Source: Roseimaritima multifibrata (GTDB taxonomy: Bacteria; Planctomycetota; Planctomycetia; Pirellulales; Pirellulaceae). Taken from it: a stretch of DNA of 64,000 bases. The position numbers and the translations under genes were made by a program. The stretch lies in assembly GCF_007741495.1 (NCBI RefSeq), contig NZ_CP036262.1, forward strand, positions 6,572,001-6,636,000, read 5' to 3'. Of the stretch, positions 1 to 64,000 are shown piece by piece. Each line of letters opens with the position of its first letter. Position 1 is the stretch's first letter. The notes beneath the pieces are model-generated. The model saw only the letters and a program-made list of their open reading frames with translations. It made no database searches and was not told where the DNA came from.

Positions 1-903
1 GACGATCTGATCTTCATCACATAGCAGAACGTCGTTGGTGATTTCCTCCAGCTGCTCAAGCGGCAACGCGGCCAACGAATCACCATCCCACTCATGATCG
101 AACAGATTGGCAACAAACCGGATATCACCACCGATCGCAATCAATTCAATCCGGGTATCGATCCGAACCGATTCTTGAATTTGTGAAATCGTTTGCCCGA
201 TTTGATTCTCCATAATGGCCCGGCGTTTAGAAACCGGAGCTCCCATGGTTTCCAACAATCGAGCCAACCGAACCGCTCCCAGACGGTAGGTTTCCGAAGC
301 GAGCACGTTCCCTTCGCGGATCACCAGCATTTCGGTACTTCCGCCCCCTACTTCCACGACCACCGATTTCGCAGCCGACAGCTCAGCATCCTGTTCCAGA
401 TGGGGCAAGATTCCCATGTAGGTGATTCGATTGACCTCTGCGGCGTCGATCGATTCGACCTGCAGCCCGGTCGCGATGTAGACGCGATCAAGGAACTGCA
501 AACGATTGGAAGCTTCCCGAACCGCACTGGTTGCGACGATTCGAATCTGTTCTGGCGACTCGATTCCGAATTCACGCAGGACGTGCTGATAGTTTTTCAG
601 GATGGAGACCGCTTGTTCGATACTGCTGCGCCGGAAGCGACGCGACGTAAACGCATCGCGTCCCAGTTCGACAGGCCGAACCAAACGCGTCAGCGGCTTG
701 ATTTCGCCTTCACTATCAATCTGAGCGACTTCCATGCGAATACTGGTCGCCCCAATATCAATCACAGCGACACTGCGTGGAGGGACTTCAGGAATCGGGA
801 TCGAAGAATTCGCTTTTTTGGCTGTGGATGCGGAACTGAGTGACGTCGAACTATCAGTGGGCTCCGAAGGCTGTGCGCGGCTCACGTTGACTCCTGCTTC
901 CAT
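1..903 (-). CDS. Ppx/GppA family exopolyphosphatase/pppGpp phosphatase (C-terminus beyond window)
   Basis: The reverse strand stays open from an ATG at 903 to the window edge, giving 301 visible residues. After a Ser/Thr-rich 40-residue leader comes the first ASKHA phosphate loop, VIDIGATSIR (residues 47-56), and a second loop, EVGGGSTE (184-191). These are hallmarks of the Ppx/GppA family, which hydrolyses polyphosphate or pppGpp. The residues RIVATSAVREA and the segment starting IDAAEVNRI also fit the family. Which substrate is used cannot be told from this part. The leader before the first loop is longer than in Escherichia coli Ppx. The HAD phosphatase gene begins on the same strand upstream, only 19 bp away, so the two are probably cotranscribed. 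Confidence 0.9.
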   Translation of the reverse strand, partial: MEAGVNVSRAQPSEPTDSSTSLSSASTAKKANSSIPIPEVPPRSVAVIDIGATSIRMEVAQIDSEGEIKPLTRLVRPVELGRDAFTSRRFRRSSIEQAVSILKNYQHVLREFGIESPEQIRIVATSAVREASNRLQFLDRVYIATGLQVESIDAAEVNRITYMGILPHLEQDAELSAAKSVVVEVGGGSTEMLVIREGNVLASETYRLGAVRLARLLETMGAPVSKRRAIMENQIGQTISQIQESVRIDTRIELIAIGGDIRFVANLFDHEWDGDSLAALPLEQLEEITNDVLLCDEDQIV

Positions 904-922
904 GATGCGATGACAGAATCCC

Positions 923-1582
923 CTATTCTACCGCTCCGGCAGCGGCGGGCACCCCCAATTGCCCCAATCGTTTATGAAGATCTTTCGGACCGCGAAAAAG
1001 GTCGGCCTGCCAGCCCGCTCGGATCGCTCCCGCCACGTTCTCCTCGCGGTCATCGGTAAAATAAATCGACTCAGCCGGGACCGCGGCGGCTTGCTGAGCG
1101 GCGGCATAGATTTCGGCGGCTGGTTTCATGCTGCCGATTTCAAAACTGAGGATATCGATTTCCGACCACCCCGACGCGACCGGCCAGCCTTGCCGCTGAA
1201 TCCAATCCCAGTGGGCATGGCACGTATTGGACAAGATACCGATGCGGATACCAGCTTTTTGCAGGCGCTGAATCACCGTCAAGGTTTGCTCGATCGGCGA
1301 AAACATGTCGCTGATCAGATCTAGCAGAGGAGCTCCACTTGGCTGCAATCGGCCTTCCAAACCGCCCAAATGGGCGGCAATTCTGGCGGTAAATTCGACG
1401 GGGGAACACTGCCCCGTTTCAAAAACTTCCTCCAATCCGCTTTCCCAAACCGCCTCATAAACTTGCTCGGGCTGGCAACCTGCCCAGCCAGCGACCTGTT
1501 GGCAACCTCGCTGCGGATCAAAAGAAACCAGCACATTTCCTAGGTCAAAGTACACAAATTGGATCGGCGAGCAGTCTGACAT
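923..1582 (-). CDS. HAD-IA hydrolase, YihX-like sugar-phosphate phosphatase
   Basis: A 219-residue HAD-superfamily hydrolase. Motif I is FDLGNVLVSF near the N-terminus. It has Gly where most HADs carry the second Asp, as in YihX-type alpha-glucose-1-phosphate phosphatases. Motif II is ILSNTC, the motif III lysine lies in GSMKPAAEIY, and motif IV is FTDDREEN. A cap domain lies between motifs I and II. The frame is open to an ATG at 1645, but the ATG at 1582 is preferred because a GAAGGA-type ribosome site lies about 9 bp upstream and the protein then starts just before motif I. Substrate is inferred only from family resemblance. Its stop is 19 bp from the Ppx/GppA start. Confidence 0.85.
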   Translation of the reverse strand: MSDCSPIQFVYFDLGNVLVSFDPQRGCQQVAGWAGCQPEQVYEAVWESGLEEVFETGQCSPVEFTARIAAHLGGLEGRLQPSGAPLLDLISDMFSPIEQTLTVIQRLQKAGIRIGILSNTCHAHWDWIQRQGWPVASGWSEIDILSFEIGSMKPAAEIYAAAQQAAAVPAESIYFTDDREENVAGAIRAGWQADLFRGPKDLHKRLGQLGVPAAAGAVE

Positions 1583-1699
1583 CGTGAAAAAATCCTTCCT
1601 TCGGCGGGGGTCTTGGTCAGATCGATGTTCGCAGATCATAATCATGGGTCAATTATTTGATATGGACCCGTCCCCCGCCTGTAACCTGCGACCCCAGCG

Positions 1700-3379
1700 A
1701 TGAATGCTCCCCTAAACCCCTACAGCAGCCGCATCACCCAACCGAAAAGCCAAGGAGCGTCCCAAGCGATGCTCTACGGCACCGGGATGACCCCCGAGGA
1801 CATGAACAAGCCTCAGATCGGGATCGGAAGCGTCTGGTACGAGGGAAACACTTGCAATATGCACTTGCTGGACCTGGGCGAACGAGTCAAGGTCGGCGTC
1901 CAAGCCGCCGGAATGGTCGGGATGCGATTCAACACCATCGGCGTCTCGGACGGGATCTCGATGGGCACCGAGGGGATGAGCTACAGCCTGCAAAGCCGCG
2001 ATCTGATCGCCGACAGCATCGAAACGATCATGGGCGGTCAGTGGTACGACGGACTGATCGCACTGCCAGGCTGTGACAAAAACATGCCGGGCTGCCTGAT
2101 GGCGATGGGACGCCTGAACCGTCCTTCGATCATGGTTTACGGTGGTACGATCCGTCCCGGCAGCTTCAAAAACGAAAAACTGGACATCGTCAGCGCCTTC
2201 CAGTGCTACGGCCAATTCATCGCCGGGCAAATCAGTGACGACGAACGTCAAGAAATCGTCCGCCACAGCTGCCCGGGCGCTGGAGCCTGCGGCGGGATGT
2301 ACACCGCCAACACCATGGCGACCGCGATCGAAGCCCTCGGGATGTCGCTTCCCTATTCAGCAAGTGCTCCTGCGGAGACTCAGGACAAATTTGACGAATG
2401 TGCCAAAGCCGGCGCCGCGATGCATCTCCTGCTGGAACGCGACATCAAACCTCGCGACATCATGACTCGAGCCGCCTTCGAAAACGCGATGGTCACGGTG
2501 ATGGCCCTAGGGGGCAGCACCAACGCGGTCCTCCACTTAATCGCGATGGCTCGCAGCGTGGATGTCCCCCTAACAATCGATGACTTCCAATCCGTAAGCG
2601 ATCGCGTCCCCTACCTTGCCGACCTCAAACCAAGCGGTCGCTTCGTGCAAGAAGACTTGCACTCGATCGGCGGGACCCCTGCCGTGATGAAGTACCTGCT
2701 ACAGGAAGGCCTGATCACCGGCGACTGCATGACAGTCACCGGAAAAACGCTAGGCGAAAACGTTGCCGATCTACCTGGCCTGAAGGAAGGCCAAAAAATC
2801 GTCCAACCAGTCAGCAAACCGATCAAAGCAAGCGGGCACATTCGCATCCTGCGAGGAACACTCGCTCCCGAAGGTGCAGTCGCGAAGATCACCGGCAAAG
2901 AAGGCCTAATCTTCTCAGGACCTGCCAAAGTCTACGACAGCGAAGAAGAAATGCTGAAGGCATTGGAAGAGAAACAGATCAGCAAAGGGGATGTCGTGAT
3001 CATCCGCTACGAAGGTCCGAAAGGGGGCCCAGGAATGCCGGAAATGCTTACCCCAACCAGTGCCATCATGGGTGCCGGACTAGGCCCTCATGTCGCGCTT
3101 CTGACCGACGGCCGCTTCTCCGGTGGATCCCATGGATTCATCGTCGGACACATCACGCCCGAAGCTCAAGATGGCGGCCCACTCGCCCTCGTCCAAGATG
3201 GCGACATCGTCACTATCGACGCCGAAAAGAACTCGCTGGACGTGGATGTCTCCGAAGAAGAGCAAAACAAACGCCGTCAATCCTGGACCGCACCTGCCCT
3301 GAAAGCCACACGCGGAACGCTTTATAAATACATCAAGAATGTAAAAAGCGCCAGCGAAGGCTGCGTCACCGACGAATAG
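1700..3379 (+). CDS. ilvD: Dihydroxy-acid dehydratase
   Basis: Dehydrates 2,3-dihydroxy-isovalerate or 2,3-dihydroxy-3-methylvalerate to the 2-keto acids in valine and isoleucine synthesis (EC 4.2.1.9); cytoplasmic. The 559 residues match the usual length. Three cysteines sit in the contexts expected for iron-sulfur ligands: C52 (GNTCNMH), C125 ([10 protein letters not shown]) and C197 ([14 protein letters not shown]). The C-terminal region has [12 protein letters not shown] and GHITPEA, typical of the ILVD/EDD family. EDD (phosphogluconate dehydratase) is less likely given overall length and motifs. No clear Shine-Dalgarno sequence precedes the ATG. The gene is transcribed away from the HAD gene, so the 117 bp between them must hold divergent signals. 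Confidence 0.97.
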
Positions 3380-3404
3380 TCGGGACAGGAATGCAGCTAG
3401 AACC

Positions 3405-3459
3405 ACCGTCTAGTGACGGTAGCTACCGCAAGCACGCAACCACGCTCGCCAGAGCGTGG
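3405..3459. repeat. Two small intergenic hairpins downstream of ilvD
   Basis: The 272-bp gap after ilvD holds two perfect hairpins: ACCGTC-TAGT-GACGGT at 3405-3420 and CCACGCTC-GCCA-GAGCGTGG at 3440-3459. Neither is followed by a T-run, so they are not obvious intrinsic terminators, although they could end the ilvD transcript or stabilise its 3' end. The rest of the gap (3460-3651) shows no gene. Confidence 0.5.
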
Positions 3460-3651
3460 GCAGCTTGGCGATAGGTCATGAATCGATTGCACGTCCTTCG
3501 GGCCTTTACCTCAGAAATAGGCCCGGAGCGACGGTAGATCGATACGGACCGGTTTGGATCGTGCCCCCCTTTGATGAACACACGGCATTTCTTTGATGTA
3601 AAATGAACTCCGCTGCTCGCCCCTTATCTAACTCCTCTGGAGCTTCCCTTC

Positions 3652-4566
3652 ATGCAACGGTTTCATCGACGCGATTGGTTACGAACCGGATCCCTGCTTG
3701 CTGGGGGCGCGGTCTTGGCGAATTCGGCACGCGGCGATCAGCCCGCGGAAGAGAAAAAGGCGCCGCAAAACTCGGAACCTGCGATCGTCAACCATCGCGT
3801 TCGACAATCGGTAATGGGCTGGTGCTTTAAACCCATGGGATCGGTCGAACTGGCCAAACATTGCAAGCAAATCGGCATTGAAGCGATCGAAGGAATTCCT
3901 GCCAGCGATTATCCGGCAGTGACCAAACTGGGATTAAAAATATCTCTGACCGGCAGCCACGGTTTTGCCAAAGGGCCGCTGGATCCCGACAACCATGCCA
4001 TGGTCGAAGCGAAGCTAAAAGAAGGGATCGATTTGGCGGTTCGTTACGGAGCCCCCAACGTGATCACTTTTACAGGGATGAAAAAAGCGGGAATTTCCGA
4101 GGCAGCTGCAAAGAAAAACTGTGTTGCTTGCTGGCAAAGAGTCATTCCGTACGCCGAGGAAAAGGGAATCGGAATCGTACTGGAACATTTGAATACCCGT
4201 GATGATTCGCACCCCATGAAAGGACACCCTGGGTATTGGGGCGACGACCTGGAAATTTGTGCCGATCTAATCCAGGCCGTCGGGTCCGACAACTTTAAAT
4301 TGCTGTTTGATCTGTACCATGTCCAAATCATGCACGGCGACTTAATCCGGAATCTTCGCCGTTATCAGGGGATAACCGGGCATTATCACACCGCAGGCAA
4401 TCCCGGCCGATGTGAACTGGACGAGAACCAGGAAATCAATTATCCACCAGTTATCCGAGCCATCGTCGAAACGGGCTACAAGGGCTACCTGGCTCAGGAG
4501 TTCATTCCGACCTGGGAAGACCCGATGGAAGCCCTGCGGCATGCGGCCGGCGTTTGTGACGTCTGA
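3652..4566 (+). CDS. Exported hydroxypyruvate-isomerase-like TIM-barrel protein
   Basis: A 304-residue protein. The N-terminus has a Tat-like signal (FHRRDWLRTGSLLAGGAVLA), so export is likely. The mature part resembles the xylose-isomerase-like AP-endonuclease-2 fold of the hydroxypyruvate isomerase (Hyi) group. Acidic and histidine residues that could bind metal occur in IVLEHLNTR, LLFDLYHVQIMHGD, GHYHTAGNPGR and YLAQEF. Planctomycete genomes carry many such exported sugar isomerases or epimerases, and the true substrate is unknown. The start ATG follows GGAGCTTCCCTTC. It is monocistronic as far as can be seen. Confidence 0.82.
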   Translation: MQRFHRRDWLRTGSLLAGGAVLANSARGDQPAEEKKAPQNSEPAIVNHRVRQSVMGWCFKPMGSVELAKHCKQIGIEAIEGIPASDYPAVTKLGLKISLTGSHGFAKGPLDPDNHAMVEAKLKEGIDLAVRYGAPNVITFTGMKKAGISEAAAKKNCVACWQRVIPYAEEKGIGIVLEHLNTRDDSHPMKGHPGYWGDDLEICADLIQAVGSDNFKLLFDLYHVQIMHGDLIRNLRRYQGITGHYHTAGNPGRCELDENQEINYPPVIRAIVETGYKGYLAQEFIPTWEDPMEALRHAAGVCDV

Positions 4567-4913
4567 CCCGCCCGGCAATCTCGGCTAGACGGAAAAAGAG
4601 AATGCCAGAAGAGTCGACCGAAAATCGGGGAATTGGTCGAAAACAGGAAGCATTTCAAAGCGATTTACGGGGGTTTTTGCCATACTTAGGCAACGCCTCC
4701 CAAGCGGAAACAGTGACCAAGCGGTAGATGTTTTTTCAAGGGGAGTGGAACCGTACGGCACGGCTTGCTGTCCAAGCCACTATGCCCCTCCCCTCCCCCC
4801 CAAGTCGAATGGCTGTGATACCTGCCAACCGCCACGAACCTCGCCTACTTGGTAAGCGTTCGTCAGCGCGCAGGCCCATCCCCGTATCCTATTCGGAACT
4901 ACAGCAAACCTCG

Positions 4914-7373
4914 ATGAACAATAGCCCCTCGGATCCATCGATGACGGTCGACGATTTCCATCGTCTGGGGCTACGTCAAAATGAAGCTCGACCGCGCATT
5001 ATTCGCTTGGCCGCCAGCAGCCTTGCCGAGCGATTACAAAATCAAGCCAGCGACAACGATTCGGCTCCCAGCCTGAACGACTTAGCCAACCTCTGCACGA
5101 CGACCTATCGCTTACTGGACCCTCGACGCAGAAGAACGGCGACCGAACGGGCCCTGCTGTCGCAATCGGAACAGATCCCTGCGATTCCTGGTCAGTGGAT
5201 CCATCCGCGATCATTGCAACAGACGGATATACGGAACCGAGCCGGTTTCGGAGCCCTCGCACATGAATCGCTGCTACTAGGGCAACAGGTCTTCCCAGAC
5301 CCCGACGCGCCGCCCCCCACACAACTGCAACTGTCGCTCGAACGATGGAGCGACTACGCGAGGCAGCGGGTTATCTGGGCAGCCCTTTTCCTAGCGTTGC
5401 TGATAGGCATGCTGCTCGCGCGTCAGTTCCGGTTTTCGAAGTCCAATGAACTGGCTAGCGATCCGGCCGAAAGCAGTCCCGTCGCCTCCGCTCCGGCCGA
5501 CCGCAGCCCACAGGCTTCAGAAAATCCGGCGAACACAACCGCTCCTCAGACTCAACCGGTCCCCGAGTCCAAACCAGACTCCAGTCCGCAGCCGGCCTCA
5601 GAGCTCGATCCTGCACCCAGCCCCGATCCGGCACCAAGCTTGGCTCCCGAACCGATCGCACCGCCCGTCACCAGCCCCGATCCGGCAACGGAAGCACCGC
5701 TCGAAGCGATCGCCACACCGGCGTCCGAGCCGATGGATGAAGAGGAAATTCAACAGCTGACCGATCAGCTTATGACTTATTCCGAAAAAATCGCTGGCTT
5801 CATGACGCTTTTCCAAGACCCCGCCGAGGGTGAGGAAACAGCGGCGGCCCCCTCCCCAGCACCGGTCGCCCCAGCAGCCAAACCGCCGCCCGAAGACGTT
5901 GCCGTAGCCCTTCCGTTGGAGGCCGACGACGCGCCGGCCAAAACGGCGTTGCCATCGGCAACAGCACGCAACGAATCACGTGATCGACTGGAACGGCTGC
6001 TCGCCGATCGCCCCGTTCCGGTATCGGATGCCGGGCGTGAGCAGGCGGTCTATGCATTGCTGGATCTCCGCCAGAACACCGCAACCGACTCCGCCGATTG
6101 GCTAGCCATCACCGAAATGGCTGCCGAGCGGATGATCGAACTTGGCAACCACCCGCGCAGCGCTGCGTTGATCCGCGAAGCCACCCAACACTACGAAGTC
6201 TCGCAAGAAACGTTGACCATCACGATCGCGGAACGGCTGGAAACGGCGGCAGTTCACCAAACGGATCATCGGCGATTGCTCTCATGGGGAATCGAAACCA
6301 GCGAAAAATGGCTGCAAGCCGAAGCGTACGCACCCACGATTGAATTGATGAAAACCCTGGCTCCGTCTGGCAATAAAGCGAACCAACCGGCGCTGCGAAA
6401 ACGGTTCGATAACCAACGGGATTCGATCATCATCATGAAACGCATGGCGGAATCTGCGAAATCCGTCTTGGCAACGCACACGCTGGATGATGCCACCGCC
6501 ACCGATTCCACCTTGATCGGTCGCTACCGGTGCCTGATGCTTCGCGACTGGGAATCGGGAATCGTTTGGCTAGCTCAGGCCAGTGATTCGCGGCTGTCGG
6601 GAATCGCGACCAATGAGATCGCTTGGCAGACCAGCCAACCTCTGGACCCGCAAGCCGGCTTTAAAGTCGCCGAAGAATGGATCGAATACGGCTCGCGGGT
6701 GCGCGGCCGAATGGGCGATTCCGCAAAACTGCATGGCTACACCATCCTGCAAAGCATCGCAGGCAAAACAGCCGGACTGGAAGCCTTGGAAATTCAAAAA
6801 CGCCTAGGAGAAATCGAATCGGAACTGGTAGGAATCCTGCCAAGCACCCCCACTGCGACGACACCGATGGCGAACGCCCCGAACATCCCTGCCGGCGAAG
6901 AAGCCACCTCCAGCATGCTGGGACGCCTGCTGATCGATGGCCGCGACCGCGGCGTCGCGATCCAGTACGAACCAGGGACAACGATCGACGACAAAATCAC
7001 CGGCCAAATCTTTCAAGCCCTCAATCAACAACCGACTCCATTCCAGCTCCAGTTCCAAGCGGTGCTTCGCTTGGAAGCCCCCACAACGATCCGAATCATC
7101 GCCGCCGGCCCAGCGACTCCGGCGGGTGAACAAATCATCCGAGTCAACGGCGAACGACAAAACTTACTTCCCGGACTACGGGGATCGTCGGTCGCGATGG
7201 ACCTACCAGTCGGCCAACACCACCTGTACTGGCAAATCGCGGGAAAAGAAATTGGCACGACGTTCTTCTTTGTCCAGGACGACCAGACCAGTCAACGCCT
7301 CCCCCTGCTGGTCCTCCCCAATCCCAATCCACTGCCAACACCGATTCGAATCAACCTAATTCGCAGTCGCTAA
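4914..7373 (+). CDS. Unrecognised single-span membrane protein with Pro/Ala-rich linker
   Basis: I do not recognise this 819-residue protein. From the ATG at 4914 it has a cytoplasm-like N-terminal region (1-150) containing MTVDDFHRLGL and a segment LLDPRRRRTATERA. One hydrophobic span lies at about 153-170 (VIWAALFLALLIGMLLA). A long Pro/Ser/Ala-rich spacer follows (about 180-285), then an alpha-helical region and a C-terminal beta-rich domain (about 700-819). The frame is open upstream to 4728, but the N-terminal part of that extension is low-complexity and the 4914 start is more natural. The layout suggests an inner-membrane anchor with a periplasmic sensor or scaffold region. Function is unknown. 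Confidence 0.7.
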   Translation: MNNSPSDPSMTVDDFHRLGLRQNEARPRIIRLAASSLAERLQNQASDNDSAPSLNDLANLCTTTYRLLDPRRRRTATERALLSQSEQIPAIPGQWIHPRSLQQTDIRNRAGFGALAHESLLLGQQVFPDPDAPPPTQLQLSLERWSDYARQRVIWAALFLALLIGMLLARQFRFSKSNELASDPAESSPVASAPADRSPQASENPANTTAPQTQPVPESKPDSSPQPASELDPAPSPDPAPSLAPEPIAPPVTSPDPATEAPLEAIATPASEPMDEEEIQQLTDQLMTYSEKIAGFMTLFQDPAEGEETAAAPSPAPVAPAAKPPPEDVAVALPLEADDAPAKTALPSATARNESRDRLERLLADRPVPVSDAGREQAVYALLDLRQNTATDSADWLAITEMAAERMIELGNHPRSAALIREATQHYEVSQETLTITIAERLETAAVHQTDHRRLLSWGIETSEKWLQAEAYAPTIELMKTLAPSGNKANQPALRKRFDNQRDSIIIMKRMAESAKSVLATHTLDDATATDSTLIGRYRCLMLRDWESGIVWLAQASDSRLSGIATNEIAWQTSQPLDPQAGFKVAEEWIEYGSRVRGRMGDSAKLHGYTILQSIAGKTAGLEALEIQKRLGEIESELVGILPSTPTATTPMANAPNIPAGEEATSSMLGRLLIDGRDRGVAIQYEPGTTIDDKITGQIFQALNQQPTPFQLQFQAVLRLEAPTTIRIIAAGPATPAGEQIIRVNGERQNLLPGLRGSSVAMDLPVGQHHLYWQIAGKEIGTTFFFVQDDQTSQRLPLLVLPNPNPLPTPIRINLIRSR

Positions 7374-7378
7374 CTGGT

Positions 7379-7438
7379 CCGGGCTGTCGATTGTCGCTCG
7401 GGACGTAAAAGGCGACAATCACTGAAACGACAGCCCGG
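7379..7438. repeat. Nested inverted repeat (GTCGCC-family intergenic repeat)
   Basis: An 11-bp outer stem (CCGGGCTGTCG at 7379-7389 with its complement at 7428-7438) encloses an 8-bp inner stem (ATTGTCGC at 7390-7397 with GCGACAAT at 7412-7419). The central part carries GCTCGGGACGT. It begins just after the stop of the preceding gene and may act as a transcription end. The internal words GGCGACAATCACT and GCTCGGGACGT recur in other intergenic gaps of this window. The rest of the 366-bp gap to the next gene has no open frame worth calling. Confidence 0.75.
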
Positions 7439-7684
7439 GACGCAAAATGCCTAAGTGACGCACGAGGCTTCCTGGGAATGCCAGCGTTATCAACACAAGC
7501 CCCACCGATGCCCAAACGTTTTAGATTTCGATTTGGCTCCCCTACCGTGGCCCTGTGACGACTGGCGAAAACGTCACCAGCCGATCCGACGCGTTCCGGC
7601 AGAGGGGGCCTGATTTCCAGGCAAATTCGTGCCGACGGGCTTCTCGATTTCCAACTCTTCAAGGCCGACTAGTTGGCCACGCGC

Positions 7685-7690
7685 TATAAT
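7685..7690 (+). promoter_or_regulatory. Possible -10 box upstream of the MoxR-VWA pair
   Basis: A perfect TATAAT lies 50 bp before the AAA+ gene start. The bases about 17 bp upstream (around 7662) show no good TTGACA match, so this is only a candidate sigma-70-type element. Confidence 0.25.
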
Positions 7691-7739
7691 GGAATAACTC
7701 TCTAATTTTGCGTTTACTCTCACCGACCATCGACTCCGC

Positions 7740-9179
7740 ATGAATCGCACTACGTCTTCCGACTCCCCTGCTCCGGCGATCAACAACCTTGCTGCACTTC
7801 AGGAAAGCGGATGGAAATCGAAATCGGTCAAAACCGAGATCCGTGACAACTTTACGCGTCTGTTAGCATCTGGCGAGCCGCTATACCCTGGCATTGTCGG
7901 TTACGAAGATACCGTCATCCCCGAAATCAACCTCGCGCTGCTTGCCGGACACGACATGTTATTCCTGGGGGAAAAGGGGCAAGCCAAAAGCCGCCTGATG
8001 CGGATGCTAACCCGGTTCCTCGACCCATGGGTTCCTTATCTGGACCATCCGGAAGTTCCCGTCCACGAAGACCCTTTTCATCCAATCACCTCGAAGGGAA
8101 AAGCTTGGCTAGCGGAAACTCCCGCCGATCAAGTTCCGATTGCTTGGTGGCACCGCGACGATCGCTACTCGGAACGACTAAGCCCCGGAACAAAGTTTGC
8201 CGACATCATCGGAGAAATCGACCCTGGCAAATTAACCGCCGGAGTCAGCATGAGTACGGAGGAAGCGCTCTCCTTTGGCCTGATTCCGCGGATGCATCGA
8301 GGCATTTTCGCGATGAACGAATTGCCCGAACTGGATGATTTGGTTCAGGTCGGACTATTTAACATTTTGGAAGAACGCGATGTTCAAATCCGCGGCTATC
8401 CGATTCGTTTTGATTTGGATGTGATGATTCTTTTCTCCGCGAACCCGACGACGTACAACCGTTCGGGCAAAGTGATTCCGCAACTGAAGGATCGCATTGG
8501 ATCGATCATTCAAACCCACTATCCAAGTGAACGAGCCGCCGGAATTGAAATCCTCCAGCAGGAAACCGCGGGCGACTTGGACGGCGACTACCCCGTGCAG
8601 GTGCCGTACTTCATGTACGAAATCATCGAAGAGATCACCAATCAGGCTCGCCAGAGTTCGTTCATCGACCAGGCCTCCGGTGTCTCCGCACGTTTCTCGC
8701 TGGCCAACTTCCGCACGATGGTCGCAAGCGCCAGGCAGCGTGCCATCGTTCATAACGAGCAACCTGCGGTTCCTCGCATCAGCGACTTAGGGCACCTTTA
8801 CAGCAGCGCTTTGGGAAAACTGGAACTGGACATGATGGGAAGCCATCAGATGAGCGAGCGTCAAGTTCTCGATTCCGTGATCGCGGCGGCGATCGAAATG
8901 GTGTTCAGTCAATACGTCGAACAGCATGGGATCTCCGAAATCGCAGAGATCTTCAGCAAGGGGGTTCGGGTCGAAGTCGGAGACCTACTTCCCTCCTCCG
9001 ATTACGCAGCGAGATTGAAACGGGTCCCGCCCGTTTGGGAAAAAGCATTTGAAGTCAACGCGTCGAACAGCGAAGCCATCCGTGCCAGCTGCGTCGAATT
9101 TGTCCTTGCCGGGCTTCACAGCATGGACCGCATCAGCCGCTCGCAACGACATGGAAAAATCGAGTATGACTTTGAATAA
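7740..9179 (+). CDS. MoxR/magnesium-chelatase-I-like AAA+ ATPase
   Basis: A 479-residue AAA+ ATPase. Walker A is GEKGQAKS (residues 77-84), the Walker B-like region is [11 protein letters not shown] (188-198), and sensor-1 lies in [14 protein letters not shown]. The insertion between Walker A and B and the [11 protein letters not shown] region resemble ChlI/MoxR-type ATPases. Such ATPases work as hexamers with a VWA-domain partner to remodel proteins or insert metal cofactors. The VWA partner gene follows directly and overlaps it, which supports this role. No chlorophyll or cobalamin gene is near, so chelatase function is not implied. Target unknown. Confidence 0.87.
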
Positions 9180-10899
9180 AAAACCGGACGCGGATCGCTC
9201 AAAATCACGTCCTGGCGGGATCATCCATGCCTACCAGAAATACGATCCTCAACAATTCCCCAGTCCCTCAGCGCCTCCACCGGACCTAGTATCGCCCGCG
9301 TTCGAACACGCGTTGATGTATGGCAACTTTCGGGAACTAAGCGAGGAAGAACTCGCCCGTGCCGTCCGCCTAGATCCCAGCCAAATCGCTGGATTAGGCC
9401 CCAGCATCGACATGCTAAAAGCGATGCTGGAGGAACGGAAACGAAAAATACTGGCTCGTTACGAAACGCTAAGTGTTCAAAAGAAGGCCCGCCGCAAGTT
9501 TCAAAAAACCGCCCAGAAGCCTCAGCTGCCTAAAAATCTTGCCGCTCGCTACCAACTGGCGATCTCGGCAGAACAACCGTATGAGCTTGAACGTCTGTGG
9601 TACCGAATCGGTGACGACAACAGCCCCCTGGCGAAGACGGTCCTCGATGTACTGCAGCGGATGACCGACCATCACCAAATCGATGAACTTGCCAGCAACT
9701 ACGAATTCACCGGCAAAGAATCGATGTCGATCCCGCAGGCTTTAGAAATCAAAGCCGAATTGGAACAAATCGACGAACTGCTCAAGCAGCTAGAGGAAGC
9801 GGCCAAGACCGCCCAGATCGGCTTGATCGATATGGAACAACTGTCCCAGTTCGCACCTCCAAGTGACATGGAACAACTGGAGGAAATGCGACGCCAAGTA
9901 GAGAACCTCATTCGCGAACAAGCGGCTCGCCAAGGGCTCCAGCCGAAACCAAATGGAGCCGGTTTTCAATTGACCCCGCAGGCCTACAAGATCTTTCAAG
10001 GCCGACTGCTGAAACGGATCTTTAGCGAACTGCAACCATCCCGATCAGGGCGTCACGAAGGGGACGTCGTCGGCGAAGGAGCCGTTGAACTACAGCAAAC
10101 CAAGCCTTACGAATTCGGCGACAGCGTGGCAAACATCGACATGCCACAAACGATCATCAATGCCCTGCTACGGCATGGCGATGACCGTCCGCTGCGACTT
10201 CGCAGCGATGACATCGTCGTCCACAAAACGCGCAACCATCCCAAATGTGCAACCACCGTCATCATGGACATGAGCGGTTCGATGCGCTACGACGGCCAAT
10301 ACATGAACGTCAAACGAATGGCGTTGGCCCTGCAAGGATTGATTCAAAGCGAGTACCCAGGCGACTTCCTGCGGTTCATCGAAATGTACACGTTTGGCAA
10401 ATTAAGGTCGCCAAGCGAGATTATCGAACTGATGCCAAAACCGGTCACCATCCATGATCCATGGATCCAGCTGATGGCCGACATGAGCAACGATGAAATC
10501 AGCGAGCACGAGATCCACCCGCACTTCACCAACATCCAGCACAGCCTGCAATTAGCGCGTCAGGCGATGGTCGGGTGCGACACCCCCAATAAACAGATTG
10601 TGTTGATCACCGACGGACTACCAACGGCCCACTTCGAAGGGTCCAATCTGTATTTGCTTTATCCGCCTCACCCTCGCACCGAACAAGCGACGATGCGTGA
10701 AGGGATGTTATGCAAACGGGACGGGATCACGATCAATATTTTCTTGATCCCCAGCTGGTCGCAAAGCGAAGAAGATATTCGCTTTGCCTACCGCTTGGCC
10801 CAATCGACCTCAGGACGGGTCTTTTTCACTAGCGGAAAAGACCTCGATCGATTTGTTGTTTGGGATTATGTCCAAAACCGGCGGGACATCATCCAGTAA
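9166..10899 (+). CDS. VWA-domain partner of the MoxR-like ATPase
   Basis: A 577-residue protein. The C-terminal third is a von Willebrand factor A domain with a MIDAS motif, DMSGSM (from residue 368), and a later metal-site region, [11 protein letters not shown]. The N-terminal half is helical with a long coiled-coil-like Glu/Gln/Leu-rich segment (about 180-260). The frame is open upstream to 9049, but the ATG at 9166 gives a 14-bp overlap with the ATPase gene, typical of translational coupling. VWA proteins of this kind act as adaptor or substrate-binding subunits of MoxR ATPases. The stop lies 6 bp from the stop of the convergent next gene. Confidence 0.85.
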
Positions 10900-10905
10900 A
10901 GCCGA

Positions 10906-12369
10906 CTAAAACTGCATGTTGTATTTAGTCGTCATGTCTCGGCGCACTTGAGCGGTCATCGCATCAAGATCCTTCAACATCGACTGGTAATCGCTATAGC
11001 CGACGCTGCGAGCCTTGGCGGTGGTCACCGCTTGGTAATCGCCTGCGGTATTGGGATCATAGTACCCACTGCCACTGTAGCTATAACCACCGTAGCCGTA
11101 AGATGCCGTCCCTCCGTAGGAAATGCCACTGGAAAGCCCCTGCTGAGCCTTCACCGCCCCGCCGGCGATCGCGGCCTTCTGCATCGTCAACGCATTGCCG
11201 CGCAACATGTTGGCAACGTTGGCGCCGTAATCGACCATTGCGGGATCGACGTTTAAGGTTCCCATTTCGTCGATTCGCCGTGCGTGCTGTTCGTTCCACT
11301 TCGCACGGGCGCCCATCGACTGGGCTTTGTGCCTGCGAACCGCTTCGACCTGCACATTCACATCATCGAAGTAGGCTTTTGACTGATACCCATTTGGACC
11401 TCCACTTGGGTTTGCCGCATCCACTTCTTTCTTAGCCAACTGAGCGACGCTTTCAGCTTGATCACGCAAGCTGAAGACCCCCAGCAGTCCGGCTAGCGAA
11501 GATTCACTAAGAGGTCCTTGGAAGGTCAACTTGTTGTCGTCGGCTTTCACTTTCCAGGAGAGCACTTCGGGGGCGGCCGTTCCGTTGCGATCCAAGATTT
11601 CCTTCAGCAAACCGTTAGCGATTGGCAACAAGCTGGAAGGAGACTTGGTGAATTCAACGGTAAAGATGCACTCTCCCAAACTCCGGCGACCAACAATCAC
11701 GCTAACCCCACGAGCGGAAGCCAAGATGCTGGCGACCGATTCTGGCTTGTTCTTTTTTAGCGATTCGAAACCCTCTAGTTTTTTCGCCAGTGGATGAGGC
11801 GACATCAGGTCTTCGATATCCAGAGCGACCATCAGCGACAAAAACTCTTCCGACTGTTGGCTTTGCTCAAGTAGGTATTCCGACCGCCGTGCAGCGACGC
11901 CTGGTTCCAACCATTCCGACAGCATCGCGCGGTCGGCAGGACGCAGCACCCCAAGGCGATTCTCTTTTCCTGGCACCAAATACATTTGCCGCGGCGACCA
12001 AACCACTTCGGTTCCGGCAACCGTATCGACATACCCACCCAAAGAATCGGCCAATTTCTTTGCCTCGATGGGATTCCCCAGGGTTGCGTAACCCGCTTCC
12101 CATTTTGGCCGCAAGGAGCCTGGATCCATATTGGCGATCAACCAGATATCTTCGATGTTTCCAGTGAGCCTGGATGGCATTTTTGCGTTCTTCATCAACG
12201 TATCAAGTGCCGGCAGGTTCAGATAACCAACCGCGTTGGCACGTGAGGGCGAACGACGAAGCAAGCCGTCCAGCTTGGCTTCCTGAGCCTGTACCTCAAG
12301 GCCGTAACCGCTACTCACGAGAATCAAACCGAGGCAGATCAGCCTCCGCACGGAAACCATAGCCAACAT
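10906..12369 (-). CDS. Secreted protein of unknown function with Gly/Tyr-rich C-terminus
   Basis: A 487-residue protein I do not recognise. The ATG at 12369 has GAGG 7 bp upstream and gives a signal peptide (MVSVRRLICLGLILVSSGYG, cleavage probably near VQAQ). The body contains LNLPALDTLMKNAKMPSRL and a segment rich in Leu/Glu that looks like a globular exported domain. Near the C-terminus there is a low-complexity Gly/Tyr/Ser stretch (nucleotides about 11050-11135) followed by a helical tail, YQSMLKDLDAMTAQVRRDM. Likely periplasmic or surface-associated. It diverges from gcvT across a 249-bp gap. Confidence 0.72.
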   Translation of the reverse strand: MLAMVSVRRLICLGLILVSSGYGLEVQAQEAKLDGLLRRSPSRANAVGYLNLPALDTLMKNAKMPSRLTGNIEDIWLIANMDPGSLRPKWEAGYATLGNPIEAKKLADSLGGYVDTVAGTEVVWSPRQMYLVPGKENRLGVLRPADRAMLSEWLEPGVAARRSEYLLEQSQQSEEFLSLMVALDIEDLMSPHPLAKKLEGFESLKKNKPESVASILASARGVSVIVGRRSLGECIFTVEFTKSPSSLLPIANGLLKEILDRNGTAAPEVLSWKVKADDNKLTFQGPLSESSLAGLLGVFSLRDQAESVAQLAKKEVDAANPSGGPNGYQSKAYFDDVNVQVEAVRRHKAQSMGARAKWNEQHARRIDEMGTLNVDPAMVDYGANVANMLRGNALTMQKAAIAGGAVKAQQGLSSGISYGGTASYGYGGYSYSGSGYYDPNTAGDYQAVTTAKARSVGYSDYQSMLKDLDAMTAQVRRDMTTKYNMQF

Positions 12370-12618
12370 AAAACACCTCAGCGAAGTCGAAAAACACGTT
12401 AACACGCGAGAAAAGAGCGAAGGTGTTAGCCTAATATCCCCCGATTCCCCACACAAGCATTTTACGTAAAGAAGGGGTAGCATCACTCTTTAGAAGGCCT
12501 TTTACCGTTCTGGCTAGACGTTTAGAATGCCAAACCATTGTTAGTTGACAACTCGGCACTCCCCACTTGGTTTGATCGCCCTCCGGCGATTGTTCCGAGG
12601 CTTTCACGTATTGGTCCT

Positions 12619-13737
12619 ATGACGTCCTCCCTTGCTGCGACGCCACTTTTACCCTGGCACCGGTCCGCAGGCGCCACACTGGCCCCGTTTGCTGGCTACG
12701 AGATGCCGATTCAGTACGGCTCGATCGTTGAAGAACACCAAGCCTGCCGAAACGCCGCCACGCTCTTTGACGTTTCCCACATGGGACGCCTCCGCTTCGA
12801 CGGAACCGATGCTGCAGCGTTGTTGGACCATTTGCTGACCCGCCGCGTCAGCGATCTAAAGGAGGGCCAGATCCGCTACTCCCTGATGTGTAACGAAGAG
12901 GGAGGCATCCTGGACGACGTCCTGGTATCGAACCTAACCACCCCTTCGGGCCTGAATTACCACCTGCTGGTCGTGAACGCTTCGAACCGCGAGAAGATTG
13001 TTAAGTGGATCACGCCCCACTTGGCGGATTTCCCCTCCGTGACGATGACCGACCGCACCGACTTGACCGCGATGATCGCGATCCAAGGGCCTCGTGCGAT
13101 GGAGATCTGCGGAAATTTATTCAAATCCGACCCCAGTCGCTTGAAGTATTACCGCGGCACCATCACCGAACAATTTTCGAAACCGGCGATCGTGACCCGC
13201 ACCGGATACACGGGCGAAGATGGGATTGAAATCATCGTCCGCGCCGAAGAAGCGATGCGGATTTGGGAAAACCTGATCCTCGCAGGCCGTAAACATGGGC
13301 TGATCGCCGCAGGCCTGGGTGCCCGAGACACCCTGCGACTGGAAGCGGGCATGCCCCTTTACGGCCATGAACTGAACGAACAAATCGACCCTCTGACTGC
13401 AGGCCTAAAATTTGCCTGCAACCTGGAAGGACGCTCCTTCATCGGTGACGAAGCCTTGCGGACGATCGCCCAGCAAGGCCCCACCCGAACCCGTGTCGGC
13501 TTATTGCCTGAAGGACGGCGTCCGGTCCGCGAGGGCTGTGACATCCTGTCCAACGAAGGGGCCGTGATCGGCTCCGTCACCAGCGGTGCACCTTCACCAA
13601 CGCTTGGCAAACCCATCGCGATGGGCTACGTCGACAACGCTTTTGCGGCGGTTGATTCATCCTTACAAATCGACAACCGCGGCCGCACGCAAGCGGCAAC
13701 CATCACTTCATTACCTTTCTATAAACGTGAGCGTTAG
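12619..13737 (+). CDS. gcvT: Aminomethyltransferase (glycine cleavage T-protein)
   Basis: Transfers the aminomethyl carbon from lipoyl-GcvH to tetrahydrofolate and releases ammonia (EC 2.1.2.10). The 372-residue form from the ATG at 12619 begins just before the conserved folate-domain region GATLAPFAGYEMPIQYG. Family segments include LFDVSHMGRL, NEEGGILDDVLV, TRTGYTGEDGIEI, LGARDTLRLEAGMPLYGHE and SGAPSPTLGKPIAMGYV. An upstream extension to 12538 is in frame but unlike the family. It is the first gene of a gcvT-gcvH-gcvPA-gcvPB-lipoate-transferase cluster. No tandem glycine riboswitch is apparent in the 249-bp leader, though folding was not computed. Confidence 0.97.
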   Translation: MTSSLAATPLLPWHRSAGATLAPFAGYEMPIQYGSIVEEHQACRNAATLFDVSHMGRLRFDGTDAAALLDHLLTRRVSDLKEGQIRYSLMCNEEGGILDDVLVSNLTTPSGLNYHLLVVNASNREKIVKWITPHLADFPSVTMTDRTDLTAMIAIQGPRAMEICGNLFKSDPSRLKYYRGTITEQFSKPAIVTRTGYTGEDGIEIIVRAEEAMRIWENLILAGRKHGLIAAGLGARDTLRLEAGMPLYGHELNEQIDPLTAGLKFACNLEGRSFIGDEALRTIAQQGPTRTRVGLLPEGRRPVREGCDILSNEGAVIGSVTSGAPSPTLGKPIAMGYVDNAFAAVDSSLQIDNRGRTQAATITSLPFYKRER

Positions 13738-13738
13738 T

Positions 13739-14134
13739 ATGAACCCGGAACAATTGCTCTATGCAGAAACCCATGAATGGGTCCATATCGACGACCAGGG
13801 CGACCAGAAAATTGCCACCCTGGGAATCTCGGCTTTTGCGATCGAACAACTGAATGACTTGGTCTACATGGACCTGCCCGCCGTTGGCACCGCCCTGGAT
13901 GCGGGCCAAGAATTTGGCGAAGTCGAATCGGTCAAAGCGGTCAGCCCCCTCTACACCCCGATCGCCGGCGAAGTCCTGGAAGTCAATTCCGACTTGCCTG
14001 ACAACCTGGAATGGCTGAACGAAGAACCGTACGGCAAAGGCTGGGTGATCAAACTGAAAGTCACCGATGATTCCGGCCTAGCAAACTTGCTGGACCATGC
14101 CGCTTACGAAAAACAGTGTGCTGAATCGGGCTGA
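13739..14134 (+). CDS. gcvH: Glycine cleavage H-protein
   Basis: Lipoyl-carrying shuttle of the glycine cleavage system; 131 residues, the usual size. The lipoylation lysine is K66 in EVESVKAVSPLYTP. Other family segments are THEWV near the start, ATLGISAFAIEQLNDLVYMDLP, and the C-terminal EPYGKGWVIKL. The ATG starts one base after the gcvT stop, implying translational coupling. The open frame upstream into gcvT is a shadow. A transferase for its lipoyl group lies at the end of the same cluster. Confidence 0.97.
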   Translation: MNPEQLLYAETHEWVHIDDQGDQKIATLGISAFAIEQLNDLVYMDLPAVGTALDAGQEFGEVESVKAVSPLYTPIAGEVLEVNSDLPDNLEWLNEEPYGKGWVIKLKVTDDSGLANLLDHAAYEKQCAESG

Positions 14135-14273
14135 TCCGCTCCCTCAGCGACCGCCCGCCCTCAAGCAAGGCACCGAATAACTTCGTTGCCAACGACGGGG
14201 ACATGCCTCTGTTTATTCATTACGGGATGGCCCCCGCGGTTATCGCTGCCACCGATTTTTCGGTTCCTGTAAA

Positions 14274-14365
14274 GGAGCCGTGGAAATAACGGAGCCGTGG
14301 AAACCGCAATCGGAACAGATGGGATAAAGCGTTAGCCACGGCTTAAAAGCGTTAGCCACGGCTTA
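14274..14365. repeat. Short direct and inverted repeats between gcvH and gcvPA
   Basis: The 369-bp gap between gcvH and gcvPA contains two copies of GGAGCCGTGGAAA (14274-14286 and 14291-14303). These are followed by an exact tandem pair of AAAGCGTTAGCCACGGCTTA (14326-14345 and 14346-14365). The CCACGGC core of the second is the reverse complement of the GCCGTGG core of the first, so hairpins can form. No gene is seen in the gap. The break may attenuate or process the gcv transcript. Confidence 0.7.
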
Positions 14366-14503
14366 GTGGAGCTGAATCCGGGACTACCCCCGAAACGGCT
14401 GATTAAACCAGCGGGCTGCTCGCACCATTCCGCTTGATTGCTAACTTATTTGTGCTTGATCCCTAGCCTTCACTTCTTTCCAAACGCCGCTTCAAGACTG
14501 CTC

Positions 14504-15863
14504 ATGTATTTGTTTCATACCGACGAAGATCGACAGGCGATGCTGAAATCGATCGGCGCCGAATCGGTCGACGAACTGATCCATTCTCAAGTCCCCGAAA
14601 ATGCTCGGTTCGAGGGAACGCTTCAGCTCCCTCCGGCACTGTCCGAAATGGAAATGCAGCGAGAAGTCGAACGAGCGGCGGCCCAAAACGCCTCCGCCGC
14701 TTCGCACGTCTGCTTCATGGGAGGCGGTGCCTACGACCATTTCGTCCCCGCCACGGTCGATGCGATCGCTTCCCGAGGCGAATTTTTTACGTCGTACACC
14801 CCGTATCAAGCAGAAGTCAGCCAGGGAAACCTGCAAGCGATGTTTGAATACGAAACCCTGGTCACGCAACTGACAGGATTAGATGTCTCCAACGCCAGCC
14901 TATACGACGGCGGCTCGGCTGCGGTCGAAGCGGTGATGATGGCACTATCGGTGGTCAAAGGACGCAACAAAGTGGTTACCTCCGCTGCGGTGCATCCCGA
15001 ATACCGGCAGATTTTGGAAACCTACCTGCGTGGTTTGCAATGTGAACTGGTCGTCGCCCCCTACGACGCTTCGGGTACCTCCAGCGGAATCGCCGATTAC
15101 ATCGACGACAAAACCGCCTGCGTTCTGATCCAACACCCAAACTTCTTTGGGCGACTGGAAGAGGTCCAGCAGATCGCGGATGCGACTCATGCAGCCGGCG
15201 CATTGCTGGTTCAATCGTTCGACCCGATCAGTGTCGGCCGCCTAAAACGCCCAGGCGACATGGGAGCCGATATCGCGGTTGCGGAAGGCCAAGGCCTGGG
15301 CAACCCACTAAACTTTGGCGGACCCTATCTTGGAATCATGGCCTGCCGAAACGAATTGGTTCGCCGCCTGCCAGGACGGATCGCCGGACAAACGGTCGAC
15401 CGCCGCGGTAACCGTTGCTGGGTCCTGACCCTGCAAACTCGCGAACAACATATCCGCCGCGAGCGAGCCACCAGCAACATCTGCAGCAACCAAACATTGT
15501 TGGCCCTGCGAGCGACAATCTACCTCTCGCTACTTGGGCCAGAAGGCCTGAAGGAAACCGCTGAGCACTGCCTGCAAAAAACGCAGTACATGCAAAAGCA
15601 AGTGGCTTCCCTGGAACGCTTTTCAGTTCCCTTCGCGGGCCCTGTCTTTAAAGAATTTGTCGTCAAAGATCACGATGGTTCGGTCGCAAACCTGATCGAA
15701 TCGATGCGTGGTGATGGATACCTAGCGGGCGTCCCACTGGGCCAGTGGTACCCCGAACTATCCGACTGCTACCTTATCGCGGTTACCGAACGTCGCACAC
15801 GTGACGAAATCGATTCGTACTGCCGATCCCTATCACAGCTAACCTCTGAAGGAGTGATCGCCG

Positions 15864-15871
<8 letters not shown>
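14504..15871 (+). CDS. gcvPA: Glycine dehydrogenase (decarboxylating) subunit 1
   Basis: N-terminal half of a split P-protein, which decarboxylates glycine on pyridoxal phosphate and passes the aminomethyl group to GcvH (EC 1.4.4.2). The form from the ATG at 14504 has 455 residues, close to the usual 450. Typical segments are FMGGGAYDHFVPA, TPYQAEVSQGNLQAMFEYE, NASLYDGGSAAVEA, FGGPYLGIMA and RRLPGRIAGQT. The frame is open to 14438, but that extension has no family match. The stop overlaps the start of gcvPB by 8 bp, consistent with an obligate heterodimer. Confidence 0.97.
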
Positions 15872-17308
<1,437 letters not shown>

Positions 17309-17327
<19 letters not shown>

Positions 17328-18139
17328 GCGACAGCCAGCCTGCCAATAACCCGGCCTCCTCCAGCGATGCCAGCACTGGCGGTGCCTCCGCGGATCAATC
17401 GCCGCGGTTGATCATCGACGGTCCGTCCAGCGCCGCCTGGAACATGGCGTTGGACCAAGCGATCCTCGATTCGGTGTCCGCAGGCGGAGGCCCGGTGCTG
17501 CGGTTTTACGAATGGGATGTGCCAACGCTTAGCCTCGGTTATTTCCAATCGCTCGCCGATCGGTCGGGGCATGCCGCCAGCCATTCGATACCGGTTGTCC
17601 GGCGTTCAACCGGAGGCGGAGCGATCGTGCATCACCATGAATTGACGTACAGCCTCACGCTTCCGATCACCGACCGAGCCGCAACATCGGTTCAGAGAAT
17701 CTATGATCGGGTGCATTCGGCAATCCGCAAAACGATGCTGGAATTTGGCGTGGCACTGGAACGGGCCGGGCAGCGTCCCGCCCCCCCCACACCTCCATTC
17801 CTCTGCTTTCAGCGTCGCGCCGAAGAAGACCTTCTTTGTGCGGGCTATAAGGTCGGCGGAAGTGCGCAGCGAAGGACCGCCCGAGCGGTACTGCAGCATG
17901 GCAGCATCTTGCTAAATGTCAGTCAATTTGCTCCGGAATTGCCGGGCATAACCGACCTATCTGGCCGACATATGAAAAGGAGCGAAATTTACGAAGCACT
18001 CTGCAAACACCTGCCCCCTCAACAAGGGCCCCCTACAGAGTGGATTAAGTCAAGTCCTTTTGAAATGGAGTTGAAACAGGCCGATAATTGGGTGGAGAAA
18101 CGCTTTACCGAGCCCGGATGGCTGAAGCGGCGACCGTAA
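17309..18139 (+). CDS. Lipoate/octanoate-protein transferase (LipM/LplA family)
   Basis: A 276-residue member of the BPL/LplA/LipB fold family. It has VVRRSTGGGAIVHHHELTYS, the lipoyl/octanoyl-binding region, and GYKVGGSAQRR followed by VLQHGSILL. A Cys at residue 166 (FLCFQRR) sits before the KVGGSAQ motif, where LipM-type octanoyltransferases have their catalytic Cys. Octanoyl transfer from acyl carrier protein to GcvH is therefore more likely than ATP-dependent lipoate ligation, but this is inference. The start may be the ATG at 17309 or the in-frame GTG at 17324. Position at the end of the gcv cluster suggests its job is to modify GcvH. The N-terminal 30 residues are a Ser/Ala-rich tail not typical of the family. 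Confidence 0.85.
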
Positions 18140-18242
18140 AACGTTATCATCTCTACCTTCCACTACGTGGAAAATCGGACAGTATTCTTAAATTCAAACG
18201 GCTTGAATCGTTAAATCGAGGCAGAACAATCCAGTTCGAAAG

Positions 18243-18269
18243 TTGCATTGACCACAGTCGGTGTACAAT
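18243..18269 (+). promoter_or_regulatory. Possible promoter of the FHA gene
   Basis: TTGCAT (18243-18248) and TACAAT (18264-18269) are separated by 15 bp, about 90 bp upstream of the FHA gene. The spacing is shorter than the usual 16-18 bp, so this is a weak call. The rest of the 218-bp gap after the lipoate-transferase gene shows nothing else. Confidence 0.25.
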
Positions 18270-18357
18270 GGAAGATGCATTTCGAGGGCAACGAAGTTTC
18301 TTGTTATTCGACCACGAGCTCATCCGCTGCTATGCGAGAAGGTGCAAGAGGTAATCC

Positions 18358-19056
18358 ATGCGAGTCAAGTTGAAAGTAGCGTCTGGGAGCCACAGCGGCA
18401 AAGAGATCGTTATTGGTCAGAAGAAATTCCTGATCGGACGAAGCGAGAAGTGTCAGCTGCGCCCCAAAAGCGAATCGGTCAGCCGAAAACACTGCATCCT
18501 AGTGATTCGTGAAAATCGCCTGCTTGTCCAGGATTTGAAGAGTCGCAACGGCACATTCATCAACGACAAACCGCTTCCTACAGACCGCGCCAAATCGCTC
18601 AAGGATGGAGACATCCTGCGAGTCGGCAAGCTGGTTTTTGAAGTTTCTATCGACCATTCACTTGGTGGCGATAAAAAACCTCAGGTGAAAGACCTAAAAG
18701 ACGCTGCCTCACGGACCGTTGCAGCCCGTGGTGACAGCCAATTCGAAGATGGTGACATCAGCAGTTGGTTGGACGAAGCGGAAGAAATCGACCGCATTCG
18801 CGCGGCCGGCGATCCCGACACACGGCAGATGAAACTGGAAGACCTCCAGAAGTCGGAAGATAGCGCCGAACTGTCGGTCGATGAAACGATCCCCGAAAAA
18901 GGGGCTGACAAAACGCAGACGGACGGCGAGAAAAAACCGGCTCGCCCCCCCAAAGGACCCCCGAAGAAACTTCCCAAAGGGGCCATCACCAACACGACAA
19001 ACGACTCACGCGAAGCAGCGGGCGACGCCCTTAAACGCTTTTTCTCCAGACGTTAG
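18358..19056 (+). CDS. FHA-domain protein
   Basis: A 232-residue soluble protein. The N-terminal forkhead-associated domain (about 1-100) has all the phosphothreonine-binding landmarks: LIGRSEKCQL, SVSRKHC and LKSRNGTFIN. The C-terminal half is charged and low in complexity, ending in a Lys/Pro-rich stretch before DALKRFFSRR. FHA domains read Ser/Thr phosphorylation, and planctomycetes encode many Ser/Thr kinases, though none is in this window. The start has an AGAGG ribosome site. The next gene begins 7 bp after its stop, so the two are cotranscribed. Confidence 0.88.
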   Translation: MRVKLKVASGSHSGKEIVIGQKKFLIGRSEKCQLRPKSESVSRKHCILVIRENRLLVQDLKSRNGTFINDKPLPTDRAKSLKDGDILRVGKLVFEVSIDHSLGGDKKPQVKDLKDAASRTVAARGDSQFEDGDISSWLDEAEEIDRIRAAGDPDTRQMKLEDLQKSEDSAELSVDETIPEKGADKTQTDGEKKPARPPKGPPKKLPKGAITNTTNDSREAAGDALKRFFSRR

Positions 19057-19063
19057 GCGGTGC

Positions 19064-21454
19064 ATGCGATATCCTCGCTGCTTGCTATCGACTCTTCTAC
19101 TCACCGCATTTTCGGCGGTGATCGCGGTTGCGGAATATAACGTTCCGCTTGCCAATGGTCTGATGGTCCGCGGATCGGTTGTTGAAATCGCTTCGCTGAA
19201 CGAAAACGCCTTTTCCAAAGGGAGCGGCACGCAACCGACAGCCCGCCCGATCTGGATGATCGACGATGGACTCCGCCGCGTCTTCGTCCACCAACAAGGG
19301 ATGGTCGCCGTCAAGGGCGACGGCGTGGTTCCCGAAGTTCCCGATCTGCAGATCCGCTTAGAAATCCCCCAAAACGTCTCCTCTAGCGGACGCTTCCTCG
19401 GGTCGATCGGAGCGGTGCACGGCGTTTCCGATTTCAGCGATCTGGGACGTCGAAAAATCATGATTCCCGGGCCCTCCGGAGGCTCCATCCCAATCTGGCA
19501 AGGGATGACCGAAGTCACCGCTCGCTACATCAAATTGCAATCCCTGCACGCCAGCCATAACTATATCTGGGAAATGCGGATCGCGACGTCCTCGGTCCCT
19601 CAAGCTCAACTGCGGCGAATCTTACACAACCGCATGCAGCCGCTAACCTACGAAATTCGACTGGATCTGATCCGGCTGTTTATCGAAGCGGAAATGTTCG
19701 AAGCCGCTCGGCAAGAACTACTGACGACGATCGCCGAATTCCCCGACAAACCGAACCTGAAAAAGCAATTGACGTCGCTGGTCGATCGTCAAGCCAAACA
19801 GTTGCTGCTGGAAGCCCAGCAGCGACGCCGCGCCGGGCAATACGAACTATCGGCGCGGATGCTGAGCGAATTCCAAACCGATCAAATTGCCGCCGTCACC
19901 AAACTGGAATTCTCTGACGAATTAGTCGACCTGCAAAAGGAACTGCAGAAGGGGCCCGACCTTGTTGCTCAGCTAGAAACACAGATCGCAAACCTCCCCA
20001 ACGAACAGGGAGCGGCCTTTCAAGGACTGCTGACCGAACTGAAAGAGGACATTTCTCCTGACACGATCAGCCGCTTAAGCGATTACATTCGGCTGGGTAA
20101 CGACGAAAAAATCCCGCTTGAAAACCGTGTTGCATTGGCCGTTGGCGGTTGGATTTTGGGGTCGGGTTCGGGCCTGCAAAACCTTGCCCTCGGCCGGTCT
20201 TTGATTCAGGTACGCGACGGCGTCGCAGCCTACCTCCGCAGCGAAGACCCAGGACAACGGCAGGCTATCCTCGATGCGCTCCGAAAACTGGAAGGGGCAA
20301 CCGTTGAAAACATCGCCAAAATTTTGCCTCTGATTCGTCCACAGCGTCCTCTACCTGAACATCCAGAAGATTGGGTTGCCAGCCCCGAAACGCCCCCGGG
20401 AATGTACCGGATTTCGATTCCCGGGCCCGATGAATTAGCAACCGAATACATTGTGCAGTTGCCTGAAGAGTACAACCCGCTGCGGGCATACCCTGCTGTC
20501 GTCAGCCTGTGTGCACCGACCGGAATCCCTCGAGCCCAAATTGAATGGTGGTCCGGGTCTTACAATGAATCCTTGAAAATGAGGCTTGGGCAAGCTTCAC
20601 GCCAAGGCTACGTGGTTATCGCACCGCTATGGACTCGGCCGGGCCAGCGGGTCTACGAATACACCGAGCGTGAACACCACCGCGTCATGACCTGTTTAAG
20701 AGACGCGATGCGGCGAGTTTCCATCGATGCCGATCGCGTGTTCCTTTCGGGACACGGCGACGGAGGGACCGCTGCTTGGGACATCGGGATCGCCCATCCA
20801 GATGTGTGGGCAGGAGTCATCCCGATCAGTGCCGACCCCTCCAAATACATCATCCACTACGAAGACAACGCAACCGATCTACCGATCTACATGGTCTTCG
20901 GGGAAATGGCCGGCTCCCAGGCGCCGCTTGTCCGGTTTGGATACATCCTGGACGACTACATGACCTCCAAGCACAAAGCGATGGTGGTGATGATGCGAGG
21001 CCGCGGGCCGGAAGATTTCTACGAAGAAATCCACCATATTTTCGACTGGATGGCCCTGGGGGCCAACCGCCGTGGGCCGCCCCCCAAAGAGATCGACGTC
21101 GTCACCATGCGGGGCGAGGATCGCTTTTTCTGGTGGCTGGAAATGCCTCAAATTGACCCCCGCAATGATTTGAATCCATTCCTTTGGGACTATGTCAAAA
21201 AGCGGTTAAAAGGAATCGTTCGAGCCAGCGTGGCAGAAAACAACACGATCCGAATCACCCAAGGTCCAGCCGATCAGTTCGTGATCTGGATGAATCCCGA
21301 CATGGGAATCAACCTGAACGAGCAAGTCACCATCCGCTACCTATCGCGATTAACACGCTTTGATTTCGACGGAGACATCAAAACCATCTTGGAAGACGTA
21401 CGGACTCGAGCCGACCGGCAACGTCCCTACTGGGCCTTTGTCACCGCACCCTAA
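19064..21454 (+). CDS. Large exported alpha/beta-hydrolase-like protein lacking the nucleophile serine
   Basis: A 796-residue protein from the ATG at 19064, with GGCGG upstream and a signal peptide, RYPRCLLSTLLLTAFSAVIA. The first 450 residues form a beta-rich N-terminal region followed by helical repeat-like segments. The C-terminal part has the layout of an esterase/prolyl-oligopeptidase-type alpha/beta hydrolase: YPAVVSLCAPTG, GYVVIAPLW, then DRVFLSGHGDGGTAAWDIG. The nucleophile elbow is normally GxSxG; here it is GHGDG (residues 563-567), with Gly at the Ser position. Catalysis by the usual triad is therefore doubtful, and a binding or structural role is possible. The frame extending upstream to 18881 lies inside the FHA gene and is not used. 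Confidence 0.8.
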   Translation: MRYPRCLLSTLLLTAFSAVIAVAEYNVPLANGLMVRGSVVEIASLNENAFSKGSGTQPTARPIWMIDDGLRRVFVHQQGMVAVKGDGVVPEVPDLQIRLEIPQNVSSSGRFLGSIGAVHGVSDFSDLGRRKIMIPGPSGGSIPIWQGMTEVTARYIKLQSLHASHNYIWEMRIATSSVPQAQLRRILHNRMQPLTYEIRLDLIRLFIEAEMFEAARQELLTTIAEFPDKPNLKKQLTSLVDRQAKQLLLEAQQRRRAGQYELSARMLSEFQTDQIAAVTKLEFSDELVDLQKELQKGPDLVAQLETQIANLPNEQGAAFQGLLTELKEDISPDTISRLSDYIRLGNDEKIPLENRVALAVGGWILGSGSGLQNLALGRSLIQVRDGVAAYLRSEDPGQRQAILDALRKLEGATVENIAKILPLIRPQRPLPEHPEDWVASPETPPGMYRISIPGPDELATEYIVQLPEEYNPLRAYPAVVSLCAPTGIPRAQIEWWSGSYNESLKMRLGQASRQGYVVIAPLWTRPGQRVYEYTEREHHRVMTCLRDAMRRVSIDADRVFLSGHGDGGTAAWDIGIAHPDVWAGVIPISADPSKYIIHYEDNATDLPIYMVFGEMAGSQAPLVRFGYILDDYMTSKHKAMVVMMRGRGPEDFYEEIHHIFDWMALGANRRGPPPKEIDVVTMRGEDRFFWWLEMPQIDPRNDLNPFLWDYVKKRLKGIVRASVAENNTIRITQGPADQFVIWMNPDMGINLNEQVTIRYLSRLTRFDFDGDIKTILEDVRTRADRQRPYWAFVTAP

Positions 21455-21797
21455 CGGTTTGCAGCGGGGGGTGTCCCAATGCCATCTACTCTGGCATCTA
21501 CGGATGGTATTCCTAGCGGATCAGCGCAAGCCGATCCGGCAAATTCATTCTGTTTTCTAGGCGATTGCCGGACGGCTCGCGGCTTGTTCAATAAATCGAA
21601 AGCAGCGAAAGATTGCAGCCTTTTGCTCCGCGCAAGTAACTTGAAGGGAGCGTTCTTTCAGAGAGCGAAAGGCGACAATCACTAAATCAACAAGCCGTTC
21701 CGCTAAGAAAGCGGATGGCTTTGGGCGTTGCCCGGCCTGATGAAAATGAGGCCGCGGCGGATTGCCGTACAAGCAGCCAAACCCAAAACCCAAAACC
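21455..21797. repeat. Repeat-bearing intergenic region (GTCGCC-family copy)
   Basis: The 343-bp gap between two convergent genes has no credible gene. It contains GAGCGAAAGGCGACAATCAC at 21663-21682, the reverse complement of the core word shared with other gaps. CGGCTTGTT at 21582-21590 and AACAAGCCG at 21689-21697 form a loose pair of inverted ends around it. It looks like a degenerate copy of the dispersed intergenic repeat family. Confidence 0.55.
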
Positions 21798-22241
21798 TTA
21801 AGACTCTTTCTCCGCCAAGTAGTCTCGCAGTGATTTCAGCATTGCTGCGAACACCATTTCGTTCTTTTCAAAGTCGCGGCTCTCACTTTGCATTTGAATC
21901 AGCAATAAATCGCCCCCCTCTGGAATCAACACCGTTCGGCTGATGATCAGCAAATCGAGGTAATAAAATTCCATATCTCGAGCCAGTTCTTCGTCGTCAG
22001 CCTCTACCCCTTCAGGGCGGCTGATCTCGACTTCGTCGTACTCCTCACGCATCGCGGCTTCGACTTGATCCATCAACGTCAAAGCGGAAACCTGGCCCGG
22101 ATAGCGATTGAAAGCAAAGAAGGTCCCGTCAGGTGCCTCGATCGTGACCCCAACCGACTCCTCAGTGGCCGTCCGCTCTGCTAATTCCCAGTTGTCGGGG
22201 TAGAGAAAACGGACTCCAAAATCTTCAAACGTCGCTGGCAT
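21798..22241 (-). CDS. Small conserved-looking protein, possible PsbP/DcrB-like fold
   Basis: A 147-residue soluble protein without signal peptide. It begins with FEDFGVRFLYPDNWEL, then alternates strands and ends with FEKNEMVFAAMLKSLRDYL. The opening phrase (a strand followed by YP.NW) and the closing helix resemble DcrB/PsbP-like small domains, but I cannot name the family firmly. It is acidic (EEYDEVEISRPEGVEADDEEL). It diverges from the TPR gene across 172 bp. Function unknown. Confidence 0.7.
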   Translation of the reverse strand: MPATFEDFGVRFLYPDNWELAERTATEESVGVTIEAPDGTFFAFNRYPGQVSALTLMDQVEAAMREEYDEVEISRPEGVEADDEELARDMEFYYLDLLIISRTVLIPEGGDLLLIQMQSESRDFEKNEMVFAAMLKSLRDYLAEKES

Positions 22242-22413
22242 GGAAAGCGGTCAATTCGTGCTAAAAGTGTGTGATAGCAAAGATATTCTTCGTCAATATC
22301 GTAACAAATGAGAAGCGGATCGGCTTGCCCCTGGTCGATCCAATTTGATAGGACTGCTAAATAGTTTTTTTCCGCGCCCACGTCCTCGTCTAATAATCTG
22401 TTTCTGTAACTCG

Positions 22414-23379
22414 ATGCCACTGCAGCCCGCTTCCCCCCTCCTGAGATGCTTCCGCGCGGCTTTCGCCTGCCGTTCGCTGGGATGTGGGCTATTGCTGGCA
22501 GCGATCGTGATCAGCAGCCTGGGCTGCCGCACGATTCGGGCCCGAGGCGAAAGCCGGCATTCGATTGCCGCCCGCCGACTCTCTCGACAAGGGCTGGAAG
22601 CGATGCATCGCGGGCGCTGGGAATATGCCGAAGAGCTATTCGCCGAAGCCTTAGCGATGAACAAATCCGACGACCGGGCCCATTGGGGCATGGGGGAATC
22701 GCTGTGGCATCGCGGCGATCGAACAGCCGCTCTGGAAGAAATGGAGACCGCGGTCCGCCTGAGCGGTTCCCATCCTGAATTGGTCGTTCGACTTGGCCGC
22801 ATGCATTTTGAAAATGGTGACTGGGAAGCCGCGGAGAAATACGCCAACGAAGCCCTACTGGTCGGCCGAGACCTACCTGGCACCTGGGCGCTGCGTGGTG
22901 ACTGCCTGCAACGCACGGGCGACCATGAAGGCGCGTTGGCCGCCTACCATCGCGCCCTGGCCCTACAACCCGAATATCCCGAAGTCCAGTTACAAGCGGC
23001 AGAACTGTACCGACAGCAAGGCCGTTACGACCGCCTGCTTGCAACACTCGAACGCATCCGAGATTGCACCGGCGATGCAGGCTGCTCGCCTCGTGTGCAT
23101 CTTCTTCGCGGCGTCGCCCTAAGCCAACTGGGACGCCCGGGCGAAGCCTCTAACTGCTACAAGCTTGCAGCTCAAATGCAACCGCACGATGCTAACATTC
23201 AGCTGCAAATCGCAACGCTTGCACTTGAGATGGACGAATTCGATACCGCTCGCTTAGCAACCCGGCGAATCCTTGAAATCGATCCACAGTCCTCGATCGG
23301 CAACGAACTGAATCAACAGATCGATCAGCGGGTTCAAATTGCCCGCAAAGAAGAGCCAGGGAGCAGGACCTGGGAGTAA
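22414..23379 (+). CDS. TPR-repeat protein, membrane-anchored or exported
   Basis: A 321-residue protein from the ATG at 22414. The N-terminus has a hydrophobic segment, GCGLLLAAIVISSLGCRTI. This could be a lipoprotein signal with Cys after SSLG, although the -3 residue is not the usual Leu. The rest is built of 34-residue tetratricopeptide units, for example GMGESLWHRGDRTAALEEME, ALRGDCLQRTGDHEGALAAY and LLRGVALSQLGRPGEASNCY, with the YxxAxxxxPxxxxxxxxLA pattern. TPR proteins scaffold protein complexes; the partner is unknown. An upstream in-frame ATG at 22345 would add 23 residues and is less likely. Confidence 0.8.
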   Translation: MPLQPASPLLRCFRAAFACRSLGCGLLLAAIVISSLGCRTIRARGESRHSIAARRLSRQGLEAMHRGRWEYAEELFAEALAMNKSDDRAHWGMGESLWHRGDRTAALEEMETAVRLSGSHPELVVRLGRMHFENGDWEAAEKYANEALLVGRDLPGTWALRGDCLQRTGDHEGALAAYHRALALQPEYPEVQLQAAELYRQQGRYDRLLATLERIRDCTGDAGCSPRVHLLRGVALSQLGRPGEASNCYKLAAQMQPHDANIQLQIATLALEMDEFDTARLATRRILEIDPQSSIGNELNQQIDQRVQIARKEEPGSRTWE

Positions 23380-23510
23380 ATGATCGACGTTTCGATAAAA
23401 CCGATTGAATCGAAAATTTTCATTTGCCCACCCTCTATACGTAAGCTAGGGTTCCCTTGTGATCATGCCGACACAGAGCTCTCTTCCTGTTACTCCGTGT
23501 GGAATCTCCT

Positions 23511-23792
23511 ATGCCTACGACACCGAATACGCCCTCCGCGCAAGCAGCCCTTGCCCTGTCAGCTCAAACGACTGATGCGGCTTCCCCCGAACGTTTTAGT
23601 GAGCGTCGCCAAACGGCAGAAACACCGCTGCGTGACCGACGTCAGTTTGCGAGCTCCCATTCGGATCTATCCGAAGACGCACGCGAACTAGCAATGGCAA
23701 TCGATGGCTACAAAGCACGCCATCGCCGCCGTTACATCACTTTCGAAGAGATGCTAAACATCATTCGCCAACTGGGCTACGACCGTAAATAG
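23511..23792 (+). CDS. Small conserved protein with basic C-terminal helix
   Basis: A 93-residue protein. The N-terminal half is Ser/Thr/Ala-rich and looks disordered. The C-terminal half is ordered and basic: SEDARELAMAIDGYKARHRR, then YITFEEMLNIIRQLGYDRK. The tail looks like a helix-turn-helix-sized unit, and proteins with this tail seem to be conserved in planctomycetes, which is recollection rather than a search result. The in-frame GTG at 23499 is an alternative start. A strong intrinsic terminator lies about 110 bp downstream. Function unknown. Confidence 0.68.
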   Translation: MPTTPNTPSAQAALALSAQTTDAASPERFSERRQTAETPLRDRRQFASSHSDLSEDARELAMAIDGYKARHRRRYITFEEMLNIIRQLGYDRK

Positions 23793-23904
23793 CCTCCCGC
23801 CGATCTCGTCGGCATACTCGCAAGTAATGGTCGGTAATTAAAGGTCGGCTGCGTAGCAAGGGCGAAAGCCCGTAGTACGGCACTTAGCTATCGCTCATTA
23901 ACGA

Positions 23905-23950
23905 ATACCCATTTGTCTTTATTTTGAAGGCAAATGGGTATTTCTATTTC
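23905..23950 (+). terminator. Rho-independent terminator
   Basis: An 11-bp stem (ATACCCATTTG at 23905-23915 and CAAATGGGTAT at 23931-23941) with a 15-nt loop is followed by a T-rich run, TTCTATTTC. It lies about 110 bp downstream of the small conserved gene and is the clearest intrinsic terminator in the window. Confidence 0.8.
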
Positions 23951-24059
23951 TCCACAACCAACAACCTCCGGTGCACCCCTGCGTCACACCTTTACTCTCC
24001 CTCGAGACGCAAAGGTGATAAGTGACCGTTCCTGAGCGGTTTGTTTTGCGGTTTATTTT

Positions 24060-24161
24060 TGTGCGGCAATGCATCCAAAAACCCCAACCCACTGCGTAAG
24101 CGAGGGACCGGGAACGTGGTTTGTAATCCCTCGCTTACGCAGTGGGTTGGGATTCCGACAG
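24060..24161 (+). repeat. Dispersed palindromic element, copy 1
   Basis: A perfect 25-bp inverted repeat (24083-24107 and 24127-24151) has a 19-nt loop. The stem contains CTGCGTAAGCGAGGGA. Flanking bases (GTGCGGCAATGCATC before, CGACAG after) and most of the loop (GGGAACGTGGT) also match copy 2 at 32930-33031 in reverse orientation. It lies between convergent genes, with no gene in the remaining 445-bp gap apart from the terminator upstream. Confidence 0.85.
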
Positions 24162-24237
24162 TCTAAGGGTCTGAAGAGTCGACCTCATTAAATGCGGAGC
24201 AGAAGCAAATGCTCCGCAACCTTCCGCAGCAAGTGAC

Positions 24238-25194
24238 CTACGGTCGGTTGCCTGCCATCAGCGGCAGCAACAATTGCCGGCGAGTCACGACACTGCGAGT
24301 TTTGCCATCGGGATCGATCAAGACCGCCACGTCCGATCCAGCGTCCATCAAGCGAAGCAGTACCGACAGCAACTTGTCTTTTGAATTGGCTTTGACCACC
24401 GGAAGGATCGGCAGTCCCCCATCGGATTCACACAGCAAATCCGCATACAACAAAAAGCCAACAACCTCTTTGTTTCGCTGCACCAACACAATCGGATGCC
24501 CTTGGCGCCGAGCGGCAGCCTGAGCAACATCGCGACCACTATCTTCCTCAGTACTGGCCAAACGATCCATCGGCACACCGAAACGAACCGCGGGCTGGTT
24601 TCCAATTTCGAAAACATTCTGAGCCAACACGCGCTGGCTGCCTGCCAAAATCCCCGCTTCATGACCTTCGCGAAGAACCTGTTCCAGTTCACGACGTGCC
24701 ATCCCCAAACGGACCCGAAACGGGGTTTCCCCGGTAATCAACTGGAGGGCATTTGCCAACAAACCCAACAGCAACGACACGGGTAAAAACAAGGCGGTAA
24801 AAAACAACAACACCGGGCGAACATAAGTCAGCAAGCGGTACGGTGCGTTATAGAAAAGGTACTTGGGCAACAATTCGCCCAACACAAAAATCACCGGAGT
24901 GACCAACATGGTCCCCAGCAACTCCGCAGCAGCGCCACCGCTGAACAACGCTTGCATCGCCAACACGATCGACAAACTGGTCACGTAATTTGCCAGATTG
25001 TTGCCGACCAAAGCGGTCGCCACAAAAATCGCGGAATGGTTCAACAACCAGACAACCCCGCGTGCTGGCCAACTACCGGTCAACCCATCCAGCACAACGC
25101 GAATTCGGGAAACCCGGTACATCCCGGTTTCACTGCCACTGAAGAAGGCACTCAGGCCCAGGCCGACGGAAAATAGCAACAACGCCACAATCAT
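24238..25194 (-). CDS. CNNM/DUF21-domain membrane protein (CorC/HlyC-like), second of a pair
   Basis: A 318-residue protein. Its N-terminal DUF21/CNNM membrane domain has the family opening LSAFFSGSETGMYRVSRIR, then NNLANYVTSL and PVIFVLGELLPKYLFY, with four hydrophobic spans up to about residue 150. The rest contains CBS-like sequence (PIVLVQRNKEVVGFLLYADLL). The C-terminal CorC_HlyC domain of longer homologues is missing. Such proteins are linked to magnesium or cobalt export. It starts with ATGA overlapping the stop of the first CNNM gene, so the two probably form a heteromer. Confidence 0.85.
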   Translation of the reverse strand: MIVALLLFSVGLGLSAFFSGSETGMYRVSRIRVVLDGLTGSWPARGVVWLLNHSAIFVATALVGNNLANYVTSLSIVLAMQALFSGGAAAELLGTMLVTPVIFVLGELLPKYLFYNAPYRLLTYVRPVLLFFTALFLPVSLLLGLLANALQLITGETPFRVRLGMARRELEQVLREGHEAGILAGSQRVLAQNVFEIGNQPAVRFGVPMDRLASTEEDSGRDVAQAAARRQGHPIVLVQRNKEVVGFLLYADLLCESDGGLPILPVVKANSKDKLLSVLLRLMDAGSDVAVLIDPDGKTRSVVTRRQLLLPLMAGNRP

Positions 25195-26459
25195 TGATCG
25201 GGCTCCATCGAACTCGAGTGCCGCAGTTCGATGGTTAACGAACCATCATCATGTTCTTCAAGCACTTCGACTTGGTAACTTTCCCAGGTACATACATCGC
25301 CGGCTCGCGGAACACGTTCGTTTAAACGCTGCATTAATCCGGCGACCGTCACGTTGCGACCTTCGGGTCGTGTCAGTTCCAGTTGCTTGGCCAACCACCG
25401 AGCACTAGTCCCGCCGCTCACCTGCAGCACACCTGGTCCGATCTGCTTCAACTGCCGGGAAGACCCACCGGTACGATGACGTGCATGGCCGCTTAGCAAC
25501 TGCTGCATCACGTCATCCATCGTTAGCACGCCAATGGTCTCGCCATATTCGTTGACAACCGCCGCCACGAAACGATCATGCTGCAACAGCAAATCGAGCG
25601 CATAAGAAACGGTCGCGGACCAAGGGACGTACAAAACCGGTTCGACCGAATCTGCCAGGTTATCGATCTGACTGGGGCGTAAACGGCGGACGGAGACCGC
25701 GGCAACGACCTCCTCGCCCCCCGGTTCTGCAAACAGCAAAGTACCGTCGCCAAATATCGGCTCTTTAAGAATGGCAGGATCGGCCGGCAGGTTATAGATA
25801 CGCAGTTGGCTTCGGGGGCGCATCCATTCGCCAACACGCGTATCCGATATGCCGATCAACTGCTGCATCATCCCTCGTTCTCGAGCCGCCAAGGCTGCAT
25901 CGCCGGTCCCCAAATCAACCGCTCGCTCGATATCGGACAGCTCCAAATCGGCTTCCGGCTGAAACCCGGGCCATACCAAACGTCTGGCGAACAGGTTTGC
26001 CATCGAAATGATTGGCAGCAAGGGGGAAATCACTTTGACCGAAAGCGATAGTGGCGGGCCGATGAAGTAGGCCAACCTCAAAGGGGAAACGACGGCCAAA
26101 CTTTTGGGCAACATTTCACTACAAAAAATGATCGTCAAAAGGCTGGCGATCGTAAACACAATCGCCGACGCACGTCCGCCTCCTTCGGCCTGTTCTAAAC
26201 GCCCACCGACAATTGACGCGATTCCGAAATAGAGCATATTGATCAGCAAATTCCAAAACAAAATCGCTGACAGCAGCCTTTCCGGATCATCCAGCAATGC
26301 ATTGGCAGCCCGCCCCGCCACACCGCCTCGGCACAAAGCCCGCCGCTCGCGTGCACGCAGTGAAAACATCGCCGCTTCACTGCCGCTGAAGAACGCACTC
26401 AAGACAATTAAGATGGCCATCGGAACAAGCCAAGGGAGCACCAATCGCCACTCGCTCAC
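25191..26459 (-). CDS. CNNM/CorC-family divalent-cation transporter-like protein
   Basis: A 422-residue protein of the DUF21-CBS-CorC_HlyC type. The membrane domain opens with VLSAFFSGSEAAMFSLRARE and includes FCSEMLPKSLAVVSPLRLAY. The CBS pair includes FVAAVVNEYGETIGVLTMDD, a highly typical motif. The C-terminal CorC/HlyC domain ends with RVPRAGDVCTWESYQVEVLE. The start is a GTG overlapping the permease stop as GTGA, preceded by a strong GGAGGGG ribosome site. The substrate is inferred to be Mg2+ or a similar ion from the family only. Confidence 0.9.
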   Translation of the reverse strand: MSEWRLVLPWLVPMAILIVLSAFFSGSEAAMFSLRARERRALCRGGVAGRAANALLDDPERLLSAILFWNLLINMLYFGIASIVGGRLEQAEGGGRASAIVFTIASLLTIIFCSEMLPKSLAVVSPLRLAYFIGPPLSLSVKVISPLLPIISMANLFARRLVWPGFQPEADLELSDIERAVDLGTGDAALAARERGMMQQLIGISDTRVGEWMRPRSQLRIYNLPADPAILKEPIFGDGTLLFAEPGGEEVVAAVSVRRLRPSQIDNLADSVEPVLYVPWSATVSYALDLLLQHDRFVAAVVNEYGETIGVLTMDDVMQQLLSGHARHRTGGSSRQLKQIGPGVLQVSGGTSARWLAKQLELTRPEGRNVTVAGLMQRLNERVPRAGDVCTWESYQVEVLEEHDDGSLTIELRHSSSMEPDQ

Positions 26460-28240
26460 TCGCCCCCCTCCCCTCCGCGATGGGACTCTAGCGAGACATC
26501 AAACTCACTGAGTGCAGGGACCAACATCGCAGCGGTCGCGAATACGTAGCCACAGACCACCGGCAGGAAAACGAACAACTGATCACGCTGCAGCAGGAAC
26601 TGGGTGATCGCATAAAAAGTGATTAGCGGGAGTGCGAAGGAAGCCGAGAAAATCGCCGACGACGGATTCCGCCATCCAAGTGCCGCGTAAAGGCCAGCGC
26701 CCCCTCCCAAGATCATCGCCAGGAACGGTGGCAGCTGTAATTCAAATGCCCCTCGGAAACTAACCATGATGACCATGCAAATCGCGACCCCGATACAAAG
26801 AAAGAAGATCGTTCCTAAACTGACCAAAGTCGCGGTTCGGCCCGCAGGGTAATTCAACCCGCAATGGACGCCGACCGTCGCGACAAACAGGTACAGGGCG
26901 ATCGCCCCCAAAACCGCATAGACCGTGTTCTCCCAGCTCATCACCCCGGCGCCCCCCAGGGCGATCAGTATGGCCATCGGGATCAGAACCATTTCTTTTG
27001 CCACATAAAGCACCCCAAATATTTTCCCGAAAACAAATTCGGCTGGGCGTAGATCCGTGACCATCAACAGGTCCAGCGCCAGCACATCACGCTCGGTCGT
27101 CACGCTGTTAACGGCCAACGCATTGACCAACAACAGGCTGATCACCCCCAAAGCCGCAACGGGCAATGTCGCCGCTGGAAGCGCTCGGCCCGCGACTCCC
27201 GTTCGCTCGTAGGCTTGGCCGTTTTCGATCGCCCCATAAAGAACGGCAGCGACCACCAAACAGATCACCAAATAAGCCAAACGAATGATCAAGACTTTCC
27301 GGCCATAGGCCCAAGTCCGAATTTCTCGCCAGAGGACGGGGTTGGACCAAACTTCGCGAGGTGCCCTCGCTTTCCAGGAGGCTACCGGCGCGGTTGTCCC
27401 ATCCGCGGCGGCCAAGTCATGGGACCCCTCGGCCTCCTGCGGCTTGATCCGGACTTCTCTGGATGGATTCCAAACCCGAACCCGCGCGACTCCGATCGCC
27501 AACACGATGCCGGAAACCATCAGCATGAACAGCGAATAACCCACCGCAGAGGAAACAGGGGCGGTGCTAAAGGGGGAGAGTGGTGAAACGGCTGCTAACA
27601 ACGCCTGGATCGGGCTTGTGTAAGCACCAAATCGCCAATTCCCACCGGTCACGATTCCGCTTGCCAACAGTTCCCAAGCGACGACCCACAACACCAAAAC
27701 AAGAACCGTAAAGGCGATCGCCTGAAACGTTTTCTCTCGCCACAGACCGACGACGGTCCCGACAGCCCCAGCAAACAGTGCCGTCGTAAGCGTAACCGCG
27801 TAGAGATTGGCGACCTGCCCCGCGGAGACACCACCGAACAACGGCAGCACCAAAAATAGCGGCAGGCATGCGGCTAACATCGATCCGACGACAATCATGC
27901 TGGCCGCCAACTTGCCAACAACAACTTCGGTCCCGGTCAAACGCGTCAACAACATCAGAATCAGCGTTCGACGATCCTTCTCCTGAGCCACACTACTGGC
28001 GGCGCCGACGGCCGCCTGAAAAGTGACGATGATCATCTGCAGAGGGGCCAGCAGCAGGAACATCGACCCACCGAACCGAGACAAATCCCCCGCCGTTCGT
28101 AGGGGGCGCATTCCCGAAAGGACTAAATACCCTGTGCACAGCAGCAAAAACATCGCCAACAGATAGAGGGCACGCGCGACGTAAAGCCGCGGACGTTTTG
28201 GAGCCACTGCCGCTTCGCGATTGAAAACCGGTCCGAGCAT
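26456..28240 (-). CDS. ABC-2 type permease
   Basis: A 594-residue integral membrane protein with about twelve hydrophobic segments. The N-terminal half has the ABC-2 pattern: AQEKDRRTLILMLLTRLTGTEVVVGKL, where enzymes of the GldF/NosY-like group have EKERGTLELLLT. A second similar region (TTERDVLALDLLMVTDLRPAEFVFGK) shows that two permease units are fused. No ATP-binding partner is next to it; the nearest ABC ATPase is at 49 kb with its own permease. It heads an operon with the two CNNM proteins, each junction overlapping by 4 bp. Substrate unknown. Confidence 0.82.
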   Translation of the reverse strand: MLGPVFNREAAVAPKRPRLYVARALYLLAMFLLLCTGYLVLSGMRPLRTAGDLSRFGGSMFLLLAPLQMIIVTFQAAVGAASSVAQEKDRRTLILMLLTRLTGTEVVVGKLAASMIVVGSMLAACLPLFLVLPLFGGVSAGQVANLYAVTLTTALFAGAVGTVVGLWREKTFQAIAFTVLVLVLWVVAWELLASGIVTGGNWRFGAYTSPIQALLAAVSPLSPFSTAPVSSAVGYSLFMLMVSGIVLAIGVARVRVWNPSREVRIKPQEAEGSHDLAAADGTTAPVASWKARAPREVWSNPVLWREIRTWAYGRKVLIIRLAYLVICLVVAAVLYGAIENGQAYERTGVAGRALPAATLPVAALGVISLLLVNALAVNSVTTERDVLALDLLMVTDLRPAEFVFGKIFGVLYVAKEMVLIPMAILIALGGAGVMSWENTVYAVLGAIALYLFVATVGVHCGLNYPAGRTATLVSLGTIFFLCIGVAICMVIMVSFRGAFELQLPPFLAMILGGGAGLYAALGWRNPSSAIFSASFALPLITFYAITQFLLQRDQLFVFLPVVCGYVFATAAMLVPALSEFDVSLESHRGGEGGE

Positions 28241-28495
28241 GGTTGAAAAATCGAATCAACAGAGAAAGAAAAGGGACAGGGCATCGATAATATCGCCAAG
28301 CCAGAACAATAATGCCCTCATTCTAGCCTCCAGCCTGTCAAATGTCAGAAGTGGCACAACCCCACCACTTGGTTTCTCTCAATTCTATTTAGCGACAAGA
28401 ATCAATAGTTCCCCTCTATTAGCGACGAAGCACAACCTAGATTTGATCAAACCCTAAAATTGGCACCTCAACCTCGATTCCTGAGACCGCTCGTC

Positions 28496-28690
28496 ATGAA
28501 CTTGAGCAAATTGTTCGCTTCCAGCTACCGCTTCCTTCAAGATGAAGATGGCCCCACCGCCGTTGAATATGCGGTCGTGCTGGCGCTGATCTTGCTGGCA
28601 GTTATGGGGTCGATCTTGGTCCTTGCCAACAACACCAAAGACAGCTTCGACGCGTCGGGTGACGCGATCGGTGGGGCTTTCGGCAGCTAG
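28496..28690 (+). CDS. Flp-type IVb pilin
   Basis: A 64-residue Flp/Fap pilin. It has the short charged leader (FLQDEDG), then PTAVEYAVVLALILLAVMGS, giving the class IVb signature with Glu at +5 and Tyr at +6 after the predicted prepilin-peptidase site (after Gly). The hydrophobic helix is followed by a short polar tail ending in DASGDAIGGAFGS. Flp pilins are assembled by the Tad machinery, but no tad, cpa or rcp gene is in this window, so it depends on genes elsewhere. The next gene starts 4 bp after its stop. Confidence 0.88.
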   Translation: MNLSKLFASSYRFLQDEDGPTAVEYAVVLALILLAVMGSILVLANNTKDSFDASGDAIGGAFGS

Positions 28691-28694
28691 GATC

Positions 28695-29183
28695 ATGCAC
28701 GACAAGTCATCCACTCCGCTGCGAATTCGGCTCCTTGTCGATCCTGATGTCCAAGGCGCAATCCTGATCCGTGCCGCTTGGTATGGATCCGCGGGCATCC
28801 TCTACATGTCTTGCGTGCTCTACTTTTCCATGGCGATGGGAAATCCAGACAAATCAATGAGCGAGCACCTGCTCGATTTCGCTGTGGATGCGATTTACTG
28901 GCTGCCTGGATTATTGCTCCTCGCGCCAATCATCGCTCATGACATTTTGCGAATGTCCAATCGTTTCGCAGGGCCGATTTATCGACTTCGCATTAGCATG
29001 GAAAAACTGGCAGCCGGCGAAGAGAGTGATCCCATTCATTTCCGCGACGGCGACAACTGGTTGGCGCTAGCCGAACACTACAACCAACTGCGGGAAGAAT
29101 TGATGGAACGACGTGCCAACGACGCCAAAACACCTGCAAGACCTGCTCCCCCGCCAAGGTTCGCCGAATCGGCCGACTTCTAA
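28695..29183 (+). CDS. Two-span membrane protein with HAMP-like domain
   Basis: A 162-residue protein from the ATG at 28695. Two transmembrane spans are visible (ILIRAAWYGSAGILYMSCVL and AIYWLPGLLLLAPIIAHDIL). The C-terminal part resembles a HAMP linker: NRFAGPIYRLRISMEKLAAG, then IHFRDGDNWLALAEHYNQL. Similar stand-alone HAMP-like proteins are known from delta-proteobacteria, but here no kinase or receptor domain follows. The C-terminus is Pro-rich. It is close behind the Flp pilin and may be cotranscribed; a link to pilus control is speculation. Confidence 0.75.
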   Translation: MHDKSSTPLRIRLLVDPDVQGAILIRAAWYGSAGILYMSCVLYFSMAMGNPDKSMSEHLLDFAVDAIYWLPGLLLLAPIIAHDILRMSNRFAGPIYRLRISMEKLAAGEESDPIHFRDGDNWLALAEHYNQLREELMERRANDAKTPARPAPPPRFAESADF

Positions 29184-29241
29184 TTCAGCAGCGACTGCAC
29201 CACATCGTCTCTACGAACGATGAGATGCGCGAGCCTCGGGT

Positions 29242-29623
29242 TTTATAAACGAGGAAAGTCTGGCTCCCCTCGCCCTCAAAACAAGCTCGCCTAAAACAGG
29301 TTTGATACTGGATCAACGGTTCGCCAGCTAATGCAATTAAGGTCGATTCAAAGGCTTGTTTTTGGGGAGAGGGGTTGGGGGAGAGGGGCCGACAGCGTTG
29401 GGCAAGGCGTAGCATAATCGCTTGAAATCCGAGGCTTTCACCGCGTCTTGGCTGCAAAATCGCCGCCTGGAAATCTCCCCCTCTCCCCCAGCCCCTCTCC
29501 CCCAAGCAAGCTCCACGAAATCAAACCAAGAGGCAGAGATCACGCAATGAGCTAGCAGAGATTTCTTCCGCAACAAAGAGCTCGCTTAGGGGCGAGGGGA
29601 GCCAGACTTTCTTCATTTATAAA
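29242..29623. mobile_element. MITE-like element with 34-bp terminal inverted repeats
   Basis: The 499-bp gap has no gene but holds an inverted-repeat element of about 382 bp. The left end runs 29242-29275 and the right end 29590-29623. The 22 inner bases (29254-29275 against 29590-29611) are perfectly complementary, and the next 12 match with two mismatches. Inside are further complementary GA/CT-rich stretches (GGGGAGAGGGG around 29362 and CCTCTCCCC around 29480 and 29500). No transposase is encoded. The right flank (CATTTATAAATCGCAT, then CCCGAG) resembles ends of the GTCGCC-family elements. Confidence 0.7.
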
Positions 29624-29682
29624 TCGCATATCCCGAGAAGCTTGCCTACGGACGACAAATCCCAAACCACAGCAGCCCTTCT

Positions 29683-30450
29683 CTACCACTCCTTCTGCTT
29701 CCCTTCGGCAACGATATCCTTCACTTCGTCCTGGCTGATATCGAACAGTGCCGACAACTTCTGAATTTCACTGGCCATGATCCCGCTCATCATCTTGTCC
29801 AGCTGATCACGGGTAAAACCCTTTGGCAGTGGAACGCGATTGGTTGTTAACCCCTCGGCCGTTTTATACATCGCGTACAGCCGCTTGCGTTCCGATTCTC
29901 CCAAAGACCCGGCCGCTGCAGGCGTCTCTTCCACAACTTCTGCTTCCACGACCGGTGCGGCTGCCTGTATCGCTCCGCCCTGTGGATCGGTTGCAGCCGT
30001 TTCGTTTTCTTCCCCCCCCATCCATATCAGCAGCACAACGACAAACATCACACACATCAGCCCCCCGCCGACAAACAGGCCTCCCAACAGAATCCACAAC
30101 CCACGTTTTGATGAACCGGAACCTTCCGGTTTGGCTGGAACAGCCGGCGCCGTTTTTCCAAACGTCCCCTGCGGAGAAAACGAAGGGGGTGCAGCGGGCG
30201 ATTGCCCAAAGGGTGCAGATGCCGCTGGCAGCTGGGTAACCGGAACTGCGGCAGCCCGCGGCTTGCCAGTCGGTACTTTCGCCGCAGGTGCTTTTGGAGC
30301 GGCGGCCGACCGGCCCGCGGAAGCGGCGGACTTTTTTTGCGGAGGCAACTGAAGGACCGCCTGACAACCGGGGCAGCGCACCTTGGCGGCCCCCGCTGGA
30401 ACGCGGATCCGCTTTTCACAACGAGGGCACTTGAGCTGGCGGTCCGACAT
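29683..30450 (-). CDS. Zinc-ribbon membrane protein of unknown function
   Basis: A 255-residue protein. An N-terminal zinc ribbon (CPRCEKRIRVPAGAAKVRCP, then CQAVL) with two CxxC pairs is followed by a Pro/Ala-rich linker. One hydrophobic span follows (LWILLGGLFVGGGLMCVMFV, continuing VVLLIWM). The C-terminal domain is helical: MYKTAEGLTTNRVPLPKGFT, then DQLDKMMSGIM. This zinc ribbon plus linker plus single span is common in planctomycete proteins with no assigned role. The 26-bp gap from the NHL gene upstream suggests cotranscription. Confidence 0.75.
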   Translation of the reverse strand: MSDRQLKCPRCEKRIRVPAGAAKVRCPGCQAVLQLPPQKKSAASAGRSAAAPKAPAAKVPTGKPRAAAVPVTQLPAASAPFGQSPAAPPSFSPQGTFGKTAPAVPAKPEGSGSSKRGLWILLGGLFVGGGLMCVMFVVVLLIWMGGEENETAATDPQGGAIQAAAPVVEAEVVEETPAAAGSLGESERKRLYAMYKTAEGLTTNRVPLPKGFTRDQLDKMMSGIMASEIQKLSALFDISQDEVKDIVAEGKQKEW

Positions 30451-30476
30451 TCCAACGTTCCTTATTCAGCAGAATT

Positions 30477-31511
30477 CTATTCGCGTGAAGGCAACGGCAT
30501 TTTCAAAACACGATGATGGAAACTATCGGCGATGTATAAAGTCCCCGCAACCACTTTAACTCCGTGCGGACGACTTAGCACATAAGGAGCGGTATCAACC
30601 GTCGACACGGTTGCCGTTTGTGGATCATAGATTCGAATCAAATTGTTTTCGTCATCGGCGATAACGACTCGGCCATCTTCAATGACCTGCAAATGTTTTG
30701 GCCCCTTAAACTGTGCTTCCAACGCGGGACCATCACGGTGCCCACCTTTTCCTGTTCCAGCAACCGTCGTGACGCGACCGTCTTTGACGTGACGCAAGGC
30801 GTGTCCCGAGCGTTCCACTAGATACCAACTACCATCCGGTGCAAAGGCTGCGGCCCGAGGATCCACAAAGGGCTGCTCGGTAGCCAACTGGCCATCCTGC
30901 GGAACGCCTCGCTTGCCATTGCCCGCAACCGTCTTCACGGCACCCGATGCGAGATCGATCTGGCGAATGCGACGGTTATTGATATCCGCAACCAACATTT
31001 GCTGACCATCCGCGTCGAACGAAACACAGATCGGTCGTTCAAAACGAGCCGTCTGAATCGTCCCCTGCTCGCCATCAAAACCCAGCTTTCCATTTCCGGC
31101 AAAGCTTGAAACCATTTTTGTCTTTGGATCATACAGGCGAATCGCATGGTTTAGATGATCGGACAGATAGACCAATCCATCTGGACCGATGGCGACATTG
31201 TGCAGTTTATTGAAACGAGCATCTTTCCCCGTTCCGTTGGCGTACCCCAGTTCCTCATTCCCTGCCAAAACGGTCACCCCTTCGCTGGCGGACCATTTCA
31301 TCAACCGCCCGCCGTTGTATTCAGGAATAATCATCGCCCCAGACGCGTCAAACTCGACAGCAAACGGCGTATTCAATTCCCCTGGCTCGGCTTTTCCCGG
31401 ATTGGGATCTGTCAAACCGACGACGACTTCGACATCGCTGCCTTGCAGAACCGAGGAAAAGGAAACGGCAAGGATGCCAGCAACTAGAAAACGACCATGC
31501 ATGTTGAGCAT
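30477..31511 (-). CDS. Secreted NHL-repeat beta-propeller protein
   Basis: A 344-residue protein from the ATG at 31511, which has GCGGAG 8 bp upstream; the longer frame begins at a TTG. A signal peptide (RFLVAGILAVSFSSVLQGS) precedes NHL-type units. The repeated pattern is a strand with GPDGLVYLSDHLNHAIRLYD, or the variants DGQQMLVADINNRRIRQIDL and VIADDENNLIRIYD, each followed by a VxxxAGxGxxG strand (FAGNGKLGFDG, VAGNGKRGVPQDG, VAGTGKGGHRDG). Proteins of this type act extracytoplasmically as binding scaffolds or lactonase-like enzymes. No catalytic motif can be assigned. Confidence 0.85.
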   Translation of the reverse strand: MLNMHGRFLVAGILAVSFSSVLQGSDVEVVVGLTDPNPGKAEPGELNTPFAVEFDASGAMIIPEYNGGRLMKWSASEGVTVLAGNEELGYANGTGKDARFNKLHNVAIGPDGLVYLSDHLNHAIRLYDPKTKMVSSFAGNGKLGFDGEQGTIQTARFERPICVSFDADGQQMLVADINNRRIRQIDLASGAVKTVAGNGKRGVPQDGQLATEQPFVDPRAAAFAPDGSWYLVERSGHALRHVKDGRVTTVAGTGKGGHRDGPALEAQFKGPKHLQVIEDGRVVIADDENNLIRIYDPQTATVSTVDTAPYVLSRPHGVKVVAGTLYIADSFHHRVLKMPLPSRE

Positions 31512-31860
31512 CAAGAAACTCCGCAAAATTCAAAGCAACCGAGTGAGAGGGAAAATTATCGATTCCCATAATAACTGTAAAACCGGCTGGTGACCCAATT
31601 TTATAGACGGCCCGTTTAACGTTTCGTACAATGGCCCTACCCGCCAAAGAGATCGTGCAGCTTTTGAGTCGTTTGTTTGTAGCCGTTTCCGTGACTCTCT
31701 CTTTAAGAGGCTGTGAATTTATTTCAGTGAGCAACAAGGCTTTAGCCGCTCACAAACGAAATGCTCGACCCAATAAATTCCAAACCTCTGAGAGTCGGCA
31801 CTCCTTGCACAAAGAGAGTGGCATCCAGCCACTCGACCTCCATTTATCTAGGATTCTCTG
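31512..31860. other. Divergent intergenic region without gene
   Basis: This 349-bp gap separates the leftward NHL gene from the rightward DUF3500-like gene. It must carry both promoters. A TACAAT at 31627-31632 is a possible -10 box reading rightward. No convincing open frame, repeat or RNA gene was seen. Confidence 0.4.
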
Positions 31861-32853
31861 ATGTCTATCCGTCCTACCCGCCGCCAGTTTCTAGAAACCT
31901 CTTCCGCCATCGCGGTCGCTTCGGCGGTCCCCAAGGTCGCTCTGGGTAAAGAAACAAAGCCGACCGCGGAATCGCTAACAAAGGTCCTGTACGAATCCTT
32001 CAGCCCCAAGCAACGCGAAACCGTCTGCTTCGACTGGGATCATCAAGACCCAAAACGCGGTCTGCTGCGGACGTTTGTCGCCAACAACTGGCAAATCACC
32101 AAACCGGAAGTCGTGGGAGATTTCTACACCGATGACCAACGCCAAATCATCCGTGACATTTTCGAAGCGATCATCAATCCGGAATGGCACGAGCGATACG
32201 ACAAACAACTGACCGATGATGCGGGCGGATTCGGGAACGAGCAGTCGCTGGCGATCTTTGGAAATCCCAACGCTGATAAATTTGAAATGGTCCTGACAGG
32301 CCGTCACATGACGCTTCGCTGCGACGGAAATTCGGCCGACCATGTCGCCTTCGGCGGACCGATTTTCTACGGGCACGACACGGGCGGATTCAACGAAGGA
32401 AAAGACCACCTGGACAACGTCTTTTGGCCACAAGCGATTGCTGCGAACGGCCTGTACAAAATGCTGGACGGCAAGCAACGCAAACTAGCCTTGCTGCCTC
32501 AAACACCACGTGAACAGCAAGCAGGATTTCGCGGCCCCGCCGCAGACCTGCCAGGGATTCCAACCAGTGAACTCGCCGGCGACCAAAAAGAACACCTGCA
32601 AAAGGTGCTTAAAATGTTGGTCGAAATGTACCGCGAAAGCGATCAGCAAGAAGCGATGCAGTGCTTAACGGCACAAGGAGGCCTGGATGCCTGCCACCTA
32701 TCCTTCTACAGCGACAAAGACATCGGCAATGACCAAGTCTGGGACAACTGGCGACTGGAAGGGCCTTCGTTCGTCTGGCATTTCCGCGGTGCACCACACG
32801 TCCACGTGTGGGTTCACCTAGCCGATTCGCCGGAAGTCAAACTAAACGCTTAA
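31861..32853 (+). CDS. Tat-exported DUF3500-like protein
   Basis: A 330-residue protein with a Tat signal (TRRQFLETSSAIAVASAVPK). The mature part resembles DUF3500. It opens with LYESFSPKQRETVCFDWD, has MVLTGRHMTLRCDGNSADHV (a strand ending in GRHxTL), PIFYGHDTGGF, and closes with GPSFVWHFRGAPHVHVWV, where DUF3500 proteins have a conserved Gly-Pro and His-containing strand. The biochemical role of the family is not known to me. It stands alone between repeat-rich gaps. Confidence 0.72.
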   Translation: MSIRPTRRQFLETSSAIAVASAVPKVALGKETKPTAESLTKVLYESFSPKQRETVCFDWDHQDPKRGLLRTFVANNWQITKPEVVGDFYTDDQRQIIRDIFEAIINPEWHERYDKQLTDDAGGFGNEQSLAIFGNPNADKFEMVLTGRHMTLRCDGNSADHVAFGGPIFYGHDTGGFNEGKDHLDNVFWPQAIAANGLYKMLDGKQRKLALLPQTPREQQAGFRGPAADLPGIPTSELAGDQKEHLQKVLKMLVEMYRESDQQEAMQCLTAQGGLDACHLSFYSDKDIGNDQVWDNWRLEGPSFVWHFRGAPHVHVWVHLADSPEVKLNA

Positions 32854-32929
32854 CGGCTGGGCGATGGAATCGAAAAGCGGAGAAAGATTGTCGCCCGGCA
32901 TTTAATGAGGCTGCCTCTCCGGGCTCGCA

Positions 32930-33031
32930 GGCTGTCGAAATCCCAACCCGCTGCGTAAGCGAGGGATTGCAGACCACGTTCCCGGTCCCTCGCTTATGCA
33001 GCGGGTTGAGGTTTTCTGATGCATTGCCGCA
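32930..33031 (-). repeat. Dispersed palindromic element, copy 2
   Basis: The stem arms lie at 32942-32966 and 32986-33010, with two mismatches in 25 bp. The left arm contains CTGCGTAAGCGAGGGA. In reverse orientation the loop (CCGGGAACGTGGT) and the outer flank (GTGCGGCAATGCATC) match copy 1 at 24060. It lies between the DUF3500-like gene and the convergent hydrolase gene. Confidence 0.85.
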
Positions 33032-33093
33032 CAGCAGCACCCCAACTCGGAAACCGCGTTCTAGCGAGCGTCGCTACGTGAGCGATTTGTCAA

Positions 33094-33783
33094 TCACAGT
33101 TCAAACGACACGCCGATTTCGGGAACCACCGGTTCGGCGTCTGTTTGCGACCGGATCTCTTCAGCCCACGCCTCGGCGTCCTGGTCGATAGGTGGCCAGG
33201 TTCCAAAGTGTGCGGGGACCACTTTCTTCGGCGAAATCAGCTTGGTTGCTTTGACGCTGTCAGCCGGCCCCATCGTGAATCGATCCCCGATCGGCAGCAC
33301 CGCAACATCAACGCCTTGAGCGTACGACTGCATGTCCGAAAACAAAGCGGTATCGCAGGCGAAGTAAACCCGTTTGCCATCGGAGAATGTCAACACAAAT
33401 CCACCCGGCTGGCCACCATAACTGCCATCGGGCAAACCGCTGCTATGCAGTGCAGGCGTCAGTTGCACGGAACCAAAGGGCAACGAAATCCTCCCTCCGG
33501 TGTTCATCATTTCGACATTCTCGACCCCATGCTTAGCTTGAAACCACTGCGCGATTTCAAAGTTCGCCACGACCTTTGATCCGCAACGATTTGCGATCGC
33601 AGCAACATCGGCAACATGATCAAAATGACCATGCGAAACCAGGATCACCGAGATATTCTGCAATTCGTCAGCGGCCATTTTTGCGGCTGGGTTATCGGTC
33701 AAAAAGGGATCTAAAAGGATCCGCTCTTCGCCCGCTTCGATCAACCAGCTTCCGTGCGATAACCAAGTTAGTTTTGTCGTCAT
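33094..33783 (-). CDS. UPF0173 metal-dependent hydrolase (metallo-beta-lactamase fold)
   Basis: A 229-residue protein of the UPF0173/YtkL type. It starts KLTWLSHGSWLIEAGEERIL and has the metal-binding motif VSHGHFDHVADVAAIA (HxHxDH), then a His in LTPALHSSGLP, Asp in FACDTALFSDM and His near the end in VPAHFGTWP. These match the metallo-beta-lactamase metal ligands. The physiological substrate is unknown. It follows trpB by 3 bp on the same strand, so the two are cotranscribed, but no functional link to tryptophan is known. Confidence 0.9.
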   Translation of the reverse strand: MTTKLTWLSHGSWLIEAGEERILLDPFLTDNPAAKMAADELQNISVILVSHGHFDHVADVAAIANRCGSKVVANFEIAQWFQAKHGVENVEMMNTGGRISLPFGSVQLTPALHSSGLPDGSYGGQPGGFVLTFSDGKRVYFACDTALFSDMQSYAQGVDVAVLPIGDRFTMGPADSVKATKLISPKKVVPAHFGTWPPIDQDAEAWAEEIRSQTDAEPVVPEIGVSFEL

Positions 33784-33786
33784 GAT

Positions 33787-35010
33787 CTATTCCCAAGATT
33801 CGCCGCGCAGCCGAGCCAATTCCATTGCGTCTTTGTCTCCACGTCCTGACAGACAAATCACCAAGTGCTGGTCCGAGGACATCGACTTGGCAATTTCCAT
33901 CGCTTTGGCGGTTGCGTGACTGGTTTCCAAAGCGGCTAAGATCCCTTCGCTCTTGGCAAGTTTATCAAACGCATCAAGGGCTTCGGTGTCCTGACATTGA
34001 ACGTAATCCGCACGCCCGGTGTCTTTCCAGTAACTGTGCTCAGGGCCTACGCCTGGGTAATCCAGTCCTGCACTCATCGAATGCACATCGCAGGTCTGGC
34101 CATCTTCGTCCTGCATGACGTAGCTGAAACTACCATGCAAAACGCCCGGGGCTCCGTAGGTCAACGGAGAGGCATGGTCCCCCGGCTTTGTACCACGGCC
34201 CCCGGCCTCAACCCCCACCATCCGAACGCCTTCGTCTTCGACAAAGGGATAGAACATTCCCGCGGCATTGCTGCCACCACCGACACAGGCGACGACGCAG
34301 TCCGGCAGGCTGCCAAAACTATCCAGGCACTGTTCGCGAGTTTCGCGGCCGATAACCGCCTGGAAATCACGGACCATCATCGGGAACGGATGCGGGCCGA
34401 TCACGCTACCAATGATGTAATGAGTCGATTCGACCGACGACATCCAGTCTCGCATCGCTTCGTTTACCGCATCGCGTAATGTCCGCGAGCCACTTTCGAC
34501 GGGATGGATTTCAGCCCCCAACAACCGCATGCTAAAGACGTTTGGTTTTTGCCGGCGAACGTCTTCGGCCCCCATGTAGACAACACATGGCAAACCGAAA
34601 TGGGCACATGCCGTCGCGCTGGCGACGCCGTGCTGCCCTGCCCCGGTTTCCGCGATGACTCGCGTCTTTCCCATCCGCAGCGTCAACAACGCCTGGCCGA
34701 GGGTATTGTTAATTTTATGAGCCCCCGTGTGGTTCAGATCCTCACGTTTCAGCCAAATCTGAGCCCCACCAACGGCAGAACTAAGGCGACGAGCGTGATA
34801 GAGAGGACTTGGGCGGCCTACGAAAGTCTTCAGCAACCCGTTCAGTTCCTCTTGAAATAGAGGATCTTTTTTGGCTTTTTCGTACTCTTCAGCCAATTGA
34901 TCGAGCGCACACGTCAGCGTTTCGGGCACAAAACGCCCGCCAAAATCACCAAAGCGGCCTTGAGCGTCAGGAACCTGTGCGGAGGCAGGAGAATCAGGAG
35001 GGGTCGTCAT
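33787..35010 (-). CDS. trpB: Tryptophan synthase beta subunit
   Basis: Condenses indole and serine to tryptophan (EC 4.2.1.20). The 407 residues from the ATG at 35010 match the family. Pyridoxal-phosphate lysine K99 lies in [11 protein letters not shown]. Other landmarks are [25 protein letters not shown], the phosphate-binding glycine run [10 protein letters not shown] and [10 protein letters not shown]. The longer frame begins at a TTG and is less likely. trpA is not adjacent. It is therefore split from the usual trp operon. Confidence 0.97.
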
Positions 35011-35121
35011 ACTAGATTCCAATGAAATAAATGGTCAGTCCATCGATTGTGGGGACTCGTGACAGAAAGTCAACGTCGCAAGAGCTGTCCAAATCGCCCT
35101 TCATGGTAGAATGCAACGATC

Positions 35122-35982
35122 ATGCCAGAATTACCCGAAGTCGAAACAATGCGACGCGGTGTCGCGGGGATCTGCGGACATCGGATCCTCTCGGTCCGCC
35201 GTACCCCGTGCGAACTGCGACCGATCGCCGTCTCCCCCCGCATGGATGCCCTTAACCGCCGCGTCCAAGGCCGGACGATCCAGAGCATCGGCCGCCGGGG
35301 CAAACGCATCTTGTTGGAATTGGATGATCAAGCCGCGATCGTGATCGAACCGCGAATGACCGGCCTGGTCCTGGTGGCCGATCCTCCCAACCAAACACAC
35401 CTGCGAATCCAAATTGAACTGGAGGGCCCTCTACACGACCAGCTGCTTTTCTGGGATCGACGCGGCCTGGGGACGTTTCGGTGGTATGACGCAGCAGGCC
35501 TGAAAAGCCATCTTGGCACGGATCGGCTGGGCATCGATGCGCTGTCGATCACCTGGGAACAGCTACGTGAAAAACTGCAAACCAGCCAACGAGCGATCAA
35601 GGTCGCCCTCCTCGATCAAAAAGCGGTCGCAGGAATCGGAAATTTGTATGCCGCCGAAATCCTCCATCTCGCAGGAATCGACCCGCGGACCAAATGCCTT
35701 AATCTGACCAAGAAACAATGGCAACGGATCGATTCGGCGATCCGTCAGGTATTAGAAAAAGCGATTCAATACGAAGGGTCAACGCTAGCCGACGGGACCT
35801 ACCGCAACGCCCTCAATCATGAAGGGGGCTACCAAAACCACCACCAGGTCTACGACCGCGAAAATCATCCCTGTTTTCGCTGCACCGACGGTTCCATTCG
35901 CCGCATCGTGCAAGCACAGCGAGCCACTTTTTTCTGCCCGAAATGCCAGCAAAAACGCGGGTTGCACGTCACGATCGGCTAA
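35122..35982 (+). CDS. mutM: Formamidopyrimidine-DNA glycosylase
   Basis: Removes oxidised purines such as 8-oxoguanine from DNA and cleaves the abasic site. The protein begins PELPEVETMRRGV, so after Met removal Pro is the catalytic N-terminus with the following Glu. The helix-two-turn-helix region is present (LLDQKAVAGIGNLYAAEILH). The C-terminal zinc finger has C251, C254, C272 and C275. The 286 residues are slightly longer than the E. coli enzyme (269). It diverges from trpB across 111 bp. Confidence 0.97.
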   Translation: MPELPEVETMRRGVAGICGHRILSVRRTPCELRPIAVSPRMDALNRRVQGRTIQSIGRRGKRILLELDDQAAIVIEPRMTGLVLVADPPNQTHLRIQIELEGPLHDQLLFWDRRGLGTFRWYDAAGLKSHLGTDRLGIDALSITWEQLREKLQTSQRAIKVALLDQKAVAGIGNLYAAEILHLAGIDPRTKCLNLTKKQWQRIDSAIRQVLEKAIQYEGSTLADGTYRNALNHEGGYQNHHQVYDRENHPCFRCTDGSIRRIVQAQRATFFCPKCQQKRGLHVTIG

Positions 35983-36082
35983 AATCGACCTAGTCCCCGT
36001 AGCCTCCGACTGCCACAATAGACGAGGGAATTCACGCTCCGCCGGCCTTCCCTATTATCGACATTCCCAACGCCCAGGATCG

Positions 36083-37162
36083 ATGGCAATGACAGACCAG
36101 CTCGCCCTATCAGCTGCGACCACCCGCCGCGACCTTCTACGCAAAGCGTTGTGGGGAGGCGCCGCAGCGGTCACGCTTGGCAGCAGCCAACCGACTTCGT
36201 TATTCGCGGCGGCTCGAAATCCGCGGTGGACCGAATCGACGACCAAGGGGCTGGAGTGGTTGCGAAAAACCCAATCCTCTCGCGGCCAGTGGAACGTGCA
36301 GGTCTACCCCACGGCGATGGCAGCCCTCGCCGGGACCGCAATGATTGCCAGCGGATCGACCACGACCCAGGGCCCCTACGCGCGAGAACTGGCCCGCGCG
36401 ACCGATTACCTGATCAGCAAATCACGCTCCAACGGACTGATCGGAGACCCTCAAACCGATAGCCGGTACACCTACGGGCACGGATTCGCAATGCTGTTTC
36501 TTTCCCAAGTCCTAGGGGAAGAAGGGCTGATTGAACGTCGCGATGAACTGGTCGATGTGCTCAGTCGAGCGGTCGAATTCAGCGGCAACGCCCAAACCCC
36601 CGCGGGTGGCTGGGGCTACGTCTCCGCTCGTGAAGGAAATAACTTCGATGAGGGATCGACCACGATCACGCAAGTGCAAGGCCTTCGCGGCTGCCGCAAC
36701 GCCGGAATCGCGGTCCCTGCCAAAATCATCGAACAGGCCAAAGAGTACATCTACGTCTGCAAGAACCCCGACGGCGGAATCAGCTACAGCAGTCGTCAAA
36801 CGGGAAGCAGTCGGCCGGCGATTACGGCAGCCGCTCTGGCCGCCCTCTACAACGCCGGGGACGATGCCAGCGAACACATTCCCGACATGCTGAAGTACTC
36901 AAAAGACAACCTGCACAACATCAATGATACTGCAGGGGCATTCGGTCACTGGCACTACACCTACCTCTACTACAGCCAAGTCGTCTACCGCCAAGGCGAC
37001 GACCTTTGGCTGAAATTTCGCGACCAGCTGTACGACCGAATTGTCTCGGACCAACGCCCCGACGGATACTGGGAGGGGCAAATCCATCCGGTCTACGTGA
37101 CCGCCTGCAACTTAATCATGTTGCAGCTAGACCGAGGTTTCCTACCAATCTATCAAAGATAA
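36083..37162 (+). CDS. Tat-exported terpenoid-cyclase-fold (prenyltransferase/squalene-oxidase repeat) protein
   Basis: A 359-residue protein from the ATG at 36083 (an in-frame ATG at 36089 is possible). The N-terminus has a Tat-type signal (TTRRDLLRKALWGGAAAVTL). The mature part is an alpha-alpha barrel with repeats such as GLEWLRKTQSSRGQWN, GGWGYVS, AKEYIYVCKNPDGGISYS and QRPDGYWEG, the pattern of squalene-cyclase and prenyltransferase repeats. It lacks an obvious DxDD cyclase motif, so a binding role is more likely than terpene cyclisation. Planctomycetes have several such exported proteins. The upstream open frame overlapping mutM is a shadow. Confidence 0.82.
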   Translation: MAMTDQLALSAATTRRDLLRKALWGGAAAVTLGSSQPTSLFAAARNPRWTESTTKGLEWLRKTQSSRGQWNVQVYPTAMAALAGTAMIASGSTTTQGPYARELARATDYLISKSRSNGLIGDPQTDSRYTYGHGFAMLFLSQVLGEEGLIERRDELVDVLSRAVEFSGNAQTPAGGWGYVSAREGNNFDEGSTTITQVQGLRGCRNAGIAVPAKIIEQAKEYIYVCKNPDGGISYSSRQTGSSRPAITAAALAALYNAGDDASEHIPDMLKYSKDNLHNINDTAGAFGHWHYTYLYYSQVVYRQGDDLWLKFRDQLYDRIVSDQRPDGYWEGQIHPVYVTACNLIMLQLDRGFLPIYQR

Positions 37163-37172
37163 AAAACAACCT

Positions 37173-37260
37173 CCGCCACTCCGCCACTCCGCCACTCCGC
37201 CACTCCGCCACTCCTTCACTCCTTCACTCCGTGTCTCCGTGTCTCCGTGTCTCCGTGTCT
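37173..37260. repeat. Degenerate 8-bp tandem repeat
   Basis: Eleven consecutive 8-bp units fill 88 bp: five CCGCCACT, two CCTTCACT and four CCGTGTCT. They fill most of the 140-bp gap between two convergent genes and are followed by CCCAAC. Runs of the same variant next to each other suggest slippage expansion. Confidence 0.9.
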
Positions 37261-37302
37261 CCCAACAAAGGGAGCACAAAAACAAACTCCACCACCCCCG
37301 CG

Positions 37303-40300
37303 CTACTTCTTCCACTTAGGCCCGCCGCCCTGGGACAATTGCGGCCGAGTCGTCAGCATCTTGTAGCCTCCGATCCCCAGCAGGTCATCCAATCTGGCTC
37401 GCAGTTCGTTTGTCAATTCCAGCTGAGTGCTCTTGCTACGCATGTGAATGACATGACCATCGGTCACCTTTACAGCGAACAGTAACTCCTGCTTACCTGG
37501 ATACCCGCGAATGATTTCGCGAATCTGTGGCAGCATTTCTTCACTATGTTTTTCCTGGTCGATCTGAACCCGGATCCCACGGGTATAGCGGCCATCCAGT
37601 TCATCGATTGGAACCAATTCATTGACAATTAAATTGACGTCATCGCCGCCGCCACGCTTGTCACAGACACCTCGCACCATCACCACCGAGTCAGAGATAA
37701 CCTTTTCTCCCATCTCGGCATAACCATTGGGCCACATGATGCAGCGAATGGCACCCTGCATATCTTCCAAATCAAAGTTAACGTATTTGGAAGGAGAACC
37801 TGGTTTACTATTTTTGGTATGGGCGATCTTCACGGAACTGATCATCCCTCCGATCATGACCTCAGCACGATCCTTCAGCGGCCCTAGTTGATCGGTCTGG
37901 TGTGAACGGAAAGCGGATAGTTTGGGTTCATACTCTGCCAGCGGATGGCTGGTCAGATAGAAACCCAGCACTTCCTTTTCACTGATCAACTTTTGCCTTT
38001 CCGGTGTTTCCTCCATGTCGGGCAACGTATCAGCGGCGGTCGGTGCATCTTCTTCCTCTTCGAAATCGCCGAACAAACTTGCTTGACCACTTTTTTTGTC
38101 TGCGAGGGCTGCAGCTCCACTTTGCATAGCCCGTTCCATGACGGCTACCAACTGACTTCGTTTGGCTCCAAAGCTATCCATCGCCCCCGCTTTGATCAGG
38201 GTTTCAATCGCCGATTTATTACAGGCGCCAGGATCGACCCGTTCACAAAAATCAAAGATGTCCTTAAAGGGACCGTTCTTCTTCCGTTCGGTTTCGATCG
38301 CGACACCGGTCGATCCACCGCAACCTTTGATGGCGGACAAGGCAAAATAGATTTTGCCATCATTGACTGAGAAATCGGCGTCGCTGTGATTGACATCGGG
38401 GTTCACCACTTCAATGCCCATCCGCTCACAATCCTCCATATGCTCGACCATCGGGTCTTTGCGTTTGAAGTTTCGTGACGAGATATCACTGGCCAGCAGC
38501 GAGGCCATGAATTCGACAGGATAGTGTGCCTTCAGATAAGCCGTCTGGAAGGCGATCAATGCGTATGCGGTACTGTGCGATTTATTGAAACCGTAACCGG
38601 CAAACTTCTGAATCAAACTCCAGATTTCTACGGCATCTTTTTCTGCCAACCCCGATTCAACGGAACCGCTGATGAATTTATCGCGGTTTTCATTGATCAG
38701 ATCTTCGTTCTTTTTACTAATCGCCTTAATACAAGTGTATGCACTGGCCAGCGGGATTCCTCCCAGCCGGTTCAAAATCCGCATCACCTGTTCTTGGTAA
38801 ACCATAACCGAGTTGGTCTCGGCAAGGATTTCTTCCAGCACCGGATGCTTGTATTCCGGCTGCAAGCGACCGTGCTTAATATCGACATACATATCGACCA
38901 TCCCACCTTCCAGTGGTCCCGGTCGATAGAGTGCCGCGGTCGCAATAATGTCGTGGAAACTGTCGGGCTTCATTCGCTGCAGGAGGTCACGGATCCCGCC
39001 CGATTCCAACTGGAAGACCCCTTTAGTTTCCCCGCGCTGCAGCAACTGATAGGTCGCCTTATCCTTCAGAGGAAACTTCAGCGGATCGATCGTCTCCCCG
39101 GTGGTCTGTTTGACAAACGCGACGGCTCGGGAGAGCATCGTCAAGTTCCGCAGCCCCAGAAAGTCCATCTTTAGCAGACCGGCCGCTTCGACATCTTTCA
39201 TCGCCCACTGGGTGATCACATCCTGCTTCCCCGGAACTCGGCCCAGCGGCACAAATTCGGTTAGCGGGCGGTCGGCGATCACCACCGCCGCAGCGTGTGT
39301 CCCCACATTTCGAGCCAGGCCTTCGATTCGCATCGCCAGATCCAGCATTTCGCGGATCTCGGCATCGTTCTCGTACGTCAGCCTTAGATCATCACTCTTT
39401 TCCAATGCCTTGCTGATCGTGATCTTCAGTTCATCAGGGACCATTTCGGTAACCTGATTGACGCGCATCAAGGGAATCCCGAGGGCACGCCCGACGTCTT
39501 TGATCGCAGCCCTTGCCGCCAGCGTCCCAAAGGTACCGATCTGGCAAACGTTGTCGTTCCCGTACCGCTCCTTCACGTACTGGATGATCTCGACACGCCG
39601 TTCTTTTTCAAAGTCGATATCGATATCGGGCGGCTCTAGCCGGCTTTCATCGAGAAATCGCTCAAACAGCAAGTCATATTCCAGCGGACAGACGTGCGAG
39701 AGATACAACGCATAGCAGACGATTGCCCCCACACCACTACCACGAGCCGTCGCCCAAATCCCCAGCGAGCGAGCATGATGGACAAAGTCAAAGTTGATCA
39801 AGAAGTAGGTTGGGAAACCCAGTTTTTCAATAACGCCTAATTCACGCTCCAGTCGAGCAACCACCACTTCCGTCAATTCGCCATCGACCAGCCGTTCTTC
39901 GTTCCCTTGGTACCGATCCTTCAGCCCCTTGATGCATAATTGCCGGAGGTACTCGATCGGCGTCAATTCATCCGGGCATTCAAATTTCGGGAAGAAGTGC
40001 TTGCCCAGTTCCAGGTCGATATCAACGCTGTCAGCGATCTCTTGACTGCGCGCGACGGCATCTTCCAAGCCCGGAAATTTTTCATACATCTGTTCGGGGC
40101 TACGGAGGAAATATTGATTCCCATCCATTTTCATCCGCGACTGGTCTGTGCGGAATCGCCCGGTATTGATGCATAACATCACATCCTGTGCTTCCGCATC
40201 CTCGGGATCGACGTAGTGCGTGTCGCTGGTAGTGACAACTGGCAACCCCATCTGCTTAGCGATATCAACGGCCCCTTCCAGCTGCATTCGCTGGATGTCG

Positions 40301-40863
40301 ACCCCGTTGTTCATGACCTCGATGTAATATCGATCGGGGAAAACTTTCTGGAACCAGGCGGCGATGTTTCTCGCTTCGTCGACCGCATCTGCGGTATCGG
40401 TCCCCTTCAAGACCGCTCGACTAAATTCACTGCTGACGCACCCCGACAGGCAGATGATCCCTTCGCTGTGCGCTTTCAGGATTTCCTTGTCGATTCGCGG
40501 CTTGAAATAAAATCCTTCCAAACTGGCAGCCGAAGCCAACTTGACCAAATTCTTAAAACCGGTTCGGTTTTTGGCCAACAGGGTCAGGTGGTAGCTTGCA
40601 TCTTTACTGCTCCCCGCTCCCCCTTTGTCAAATCGACTGCCGGGCGCGATATAGGCTTCGTAACCAACGATCGGATTGATCTGCGCCGATTTTGCTTTCC
40701 GATAGAATTCCAACGCACCATGCAAGTTCCCATGGTCGGTCAATGCCAGCGCATTCATCCCGTGGTCTTTACAGCGACCGATCAACTTGCCGATATCGCC
40801 CGCTCCATCCAGCAGGCTGTAGTGGCTGTGACAATGAAGGTGAACGAAGGGTCTGGTATCCAT
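37303..40863 (-). CDS. dnaE: DNA polymerase III alpha subunit
   Basis: Replicative polymerase catalytic subunit, 1186 residues, close to E. coli DnaE (1160). It starts with a PHP domain (VHLHCHSHYSLLDGAGDIGK, ALTDHGNLHGALEF). The palm has the C-family aspartates in EPPDIDIDFEKERR, preceded by ATARGSGVGAIVCYAL. A helix-hairpin-helix and an OB-fold are in the C-terminal third, with ISSVKIAHTKNSKPG and FDLEDMQGAIRCIMWP. The PHP histidines look intact, so an active proofreading or metal-binding PHP is possible. It is convergent with the prenyltransferase-fold gene. Confidence 0.97.
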   Translation of the reverse strand: MDTRPFVHLHCHSHYSLLDGAGDIGKLIGRCKDHGMNALALTDHGNLHGALEFYRKAKSAQINPIVGYEAYIAPGSRFDKGGAGSSKDASYHLTLLAKNRTGFKNLVKLASAASLEGFYFKPRIDKEILKAHSEGIICLSGCVSSEFSRAVLKGTDTADAVDEARNIAAWFQKVFPDRYYIEVMNNGVDIQRMQLEGAVDIAKQMGLPVVTTSDTHYVDPEDAEAQDVMLCINTGRFRTDQSRMKMDGNQYFLRSPEQMYEKFPGLEDAVARSQEIADSVDIDLELGKHFFPKFECPDELTPIEYLRQLCIKGLKDRYQGNEERLVDGELTEVVVARLERELGVIEKLGFPTYFLINFDFVHHARSLGIWATARGSGVGAIVCYALYLSHVCPLEYDLLFERFLDESRLEPPDIDIDFEKERRVEIIQYVKERYGNDNVCQIGTFGTLAARAAIKDVGRALGIPLMRVNQVTEMVPDELKITISKALEKSDDLRLTYENDAEIREMLDLAMRIEGLARNVGTHAAAVVIADRPLTEFVPLGRVPGKQDVITQWAMKDVEAAGLLKMDFLGLRNLTMLSRAVAFVKQTTGETIDPLKFPLKDKATYQLLQRGETKGVFQLESGGIRDLLQRMKPDSFHDIIATAALYRPGPLEGGMVDMYVDIKHGRLQPEYKHPVLEEILAETNSVMVYQEQVMRILNRLGGIPLASAYTCIKAISKKNEDLINENRDKFISGSVESGLAEKDAVEIWSLIQKFAGYGFNKSHSTAYALIAFQTAYLKAHYPVEFMASLLASDISSRNFKRKDPMVEHMEDCERMGIEVVNPDVNHSDADFSVNDGKIYFALSAIKGCGGSTGVAIETERKKNGPFKDIFDFCERVDPGACNKSAIETLIKAGAMDSFGAKRSQLVAVMERAMQSGAAALADKKSGQASLFGDFEEEEDAPTAADTLPDMEETPERQKLISEKEVLGFYLTSHPLAEYEPKLSAFRSHQTDQLGPLKDRAEVMIGGMISSVKIAHTKNSKPGSPSKYVNFDLEDMQGAIRCIMWPNGYAEMGEKVISDSVVMVRGVCDKRGGGDDVNLIVNELVPIDELDGRYTRGIRVQIDQEKHSEEMLPQIREIIRGYPGKQELLFAVKVTDGHVIHMRSKSTQLELTNELRARLDDLLGIGGYKMLTTRPQLSQGGGPKWKK

Positions 40864-40969
40864 CAGCTCGATCCTAAGTACAACGATAAGAAAACTAGCG
40901 GGCGGTGATTCATTGTGATAACTACTTGATCGTCACAACAGCCCGCTCGCTTCAACAGCTCCGCCCCTA

Positions 40970-41902
40970 CTACAACATGGAACGGATCACGGAGACAAGA
41001 TTGCCAACCGGCGCCGGCTTGCACAACCAGGCGTCGACCGCCGCTAATTCCGCGCCCCACTGCCCATACCCACTCAGCATCACAAAAGGAATTTCGGGCC
41101 GAATTTCCTTAATCTGTGTCGCCAGGATGTCCCCGGTTAATTCCGGCATCATCAAATCGGAAACCACCACGTCGAACAGCGATGGATTTTCCCGAAAACG
41201 TTTGATCGCCTGCGCCCCGTTCGAACAGGCGGTCACGACCATCCCCGACATCTCCAGCCCCAGCACCAAAACGCGACATCCCAGTTCGTCATCTTCGACA
41301 ACCAACACGCGGTGCCCAACAAGCGACATCTCTTTCTCGTCCACAACGGTCTCCAGCGTGGAACCGGATCCAATGTCTTCTTCTTGCTGCTTTGTCCTCC
41401 GCAGCAACGTACGGACCAGTCCGGCAGCCTGCCCCGTTGCTTGTGCGATCTCCTGCGTCCATTGCCGAACGTCCCCACAAAGACTTTTCTGCGCCAAGAT
41501 CAGATTACTAAGGATCAGGATCGGTGAAAGAACGTTGTTAAAATCATGGGCAATCCCCCCGGCCAACGATTCTAACGATTCGCTCTCTTGCACGAATTCG
41601 ACAAGGATCATCGGCCGGTCCTGTAGCACGACTTGGCGAGCGCGAATTTCTTTCCATTCGTTCTCTTGCAGCAGACGCACGTCACCGGCAACACGCTGCG
41701 ACGGGACCCGAGCGGCCGCTTCTAATATTTGACGGACGGTCGCCCGATCCGCAGCGGCAACAAGATCATCCAAGTGGTCGATCGGTCCCAGCAAAGCCTG
41801 CAAAGGGGCGTTGGCCACAAGGATTTTACCATCCACGACCAAACAGGCGGGCGGATCGACCAGCGAAATCGCCTCCGCAAGAATCGAATGACAATCATCC
41901 AT
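40970..41902 (-). CDS. PAS-HisKA-receiver protein lacking a kinase ATPase domain
   Basis: A 310-residue soluble protein. The N-terminal about 100 residues look like a PAS-type sensor region. An H-box follows, with SLAGGIAHDFNNVLSPILIL (phospho-His candidate H119). At residue 197 a complete receiver domain begins: HRVLVVEDDE, phospho-acceptor D249 in VVVSDLMMPELTG and K295 in WLCKPAP. Histidine kinases normally have a HATPase_c domain between H-box and receiver; here only about 60 residues separate them, with no N/G boxes. It may act as a phosphorelay intermediate that receives phosphate from another kinase. Confidence 0.82.
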   Translation of the reverse strand: MDDCHSILAEAISLVDPPACLVVDGKILVANAPLQALLGPIDHLDDLVAAADRATVRQILEAAARVPSQRVAGDVRLLQENEWKEIRARQVVLQDRPMILVEFVQESESLESLAGGIAHDFNNVLSPILILSNLILAQKSLCGDVRQWTQEIAQATGQAAGLVRTLLRRTKQQEEDIGSGSTLETVVDEKEMSLVGHRVLVVEDDELGCRVLVLGLEMSGMVVTACSNGAQAIKRFRENPSLFDVVVSDLMMPELTGDILATQIKEIRPEIPFVMLSGYGQWGAELAAVDAWLCKPAPVGNLVSVIRSML

Positions 41903-41979
41903 GAATGGGCCCTGATCGCCGCTTCGAGAGAAATCGTAAAAGGCTAATCAGTTTGCCCGCTACTGTGCTGCGATGCCCC

Positions 41980-42639
41980 CTATGGATTGGCCACGCTGCG
42001 AACCAAAGTCGCCAAGCGAGCCTGGAGGTCCAACAATCGCTGCCAAGTCGAATAATTGACCTGAACCTGTTGCGTTGCATCATCGATTTCGGCCGATTCA
42101 ATCAGTTTCTGCAGGCGAGCCTGCAGGTATTCGAGGATTTCACAAAATTGAGCGGCTTGCCCGGCTGACATGCGGTCTGGAATTTCAGGGGGCTCAATCA
42201 ACCCCAACAATCCAGCCAACTGGGGCGGCGTACCATCCCCAACATCAAACCCCATCGAACCATCATAAGAAGCCGATTCTCGACTGACCGATGAATCCCC
42301 GTCTCCACTCTTGGCATTCAGTCGAGCCATTCGCTGAGCGATCTGTTCGTCGCTGCCGATCAACATCAAACTGCGGCCAACCGCAATCAGATCCCCATAC
42401 CGCAAAATCCGCAGATGGGTTTCCTGGCCATTTACCTTGGTCCCATTGGTGCTATCCAAATCGGTCAGGACCAAGCGGTCATTGTCCCGCTGAACTTTCA
42501 GATGACAACGGCTTACCCGTTCATCGTTTAGCTGGATGGAATTACCTTCCTCACGCCCAATCGTCATCGGGACTGTCAATTCGCGGTAGACCTTGCCCCG
42601 GTCGGCACCATGAAGAATCGTAATCGTGATCTCTGACAT
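41980..42639 (-). CDS. FHA-domain protein with helical C-terminus
   Basis: A 219-residue soluble protein. The FHA domain occupies about 1-100 and has PMTIGREEGNSIQL, VSRCHLKV (the SxxH motif) and LDSTNGTKVNG. The C-terminal half is helical (QFCEILEYLQARLQKLIESA) and ends with LQARLATLVRSVANP, perhaps a dimerisation segment. It lies 77 bp upstream of the PAS-HisKA-receiver gene on the same strand, so the two may be cotranscribed. This would place phospho-threonine reading and phospho-relay in one unit. Confidence 0.87.
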   Translation of the reverse strand: MSEITITILHGADRGKVYRELTVPMTIGREEGNSIQLNDERVSRCHLKVQRDNDRLVLTDLDSTNGTKVNGQETHLRILRYGDLIAVGRSLMLIGSDEQIAQRMARLNAKSGDGDSSVSRESASYDGSMGFDVGDGTPPQLAGLLGLIEPPEIPDRMSAGQAAQFCEILEYLQARLQKLIESAEIDDATQQVQVNYSTWQRLLDLQARLATLVRSVANP

Positions 42640-42777
42640 GCAAGGCTCATCTAGCAGGTCTCAGGAAAGGGGTAGGCACACCCGCCCGCATTCGAACGGA
42701 CAATCAACCATGCCTTAATTGTGGCCACTGCTTGGCCGACAATCAACGGTCTTCCACAAGGTGCCTATCAGTCTATG

Positions 42778-43986
42778 CTACTGGACTTCACAAATGAAGC
42801 ACTTTAAGTAATCCGATTCGGGACAGGAAATCCGAAGCGGATGGTCGGCGGCAGCGGTACGGGTTTCGAGAACCGTGATATCTCGATTTTCTTTTCTGCC
42901 AACATTCACCAACATGTTCATAAAATCGCTGCGGCTGACGCTCCCGCTACAGCTGTTGGTGACAAGAATCCCACCGGCAGGCAGCCCACGAATCGCGTCT
43001 CGATTCAATTTCGTGTAAGCCCGTAGTGCCGCGTCCACCTGCCGACGTGAACCAGCAAATCGTGGCGGATCAAGGATCACGGCGTCCACTTCCGGTCGGT
43101 CCGCTTTGGCCAAATAGTCAAAACAATCGGCTTTTTCAAAGCTTAGATTCGTCAGCTGATTTCGCGCCGCATTGGCGGCGGCCAAATCGAGCGCTTTCTC
43201 GCTGCTGTCGACTCCGATCACATGCGCTGCCCCGGCGGCAGCGGCCACCAACCCAAACCCGCCGGCATAACAGCAGACGTCCAGAACGCGCCGGCCAACC
43301 AAATACCTAGCCGCCGCAGCGTGATTGTCCCGCTGATCTAAATAACCGCCCGTTTTCTGCCCGTGCAGTAGATCGACGGCCAATTGCAACCCGTTCTGTT
43401 GATAAAGGATGGCGCCCTCAGGTGCCGTCCCACGGACCAATCCCTCTTGCTGCTCGATCCCTTCTTTCTGCGCCGTCTTGGCGTCGGTTCGCAGAAAAAT
43501 AGCCTGAGGCTTTAACCGCTCCTGTAGGAAATCCAGAATCGCTTCCTGACGCAATTGAATCACACCGGCGGCAATCTGAACCACCAAGTAGTCGGCGTAC
43601 TGATCGACAATCAATCCGCTCAAACCGTCCGCTTCGCTAAAAATCAGACGCGACGCGGTTAGAACGCCTTCCAAAGTTGCTTGCGGGTCGCCCGGCAGGA
43701 AACCTGCCAACCGGCGTCGAGCGATCGCCTGATCGACTTTGGTGGTGAAAAAATCGGTATCCAAGTTCTGATTACGATCCCAGCTGTACAGCCGGACCTT
43801 CAGTCCGCTTGATGGGTTGTACAAGCCTCGCGCTAACCAGGTGCCGTCGTGCTGAACCAAATCGACCTCTTGGCCCAGCGGATAAACCTCTTTCGATTCC
43901 GCAAGCGAACTGGAATGAACCCACGGATGCCGAGCCAAGAAGGGGAACTGACGTGAGGGTTTAACAATGATGCTAGGCAATTTCAC
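42778..43986 (-). CDS. RlmI-like class I rRNA methyltransferase
   Basis: A 402-residue protein. It has an N-terminal PUA domain (FPFLARHPWVHSSSLAES) and then an EEHEE-type domain, followed by an S-adenosylmethionine Rossmann fold with VLDVCCYAGGFGLVAAAAGA and catalytic-loop DAVILDPPRFAGSR. This is the RlmI/YccW layout, which methylates C1962 of 23S rRNA to m5C. The start is a GTG (43984-43986) with AGGA upstream. Homologues in the family are about 396 residues long, so length fits. Confidence 0.88.
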   Translation of the reverse strand: MKLPSIIVKPSRQFPFLARHPWVHSSSLAESKEVYPLGQEVDLVQHDGTWLARGLYNPSSGLKVRLYSWDRNQNLDTDFFTTKVDQAIARRRLAGFLPGDPQATLEGVLTASRLIFSEADGLSGLIVDQYADYLVVQIAAGVIQLRQEAILDFLQERLKPQAIFLRTDAKTAQKEGIEQQEGLVRGTAPEGAILYQQNGLQLAVDLLHGQKTGGYLDQRDNHAAAARYLVGRRVLDVCCYAGGFGLVAAAAGAAHVIGVDSSEKALDLAAANAARNQLTNLSFEKADCFDYLAKADRPEVDAVILDPPRFAGSRRQVDAALRAYTKLNRDAIRGLPAGGILVTNSCSGSVSRSDFMNMLVNVGRKENRDITVLETRTAAADHPLRISCPESDYLKCFICEVQ

Positions 43987-44121
43987 CTGGGAATCCTACA
44001 AAAAAGCTTGTCTAATCTTTTCACAACTTTAAAGAACCAACGCAGATCCTACCTCACCAGCCGCATTCCAGCGACGTACCGGCCAAATCAGCCGTAAATC
44101 AAGTCCACACCGCCGTATTGC

Positions 44122-44127
44122 TACAAT
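44122..44127 (+). promoter_or_regulatory. Possible -10 box of the DUF1080 gene
   Basis: TACAAT lies about 120 bp upstream of the DUF1080 start in a divergent 259-bp gap. No strong -35 was found, so the call is weak. The rest of the gap has no gene. Confidence 0.25.
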
Positions 44128-44245
44128 AGAGCCAGGAATTTTGCGTGGACGGTCAATGATCTTGCAGTCATGATGGACCCCGCCTTTCCGATGCTGTTGC
44201 CCCCAACCTACCTACCCGTTTCCCTTTTTCGGCAAAAAAACATCC

Positions 44246-45040
44246 ATGAACCTTCCGAAATATGCGTTCCTAACAGCTTGCTGCCTTTCTCTCACAGCCC
44301 TTCCATCGCTAAACGGTGAAGAGTATTTAAACGGAATCAAATGGGAGGCCCCCCCGATCGTCGACCCCGGTGCAACCAACGCCTCTCCCCCTTCCGATGC
44401 GATTGTCCTCTTTGATGGCAGCAACCTATCGCAGTGGGAAAATGGCGAAAACTGGCCGGTCCGCGACGGGATCGCATTTTCGGGAAAAGGCCAGATTGTT
44501 TCGAAAGAGTCGTTCGGTGATTGCCAGTTGCATGTGGAATGGTCTGCTCCTACCCCGGCGAAAGGAACCGGACAGGACCGAGGCAACAGCGGTATTTTCA
44601 TGATGGGCACCTACGAACTTCAGGTGCTTGATTCCTACGAGAACGAAACCTATCACGACGGCCAAGCAGGTGCGATCTACAAGCAAACGCCTCCGCAAGT
44701 GAACGCGATGCGCAAACCAGGCGAGTGGAACACCTATGACATTTTCTGGACCGCCCCGCGTTTTGCCGAAGATGGCAGCCTGGAATCACCAGCCTACATC
44801 ACCGCAATCCATAACGGTGTGCTGATCCAGAACCACTTCGCGTTAAAAGGGGACACCCCGTACCACCGTCCGCCAGCTTACAACAAGCATCCCGAAAAAG
44901 GTCCAATCGCGATCCAAGATCACGGTAACCCGGTCCGCTTTCGGAATATCTGGATTCGCGAAACCAAACCGACCGTCGGCACTCAAGAACGCGAACCCTT
45001 TCTCCGCGACGGCGACAAAGAAACCCCGATCAAAGAGTAA
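44246..45040 (+). CDS. Secreted DUF1080 (3-keto-disaccharide hydrolase-like) protein
   Basis: A 264-residue protein with signal peptide (KYAFLTACCLSLTALPSLNG). The single DUF1080 domain (about 45-245) has AIVLFDGSNLSQWE, then DCQLHVEWSAP, DRGNSGIFMMGTYELQVLDS, the glycine-rich QAGAIYKQTPP and a closing segment containing GPIAIQDHG followed by RFRNIWIR. Members of this concanavalin-like family are abundant in planctomycetes, and some have been shown to hydrolyse 3-keto-glucosides. Here the substrate is only inferred to be a sugar derivative. Confidence 0.9.
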   Translation: MNLPKYAFLTACCLSLTALPSLNGEEYLNGIKWEAPPIVDPGATNASPPSDAIVLFDGSNLSQWENGENWPVRDGIAFSGKGQIVSKESFGDCQLHVEWSAPTPAKGTGQDRGNSGIFMMGTYELQVLDSYENETYHDGQAGAIYKQTPPQVNAMRKPGEWNTYDIFWTAPRFAEDGSLESPAYITAIHNGVLIQNHFALKGDTPYHRPPAYNKHPEKGPIAIQDHGNPVRFRNIWIRETKPTVGTQEREPFLRDGDKETPIKE

Positions 45041-45063
45041 CGCGATCGGGTAGCTGGCTTTTA

Positions 45064-45376
45064 GAGTCGCCTTTCGCTACGCGAAAGTTGCGTCCGCAAA
45101 CGACACTTTCGCGGAGGACGTGAAATTTACAGGTGACGATTTCAACCCTGCCCATCCGAGTCTGAGTGCAGTGCTTTTAGCCCAGCGGGCGGCAGACAAG
45201 GTTGGTTCTGTCGCCCGCTGGGCTTTCCTTTTCGCGATACCCACTCCGGCGGCTCGCGCCGCCGGCAAGTATCTGCCGCCCTCCGGGCTACCTGTTCACT
45301 CGGCCCCATGCAGACTCGTCACTTGCTGCAAAATCTTCATTTATAGATATCACGTCCCGAGCGAAAGGCGACACTC
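45064..45376. mobile_element. Candidate MITE-like element bounded by GTCGCC-family ends
   Basis: The left end has GAGTCGCCTTTCGCT at 45064-45078. The right end, 45351-45376, contains its reverse complement (AGCGAAAGGCGAC) followed by ACTC, with CGTCCCG before it. Near the left end GCGAAAGT and ACTTTCGC form another hairpin (45081-45112). The interior holds the strong hairpin at 45179-45224. The 400-bp gap has no believable gene; the 99-residue frame across it is a by-product of the repeats. Confidence 0.5.
45179..45224. terminator. Strong hairpin, probable bidirectional terminator
   Basis: A 13-bp perfect GC-rich stem (AGCCCAGCGGGCG at 45179-45191 and CGCCCGCTGGGCT at 45212-45224) has a 20-nt loop. 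It is followed by TTCCTTTT. It lies between convergent genes (DUF1080 and ruvA), so it could end transcription of both. It also lies inside the candidate mobile element. Confidence 0.6.
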
Positions 45377-45440
45377 GCACTGGGCTGTGGTGCGTTTGCT
45401 TTTGACAGCGGAAACCTAGTGATCAACTAGGCAGATCCGA

Positions 45441-46064
45441 TTACTGACGCTTTTGATAAATCGCTGTTAGCATCGCCTCGGTGTCTTTGAATTTTTTGCC
45501 AGATTCAACCGCTTCATCGATCAGTTTTCTGGCGTCCGCTTCGCTATGGCCCAGGGCAAGCAAGGCATCAAAAGTATCTCCGGCGACACCGGCTGCTCCA
45601 TCCATCACTTCGGCGATTTCGCTGCGTGCAACCATCAATGCAAATCGCGGCATCTTCCGGCGCAGCTTGGCGATGATCCGTTCGCTGGTCGCGGGTCCGA
45701 TTCCCGGCAAGGCGGACAACTGCTTGGCATCCTGCTGTTCGATATAGACGGCCAATTCATGGACCGGACGCACCATCGCTCGCAACGCTTTTTTTACACC
45801 GACGCCATCGACACTGCAAAACAGATCAAAAAACTGTCTTTCAGGCAGCGTCTGAAATCCGATCAACTTGGGCGTCAAACGCCCGCCTTGAGCATTCCCG
45901 TCGATGTAGTCCAAAGTATGCAAGCGGATCGTGTTGTTCACCTCTGCCTGAAGCTGACGGCGCGTGTAATCGCCGACCATCACTTCGTACTCAAAAGGAG
46001 GTACTTCGATCGAAACGGCCTCGGCGGAAACAGCCACCAACGGCCCAGTGATTTTCGTGATCAA
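45441..46064 (-). CDS. ruvA: Holliday junction helicase subunit RuvA
   Basis: Binds four-way DNA junctions and loads RuvB. The 207 residues match the family. It starts [20 protein letters not shown] (OB-fold), with two helix-hairpin-helix motifs including [17 protein letters not shown] and [19 protein letters not shown] linker precedes the C-terminal RuvB-binding domain ([20 protein letters not shown]). The start codon is TTG at 46064 and no ATG lies nearby. It follows ruvC by 18 bp. ruvB is not in this window. Confidence 0.96.
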
Positions 46065-46082
46065 ACTGACAGGTCTTTGACT

Positions 46083-46595
46083 TTAGAGGGAATTTCGCAG
46101 GTTAATCCCAATCCGGCTTTCGTGATGGCCACAGATGGCTATCGCCAGTGCATCGGCGACATCGGCCGGCTCGGGGATCGAACGGAGTTTCAACTGGATT
46201 TTTACGGCTAACTGAATCTGATGTTTCGGCGCACGACCGTTTCCGGTCATCAACTTCTTAACTTTGGTCGGTTCAAAACTGTCGACAGCGATCTCCGCTT
46301 GGCCAGCGACCAACGTGATCACGCCCCGGGCATGCCCCATCAAGATCGCGGTCCGAGGGCGTTGGTAGTGCGAAAACAACTGTTCAAGCGCCATCACATG
46401 CGGATGATGGGCCTCGACAACTTCGGTCAGACCATTGTGCAGTTCCAACAACCGTTGGGCCATCGTCTGCCCACGCTTGGTACGAATGATCCCCGCTTCC
46501 AATAAACGAACCGAGGCCCCCCGAGATTCAATGACTCCGTAACCGGTGACATTCAACCCCGGGTCAATCCCCAGAATTCGCCGTACCTCGCTCAC
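46083..46595 (-). CDS. ruvC: Crossover junction endodeoxyribonuclease RuvC
   Basis: Resolves Holliday junctions by paired nicks. The 170-residue protein has the four acidic active-site positions in [23 protein letters not shown] and [15 protein letters not shown]. It also has [14 protein letters not shown], as in known RuvCs. The GTG start (46593-46595) overlaps the cysS stop as GTGA, so the three genes cysS, ruvC and ruvA form one transcript. Confidence 0.96.
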
Positions 46596-48205
46596 TTACT
46601 GCGTTCCCATGACGTGCCATCTTTTTTATCAAGCAACGCAATCCCCAGGGCGGTCAATCGATCGCGAATGGCGTCGGAAGTGGCGAAATCTTTGTTCTCG
46701 CGAGCCGACTTCCGCAGGTCGATCAGCAGCGTCATCAGTTCGCCGGCCAAAGCGGAATCAGCGTCATCACCACCCGCTGCTTGAACAGGCGGTTTTTCGA
46801 ACAACCCAAGGACTGACACCAGTTCACGCAACACGCCAGCGGCGGTCAACAAGACTTGCACGTCGGAGCTATCGGCAGGCGAATCTTTGGTGATCCCACT
46901 TTGGTCAATATGCCGGTTCATGGTTCGCAACATGTCAAACAACACGCTGATTGCCGACCCTGTATTGAAGTCGTCATCCATGGCGGCAAAGTATTTGTCA
47001 CGGAGCTTGACGATCTCGATCAAGACCGCGTTATCCCCCGCTTCGATTTTTCCTTCGTCGCGACGCCGTGGAGCTTTCAGATCGTAGAACGAGGTTCCCG
47101 TCAGTTCTTCCAAGCGGTCGAAAAAGCGATAGAAGGTTTCCAGCGAAGTGCCCGCTTCTTCCAACCCTTCGTCATTAAAGACGATGGTCGATCGGTAGTG
47201 CGTGCGCAACAAGAAGAATCGCAGCCGTTCGCCCGTTTGATTGCGAATCAAATCGGCCAGTCCGCCGCCCCCTTTGCTACGGCTGATCTTCCCTTCGGTC
47301 TGCTCGGCCAAGGTTTCCGTGTTAGCGTTAGCTTCTCGGTCGCTCTTGCCACCCACTTTGCCTTTGCTTCCCGCTCGCATCAGCCCGTTGTGCATCCAGT
47401 ACTTCACCATCGGAGCGTTATGGCAACAATTGCTCTGAGCCCGTTCATTTTCGTGATGCGGGAACATCAAATCCAAACCGCCGCCATGGATATCAAAGGT
47501 CTCGCCAAGCAAACGGTGGCTCATCGCGGAACATTCGATATGCCAACCGGGGCGTCCTTTTCCCCATGGACTGTCCCAAGCTGGTTCGCCCGCCTTGGCT
47601 GATTTCCAAAGGGCAAAGTCGCTTGGCGAGCGTTTTCTTGCCGCGGCCCCACCACCTTCGCCCTGCTGCTGGTCGGTCGATCGATTCGACAATTCGCCGT
47701 AACTGGGGTCTCGCGACGTTTCAAAAAAGACGTCCCCTTCCACTGCATATGCATAGCCTTGCGATTCCAGCGACTGAATGAACTGGATAATGTCCGACAT
47801 ATGGTCGGTGGCGCGAGGCATGTAATCGATCTGGTTGACCCCCAACTCTTTCAAGTTGGCCATGTAGTCGGCGGTCATTTCGATCGCAATCTGACTCATC
47901 GGAACCCCGCGTTCACGACTCTTGGCGATCAGTTTGTCGTCGACGTCGGTGATGTTCACGACCAACGTGACTTCATAGCCATTGTGGGTCAAATAGCGTT
48001 TGATCGTGTCAAAAATGACCGGCCCCACCATGTGCCCAATGTGAGATTCGGCGTAAACCGTTGGGCCGCACAGGTAAATGCCAACCTGTGGGGCTTTCAG
48101 AGGCACAAAGGGTTCTTTGGTCTTAGAGAGCGTGTTGTAAACGCGAATCTCAGGCATCGTCTGACCAATCGATGTGGAGGTCTGTGAATCGGATACGGTA
48201 CTCAT
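46592..48205 (-). CDS. cysS: Cysteinyl-tRNA synthetase
   Basis: Charges tRNA-Cys (EC 6.1.1.16). The 537 residues exceed the E. coli enzyme (461). Zinc ligands are visible: C46 ([10 protein letters not shown]), C225 (WHIECSAMS), H250 and E254 (FPHHENE). The HIGH motif appears as SHIGHM. The KMSKS loop is altered to KISRS (306-310), and a polar insertion with [19 protein letters not shown] lies just before it (about 279-304). Another insertion, rich in Gln/Gly/Ala, is near residue 180. Catalysis should be kept since the motif remains basic. It leads the cysS-ruvC-ruvA unit. Confidence 0.95.
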
Positions 48206-48328
48206 GGAGCCAAATTATAAGTTGTGGACGTACAGTAAATAAATGCAGGTAACCAAACGGAACCAAAATGCGATGCAACCGGCCCCGAATGAGCCAGAAG
48301 TTCGCCAAGGCCTATCACCGAAACGATC

Positions 48329-48820
48329 TCAACCAACCCGGTGCAACAAGGCCACACAACGAGCTGCGATCGCTTCGGAATGGCCGATCGGCCCGATTCC
48401 TTCCCCCGTCTTACCTTTTATCCCGATCTGAGTGGGATAGAGATTAGCGATTTCCCCAATCCGCTGCCGAATTTCGTCAATATAAGGGGCGATCTTTGGT
48501 CGCTGTGCTAGCAAAACACAGTCAATATTGGTCACTTCCCAGCCCGCCGCTCGGACCAAGCGGATCGCTTCGGCCAAGAATTCCGCACTATCCCGGCCTC
48601 GATTTTCCGGATCGGTATCAGGGAAAAGCTGCCCGATATCTCCACAATCGGCGGCCCCCAACAACGCGTCCGTAATCGCATGCAAAAGGACATCGGCATC
48701 GCTGTGGCCCAGGGCATGCAAGTCTCCTTCGATATCAATGCCGCCGACTCGCAGCGGACCGCCATTGCCCAAGCAGTGGGTGTCATATCCCAGACCGATA
48801 CGAAGAGGGGGCATATTCAT
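48329..48820 (-). CDS. ispF: 2-C-methyl-D-erythritol 2,4-cyclodiphosphate synthase
   Basis: Cyclises the MEP-pathway intermediate CDP-ME-2-phosphate to MEcPP in isoprenoid synthesis (EC 4.6.1.12). The 163-residue protein has the zinc ligands D13 and H15 (GYDTH) and H47 (HSDADVLLHAI). Other family segments are GAADCGDIGQLFPDTDP, AQRPKIAPY and IGIKGKTGEGIG. The start is the ATG at 48820 or in-frame 48814. It lies 123 bp upstream of cysS on the same strand. Confidence 0.97.
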   Translation of the reverse strand: MNMPPLRIGLGYDTHCLGNGGPLRVGGIDIEGDLHALGHSDADVLLHAITDALLGAADCGDIGQLFPDTDPENRGRDSAEFLAEAIRLVRAAGWEVTNIDCVLLAQRPKIAPYIDEIRQRIGEIANLYPTQIGIKGKTGEGIGPIGHSEAIAARCVALLHRVG

Positions 48821-48918
48821 TATTCAAAAACCATCAACTGGAGGGACGAAGCGTGACGCCAAAACATTGTATCGACCTTCGGACCAGCGGCCACTCGCCA
48901 AGCAAGCTGGCACGCAGG

Positions 48919-48999
48919 CAGCCGAAATCCCAACCCGCTGCGTAAGCGAGGGACCGCAAGAGCAGCCCGTTATCCCTCGCGGACGCAGCGGATTGATTT
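48919..48999 (-). repeat. Dispersed palindromic element, copy 3, with adjacent GTCGCC-family fragment
   Basis: Arms at 48929-48953 and 48973-48997 are complementary with several mismatches. The left arm is identical to that of copy 2 over 25 bp (it contains CTGCGTAAGCGAGGGA). The loop differs from copies 1 and 2. Directly after it, 49003-49020 reads GATTGTCGCCTTTCGCTC, the core of the other repeat family. The 369-bp gap to the ABC gene has no gene. Confidence 0.8.
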
Positions 49000-49189
49000 A
49001 AGGATTGTCGCCTTTCGCTCCGCCTTCGATTGAACCGACAGGCCGAAAAGGGACGCGGCGGCGGCGACGTCGCCTGCTTGGAAAGCTGAGACATCGGCCT
49101 ACAATCAACTTTGCCTGCTGGCCGGACGGGTGCGTCCAGCAAAAAATCAGCCGCAGTGCCACCTCCTTGCCACGTACAGCCCGCTTATT

Positions 49190-50215
49190 ATGCCGATCAT
49201 CGAGGTTTCTCAGCTTACAAAATCCTATCGCGTCTATCAGAAACGCGAAGGGTTAATGGACAGCGTCCGTGGACTGTTCCACCGTGAATACCGCGAAGTC
49301 GAAGCGGTCAAAGGGATCGATCTAAAAGTCGAACAAGGCGAATTTGTCGCTTTCCTCGGTCCCAATGGGGCAGGAAAAACGACCACGCTGAAGTTGCTGT
49401 CGGGGGTGATCAACCCGACCAGCGGTTCCGCCAAGGTGATGGGTTTTACTCCCTGGGAACGAAAACACGAATACCGCCGCCGCTTCGCTTTGGTAATGGG
49501 GCAAAAAAATCAGCTTTGGTGGGACCTCCCGGCGCAAGAATCCTACCGACTTCATCAACAGATCTACGGCATTGACCCGACGGAATTCCAGCAACGCCTG
49601 GATGAACTGTCGGAATTGCTAGACGTCAAACGCCTGCTCGGCCAACCGGTCCGCGAGCTGTCGCTGGGCGAGCGAATGAAGATGGAATTGATGGCGGCAC
49701 TGCTGCATAACCCGGACGTCCTGTTCCTCGATGAACCGACGATCGGGCTGGATGTGATCGCTCAGCACAACATTCAGCAGTTTCTAAAGTACTACCAAGA
49801 GAAACGCAAAATCACGATCCTGCTGACCAGCCACTACATGAAAGATGTGGCGGCCCTTTGCAAACGGGTTGTGATCATCGCCGACGGCCGCATCCACTAC
49901 GACGGTTCGCTATCGGGAATCATCGACAAGTTTTCTGGTAGCAAAGTGGTCACCTTGCAGTTTGCCGAAGACGTCCAGCCCGACAACTTGTCTGAAATTG
50001 GCGAAGTCATCGAAACCAACTGGCCAAAGGCGAAAATCCATATTCCTCGCAACGAAGTCGCCGCACGCTTGGCTCAGGCCCTTCGTGACCACGTCGTTGA
50101 AGATGTCTCGGTGGAAGATCCTCCGTTGGAAGATGTGATTGCAGATCTCTTCCACTCGGTCGGTAACCACCCTCGAGCCGAAACGTCCCACAGCTCCGAG
50201 GCTCCCCAGGTATGA
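49190..50215 (+). CDS. ABC-2 transporter ATP-binding protein
   Basis: A 341-residue ABC ATPase from the ATG at 49190. It has Walker [10 protein letters not shown] (57-65), the signature [13 protein letters not shown], Walker [13 protein letters not shown] and the switch His in [10 protein letters not shown]. It has the long N-terminal extension ([18 protein letters not shown]) and C-terminal tail typical of the ATPases of ABC-2/DUF990-type exporters. Its last 4 bp overlap the permease gene (ATGA), so the two act as one exporter. The cargo is unknown. A second permease often present in such operons is missing. Confidence 0.92.
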
Positions 50216-51078
50216 GCGCCAGCGAAACGCGATTGCCGACTTTCCACCGAATCCAGACATGGGGGGTGATCCTCCGCATCGCTTTGGAAGAGCGACTGGT
50301 ATATCGCGGTGATTTCGCGTTAGGAACCCTGATGCGGTTCTTGCCGATCGTGACTCAGATTTTCCTGTGGCATGCCGTCTTTGATTCAATCGCCTCAAGC
50401 GACGATCCAAACGGCGAGAAGACGATCGGGGGATTTGGGTTTACCGACATGGTCGCCTATTACCTGATCACGATGATTGCCCGCGCCTTTTCAAGCATGC
50501 CGGGACTGGCCAGCGGAATCGCCCAGCAGATTCGGGAAGGGGAAATCAAACGGTACATGGTGCAGCCGATCGACCTTATCGGTTTCCTGATGCTGCAAAG
50601 GATCGCCCACAAACTGGCCTACTACACAATCGCGATCTTTCCGTTTGCGTTCGTCTTTTTTCTCTGCCGCGGTTACTTCACCGAAGGCTGGCCCTCGGCG
50701 CCGGTGCTGCTGGCATTCGCGGGATCCCTAATCATGGGATTCCTGATCGGTTTCTTCCTGGAAGCGACCATCGGGATGATTGGATTCTGGTTCCTGGAAG
50801 TCAGCTCGCTGCTGTTCATCTATATGTTGTTCAGCTTTTTCCTCAGCGGACACATGTTTCCATTGACACTGCTGCCACCCCAAATTGAACAGGTCGTGCA
50901 GTGGCTGCCGCTGAAGTACCTAGCCTATTTCCCGGCAGCCGTCTTCCTGGGGAAAATTCCCGAAGACGAATTGGCGGGCGAGATGGCAATCGAAGCGGCT
51001 TGGCTGGTCTTCTTCATCATTTTGTGCCGATTCATGTACTCCCGAGGCGTCCGCCGCTACAGCGGATTCGGCGGCTAA
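50212..51078 (+). CDS. ABC-2 family permease
   Basis: A 288-residue membrane protein with about six transmembrane helices. It has [40 protein letters not shown] and [19 protein letters not shown], typical of ABC-2/DUF990 permeases. The tail VRRYSGFGG is also typical. Translation is coupled to the upstream ATPase by a 4-bp overlap. It is convergent with the secretion-type M50 gene but separated from it by a repeat-bearing 467-bp gap. Confidence 0.9.
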
Positions 51079-51126
51079 GCATCCGCCTGCTAAAGACCGA
51101 TAGAGCCCGAAGCGGCTGCGAATCTT

Positions 51127-51490
51127 GAGTGTCGCCTTTCGCTCGGGACGTGTGATAAACAAGTTGACGATTTCCGCTCAGGCTGCTCTTGTTTGTTTCC
51201 GCCGGGCTCGTCCCGGTCGGTGCAACAACTGGCAGCTACCTATATGCCTTCCCCCACTCGATCCTTCTCCGCCAGCCCCGAATCGCCTAGGCGATTCGGG
51301 GCTGGCGGAGAACTGCATTTCGATCGTACAAGAGAGTAGCTGCCAGTTGTGAGCCCGCCGGCGCAAGCCCGAAAACGGAACTCTGTCGATCAAATTTCAA
51401 ACCTTGGCTTCCTGCTAGGCAAGCTGGCATGGGGCCTTTTCTCCCTGCCACACTCGCAACTTATAAATCGCACGTCCCACGCGAAAGAAC
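51127..51490. mobile_element. Candidate palindromic MITE with GTCGCC-family ends
   Basis: The left end, 51127-51159, contains GAGTGTCGCCTTTCGCTC, GGGACGTG and ATAAA. The right end, 51461-51490, has the degenerate reverse complement TTATAAATCG, CACGTCCCACGCGAAAG. Inside are a 14-bp inverted pair CAACTGGCAGCTAC (51226-51239) and GTAGCTGCCAGTTG (51336-51349), and the perfect 48-bp palindrome at 51265-51312. No coding frame is believable in the 467-bp gap. Confidence 0.6.
51265..51312. repeat. Perfect 48-bp spacer-free palindrome
   Basis: The 24-bp arms are exact reverse complements with no loop; the centre is CCTAGG at 51286-51291. The left arm starts TTCTCCGCCAGCCCCG. Long perfect palindromes without a spacer are usually unstable in bacteria, so keeping this one suggests a recent insertion or a protein that uses it. 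Confidence 0.9.
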
Positions 51491-51545
51491 GCCCGAAGCA
51501 AGAAAAGGACGCTCACGCCCACCGTGCGGCCAAAAACGTTTTCGT

Positions 51546-53744
51546 CTAAAAACGAAACAGCGATGCGAGGCTGCGATAGATGCGCTGAGCGATCGACTGC
51601 GATTCGACCAACACTCGCCCCTGCCCTGATTCGTAGTAGGTCAATGGCAACGCGGTCGCATCCAATTGAATGCGAACCGGATAGGCAAGCTGCTGCGTCC
51701 CGTCTGAGCCCGTTCCCTTCGATCCCTGAACCGTATCGCTAAGGTTATCCTGCTGTGCAATTTCGACGACTTGGCCCGCCAACGCCTGTGATGCAAACCC
51801 GTTCAATTGAACAACCACCGGTTGCCCGATTTGCACAAATTCTAGATCGGCTGGCTGGACCGTTAATAACGCATCGTACCTATCCGGCTTGGCGATCACT
51901 CCCAGCGGAGTTCCCGTTTCCAGGTAAGCCCCTACATTTGCGTCCGCGGTGACTTGTCCATACCAACGTTCCAGTCGCTGCGAATCGCCCTGCTTTGGCA
52001 ACCACTTCGCTGGCACAAATCGACCGCTGGCCGGTGAAGTGATTGTGAGGGCTTTCCTTTTCGCAGCCAGTTTATCGGCTCGTTCCAACAGATCGTCGTA
52101 GGCCGATTGAGTGAACGGGATTTGACTTGCAGCTTCTTCGTCACTTGCCTGAGTCTGCTGCAAACGCTCCAACAACAACCGCTGCGATTCGACTCGCCGC
52201 ATCGCTTTCAGCCACTGCAGTTCCAAGGCCTGGTCCTCCAACTGCAAAACCGTCTCCCCTTTTTCGATCGGTCCCCCAGCCCAAAATCCTGGCATTGCAT
52301 CGCTCAGCCGTCTGCCGGCGGCGGTGACATAAACAGGGACTGGATGATGAGGCACTATTTCGACTTCACCAACGATATAGCGAGGCAGTGGAATCAGCAG
52401 CCCTCCCACCAAGGCAATCCCCACCACACCGGTTCCCAGCAGGTTCCATCGTCTGAATTTGCGAGTAGCGCCGGGAACCCGCAGCATTCGGGTCCATTCT
52501 TTCAGCGGTCGATAAACCATTACCGCAACCGAAAAAACAGCCAGCACCCAGCCAATCGATTGCAAGCCATAAGGTTTAAGAAATTGGCTGACGAACCACA
52601 AAATGACAAGGGTCAGTCCCCACCGGTACAGCGTGGCGGCCACTTGATAAACGATCATCCCAACCGCCGCCCGCCGAGAAACTTGCAGGGGGGCTGGGTT
52701 GCGAACTCCCAGCATCCAACGAGCGACTTGCTGATTTAGATAGCGGCGACTTTGCTGTGCCAGATTCGGCGAATCACACAGATCCGAAAGGATGTAATAG
52801 CCGTCATAACGCAGCAAAGGATTCGCATTAAATAACAGCGTGCTAACCGAACAGACCAGCATCACCTTCATGGCAGCCGCATGCACAAACCCAGGTTCGC
52901 TATACCACCACACAAAGGTCGCAATCGCCGCCAATAAAACCTCCACCCCCATACCCGCAGCCCCAACCGCTGCACGCTGCCAGCGGTTGGTCAACATCCA
53001 GGCGTCCGATGTGTCGCAGTAAAGCGCAGGGGTCATCACCAATAACATCGGACCGATTTCATGGCACTCACGACCGTAGTACTTACAGACAACAGCATGC
53101 CCCAGTTCATGAGCGATCTTGGTCAATCCCAACACGACGGCGAATCCCAGCAGTTGCCTGGGTTGGAACAGTTGCTCGGCCGATGGCATGTCTTGCCAGT
53201 AGGTCCCCGCCTGCGTCACAAACAAAACCACTGCCGCGGCAACCAACACCGCATAACCTACAAGAAACAGAGGATGCAAAGCGAACCGAACCACAGGGAC
53301 GGTCCAACGCAAAAACGGTTCGGGATCGATTCCAGGAAACCGAATAAAAAGGGCACTCTGCAAAACGCCCCAACGTTTTTGCCAACGCGACTGTGTGCTT
53401 CGTTTCCCCAGTGGCATCGCCTGCCCCAAGGTATTTGAAAGCAATAATTCGCTTCGGTGGAATCGAAAAATCAAAGACTGAATCTGCCGTAGGGTCACGC
53501 GATCAGGAGCAAACTTTTTTTGATACGCTGAGCGAATGGATTCCAAATTGGTTCCCTCACGCAACAATTGCAGCACAAACCATTCGTCATTCCGCAACGT
53601 GTGATATTTCAGCGAAATCGGATCTTTAATCGTCACCCGACCCCCAGCGGGAGATTCCGTCTGCTGAGCCTGCAGATCAGCTCGCATCCGCACCTGCAGC
53701 GACTGGCGAGCCGCCAACGCGGGCGGAGGAGGCACGAAAGTCAT
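51546..53744 (-). CDS. PqqD-like/M50-protease-like/HlyD fusion (candidate secretion inner-membrane component)
   Basis: A 732-residue protein. The N-terminal about 110 residues resemble PqqD-like winged-helix domains: DPISLKYHTLRNDEWFVLQL and RQIQSLIFRFHRSELL. The central part is a membrane domain like site-2 proteases, with HELGH (H212, H216) and NANPLLRYDG (D314), where M50 peptidases have metal-binding residues. The C-terminal part (about 445-732) is an HlyD-type adaptor: a strand with VPVYVTAAGRRLSDA, a coiled-coil hairpin, and a barrel with TITSPASGRFVPA. The ATG at 53744 overlaps the stop of the GAF-HlyD gene as ATGA, with GGCGGAAAG upstream; the frame is open to 53759. No ABC ATPase gene is beside it. 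Confidence 0.88.
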   Translation of the reverse strand: MTFVPPPPALAARQSLQVRMRADLQAQQTESPAGGRVTIKDPISLKYHTLRNDEWFVLQLLREGTNLESIRSAYQKKFAPDRVTLRQIQSLIFRFHRSELLLSNTLGQAMPLGKRSTQSRWQKRWGVLQSALFIRFPGIDPEPFLRWTVPVVRFALHPLFLVGYAVLVAAAVVLFVTQAGTYWQDMPSAEQLFQPRQLLGFAVVLGLTKIAHELGHAVVCKYYGRECHEIGPMLLVMTPALYCDTSDAWMLTNRWQRAAVGAAGMGVEVLLAAIATFVWWYSEPGFVHAAAMKVMLVCSVSTLLFNANPLLRYDGYYILSDLCDSPNLAQQSRRYLNQQVARWMLGVRNPAPLQVSRRAAVGMIVYQVAATLYRWGLTLVILWFVSQFLKPYGLQSIGWVLAVFSVAVMVYRPLKEWTRMLRVPGATRKFRRWNLLGTGVVGIALVGGLLIPLPRYIVGEVEIVPHHPVPVYVTAAGRRLSDAMPGFWAGGPIEKGETVLQLEDQALELQWLKAMRRVESQRLLLERLQQTQASDEEAASQIPFTQSAYDDLLERADKLAAKRKALTITSPASGRFVPAKWLPKQGDSQRLERWYGQVTADANVGAYLETGTPLGVIAKPDRYDALLTVQPADLEFVQIGQPVVVQLNGFASQALAGQVVEIAQQDNLSDTVQGSKGTGSDGTQQLAYPVRIQLDATALPLTYYESGQGRVLVESQSIAQRIYRSLASLFRF

Positions 53745-55831
53745 CTTTCCGCCCGCCAAAAGTGAAAACCAATCGACTGCTGAAAAACACGCACCACGTC
53801 GCTAAACCATGACGCCGCCAGCGATCGTTGACCGCACGCGATCTTCGCACGAACCTCCGCCCCCACGTGCCGCTGATTGGGTTCTTCTGCCAACCTAGCC
53901 TCCAGCGGAACATAGCTGGCCCTTGTTTCGTCTCGTTCCGCAGCGGTCCCTATCCGGTTCAACGTCGCAGCGTATTGATGCTCTGGATCGGTCGCCAACG
54001 CGTATTCGATCGCCAACGGTTTGCCTGCGATTTCGGCAGCCGAGCGAACAGTCCCCAAATCTTCGTCGGGCAAAACCAATTCAAGGATCCAGTCTCCCTG
54101 GACATCCGCGATCGTTAGCAACTGGTGCCCCCGACTGACCGGACGACTACCGATCCGTTGTTGCAAATCCCAGCTAACAACCTGCCCCGCCAAAGGACTT
54201 TGAACCTGGAGTTGTTCTTGAAGCTTGCGCAGCAGTTCTACCTGACGCTGCAAATTGTCTCGTTCGGCGACCAACTGCTGTTCTTCTCCGGCCAATCCAC
54301 CGTTCGCGGCAACTGCAGAACCTACCGCGGAAGCATCCCCTACCCTTCGCCTTCCTTCGGATACTCGATTCGATCGCACGGCGGTCAGTCGCCGCTCAAT
54401 CGTCTGGATCTGACCGAGCGACTCTTCAAGTTGACGTTCCAGTTCGGAACTTTGCAAAGTGACAAGAACATCGCCCGGCGTCACAAAATCGCCATGCTGC
54501 ACGCGGACTTCATCGATCACACCATCCAAAGGCGCGAACAGATGTTGACGGTGTGCGGGTTGCAAGCGTCCTTCGGCAACGACGTAGTGCTCCACTTGAA
54601 TCAACGCACCTGCGGCGATCAACCCGACCAGCAGCAGACACGCAACCAGAACCCACCAGCGTTTGCCTCGATCCCACATGCCCCCCAAAAATCGCCAGAC
54701 AGGCAGCAAAAACAATCGGCTATGCGATTGCGAATTATGAAGCGCCCATGCCGCATGATCGATCATCGCTCCTGGGTCAGGAATCGCGACGACGTTCAAT
54801 GCTTCGGATTCAGCTGCGATTTTTTCTAACACCAACATTGCAAAGGGCAATGGACGCGGAACATCCACACCATCGCTATCCGTGGCCGCGTCGGCAACCA
54901 GCGGAATCATCCGCATCCGATCAACAGACGATTGATCCAAATAATCCGCAAGGGCCTCTTCAATCTGCGGCGGCAATTCATCTTCATGAGGATACAGAAA
55001 GGGCTGTTTTGTGACGGCGACGATCCCCGCTAACTGCTCGAGAGCCCGGATCAGATTCGACCGTCGATGAAATTGTGCCGCCCCGCTGACCGCCTCCACG
55101 CGATACCTGCGTCCCCGCCGGACCAGAACCGTCACCCGATCCAACTGCAATAAAAATCGCATATCGTTTGCGATTTGTGCAGCGGTTTGCGAAGCATCCA
55201 ACGAGTGATGAAAACGACTTAAGCTGGACGACGCGGCAGGTTGCATCCCTTGCTGAATAGAAGCGTCGACATGTGGGACCAGGGCGTTCAAACAGCGGAG
55301 CCAAACCGTTTCGGAAACAAGATCCAGTTCACTTGGCATCCAAACCAACAAACGAACATCGTTCAGCGGATCGCTGACGGTCCAGATTCGTCCCGTCGAT
55401 TGCAAAACCGAATCAGCAGGCACCGCCGAAGGCTGCGGCGCCATCCCACGGAAACATGCAAGCAAGTTCGCCTGGACTTCGCTCCGCTGAAAATCATCTT
55501 TTGCGGGCCCGACAAACTGCAAATCGGCCGTCGCGAGTGAACTCGTAATCGGGCCGATGCGATAGACGACCATCCCCGCATGGGTCGTTTCGACGATGGC
55601 TTGGACAACCGATCGCCAGTGATTTTCCGAAACATCCGCTGACCGGGAAGCGGCAGCATCGTGAATCTCGCGGTTATCGATAATCCGCAAAACCCGATCA
55701 ACCAATCCAAGCGGACCGCTAGCCGCACGAATTTCCTCGCGTTGCTCTTTTGCGACATCAGCGGATGAGGGAGGAATCACGGGAACAGTCAAACACCCAT
55801 TGGAAACAGCTAGAAAACCGAACACCACCAT
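53741..55831 (-). CDS. GAF-HlyD periplasmic adaptor
   Basis: A 696-residue protein. A soluble N-terminal region includes a GAF-like domain (about 212-370: SLDASQTAAQIANDMRFLLQ, then RVTVLVRRGRRYRVEAVSG). One transmembrane span (392-412, WVLVACLLLVGLIAAGALI) is followed by HlyD features: a lipoyl-type half (EGRLQPAHRQHLFAPLDGVI, VQHGDFVTPGDVL), a coiled-coil of about 100 residues and a second half (VQSPLAGQVVSW). HlyD-type proteins bridge inner-membrane exporter and TolC. A cytoplasmic GAF on an adaptor suggests ligand-controlled secretion. It is the first gene of the leftward pair and diverges from the TolC-like gene. Confidence 0.87.
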   Translation of the reverse strand: MVVFGFLAVSNGCLTVPVIPPSSADVAKEQREEIRAASGPLGLVDRVLRIIDNREIHDAAASRSADVSENHWRSVVQAIVETTHAGMVVYRIGPITSSLATADLQFVGPAKDDFQRSEVQANLLACFRGMAPQPSAVPADSVLQSTGRIWTVSDPLNDVRLLVWMPSELDLVSETVWLRCLNALVPHVDASIQQGMQPAASSSLSRFHHSLDASQTAAQIANDMRFLLQLDRVTVLVRRGRRYRVEAVSGAAQFHRRSNLIRALEQLAGIVAVTKQPFLYPHEDELPPQIEEALADYLDQSSVDRMRMIPLVADAATDSDGVDVPRPLPFAMLVLEKIAAESEALNVVAIPDPGAMIDHAAWALHNSQSHSRLFLLPVWRFLGGMWDRGKRWWVLVACLLLVGLIAAGALIQVEHYVVAEGRLQPAHRQHLFAPLDGVIDEVRVQHGDFVTPGDVLVTLQSSELERQLEESLGQIQTIERRLTAVRSNRVSEGRRRVGDASAVGSAVAANGGLAGEEQQLVAERDNLQRQVELLRKLQEQLQVQSPLAGQVVSWDLQQRIGSRPVSRGHQLLTIADVQGDWILELVLPDEDLGTVRSAAEIAGKPLAIEYALATDPEHQYAATLNRIGTAAERDETRASYVPLEARLAEEPNQRHVGAEVRAKIACGQRSLAASWFSDVVRVFQQSIGFHFWRAER

Positions 55832-56085
55832 TCAGTATTCGTTTCACCGTACAGAACGGCAGGTTCCGACAATCGATTCCTATCTTATTCAGTCGAACGA
55901 CAGGGACGGCTTGCACCGGAGGCCCATCCTGTTCTGGCAATGATCCTGGCCCCATTTTGACGGTTGTAACGATTGTGCGACCCGCGCCGAGTGAATGACA
56001 ATTCTTAGCATCCCTCCCCGTCAAAAACCGACAATTACCTACAGGAGGAAGGAACCTCAAAAAAGGAAGTGAGACCCAATTGGCA

Positions 56086-57840
56086 ATGCGGCGAGGCAAC
56101 TGGATTTGGCTGGTCCTACTAGGAGGGGTGACCCTTCTGGTAACTGGCTGCCGGTCTAGACCTTCCATGCCGGCCGCGCTCTCCTGGGCCCCACCAACTC
56201 CGATCTTCTATGAAACCGACGTTGCGGCATCGACGCCCGTTCGTGCTCCCCATGCCATCAGCACCCGACCGCCGCAGTCCATCTCAGCCGCCCCCGAATC
56301 GTTCTTAGATTTGACTCGGGAACAGGTCATCGAAATCGCGTTGCAGGACAGCCGAATCTTACGCGAACTGGGCGGACGGATCGTCGACGCACCGGCGGCT
56401 ACGATCACCGCCTACGACCTTGCGCTCCAGCGCAGCGATCCCTTTTACGGTCCCGAAGCGGCACTGGCGGAATTTGATTCGGTGCTGTCCAGCTCGCTGA
56501 CGTCAGCGAACAACGATCGCGTCTTTAACAACGCGGTTCTGGGGGGCGGTGCACAAGAATTAACCCAGGACGCCCTTTCCCTTAAAAGCGGGGTCTCGCG
56601 GCGGTTGATGAACGGAGCCGTCGTCTCGCTCGACCGCCAATTGGATTACGACAGCAACAACCGTTCGGCGAACCTCTTCCCCAGTGCCTGGGAATCGCAA
56701 GTGCAAGTTGGTATCCGCCAGCCCTTGCTGCAGGGAGCCGGCAAAACATTCAATTCAATCGCAGGCCCGAATGCCCAACCAGGATTCTATTTTTCAAACG
56801 GGATCGTGATCGCCCAAATGAATTCGCAAATCAGCGAACTTGATTTTGAAAAAGGACTACAAGACTACATAAGCGAAGTCGAAGAAACGTACTGGGGGCT
56901 GCAAATGGCCTACAAACTTTACGAAGGCGAACGCAGGGCCAGCCAAGCTGCGGAAAAGACCTGGAAAGCCGTTGCTGCGAAAGCGGCCATGCGATTGGGT
57001 GGCGCCGAAGCGGACAAAGAAGCGGAAGCTCGAGCCGATTTCCTGGGTGCCGAGTACCGCACTTTGCTTGCCTTAAATGGCACGAACCGACTGCCTGGCG
57101 TCCATGATTCCGAACGCCGCCTACGCTATCTGATTGGTCTGCCCGCAACCGATGGACACCTGATCCGGCCGTGCGAGCCCGTCTCGACAGCTCCGATCGT
57201 GTTTGATTGGTCAGCGATGCTGGCGGGTGCGATCAACCACCGAACCGATTTACGCAAGCAATCCGTCCGCATCGGACAAGAGGAATTACGGCTGATCGCG
57301 GCAGAAAACTTTCTGCTTCCTCAATTGGATCTGATCGGCCGTTACCGACTAAGAGGCTTCGGCGATGACCTAACCGGCGCGGGACCTCGGTTCGCAAGTG
57401 CATCCGATGATCTCTTTTCTTTTGACCATCAAGAATGGGAATTCGGAGTCGAAATGAAAGTCGTAGCGGGCCGCCGCCAAGCCCACGCAGCGGTCCAACA
57501 TGCAAAACTGCAGATCGAACGCGAACGCTCGATCCTGGTAGAACAGCAGCGCTATGTGGCTCACGAATTAAGCCAAGCGATCGCCAAAGTCGAAGTCCTG
57601 CAGGCGGGGATCCGGATCAGCGGACGTCGCCAACAGGCGGCCTACGAGCGTTTAAATGCCGTCCAAGCACAATACGACATCGGGAAAACAGACATCCATC
57701 GCTTGCTGAATGCCCAAGAGGATGCGATCGAAGCCGAACGGCAAGCGATCGAAACGACAACCGATTACGCGATCGCTCTCAAAGATGTCGCGGTTGCCAA
57801 CGGGACATTGCTGCGTGAGCATGGCGTCATACTGCGCTAA
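56086..57840 (+). CDS. TolC-family outer-membrane factor (lipoprotein)
   Basis: A 584-residue protein from the ATG at 56086 (an in-frame TTG at 56080 is nearly as good). It has a lipoprotein signal ending LLVTGC (C22). The body contains helical repeats of the OEP type: SEVEETYWGLQMAYKLYEGE, RRQAHAAVQHAKLQIERER, and VAHELSQAIAKVEVLQAGIR near the C-terminus. TolC-type proteins trimerise into an outer-membrane channel. It diverges from the GAF-HlyD gene across about 254 bp and lies directly upstream, across the repeat array, of the giant exoprotein, so it fits as the exit duct. Confidence 0.9.
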   Translation: MRRGNWIWLVLLGGVTLLVTGCRSRPSMPAALSWAPPTPIFYETDVAASTPVRAPHAISTRPPQSISAAPESFLDLTREQVIEIALQDSRILRELGGRIVDAPAATITAYDLALQRSDPFYGPEAALAEFDSVLSSSLTSANNDRVFNNAVLGGGAQELTQDALSLKSGVSRRLMNGAVVSLDRQLDYDSNNRSANLFPSAWESQVQVGIRQPLLQGAGKTFNSIAGPNAQPGFYFSNGIVIAQMNSQISELDFEKGLQDYISEVEETYWGLQMAYKLYEGERRASQAAEKTWKAVAAKAAMRLGGAEADKEAEARADFLGAEYRTLLALNGTNRLPGVHDSERRLRYLIGLPATDGHLIRPCEPVSTAPIVFDWSAMLAGAINHRTDLRKQSVRIGQEELRLIAAENFLLPQLDLIGRYRLRGFGDDLTGAGPRFASASDDLFSFDHQEWEFGVEMKVVAGRRQAHAAVQHAKLQIERERSILVEQQRYVAHELSQAIAKVEVLQAGIRISGRRQQAAYERLNAVQAQYDIGKTDIHRLLNAQEDAIEAERQAIETTTDYAIALKDVAVANGTLLREHGVILR

Positions 57841-57965
57841 AGCACAACGCGAGGCAGAAGTTTTCTAGTCGTGAAGCTGCGTGTCCCCTCGGAGGTGCTC
57901 TGAATTTGTCACCCGCCGCGCCCGGTGCCGATGGGTTCCCCGTCGCGGGGGACGTGAAAAATTCT

Positions 57966-58644
57966 GTAGGCCGGATCGAGGAGCAATAGCGACGAAGATC
58001 CGGCAAGCAAGGAATCAGAACCATCTGCCGGAGCTGTATCGCTATCGCTCTTTGATCCGGCCTACTTTTATCATCCCCGACAAACTGGCATGGGGCCGAT
58101 CCCGCACGAACGGATGTAGGCCCGATCGAGGAGCAATAGCGACGAAGCTACGGCAATCAAGGAGCCAGAACCATCCGCCGGAGCTGTATCGCTATCGCTC
58201 TTTGATCCGGCCTACTTTTATCATCCCCGACAAACTGGCATGGGGCCGATTCCGCACGAAGGGATGTAGGCCGGATCGAGGAGCAATAGCGACGAAGCTC
58301 CGGCAATCAAGGAGCCAGAACCATCCGCCGGAGCTGTATCGCTATCGCTCTTTGATCCGGCCTACTTTTATCATGCCCGACAAACTGGCATGGGGCCGAT
58401 TCCGCACGAAGGGATGTAGGCCGGATCAAGGAGCAATAGCGACAAAGCTCCGGCGATCAAGGATTGCCAGAACCATCCGCCGGAGCTGTATCGCTATCGC
58501 TCTTTGATCCGGCCTACTTTTGTCATCCCCGACAAACTGGCATGGCGCCGATTCCGCACGAAGGGTTGTAGGCCGGATCAAGGAGCGATAGCGACGAAGC
58601 TCCGGCAATCAAGGAGCCAGAACCATCCGCCGGAGCTGTATCGC
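57966..58644. repeat. Tandem array of 4.5 copies of a 150-bp nested-palindrome unit
   Basis: Units begin with GTAGGCC at 57966, 58116, 58266, 58416 and 58568. The first three are exactly 150 bp, the fourth 152 bp (2-bp insertion) and the fifth stops after 77 bp. Each unit folds: its start (GTAGGCCGGATC, AGGAGCAATAGCG) is complementary to a later stretch (CGCTATCGCTC, GATCCGGCCTAC), enclosing a second stem (GCTCCGGC with GCCGGAGC). Copies differ at few positions, so expansion looks recent. The gap between the TolC and exoprotein genes (57841-58814) is otherwise empty. The repeated frame (a 50-residue peptide unit) is not a gene. Confidence 0.92.
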
Positions 58645-58814
58645 ACTGCGTCCCCTCGTCGGTTTACCCGGCAGGAACGAAAGATTTGAAATTAGAAGCG
58701 GCTACGAAGCAATTCGGAGGTATCTTCCTCCCCCCCCTTTTCGCTTGCAACGCTGCACAACACGAATTATCGTCGGGACCGGTTCACCCTCTCACTGAAA
58801 TCGGTATTTTCGGC

Positions 58815-61800
58815 ATGTTTCGTTTTTCCCGCCTCCTCCGCAAATCCCTTCAAAAAAACAGCCGTTCGGCTCCCAAACGACTGGCTCCTGCCTGGGAAAC
58901 CTGCGAATTAGAACCTCGAGTGATGCTGGCCGGCGACGCCGGAGCGGTTGTTGCCGATGCTGCTACCGCACCCGCCGCCGAAATGGCCGAGCGGACTCCG
59001 GGCACTCCCTCGGCCGCCGCAAACGACGCCGTTTCCGATGTTTCCAGCGGCGTCACATCAACAGCATCCAGCCTTCTGTTTGTCGATTCCAACGTTGCCG
59101 ATTTCTCGCAATTGACCGACCAGGTCGGCTTGAAAACCGAAGTCATTTTGCTCGATTCGGCGCGTGATGGCTTGGACCAAATATCGGAAATCCTGGCCAG
59201 GCGATCGAACATCTCCTCGATCCATTTATTGACCCACGGCCAAGCTGGACAGATCGAACTGGCAGGTCAAACGATCGATCGGACGACGCTTGAAAATCGC
59301 TCCAACCAGTTGCAAAAATGGGCCAACGCATTGACCCCCGATGCGGACATTTTGCTGTATGGATGCCACACAGGCGCCGATCAAGTGGGTGCCCAGTTTG
59401 TTCGCCGAATGGCTAATCTAACGGGCGCCGATGTGGCAGCCTCCAACGATATGACAGGGCACAAAAATTCAGGCGGTGACTGGGAACTGGAACAACAGAC
59501 CGGCTCGATCGAAACGTCAATCGCTTTCGCCGCGACCGCAACGGAAACCTATCAAGGGGTCCTGCCCATCAGCATCCGAGCCGCTGGGGCAACGGGCGAA
59601 GAACAGATGTCGCTACAAATCGATGGTGTCACTGTCCAAACATGGAATAACATTGGCGGCGATTTCGATGCGGGCGAATTCGAAACCTATACCTTCGACC
59701 CCGGTGAAAGCATTGCGTCCGACCGAATCCGGGTCACTTTCAACAATGACATCTACGAGGAAAATGGAACGGACCGGAACCTCCGTGTTGACAGCATCAC
59801 CGTCGACGGACAAACGCTCCAGACCGAAGACCCTTCGGTCTATTCCACGGGCACATGGAAAGCGGAAGATGGCATCGCCCCAGGGTTTCGAGAAAGTGAA
59901 ATCCTGCATGCCAACGGCTACTTTCAATTCGGCCAAGCGGCAACCATCGGATCGCGAATCACGATCGATGCCGCCGGATCGACCGGCGAAGAAACAATGG
60001 AACTGCGGATCGACGGACAAACCGTTCAGACCTGGCAAAATGTTAGCGGCGACCCTGACAATCGGAACTTCAATACCTACGAATACTTCGCTTCGGAAAC
60101 CGTCACTGCCGATCGAATCCAAGTCGCTTTCACGAACGATTTATACGACCCCAATGGAATCGATCGCAATCTAGTTGTCGATAAAATCCAGGTCGACGCG
60201 ATCGAGTACGAAGCCGAAGCCCCCGAGGTCTTTTCCACAGGATCATGGAAACCAGAAGACGGCGTCCAACCAGGATTTCGAGAGAGTGAATTCCTGAACT
60301 CCAATGGCTATCTGCAGTTTGCCGCAGACGACACTTCAGGCCCTCGTTCAACGATTCGCATCTTTGCGGCCGGGACCACCAACAGCGAACAGATGTCTCT
60401 TCAGATCAATGGCGTGTCATGGCAATCGTGGGACAATATCGGCGGCGATGCGACCACGGGTGATTTTGTTGCCTACACCTACCAAGCTGAAGGAGTCGTA
60501 TCGGCTGACAACGTGCGAGTCGCGTTTACCAACGACTTGCTGGACGGAGACTTTGATCGCAACCTCCGCGTCGACCGAATTGAAATTGACGGGGTTGTCT
60601 TTCAGACCGAAGCCCCCAACGTATTTTCGACCGGCACTTGGTTACCGGAAGATGGACTGGTCGAAGGGTACCGCGAGAACGAATTCCTCCATACCGACGG
60701 GTACTTTCAGTATGCAGCGGCACCTGACAATCCTGGTGTCATCGCCCTCTCGGGAAGTGTTCTAACCGCCAGTGAAACCGACACAGAAGTGGCGATCACC
60801 GTCCTTCGCAGCGGGGGAAGCGACGGCCTGAGCACTGTCGATTTCAGCACATTGGATGGGACCGCGATCGCCGGTGAAGACTACCTACCACAAAGCGGAA
60901 CGCTGACCTTTGAACCGGGACAGACCGAAAAAACGATTTTGGTTTCAATCCTGAATGACAGCCTTGCGGAAGGGAATGAGACGTTCAATTTCGCCATCGA
61001 CAACATCAACGGCGGAGCCACTCTGCTGGCACCGCGAACGGCTACCGTGACCATCGCCGATGACGATACCATCCTTCCCGCCTACACCGATTTCAGTAGC
61101 CTCGCCGGGCTGACATTAAATGAAGATGCGGTCACCAGCAACAATGAACTGCTGATCACAACCGCAACCCGAGCCGAAGAAGGGTCGGCCTTCTTCAATG
61201 CTCCGTTGCCGATCAATGTTGACACCTCTTTTCAAACTCAGTTTCAGTTCAAACTAGACGGCGGGCAACAGTCTTTAGGAGCCGATGGATTCACATTTGT
61301 GCTCCAGAATGATCCGCGTGGCGTGAACGCATTGGGTCCCGGTGGGGGCGACCTAGCGTACACGGGAATCGTCAATAGTTTGGCGATTAAATTTGACACC
61401 TATCAAAATGACGGAGAAATCAACAACAATCACATCTCCGTTGTAACGAACGGCGACATTGCCAACCCGCTGGAAACGCGTATCCCTTTGCTTGACATCA
61501 ACAATGGCGACATCGTCAATACGTGGATCGAGTACAACGGAAACACCAATCAACTGGCCGTTTACGTTTCCGATTCCACGGTAAAACCAGAACAACCTCT
61601 GATTGTCTCCAGCATCGACCTGCCCGCTCTGGTCGGGTCGCAGGCCTACATGGGATTCACCGCTGCAACGGGTGGTTCCTACAATAACCATCGCATTCTG
61701 AACTGGAATGTAAACCTGGAAACGCCCTCCGACATTCTGCCACCGACGCCGGGATCGACGCTCGTTGGCGAAACCCTTTTCGCGGAGCTGAACCAACCGA

Positions 61801-63026
61801 CAGATATCGACTGGAACCCGGACGGGACCAACATGTATATCTCGGAGAAATCGGGACTGATCAAGGTTTCTCGAAATGGAGAACTGCAAGCGACTCCATT
61901 TGTCGACATCCGAAACCAGGTTAACGACACCCGCGACCGCGGCTTGCTAGATATCGCCGTCCACCCTGATTTCGAAAACAATCCTTACGTCTACTTGCTG
62001 TACACCTACGATCCACCCGAGGTTTACGACAATTCCGGACATAGCTTGGCCGGTCCAGACAAAAATGGAAACCGAGCGGGTCGCTTGATTCGGGTGACCG
62101 CCGATGCGTCGACCAACTACACCACGGCCGTCGCGGGAAGCGAAGTCATCCTATTGGGCGCGAATAGTACCTGGGACAACTTCAATGGATTCGCCAACAG
62201 CACCTCCGACTTTAACGAACCACCTGCCGGGATCCTCCCGGACGGTTCCAATGTGCAAGATTTTATCGCCAGTGATAGTGAATCGCACACCGTAGGTTCG
62301 TTGGCGTTTGGAGCGGACGGAAATCTGTTTGTTTCGATCGGTGATGGGGCCAGCTACAACCGAGTCGACCCGCGGGCCGTCCGCGTCCAAGACATCGACA
62401 ATCTCTCTGGCAAAATCTTGCGAATCGATCCACTGACCGGAGCCGGCCTGAGCGACAACCCTTTCTTTGACGTCAGCGATGCCAACGCAAACCGGTCCAA
62501 GGTCTACCAACTGGGGCTTCGCAATCCCTTCCGAATCACCGTCGCCCCCAATAGTGGCGACCTGTTTGTCGGTGACGTTGGCTGGACCAAATGGGAAGAA
62601 ATCAATTCCGCAGCGGCCGGAGCCAATTTCGGTTGGCCCTATTATGAAGGTGGCAGCGGAACCAGCGTGCAAACCAACGGCTACAAAGACCTAGCCGAAG
62701 CGATTGCGTTTTATAACAGCGGAGAAATTGTCACCCCGTCGCAGTTTGCGTTGAACCACGGAGCCGACGGAATCAATGCGATTGTCCTTGGAGCGGTCTA
62801 CAGCGGCGACGTCTACCCAGAAGAGTACCAAGGCGACTTATTCTTCAATGACTTGGGCCAAGGCTTGGTCCGCAACGCCAGCCTGGACGTCGACGGAAAC
62901 GTCATCAATGTGCAGAACTTCACCACCGATGCCGGCGTGGTCGTGTCGATTCAGCAAGGCCCCGATGGGACGTTGCACTACGTCGATCTAGATGACGGAT
63001 TGATCGGACATTGGTACTTCGCCTAA
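58815..63026 (+). CDS. Giant LEPR-motif exoprotein: DUF4347, CBM-like x3, Calx-beta, lectin-like, sugar dehydrogenase-like
   Basis: A 1403-residue protein from the ATG at 58815, which begins with a basic stretch and the motif ELEPRVMLAGD (31-41), the planctomycete LEPR-type N-terminal signature. DUF4347 follows at about 86-248, with H141 (LLTHGQAG) and C184 (LLYGCHTGA), a His/Cys pair like that of caspase-fold (CHAT-like) domains. Three similar modules of about 120 residues (about 251-373, 381-502, 512-634) resemble xylan-binding CBM60 domains. Calx-beta occupies about 640-752 (SGTLTFEPGQTEKTI), a legume-lectin-like domain about 756-970, and a soluble PQQ glucose/sorbosone dehydrogenase-like propeller about 981-1399. 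It is likely surface-bound or secreted by the neighbouring HlyD/M50/TolC genes. Family names are from sequence recognition only. Confidence 0.88.
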   Translation: MFRFSRLLRKSLQKNSRSAPKRLAPAWETCELEPRVMLAGDAGAVVADAATAPAAEMAERTPGTPSAAANDAVSDVSSGVTSTASSLLFVDSNVADFSQLTDQVGLKTEVILLDSARDGLDQISEILARRSNISSIHLLTHGQAGQIELAGQTIDRTTLENRSNQLQKWANALTPDADILLYGCHTGADQVGAQFVRRMANLTGADVAASNDMTGHKNSGGDWELEQQTGSIETSIAFAATATETYQGVLPISIRAAGATGEEQMSLQIDGVTVQTWNNIGGDFDAGEFETYTFDPGESIASDRIRVTFNNDIYEENGTDRNLRVDSITVDGQTLQTEDPSVYSTGTWKAEDGIAPGFRESEILHANGYFQFGQAATIGSRITIDAAGSTGEETMELRIDGQTVQTWQNVSGDPDNRNFNTYEYFASETVTADRIQVAFTNDLYDPNGIDRNLVVDKIQVDAIEYEAEAPEVFSTGSWKPEDGVQPGFRESEFLNSNGYLQFAADDTSGPRSTIRIFAAGTTNSEQMSLQINGVSWQSWDNIGGDATTGDFVAYTYQAEGVVSADNVRVAFTNDLLDGDFDRNLRVDRIEIDGVVFQTEAPNVFSTGTWLPEDGLVEGYRENEFLHTDGYFQYAAAPDNPGVIALSGSVLTASETDTEVAITVLRSGGSDGLSTVDFSTLDGTAIAGEDYLPQSGTLTFEPGQTEKTILVSILNDSLAEGNETFNFAIDNINGGATLLAPRTATVTIADDDTILPAYTDFSSLAGLTLNEDAVTSNNELLITTATRAEEGSAFFNAPLPINVDTSFQTQFQFKLDGGQQSLGADGFTFVLQNDPRGVNALGPGGGDLAYTGIVNSLAIKFDTYQNDGEINNNHISVVTNGDIANPLETRIPLLDINNGDIVNTWIEYNGNTNQLAVYVSDSTVKPEQPLIVSSIDLPALVGSQAYMGFTAATGGSYNNHRILNWNVNLETPSDILPPTPGSTLVGETLFAELNQPTDIDWNPDGTNMYISEKSGLIKVSRNGELQATPFVDIRNQVNDTRDRGLLDIAVHPDFENNPYVYLLYTYDPPEVYDNSGHSLAGPDKNGNRAGRLIRVTADASTNYTTAVAGSEVILLGANSTWDNFNGFANSTSDFNEPPAGILPDGSNVQDFIASDSESHTVGSLAFGADGNLFVSIGDGASYNRVDPRAVRVQDIDNLSGKILRIDPLTGAGLSDNPFFDVSDANANRSKVYQLGLRNPFRITVAPNSGDLFVGDVGWTKWEEINSAAAGANFGWPYYEGGSGTSVQTNGYKDLAEAIAFYNSGEIVTPSQFALNHGADGINAIVLGAVYSGDVYPEEYQGDLFFNDLGQGLVRNASLDVDGNVINVQNFTTDAGVVVSIQQGPDGTLHYVDLDDGLIGHWYFA

Positions 63027-63072
63027 ACCACAACCCTGAAACGAATCGCGTCGATCCTAAATCTCCTTGGGT

Positions 63073-63984
63073 TTAGGAGGCCTGTTTTCTTTGGCCAAAT
63101 TTCTCGAATGCCAGGACGGCGAAAAAGGCGGCGGCCGCTAGGCAAATCAAACCGGCGATCGAACCTTCCCATGCGGCCGGAGGAACCAATTCCCAGGTCC
63201 GCTGGGAAAACTTCTCGGCGGCGGTCTCCGCGGTCGCTTGCTGCAGCGGCCACAATTTCCGCAGCGATCCCAACATCAATCCCAACAACATCGCAAACGT
63301 TGCTCCGGGGCGATGGTCTAACAACCAACGCAGGATTCGGCTGAACAAGGCCAAACCGGTCAAGCATCCACAGCCAAACATCACCAGCTGTAAAAAACCG
63401 GGCATCGTGATTTCTCTTGCGACAAAAGCTTTGATCTGCTCCATGATCGGCTGGTAGGCGCCCAGCAGCAACAACACGAAGGCCCCACTGATTCCTGGCA
63501 AAATCATCGCACAGATCGAGATCATGCCCGCGAAAAAGATGAATCCTAGCGACGTATCACTACCCGCCGCGGTCAGGCAACTTAATTGGTACGCTCCGGC
63601 CGCCCCGGCAATCAACAAACACCCTCGCTGGATGTTCCACGTGCCGATCTCTTTGGCAACGATCACGCTGCTGCCCAAAATCAGGCCGAAAAAGACAGCA
63701 AACGTTTCGGCCATCCGGTGATCCAGCAACCAATGCATCAGGCTGGCCAGCGAGAGAATTCCGCCAGCGATACCGATCGCTAAACCGATCAAGAACCTCA
63801 AATCACAATGTTCGCCAACCGCCCGCCAGCGGCGTTCCCGCAGCAGAGCAAGCGCCGTCGGATCGAAGTGACTGATCGCCGTCACCAGCCGCTGGTAATG
63901 GCCAAGAACCAATGCGACCGTCCCACCACTGACCCCGGGAACCGTGTCGGCGGCTCCCATGCAGTAACCGCGCAGCACGTTCAT
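63073..63984 (-). CDS. DUF368 membrane protein (PopT-like polyprenyl-phosphate transporter); start possibly beyond window edge
   Basis: A 303-residue protein from the ATG at 63984 with about eight transmembrane spans. It starts MNVLRGYCMGAADTVPGVSG, the typical DUF368 opening; a second similar motif is AMILPGISGAFVLLLLGAY. DUF368 proteins (PopT) recycle undecaprenyl-phosphate across the membrane for cell-wall and surface-polymer synthesis. The frame is open upstream through to the window end, so the true start may lie beyond it. It is convergent with the giant exoprotein gene. Confidence 0.88.
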   Translation of the reverse strand: MNVLRGYCMGAADTVPGVSGGTVALVLGHYQRLVTAISHFDPTALALLRERRWRAVGEHCDLRFLIGLAIGIAGGILSLASLMHWLLDHRMAETFAVFFGLILGSSVIVAKEIGTWNIQRGCLLIAGAAGAYQLSCLTAAGSDTSLGFIFFAGMISICAMILPGISGAFVLLLLGAYQPIMEQIKAFVAREITMPGFLQLVMFGCGCLTGLALFSRILRWLLDHRPGATFAMLLGLMLGSLRKLWPLQQATAETAAEKFSQRTWELVPPAAWEGSIAGLICLAAAAFFAVLAFEKFGQRKQAS

Positions 63985-64000
63985 TCCATCGGAGTGCCAA

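Follow-up and report, generated by a model that had tools for sequence, protein, structure and literature searches.

A machine built around an M50 protein with an HlyD domain was described by Kamneva, Poudel and Ward in 2015: in hosts that include Planctomycetes and Proteobacteria, genes for M50/HlyD, HlyD and GAF-HlyD proteins, sometimes with an outer-membrane channel (OEP) and with no ABC transporter, lie beside a gene for a truncated "secondary SecA" that has no wing/scaffold domain (PMC4452313). The authors propose SecA as the ATPase and the M50 protein as the pore, note some unlinked secondary SecA cases and describe an operon of Methylobacterium extorquens AM1; a term search of the text returned none of LEPR, DUF4347, PqqD or cargo. 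The initial annotation of the DNA studied here, which knew of no described mechanism for M50-HlyD fusions, was mistaken on this point. No follow-up study of this machine was found in the literature searched, and titles and the opening lines of abstracts disclosed no study of the export of LEPR-XLL or DUF4347 proteins. Giant proteins of both kinds occur in planctomycetes and Proteobacteria.

The window, a 64,000-nucleotide stretch of the Roseimaritima multifibrata genome, carries a related locus of four genes at 51546..63026. These encode two adaptor-type proteins (an M50-HlyD fusion and a GAF-HlyD protein), a lipoprotein of the TolC family and an exoprotein with a LEPR motif and DUF4347; a cognate ABC ATPase is missing (Table 1). 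The initial annotation had proposed a cluster of a TolC-like channel, two HlyD-type adaptors and a plausible cargo, in which an M50 protein replaces the type I ABC ATPase; all four genes are indeed present, and no cognate ABC is regularly encoded beside the module in relatives, ABC proteins of at least 450 aa being found within 9 kb at 2 of 84 M50-HlyD loci. It had also set the neighbouring ABC pair apart, in agreement with the convergent orientation of that pair and its separation by a perfect inverted repeat, which probably acts as a bidirectional terminator marking the end of the module. The OEP gene is divergent from the M50-HlyD/GAF-HlyD pair. Membership of a known defence system was considered and rejected, as PADLOC gave no match for three of the proteins.

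Table 1. Features at and beside the locus (positions within the window).
Feature	Position	Strand	Remarks
ABC-2 type ATPase and DUF990-type permease (ABC2_membrane_6)	49130..51078	+	Judged outside the module
Perfect 24-nt inverted repeat, no loop	51265..51312	.	Between convergent ABC permease and M50 gene
PqqD-like/M50 (S2P-type)/HlyD fusion, 732 aa	51546..53744	-	PF02163 and PF13437 over cut-off (Pfam); HELGH, NANPLLRYDG
GAF-HlyD adaptor, 696 aa	53741..55831	-	M50 gene start overlapped by ATGA
TolC-family outer-membrane channel (OEP), 586 aa	56080..57840	+	PF02321, E 9e-20
Candidate cargo exoprotein, 1403 aa from ATG	58815..63026	+	Open frame from TTG at 58686 (1446 aa); LEPR, DUF4347
LEPRVML motif, proposed leader	58908..58928	+	Basic stretch before motif

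The M50-HlyD open reading frame extends from a TTG at 53759 (737 aa), and its real start is likely the ATG at 53744. This start codon overlaps the GAF-HlyD stop codon, suggesting that the two genes are translationally coupled. In the 737-residue numbering, the HExxH motif comprises H217, E218 and H221, and D319 lies inside NANPLLRYDG; all are invariant in a 41-row alignment, the other 40 rows of which came from a scan whose pattern included the second motif. HExxH is present in 161 of 161 rows, and NxNPLxRxDG in 154, of a larger set to which a pattern scan containing the second motif contributed 75 rows. These residues, HExxH with a distal Asp motif, make up the signature of a putatively active M50 metalloprotease. 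Pfam returned no PqqD match for the window protein, L022 or L025, and the PqqD-like label rests on other family members, among eight of which PF05402 scored over the cut-off in three, below threshold in four and was absent from one.

The remaining components were recognised with differing clarity. The GAF domain of the window adaptor is weak (PF01590, E 0.035, below cut-off), and that of paralogue L022 lies above the cut-off (E 1.2e-9). By eye, the TolC-family channel has a lipobox-like N-terminus; HlyD-type adaptor and TolC-type channel are assigned by family, both scoring under the type I cut-offs of NCBIfam. The exoprotein bears its LEPR motif at residues 75–81 of the TTG frame and combines DUF4347 with three CBM60 domains, Calx-beta, an L-type lectin and GSDH. 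Its NF012209 (LEPR-XLL) score was 15.2 bits against a cut-off of 17 when scanned as a whole protein, and 20.1 bits, over the cut-off, in the genome search. A net charge of +5 precedes LEPRVML over 45 residues. Across both phyla, the median net charge before the motif is +7 among 32 leaders whose N-terminus was available (24 from planctomycetes and 8 from plasmids, with plasmid loci L235, L236, L238 and L250 left out, and with L213 removed by hand as a chance motif match, one that counts as cargo in the clade tallies and lies outside the 84 loci). Proteins with a basic N-terminus and a LExRx(L/M)(L/F)-type motif are the candidate cargo, and this part looks new. Genes for motif-bearing giant proteins reach 48.7 kb.

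We compared M50-HlyD loci across Planctomycetota with 20 control regions; the 84 loci, the window and near relatives among them, were picked by hand from the listed matches and are counted without regard to kinship. A same-strand HlyD gene lies within 300 bp at 77/84 loci versus 2/20 controls. The five M50-HlyD genes of R. multifibrata each have a second HlyD gene beside them, a pairing that is more than chance. TolC genes are present within 9 kb at 22/84 loci and absent near the other 62, and LEPR-type genes are present at 18 and absent near the other 66, with 0/20 controls in either case. Frames of at least 900 aa occur near 49 of the M50 loci, yet also in 10 of the 20 control regions, so that size is uninformative and only the LEPR-type motif discriminates. 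That motif is a wider cargo feature than DUF4347, which is encoded within 9 kb at 5/84 loci. The initial annotation had named two observations that would count against it, M50-HlyD and GAF-HlyD genes mostly without a TolC gene or DUF4347 protein, and a cognate ABC ATPase as a regular neighbour in relatives; the counts speak partly against it on the first and not on the second. The gene for TolC generally lies elsewhere, and DUF4347 proteins are one cargo type among others.

The pairing of module and cargo proposed in the initial annotation is seen well beyond its own genome. M50-HlyD was detected in 18 of 20 DUF4347 planctomycete genomes versus 84 of 274 others (Fisher 1.8e-7, kinship ignored; three candidates were scored per genome, which makes M50 absence soft), and, outside the window's own class, in 9 of 11 versus 43 of 231. 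Conversely, only 18 of the 102 M50-positive genomes have DUF4347. Within the R. multifibrata genome, a large LExRx(L/M)L-type protein is encoded at three of the five M50-HlyD loci (the window, L024 and L025). Of the three LEPR-XLL matches that exceed the cut-off, one has no M50-HlyD gene nearby, and the same holds for one of the three DUF4347 genes. Module and motif are linked in the second phylum also: of 13 plasmid loci examined in Proteobacteria, 12 carry a large gene with the motif close to the module, and the one without is that of Phyllobacterium. In 3 cases the record itself gives the large gene the name LEPR-XLL.

The energy source, which the initial annotation left to inference, is not simply missing: in many relatives the locus includes a motor gene, and a truncated SecA-type ATPase is encoded within 9 kb at 22/84 M50-HlyD loci (21 on the same strand) versus 0/20 controls. 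SecA is absent from the window locus and from its clade (0 of 41 rows versus 33 of 120), a 41-row grouping that a smaller tree did not recover as one clade, only the pairing with L151 being firm. Among the matches listed, a short SecA (frame of at most 760 aa) occurs in 38 genomes; all 38 are M50-HlyD-positive, versus 19 of 157 others, and a limit of 800 aa would give 38/39 by admitting the M50-negative genome G026, whose sole SecA frame is 769 aa. All four SecA ATPase motifs are present in 47 of 50 SecAs. A profile of 12 short SecAs aligned to residues 13-608 of the 802 in chain 1m6n_A (Bacillus subtilis SecA), which leaves the short SecAs without the wing and the later scaffold that includes the two-helix finger. 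Within the class, 50 M50-positive genomes were searched; 7 lack a short SecA and an eighth has a partial one only, so this protein cannot be obligatory. Among 20 short SecA genes without an adjacent listed M50 gene, 2 had M50 in the region and 4 others lay near LEPR-type genes.

With moderate confidence, we favour a variant of the Kamneva-type secondary-SecA/M50-HlyD module without SecA in cis, exporting proteins whose basic N-terminal leader ends in a LExRx(L/M)(L/F)-type motif. What is observed directly is the gene content, the overlap of the two genes, the linkage of module and motif across phyla and the conserved catalytic motifs; the motor, the cut and the transport are inferred. In the cytoplasm, the leader would be recognised by the PqqD-like (RRE-type) domain of the fusion, and a SecA-type motor would then push the polypeptide over the inner membrane, by way of the M50 membrane domain or alongside it. 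Many relatives have the gene for this motor in the locus and the window locus does not, so that SecA would here have to act in trans. The M50 site, as its conserved catalytic residues suggest, would cut off the leader at the membrane or close by. In the periplasm, the fusion and the GAF-HlyD adaptor, judged by their fold families, would join the TolC-family channel through their HlyD parts to release the cargo. More speculatively, the cytoplasmic GAF domain might gate the passage across the inner membrane. A broader proposal, to which we give a little less than even credence, is that of a distinct secretion system of Planctomycetota and Proteobacteria, in which the PqqD/M50/HlyD chain serves as receptor, channel and leader peptidase for giant LExRx(L/M)(L/F)-leader proteins, in a form with its own truncated SecA and in a form, that of the window among them, with no need of one.

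The strongest alternative, possible though somewhat doubtful in our view, is an exporter without a dedicated SecA, the window clade and a SecA-less proteobacterial clade having permanently lost the short SecA and export being driven by canonical SecA, by the proton-motive force or by folding outside the cell. At least two lineages in the trees have no SecA in cis, and genomes G018, G168 and G199 carry M50 genes of the window clade but lack a short SecA. A Citrobacter plasmid carries a SecA-less form of the module, and the M50 protein has protein-level matches in 18 Escherichia plasmid records; E. coli possesses one SecA, the canonical one. The R. multifibrata genome, however, encodes two short SecAs, located at 100 kb and 7.06 Mb; one belongs to another M50-HlyD locus and one is unlinked, and one of the two groups in the tree among the SecAs linked to M50-HlyD in relatives, which makes action in trans plausible.

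An unlikely reading is that standard Sec takes the cargo over the inner membrane and that the M50/GAF pair, serving in signalling or surface retention, only trims or anchors it. Regulatory M50 proteases are known from other systems and the adaptor has a GAF-type domain, but by crude hydropathy 29 of the 32 leaders are without a strongly hydrophobic, Sec-like 15-mer, and in the members that were scanned with Pfam the M50 and HlyD parts share one chain. A shade less likely again is RiPP-like maturation or small-molecule efflux, with PqqD-M50 processing a small peptide, HlyD/TolC exporting it and the large neighbour unrelated. In NCBIfam, the PqqD-M50 part is matched best by daptide_HExxH (E 4e-49) and then by YydH/LiaK, which points that way; both scores are nevertheless below the cut-offs (NF041824, 167.6 of 300 bits; NF058609, 41.5 of 225 bits), on which ground membership was rejected, and the recurrent neighbours in two phyla are motif-bearing large proteins. 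Least likely is an ordinary type I system with its ABC ATPase elsewhere or in the ABC-2 pair at 49.1-51.1 kb. In its favour, HlyD and TolC proteins are components of type I systems, an ABC ATPase gene lies 1.3 kb away and the Phyllobacterium plasmid locus has a type I ABC exporter nearby. The pair is, however, convergent and beyond the palindrome and was rejected as motor, ABC genes of any size are not enriched (8/84 M50-HlyD loci versus 2/20 controls), and Kamneva et al. likewise report no ABC in their loci (PMC4452313).

Linking giant LEPR-XLL/DUF4347 proteins to an already described machine supplies it with candidates for its cargo, for the leader and for the domain that binds the leader; if the favoured model is true, a SecA-type ATPase is used outside the SecY channel. 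Among known systems, the PqqD-M50 part resembles the daptide and YydH-LiaK M50 RiPP metalloproteases, aligning to positions 13-377 of the 379-long daptide model, whereas the window protein is far under the curated cut-offs, HlyD-fused and partnered with large proteins. Accessory SecA2 systems also use a SecA homologue as motor, and the SecA of L025 matches SecA2 models, yet it scores below all four SecA2 cut-offs and the short SecAs are paired with M50-HlyD. Type I secretion (HlyB/HlyD/TolC) shares HlyD-family adaptors, a TolC-family channel and large secreted proteins; there the cargo carries a C-terminal signal, whereas the candidate cargo of the window would have an N-terminal motif leader, its locus has no ABC exporter, and a site-2-type protease is fused to the adaptor. 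Closest is the module of Kamneva et al. (PMC4452313), which matches the window in its M50 protein with an HlyD domain, its GAF-HlyD and the absence of an ABC transporter from the locus and differs in the SecA and the third, small HlyD gene, the latter not found at the window locus and present at the four other M50-HlyD loci of the genome; with both missing in cis, the window is classed as a variant of that module and not as a full member.

All four genes grouped by the initial annotation, encoding an M50/HlyD fusion, a GAF-HlyD adaptor, a TolC lipoprotein and a DUF4347 exoprotein, were located in the window, which spans positions 6572001–6636000 of the single-contig, 7,216,590-base genome of the planctomycete host. 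An ATGA overlap joins the two adaptor genes, and the exoprotein combines an LEPR motif with DUF4347, three CBM60 domains, Calx-beta, L-type lectin and GSDH. In the M50 protein the HELGH and NANPLLRYDG motifs are intact, and their key residues do not vary across an alignment of 41 rows; apart from the window protein, these rows were gathered with a search pattern in which the second motif was included. The tandem array between the TolC-family and exoprotein genes is probably a REP-like dispersed repeat and not a gene, because its unit has 264 matches, mostly partial, across the genome. The inverted repeat is perfect and loopless, and no other match of its arm was found in the window.

Features of the window locus
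Feature	Positions	Strand	Remarks
Inverted repeat	51225–51350		24 nt, enclosed by a further 15-nt pair; flanking genes convergent
PqqD-like/M50/HlyD gene	51546–53744	minus	
GAF-HlyD gene	53741–55831	minus	
TolC-family lipoprotein gene	56080–57840	plus	divergent from the adaptor pair
Tandem array	57965–58644		150-bp unit, 4.5 copies
Exoprotein gene	58815–63026	plus	1403 aa; follows the TolC-family gene
Polyprenyl-phosphate translocase family gene	63073–63984	opposite to exoprotein gene	VCA0040-like; adjoins exoprotein gene

At E ≤ 1e-20, M50-HlyD matches were found in 102 of 294 planctomycete genomes (three candidates scored per genome). From about 150 matches listed, 80 neighbourhoods were fetched, omitting most matches close to the end of a contig and some from closely related genomes; together with five host loci these made 85, of which 84 had a typed M50 gene. 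A same-strand second HlyD gene lay within 300 bp at 77/84 loci (HlyD in 2/20 control regions from the same genomes). Within 9 kb, SecA was present at 22/84 loci (21 on the same strand), TolC at 22/84 and an LEPR-type protein at 18/84, against 0/20 controls each (Fisher 0.006, 0.006 and 0.02, respectively; kinship ignored), and DUF4347 at 5/84. The proposal that the module lacks an ABC ATPase was supported: ABC ATPases of any size within 9 kb were not enriched (8/84 loci vs 2/20 controls, Fisher 1.0), and those of at least 450 aa occurred at 2/84 loci. In seven relatives from the host's family (L033, L034, L036–L040), SecA, GAF-HlyD, HlyD and M50-HlyD genes are followed in one direction by a gene for a large protein, scored LEPR-type by motif pattern in three. 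Among planctomycete genomes bearing DUF4347, 18/20 were M50-HlyD-positive, against 84/274 others, and outside the host class 9/11 against 43/231 (kinship ignored in both); the two negative genomes had the weakest DUF4347 matches. Comparing the DUF4347 and M50 match lists by eye placed at least 8 of 32 DUF4347 matches no more than 10 kb from an M50 gene on the list.

The host genome possesses five M50-HlyD genes, each adjoined by a second HlyD gene. At 7.06 Mb (L025), the order is TolC, SecA-like (612 aa), HlyD, HlyD, M50-HlyD, with a 485-aa HlyD protein in the GAF-HlyD place, and the module is divergent from a 2711-aa LEPR/DUF4347 gene. A TolC–HlyD–HlyD–M50-HlyD set (L024) is convergent with a gene whose 1728-aa product has an LESRRLL motif at its beginning; the remaining two loci (L022, L023) were without TolC, SecA and LEPR genes in the 20 kb read. 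Two of three host DUF4347 genes are at M50-HlyD loci, and these account for two of three LEPR-XLL matches over cut-off; four weaker matches all lie away from such loci. The third DUF4347 gene (G000:C1:2239832-2240341, host genome) lies in a 4290-aa frame with no M50-HlyD gene adjoining.

Thirteen proteobacterial plasmid loci were opened from two plasmid searches, chosen among the matches listed for genus variety, and 12 had a motif-bearing giant gene at or near the module. SecA was present in six (L231–L236) and absent from seven. In all six SecA loci a same-strand giant gene lies just upstream of the module with xEPRxLLxAD near its start; in L235 the motif is just upstream of the annotated start, and in L236 the gene spans the record origin, its frame open to base 7644, adjoining the module. 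The SecA-less loci carry LEARxMFDAA (Variovorax, Eleftheria), LEPRxMFDAA (Azospirillum, Tistrella), LESRQLFDGA (Citrobacter) and IEPRILLSAD (Thalassospira), with no LEPR-type motif in Phyllobacterium. The Azospirillum frame also spans the record origin and is open to base 10759, just short of the TolC gene. The Tistrella gene lies 4.4 kb past the M50 gene; in the remaining motif-positive loci the motif-bearing gene adjoins or sits inside the module. LEPR-XLL is the name given in sequence records for three of these giants, and NF012209 scored over cut-off for 5/5 LL-type N-termini tried and 0/3 MF- or LF-type. Among the 12 motif-positive loci, the LL-type motif occurred in 6/6 with SecA vs 1/6 without (p 0.015, kinship ignored). 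In the M50 tree, the seven SecA-less proteobacterial genes fall into a single clade (100%) with one exception, the Thalassospira gene, which groups with SecA-linked ones.

Several further features were observed on these plasmids. A small DUF3467 protein is encoded between the giant and adaptor genes in 5/13 loci (L231, L233, L234, L236, L247), and in L232 and L241 the module contains, or is directly flanked by, a SapC-family gene. On the Citrobacter plasmid (L246), the SecA-less TolC/HlyD/M50-HlyD set adjoins a large DUF4347-like gene; plasmid records matching the M50 protein comprised 18 from Escherichia and eight from Citrobacter, with the L246 neighbourhood alone opened.

PqqD-type domains bind leader peptides in RiPP systems. 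Of eight M50-HlyD members tried, three have a PqqD domain scoring above the Pfam cut-off, and a Pfam search did not find one in the window protein. The proposed cargo leaders have a median net charge of +7 in the up to 45 residues ahead of the motif (n = 32), and 29/32 lack a strongly hydrophobic 15-mer. The combination in one chain of a putative leader-binding domain with a membrane protease and an adaptor, alongside candidate cargo sharing an N-terminal motif, suggests one machine that would recognize the leader, transport the cargo and remove the leader.

The energy source is the weakest part of this model for the window locus, because its M50 clade has no SecA-linked member (0/41, vs 33/120 other rows); within the clade, the window gene pairs with that of Planctomycetes bacterium K23_9 (L151, 41%). 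Three SecA_DEAD genes are present in the host genome: the canonical gene, the 612-aa gene at L025 and a 740-aa gene at 100 kb, away from every M50 gene. In a SecA tree this unlinked gene falls among four M50-linked SecAs (98% SH-aLRT); the M50 genes linked to those four are related to the L022 gene. With short SecA taken as a frame of up to 760 aa among the matches listed, and the genome total as 195, all 38 genomes with short SecA were M50-HlyD-positive, as were 19/157 others (kinship ignored). In a near-exception, the M50-negative G026, the single SecA frame is 769 aa, just over the limit, and may be the canonical SecA cut short. Counting frames under 800 aa read off the match list, short SecA was clear in 42 of 50 M50-positive genomes of the host class, partial in one and absent in seven; neither of two M50-negative genomes had it. 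The short-SecA profile aligns to residues 13–608 of the 802-residue SecA chain 1m6n_A and no further, and 47/50 short SecAs keep all four ATPase motifs. Separately, in L123 and L128, regions with no M50-HlyD, a stand-alone short SecA adjoins two tandem LEPR-type genes, which is an independent SecA–LEPR link.

The module, including its GAF-HlyD and M50 members, was already reported by Kamneva et al. 2015 (PMC4452313), who also proposed that SecA acts as the ATPase and that M50 forms the pore; the initial annotation, which knew of no described mechanism, is corrected on this point. A term search found LEPR, DUF4347, PqqD and cargo absent from the text of PMC4452313, and among the open-access papers searched, judged by their titles and the openings of their abstracts, none was a later study following up the module. 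From that description and these searches, therefore, the window locus is a variant of the module of Kamneva et al. 2015, and the leader/cargo assignment is new as far as the open-access literature search goes.
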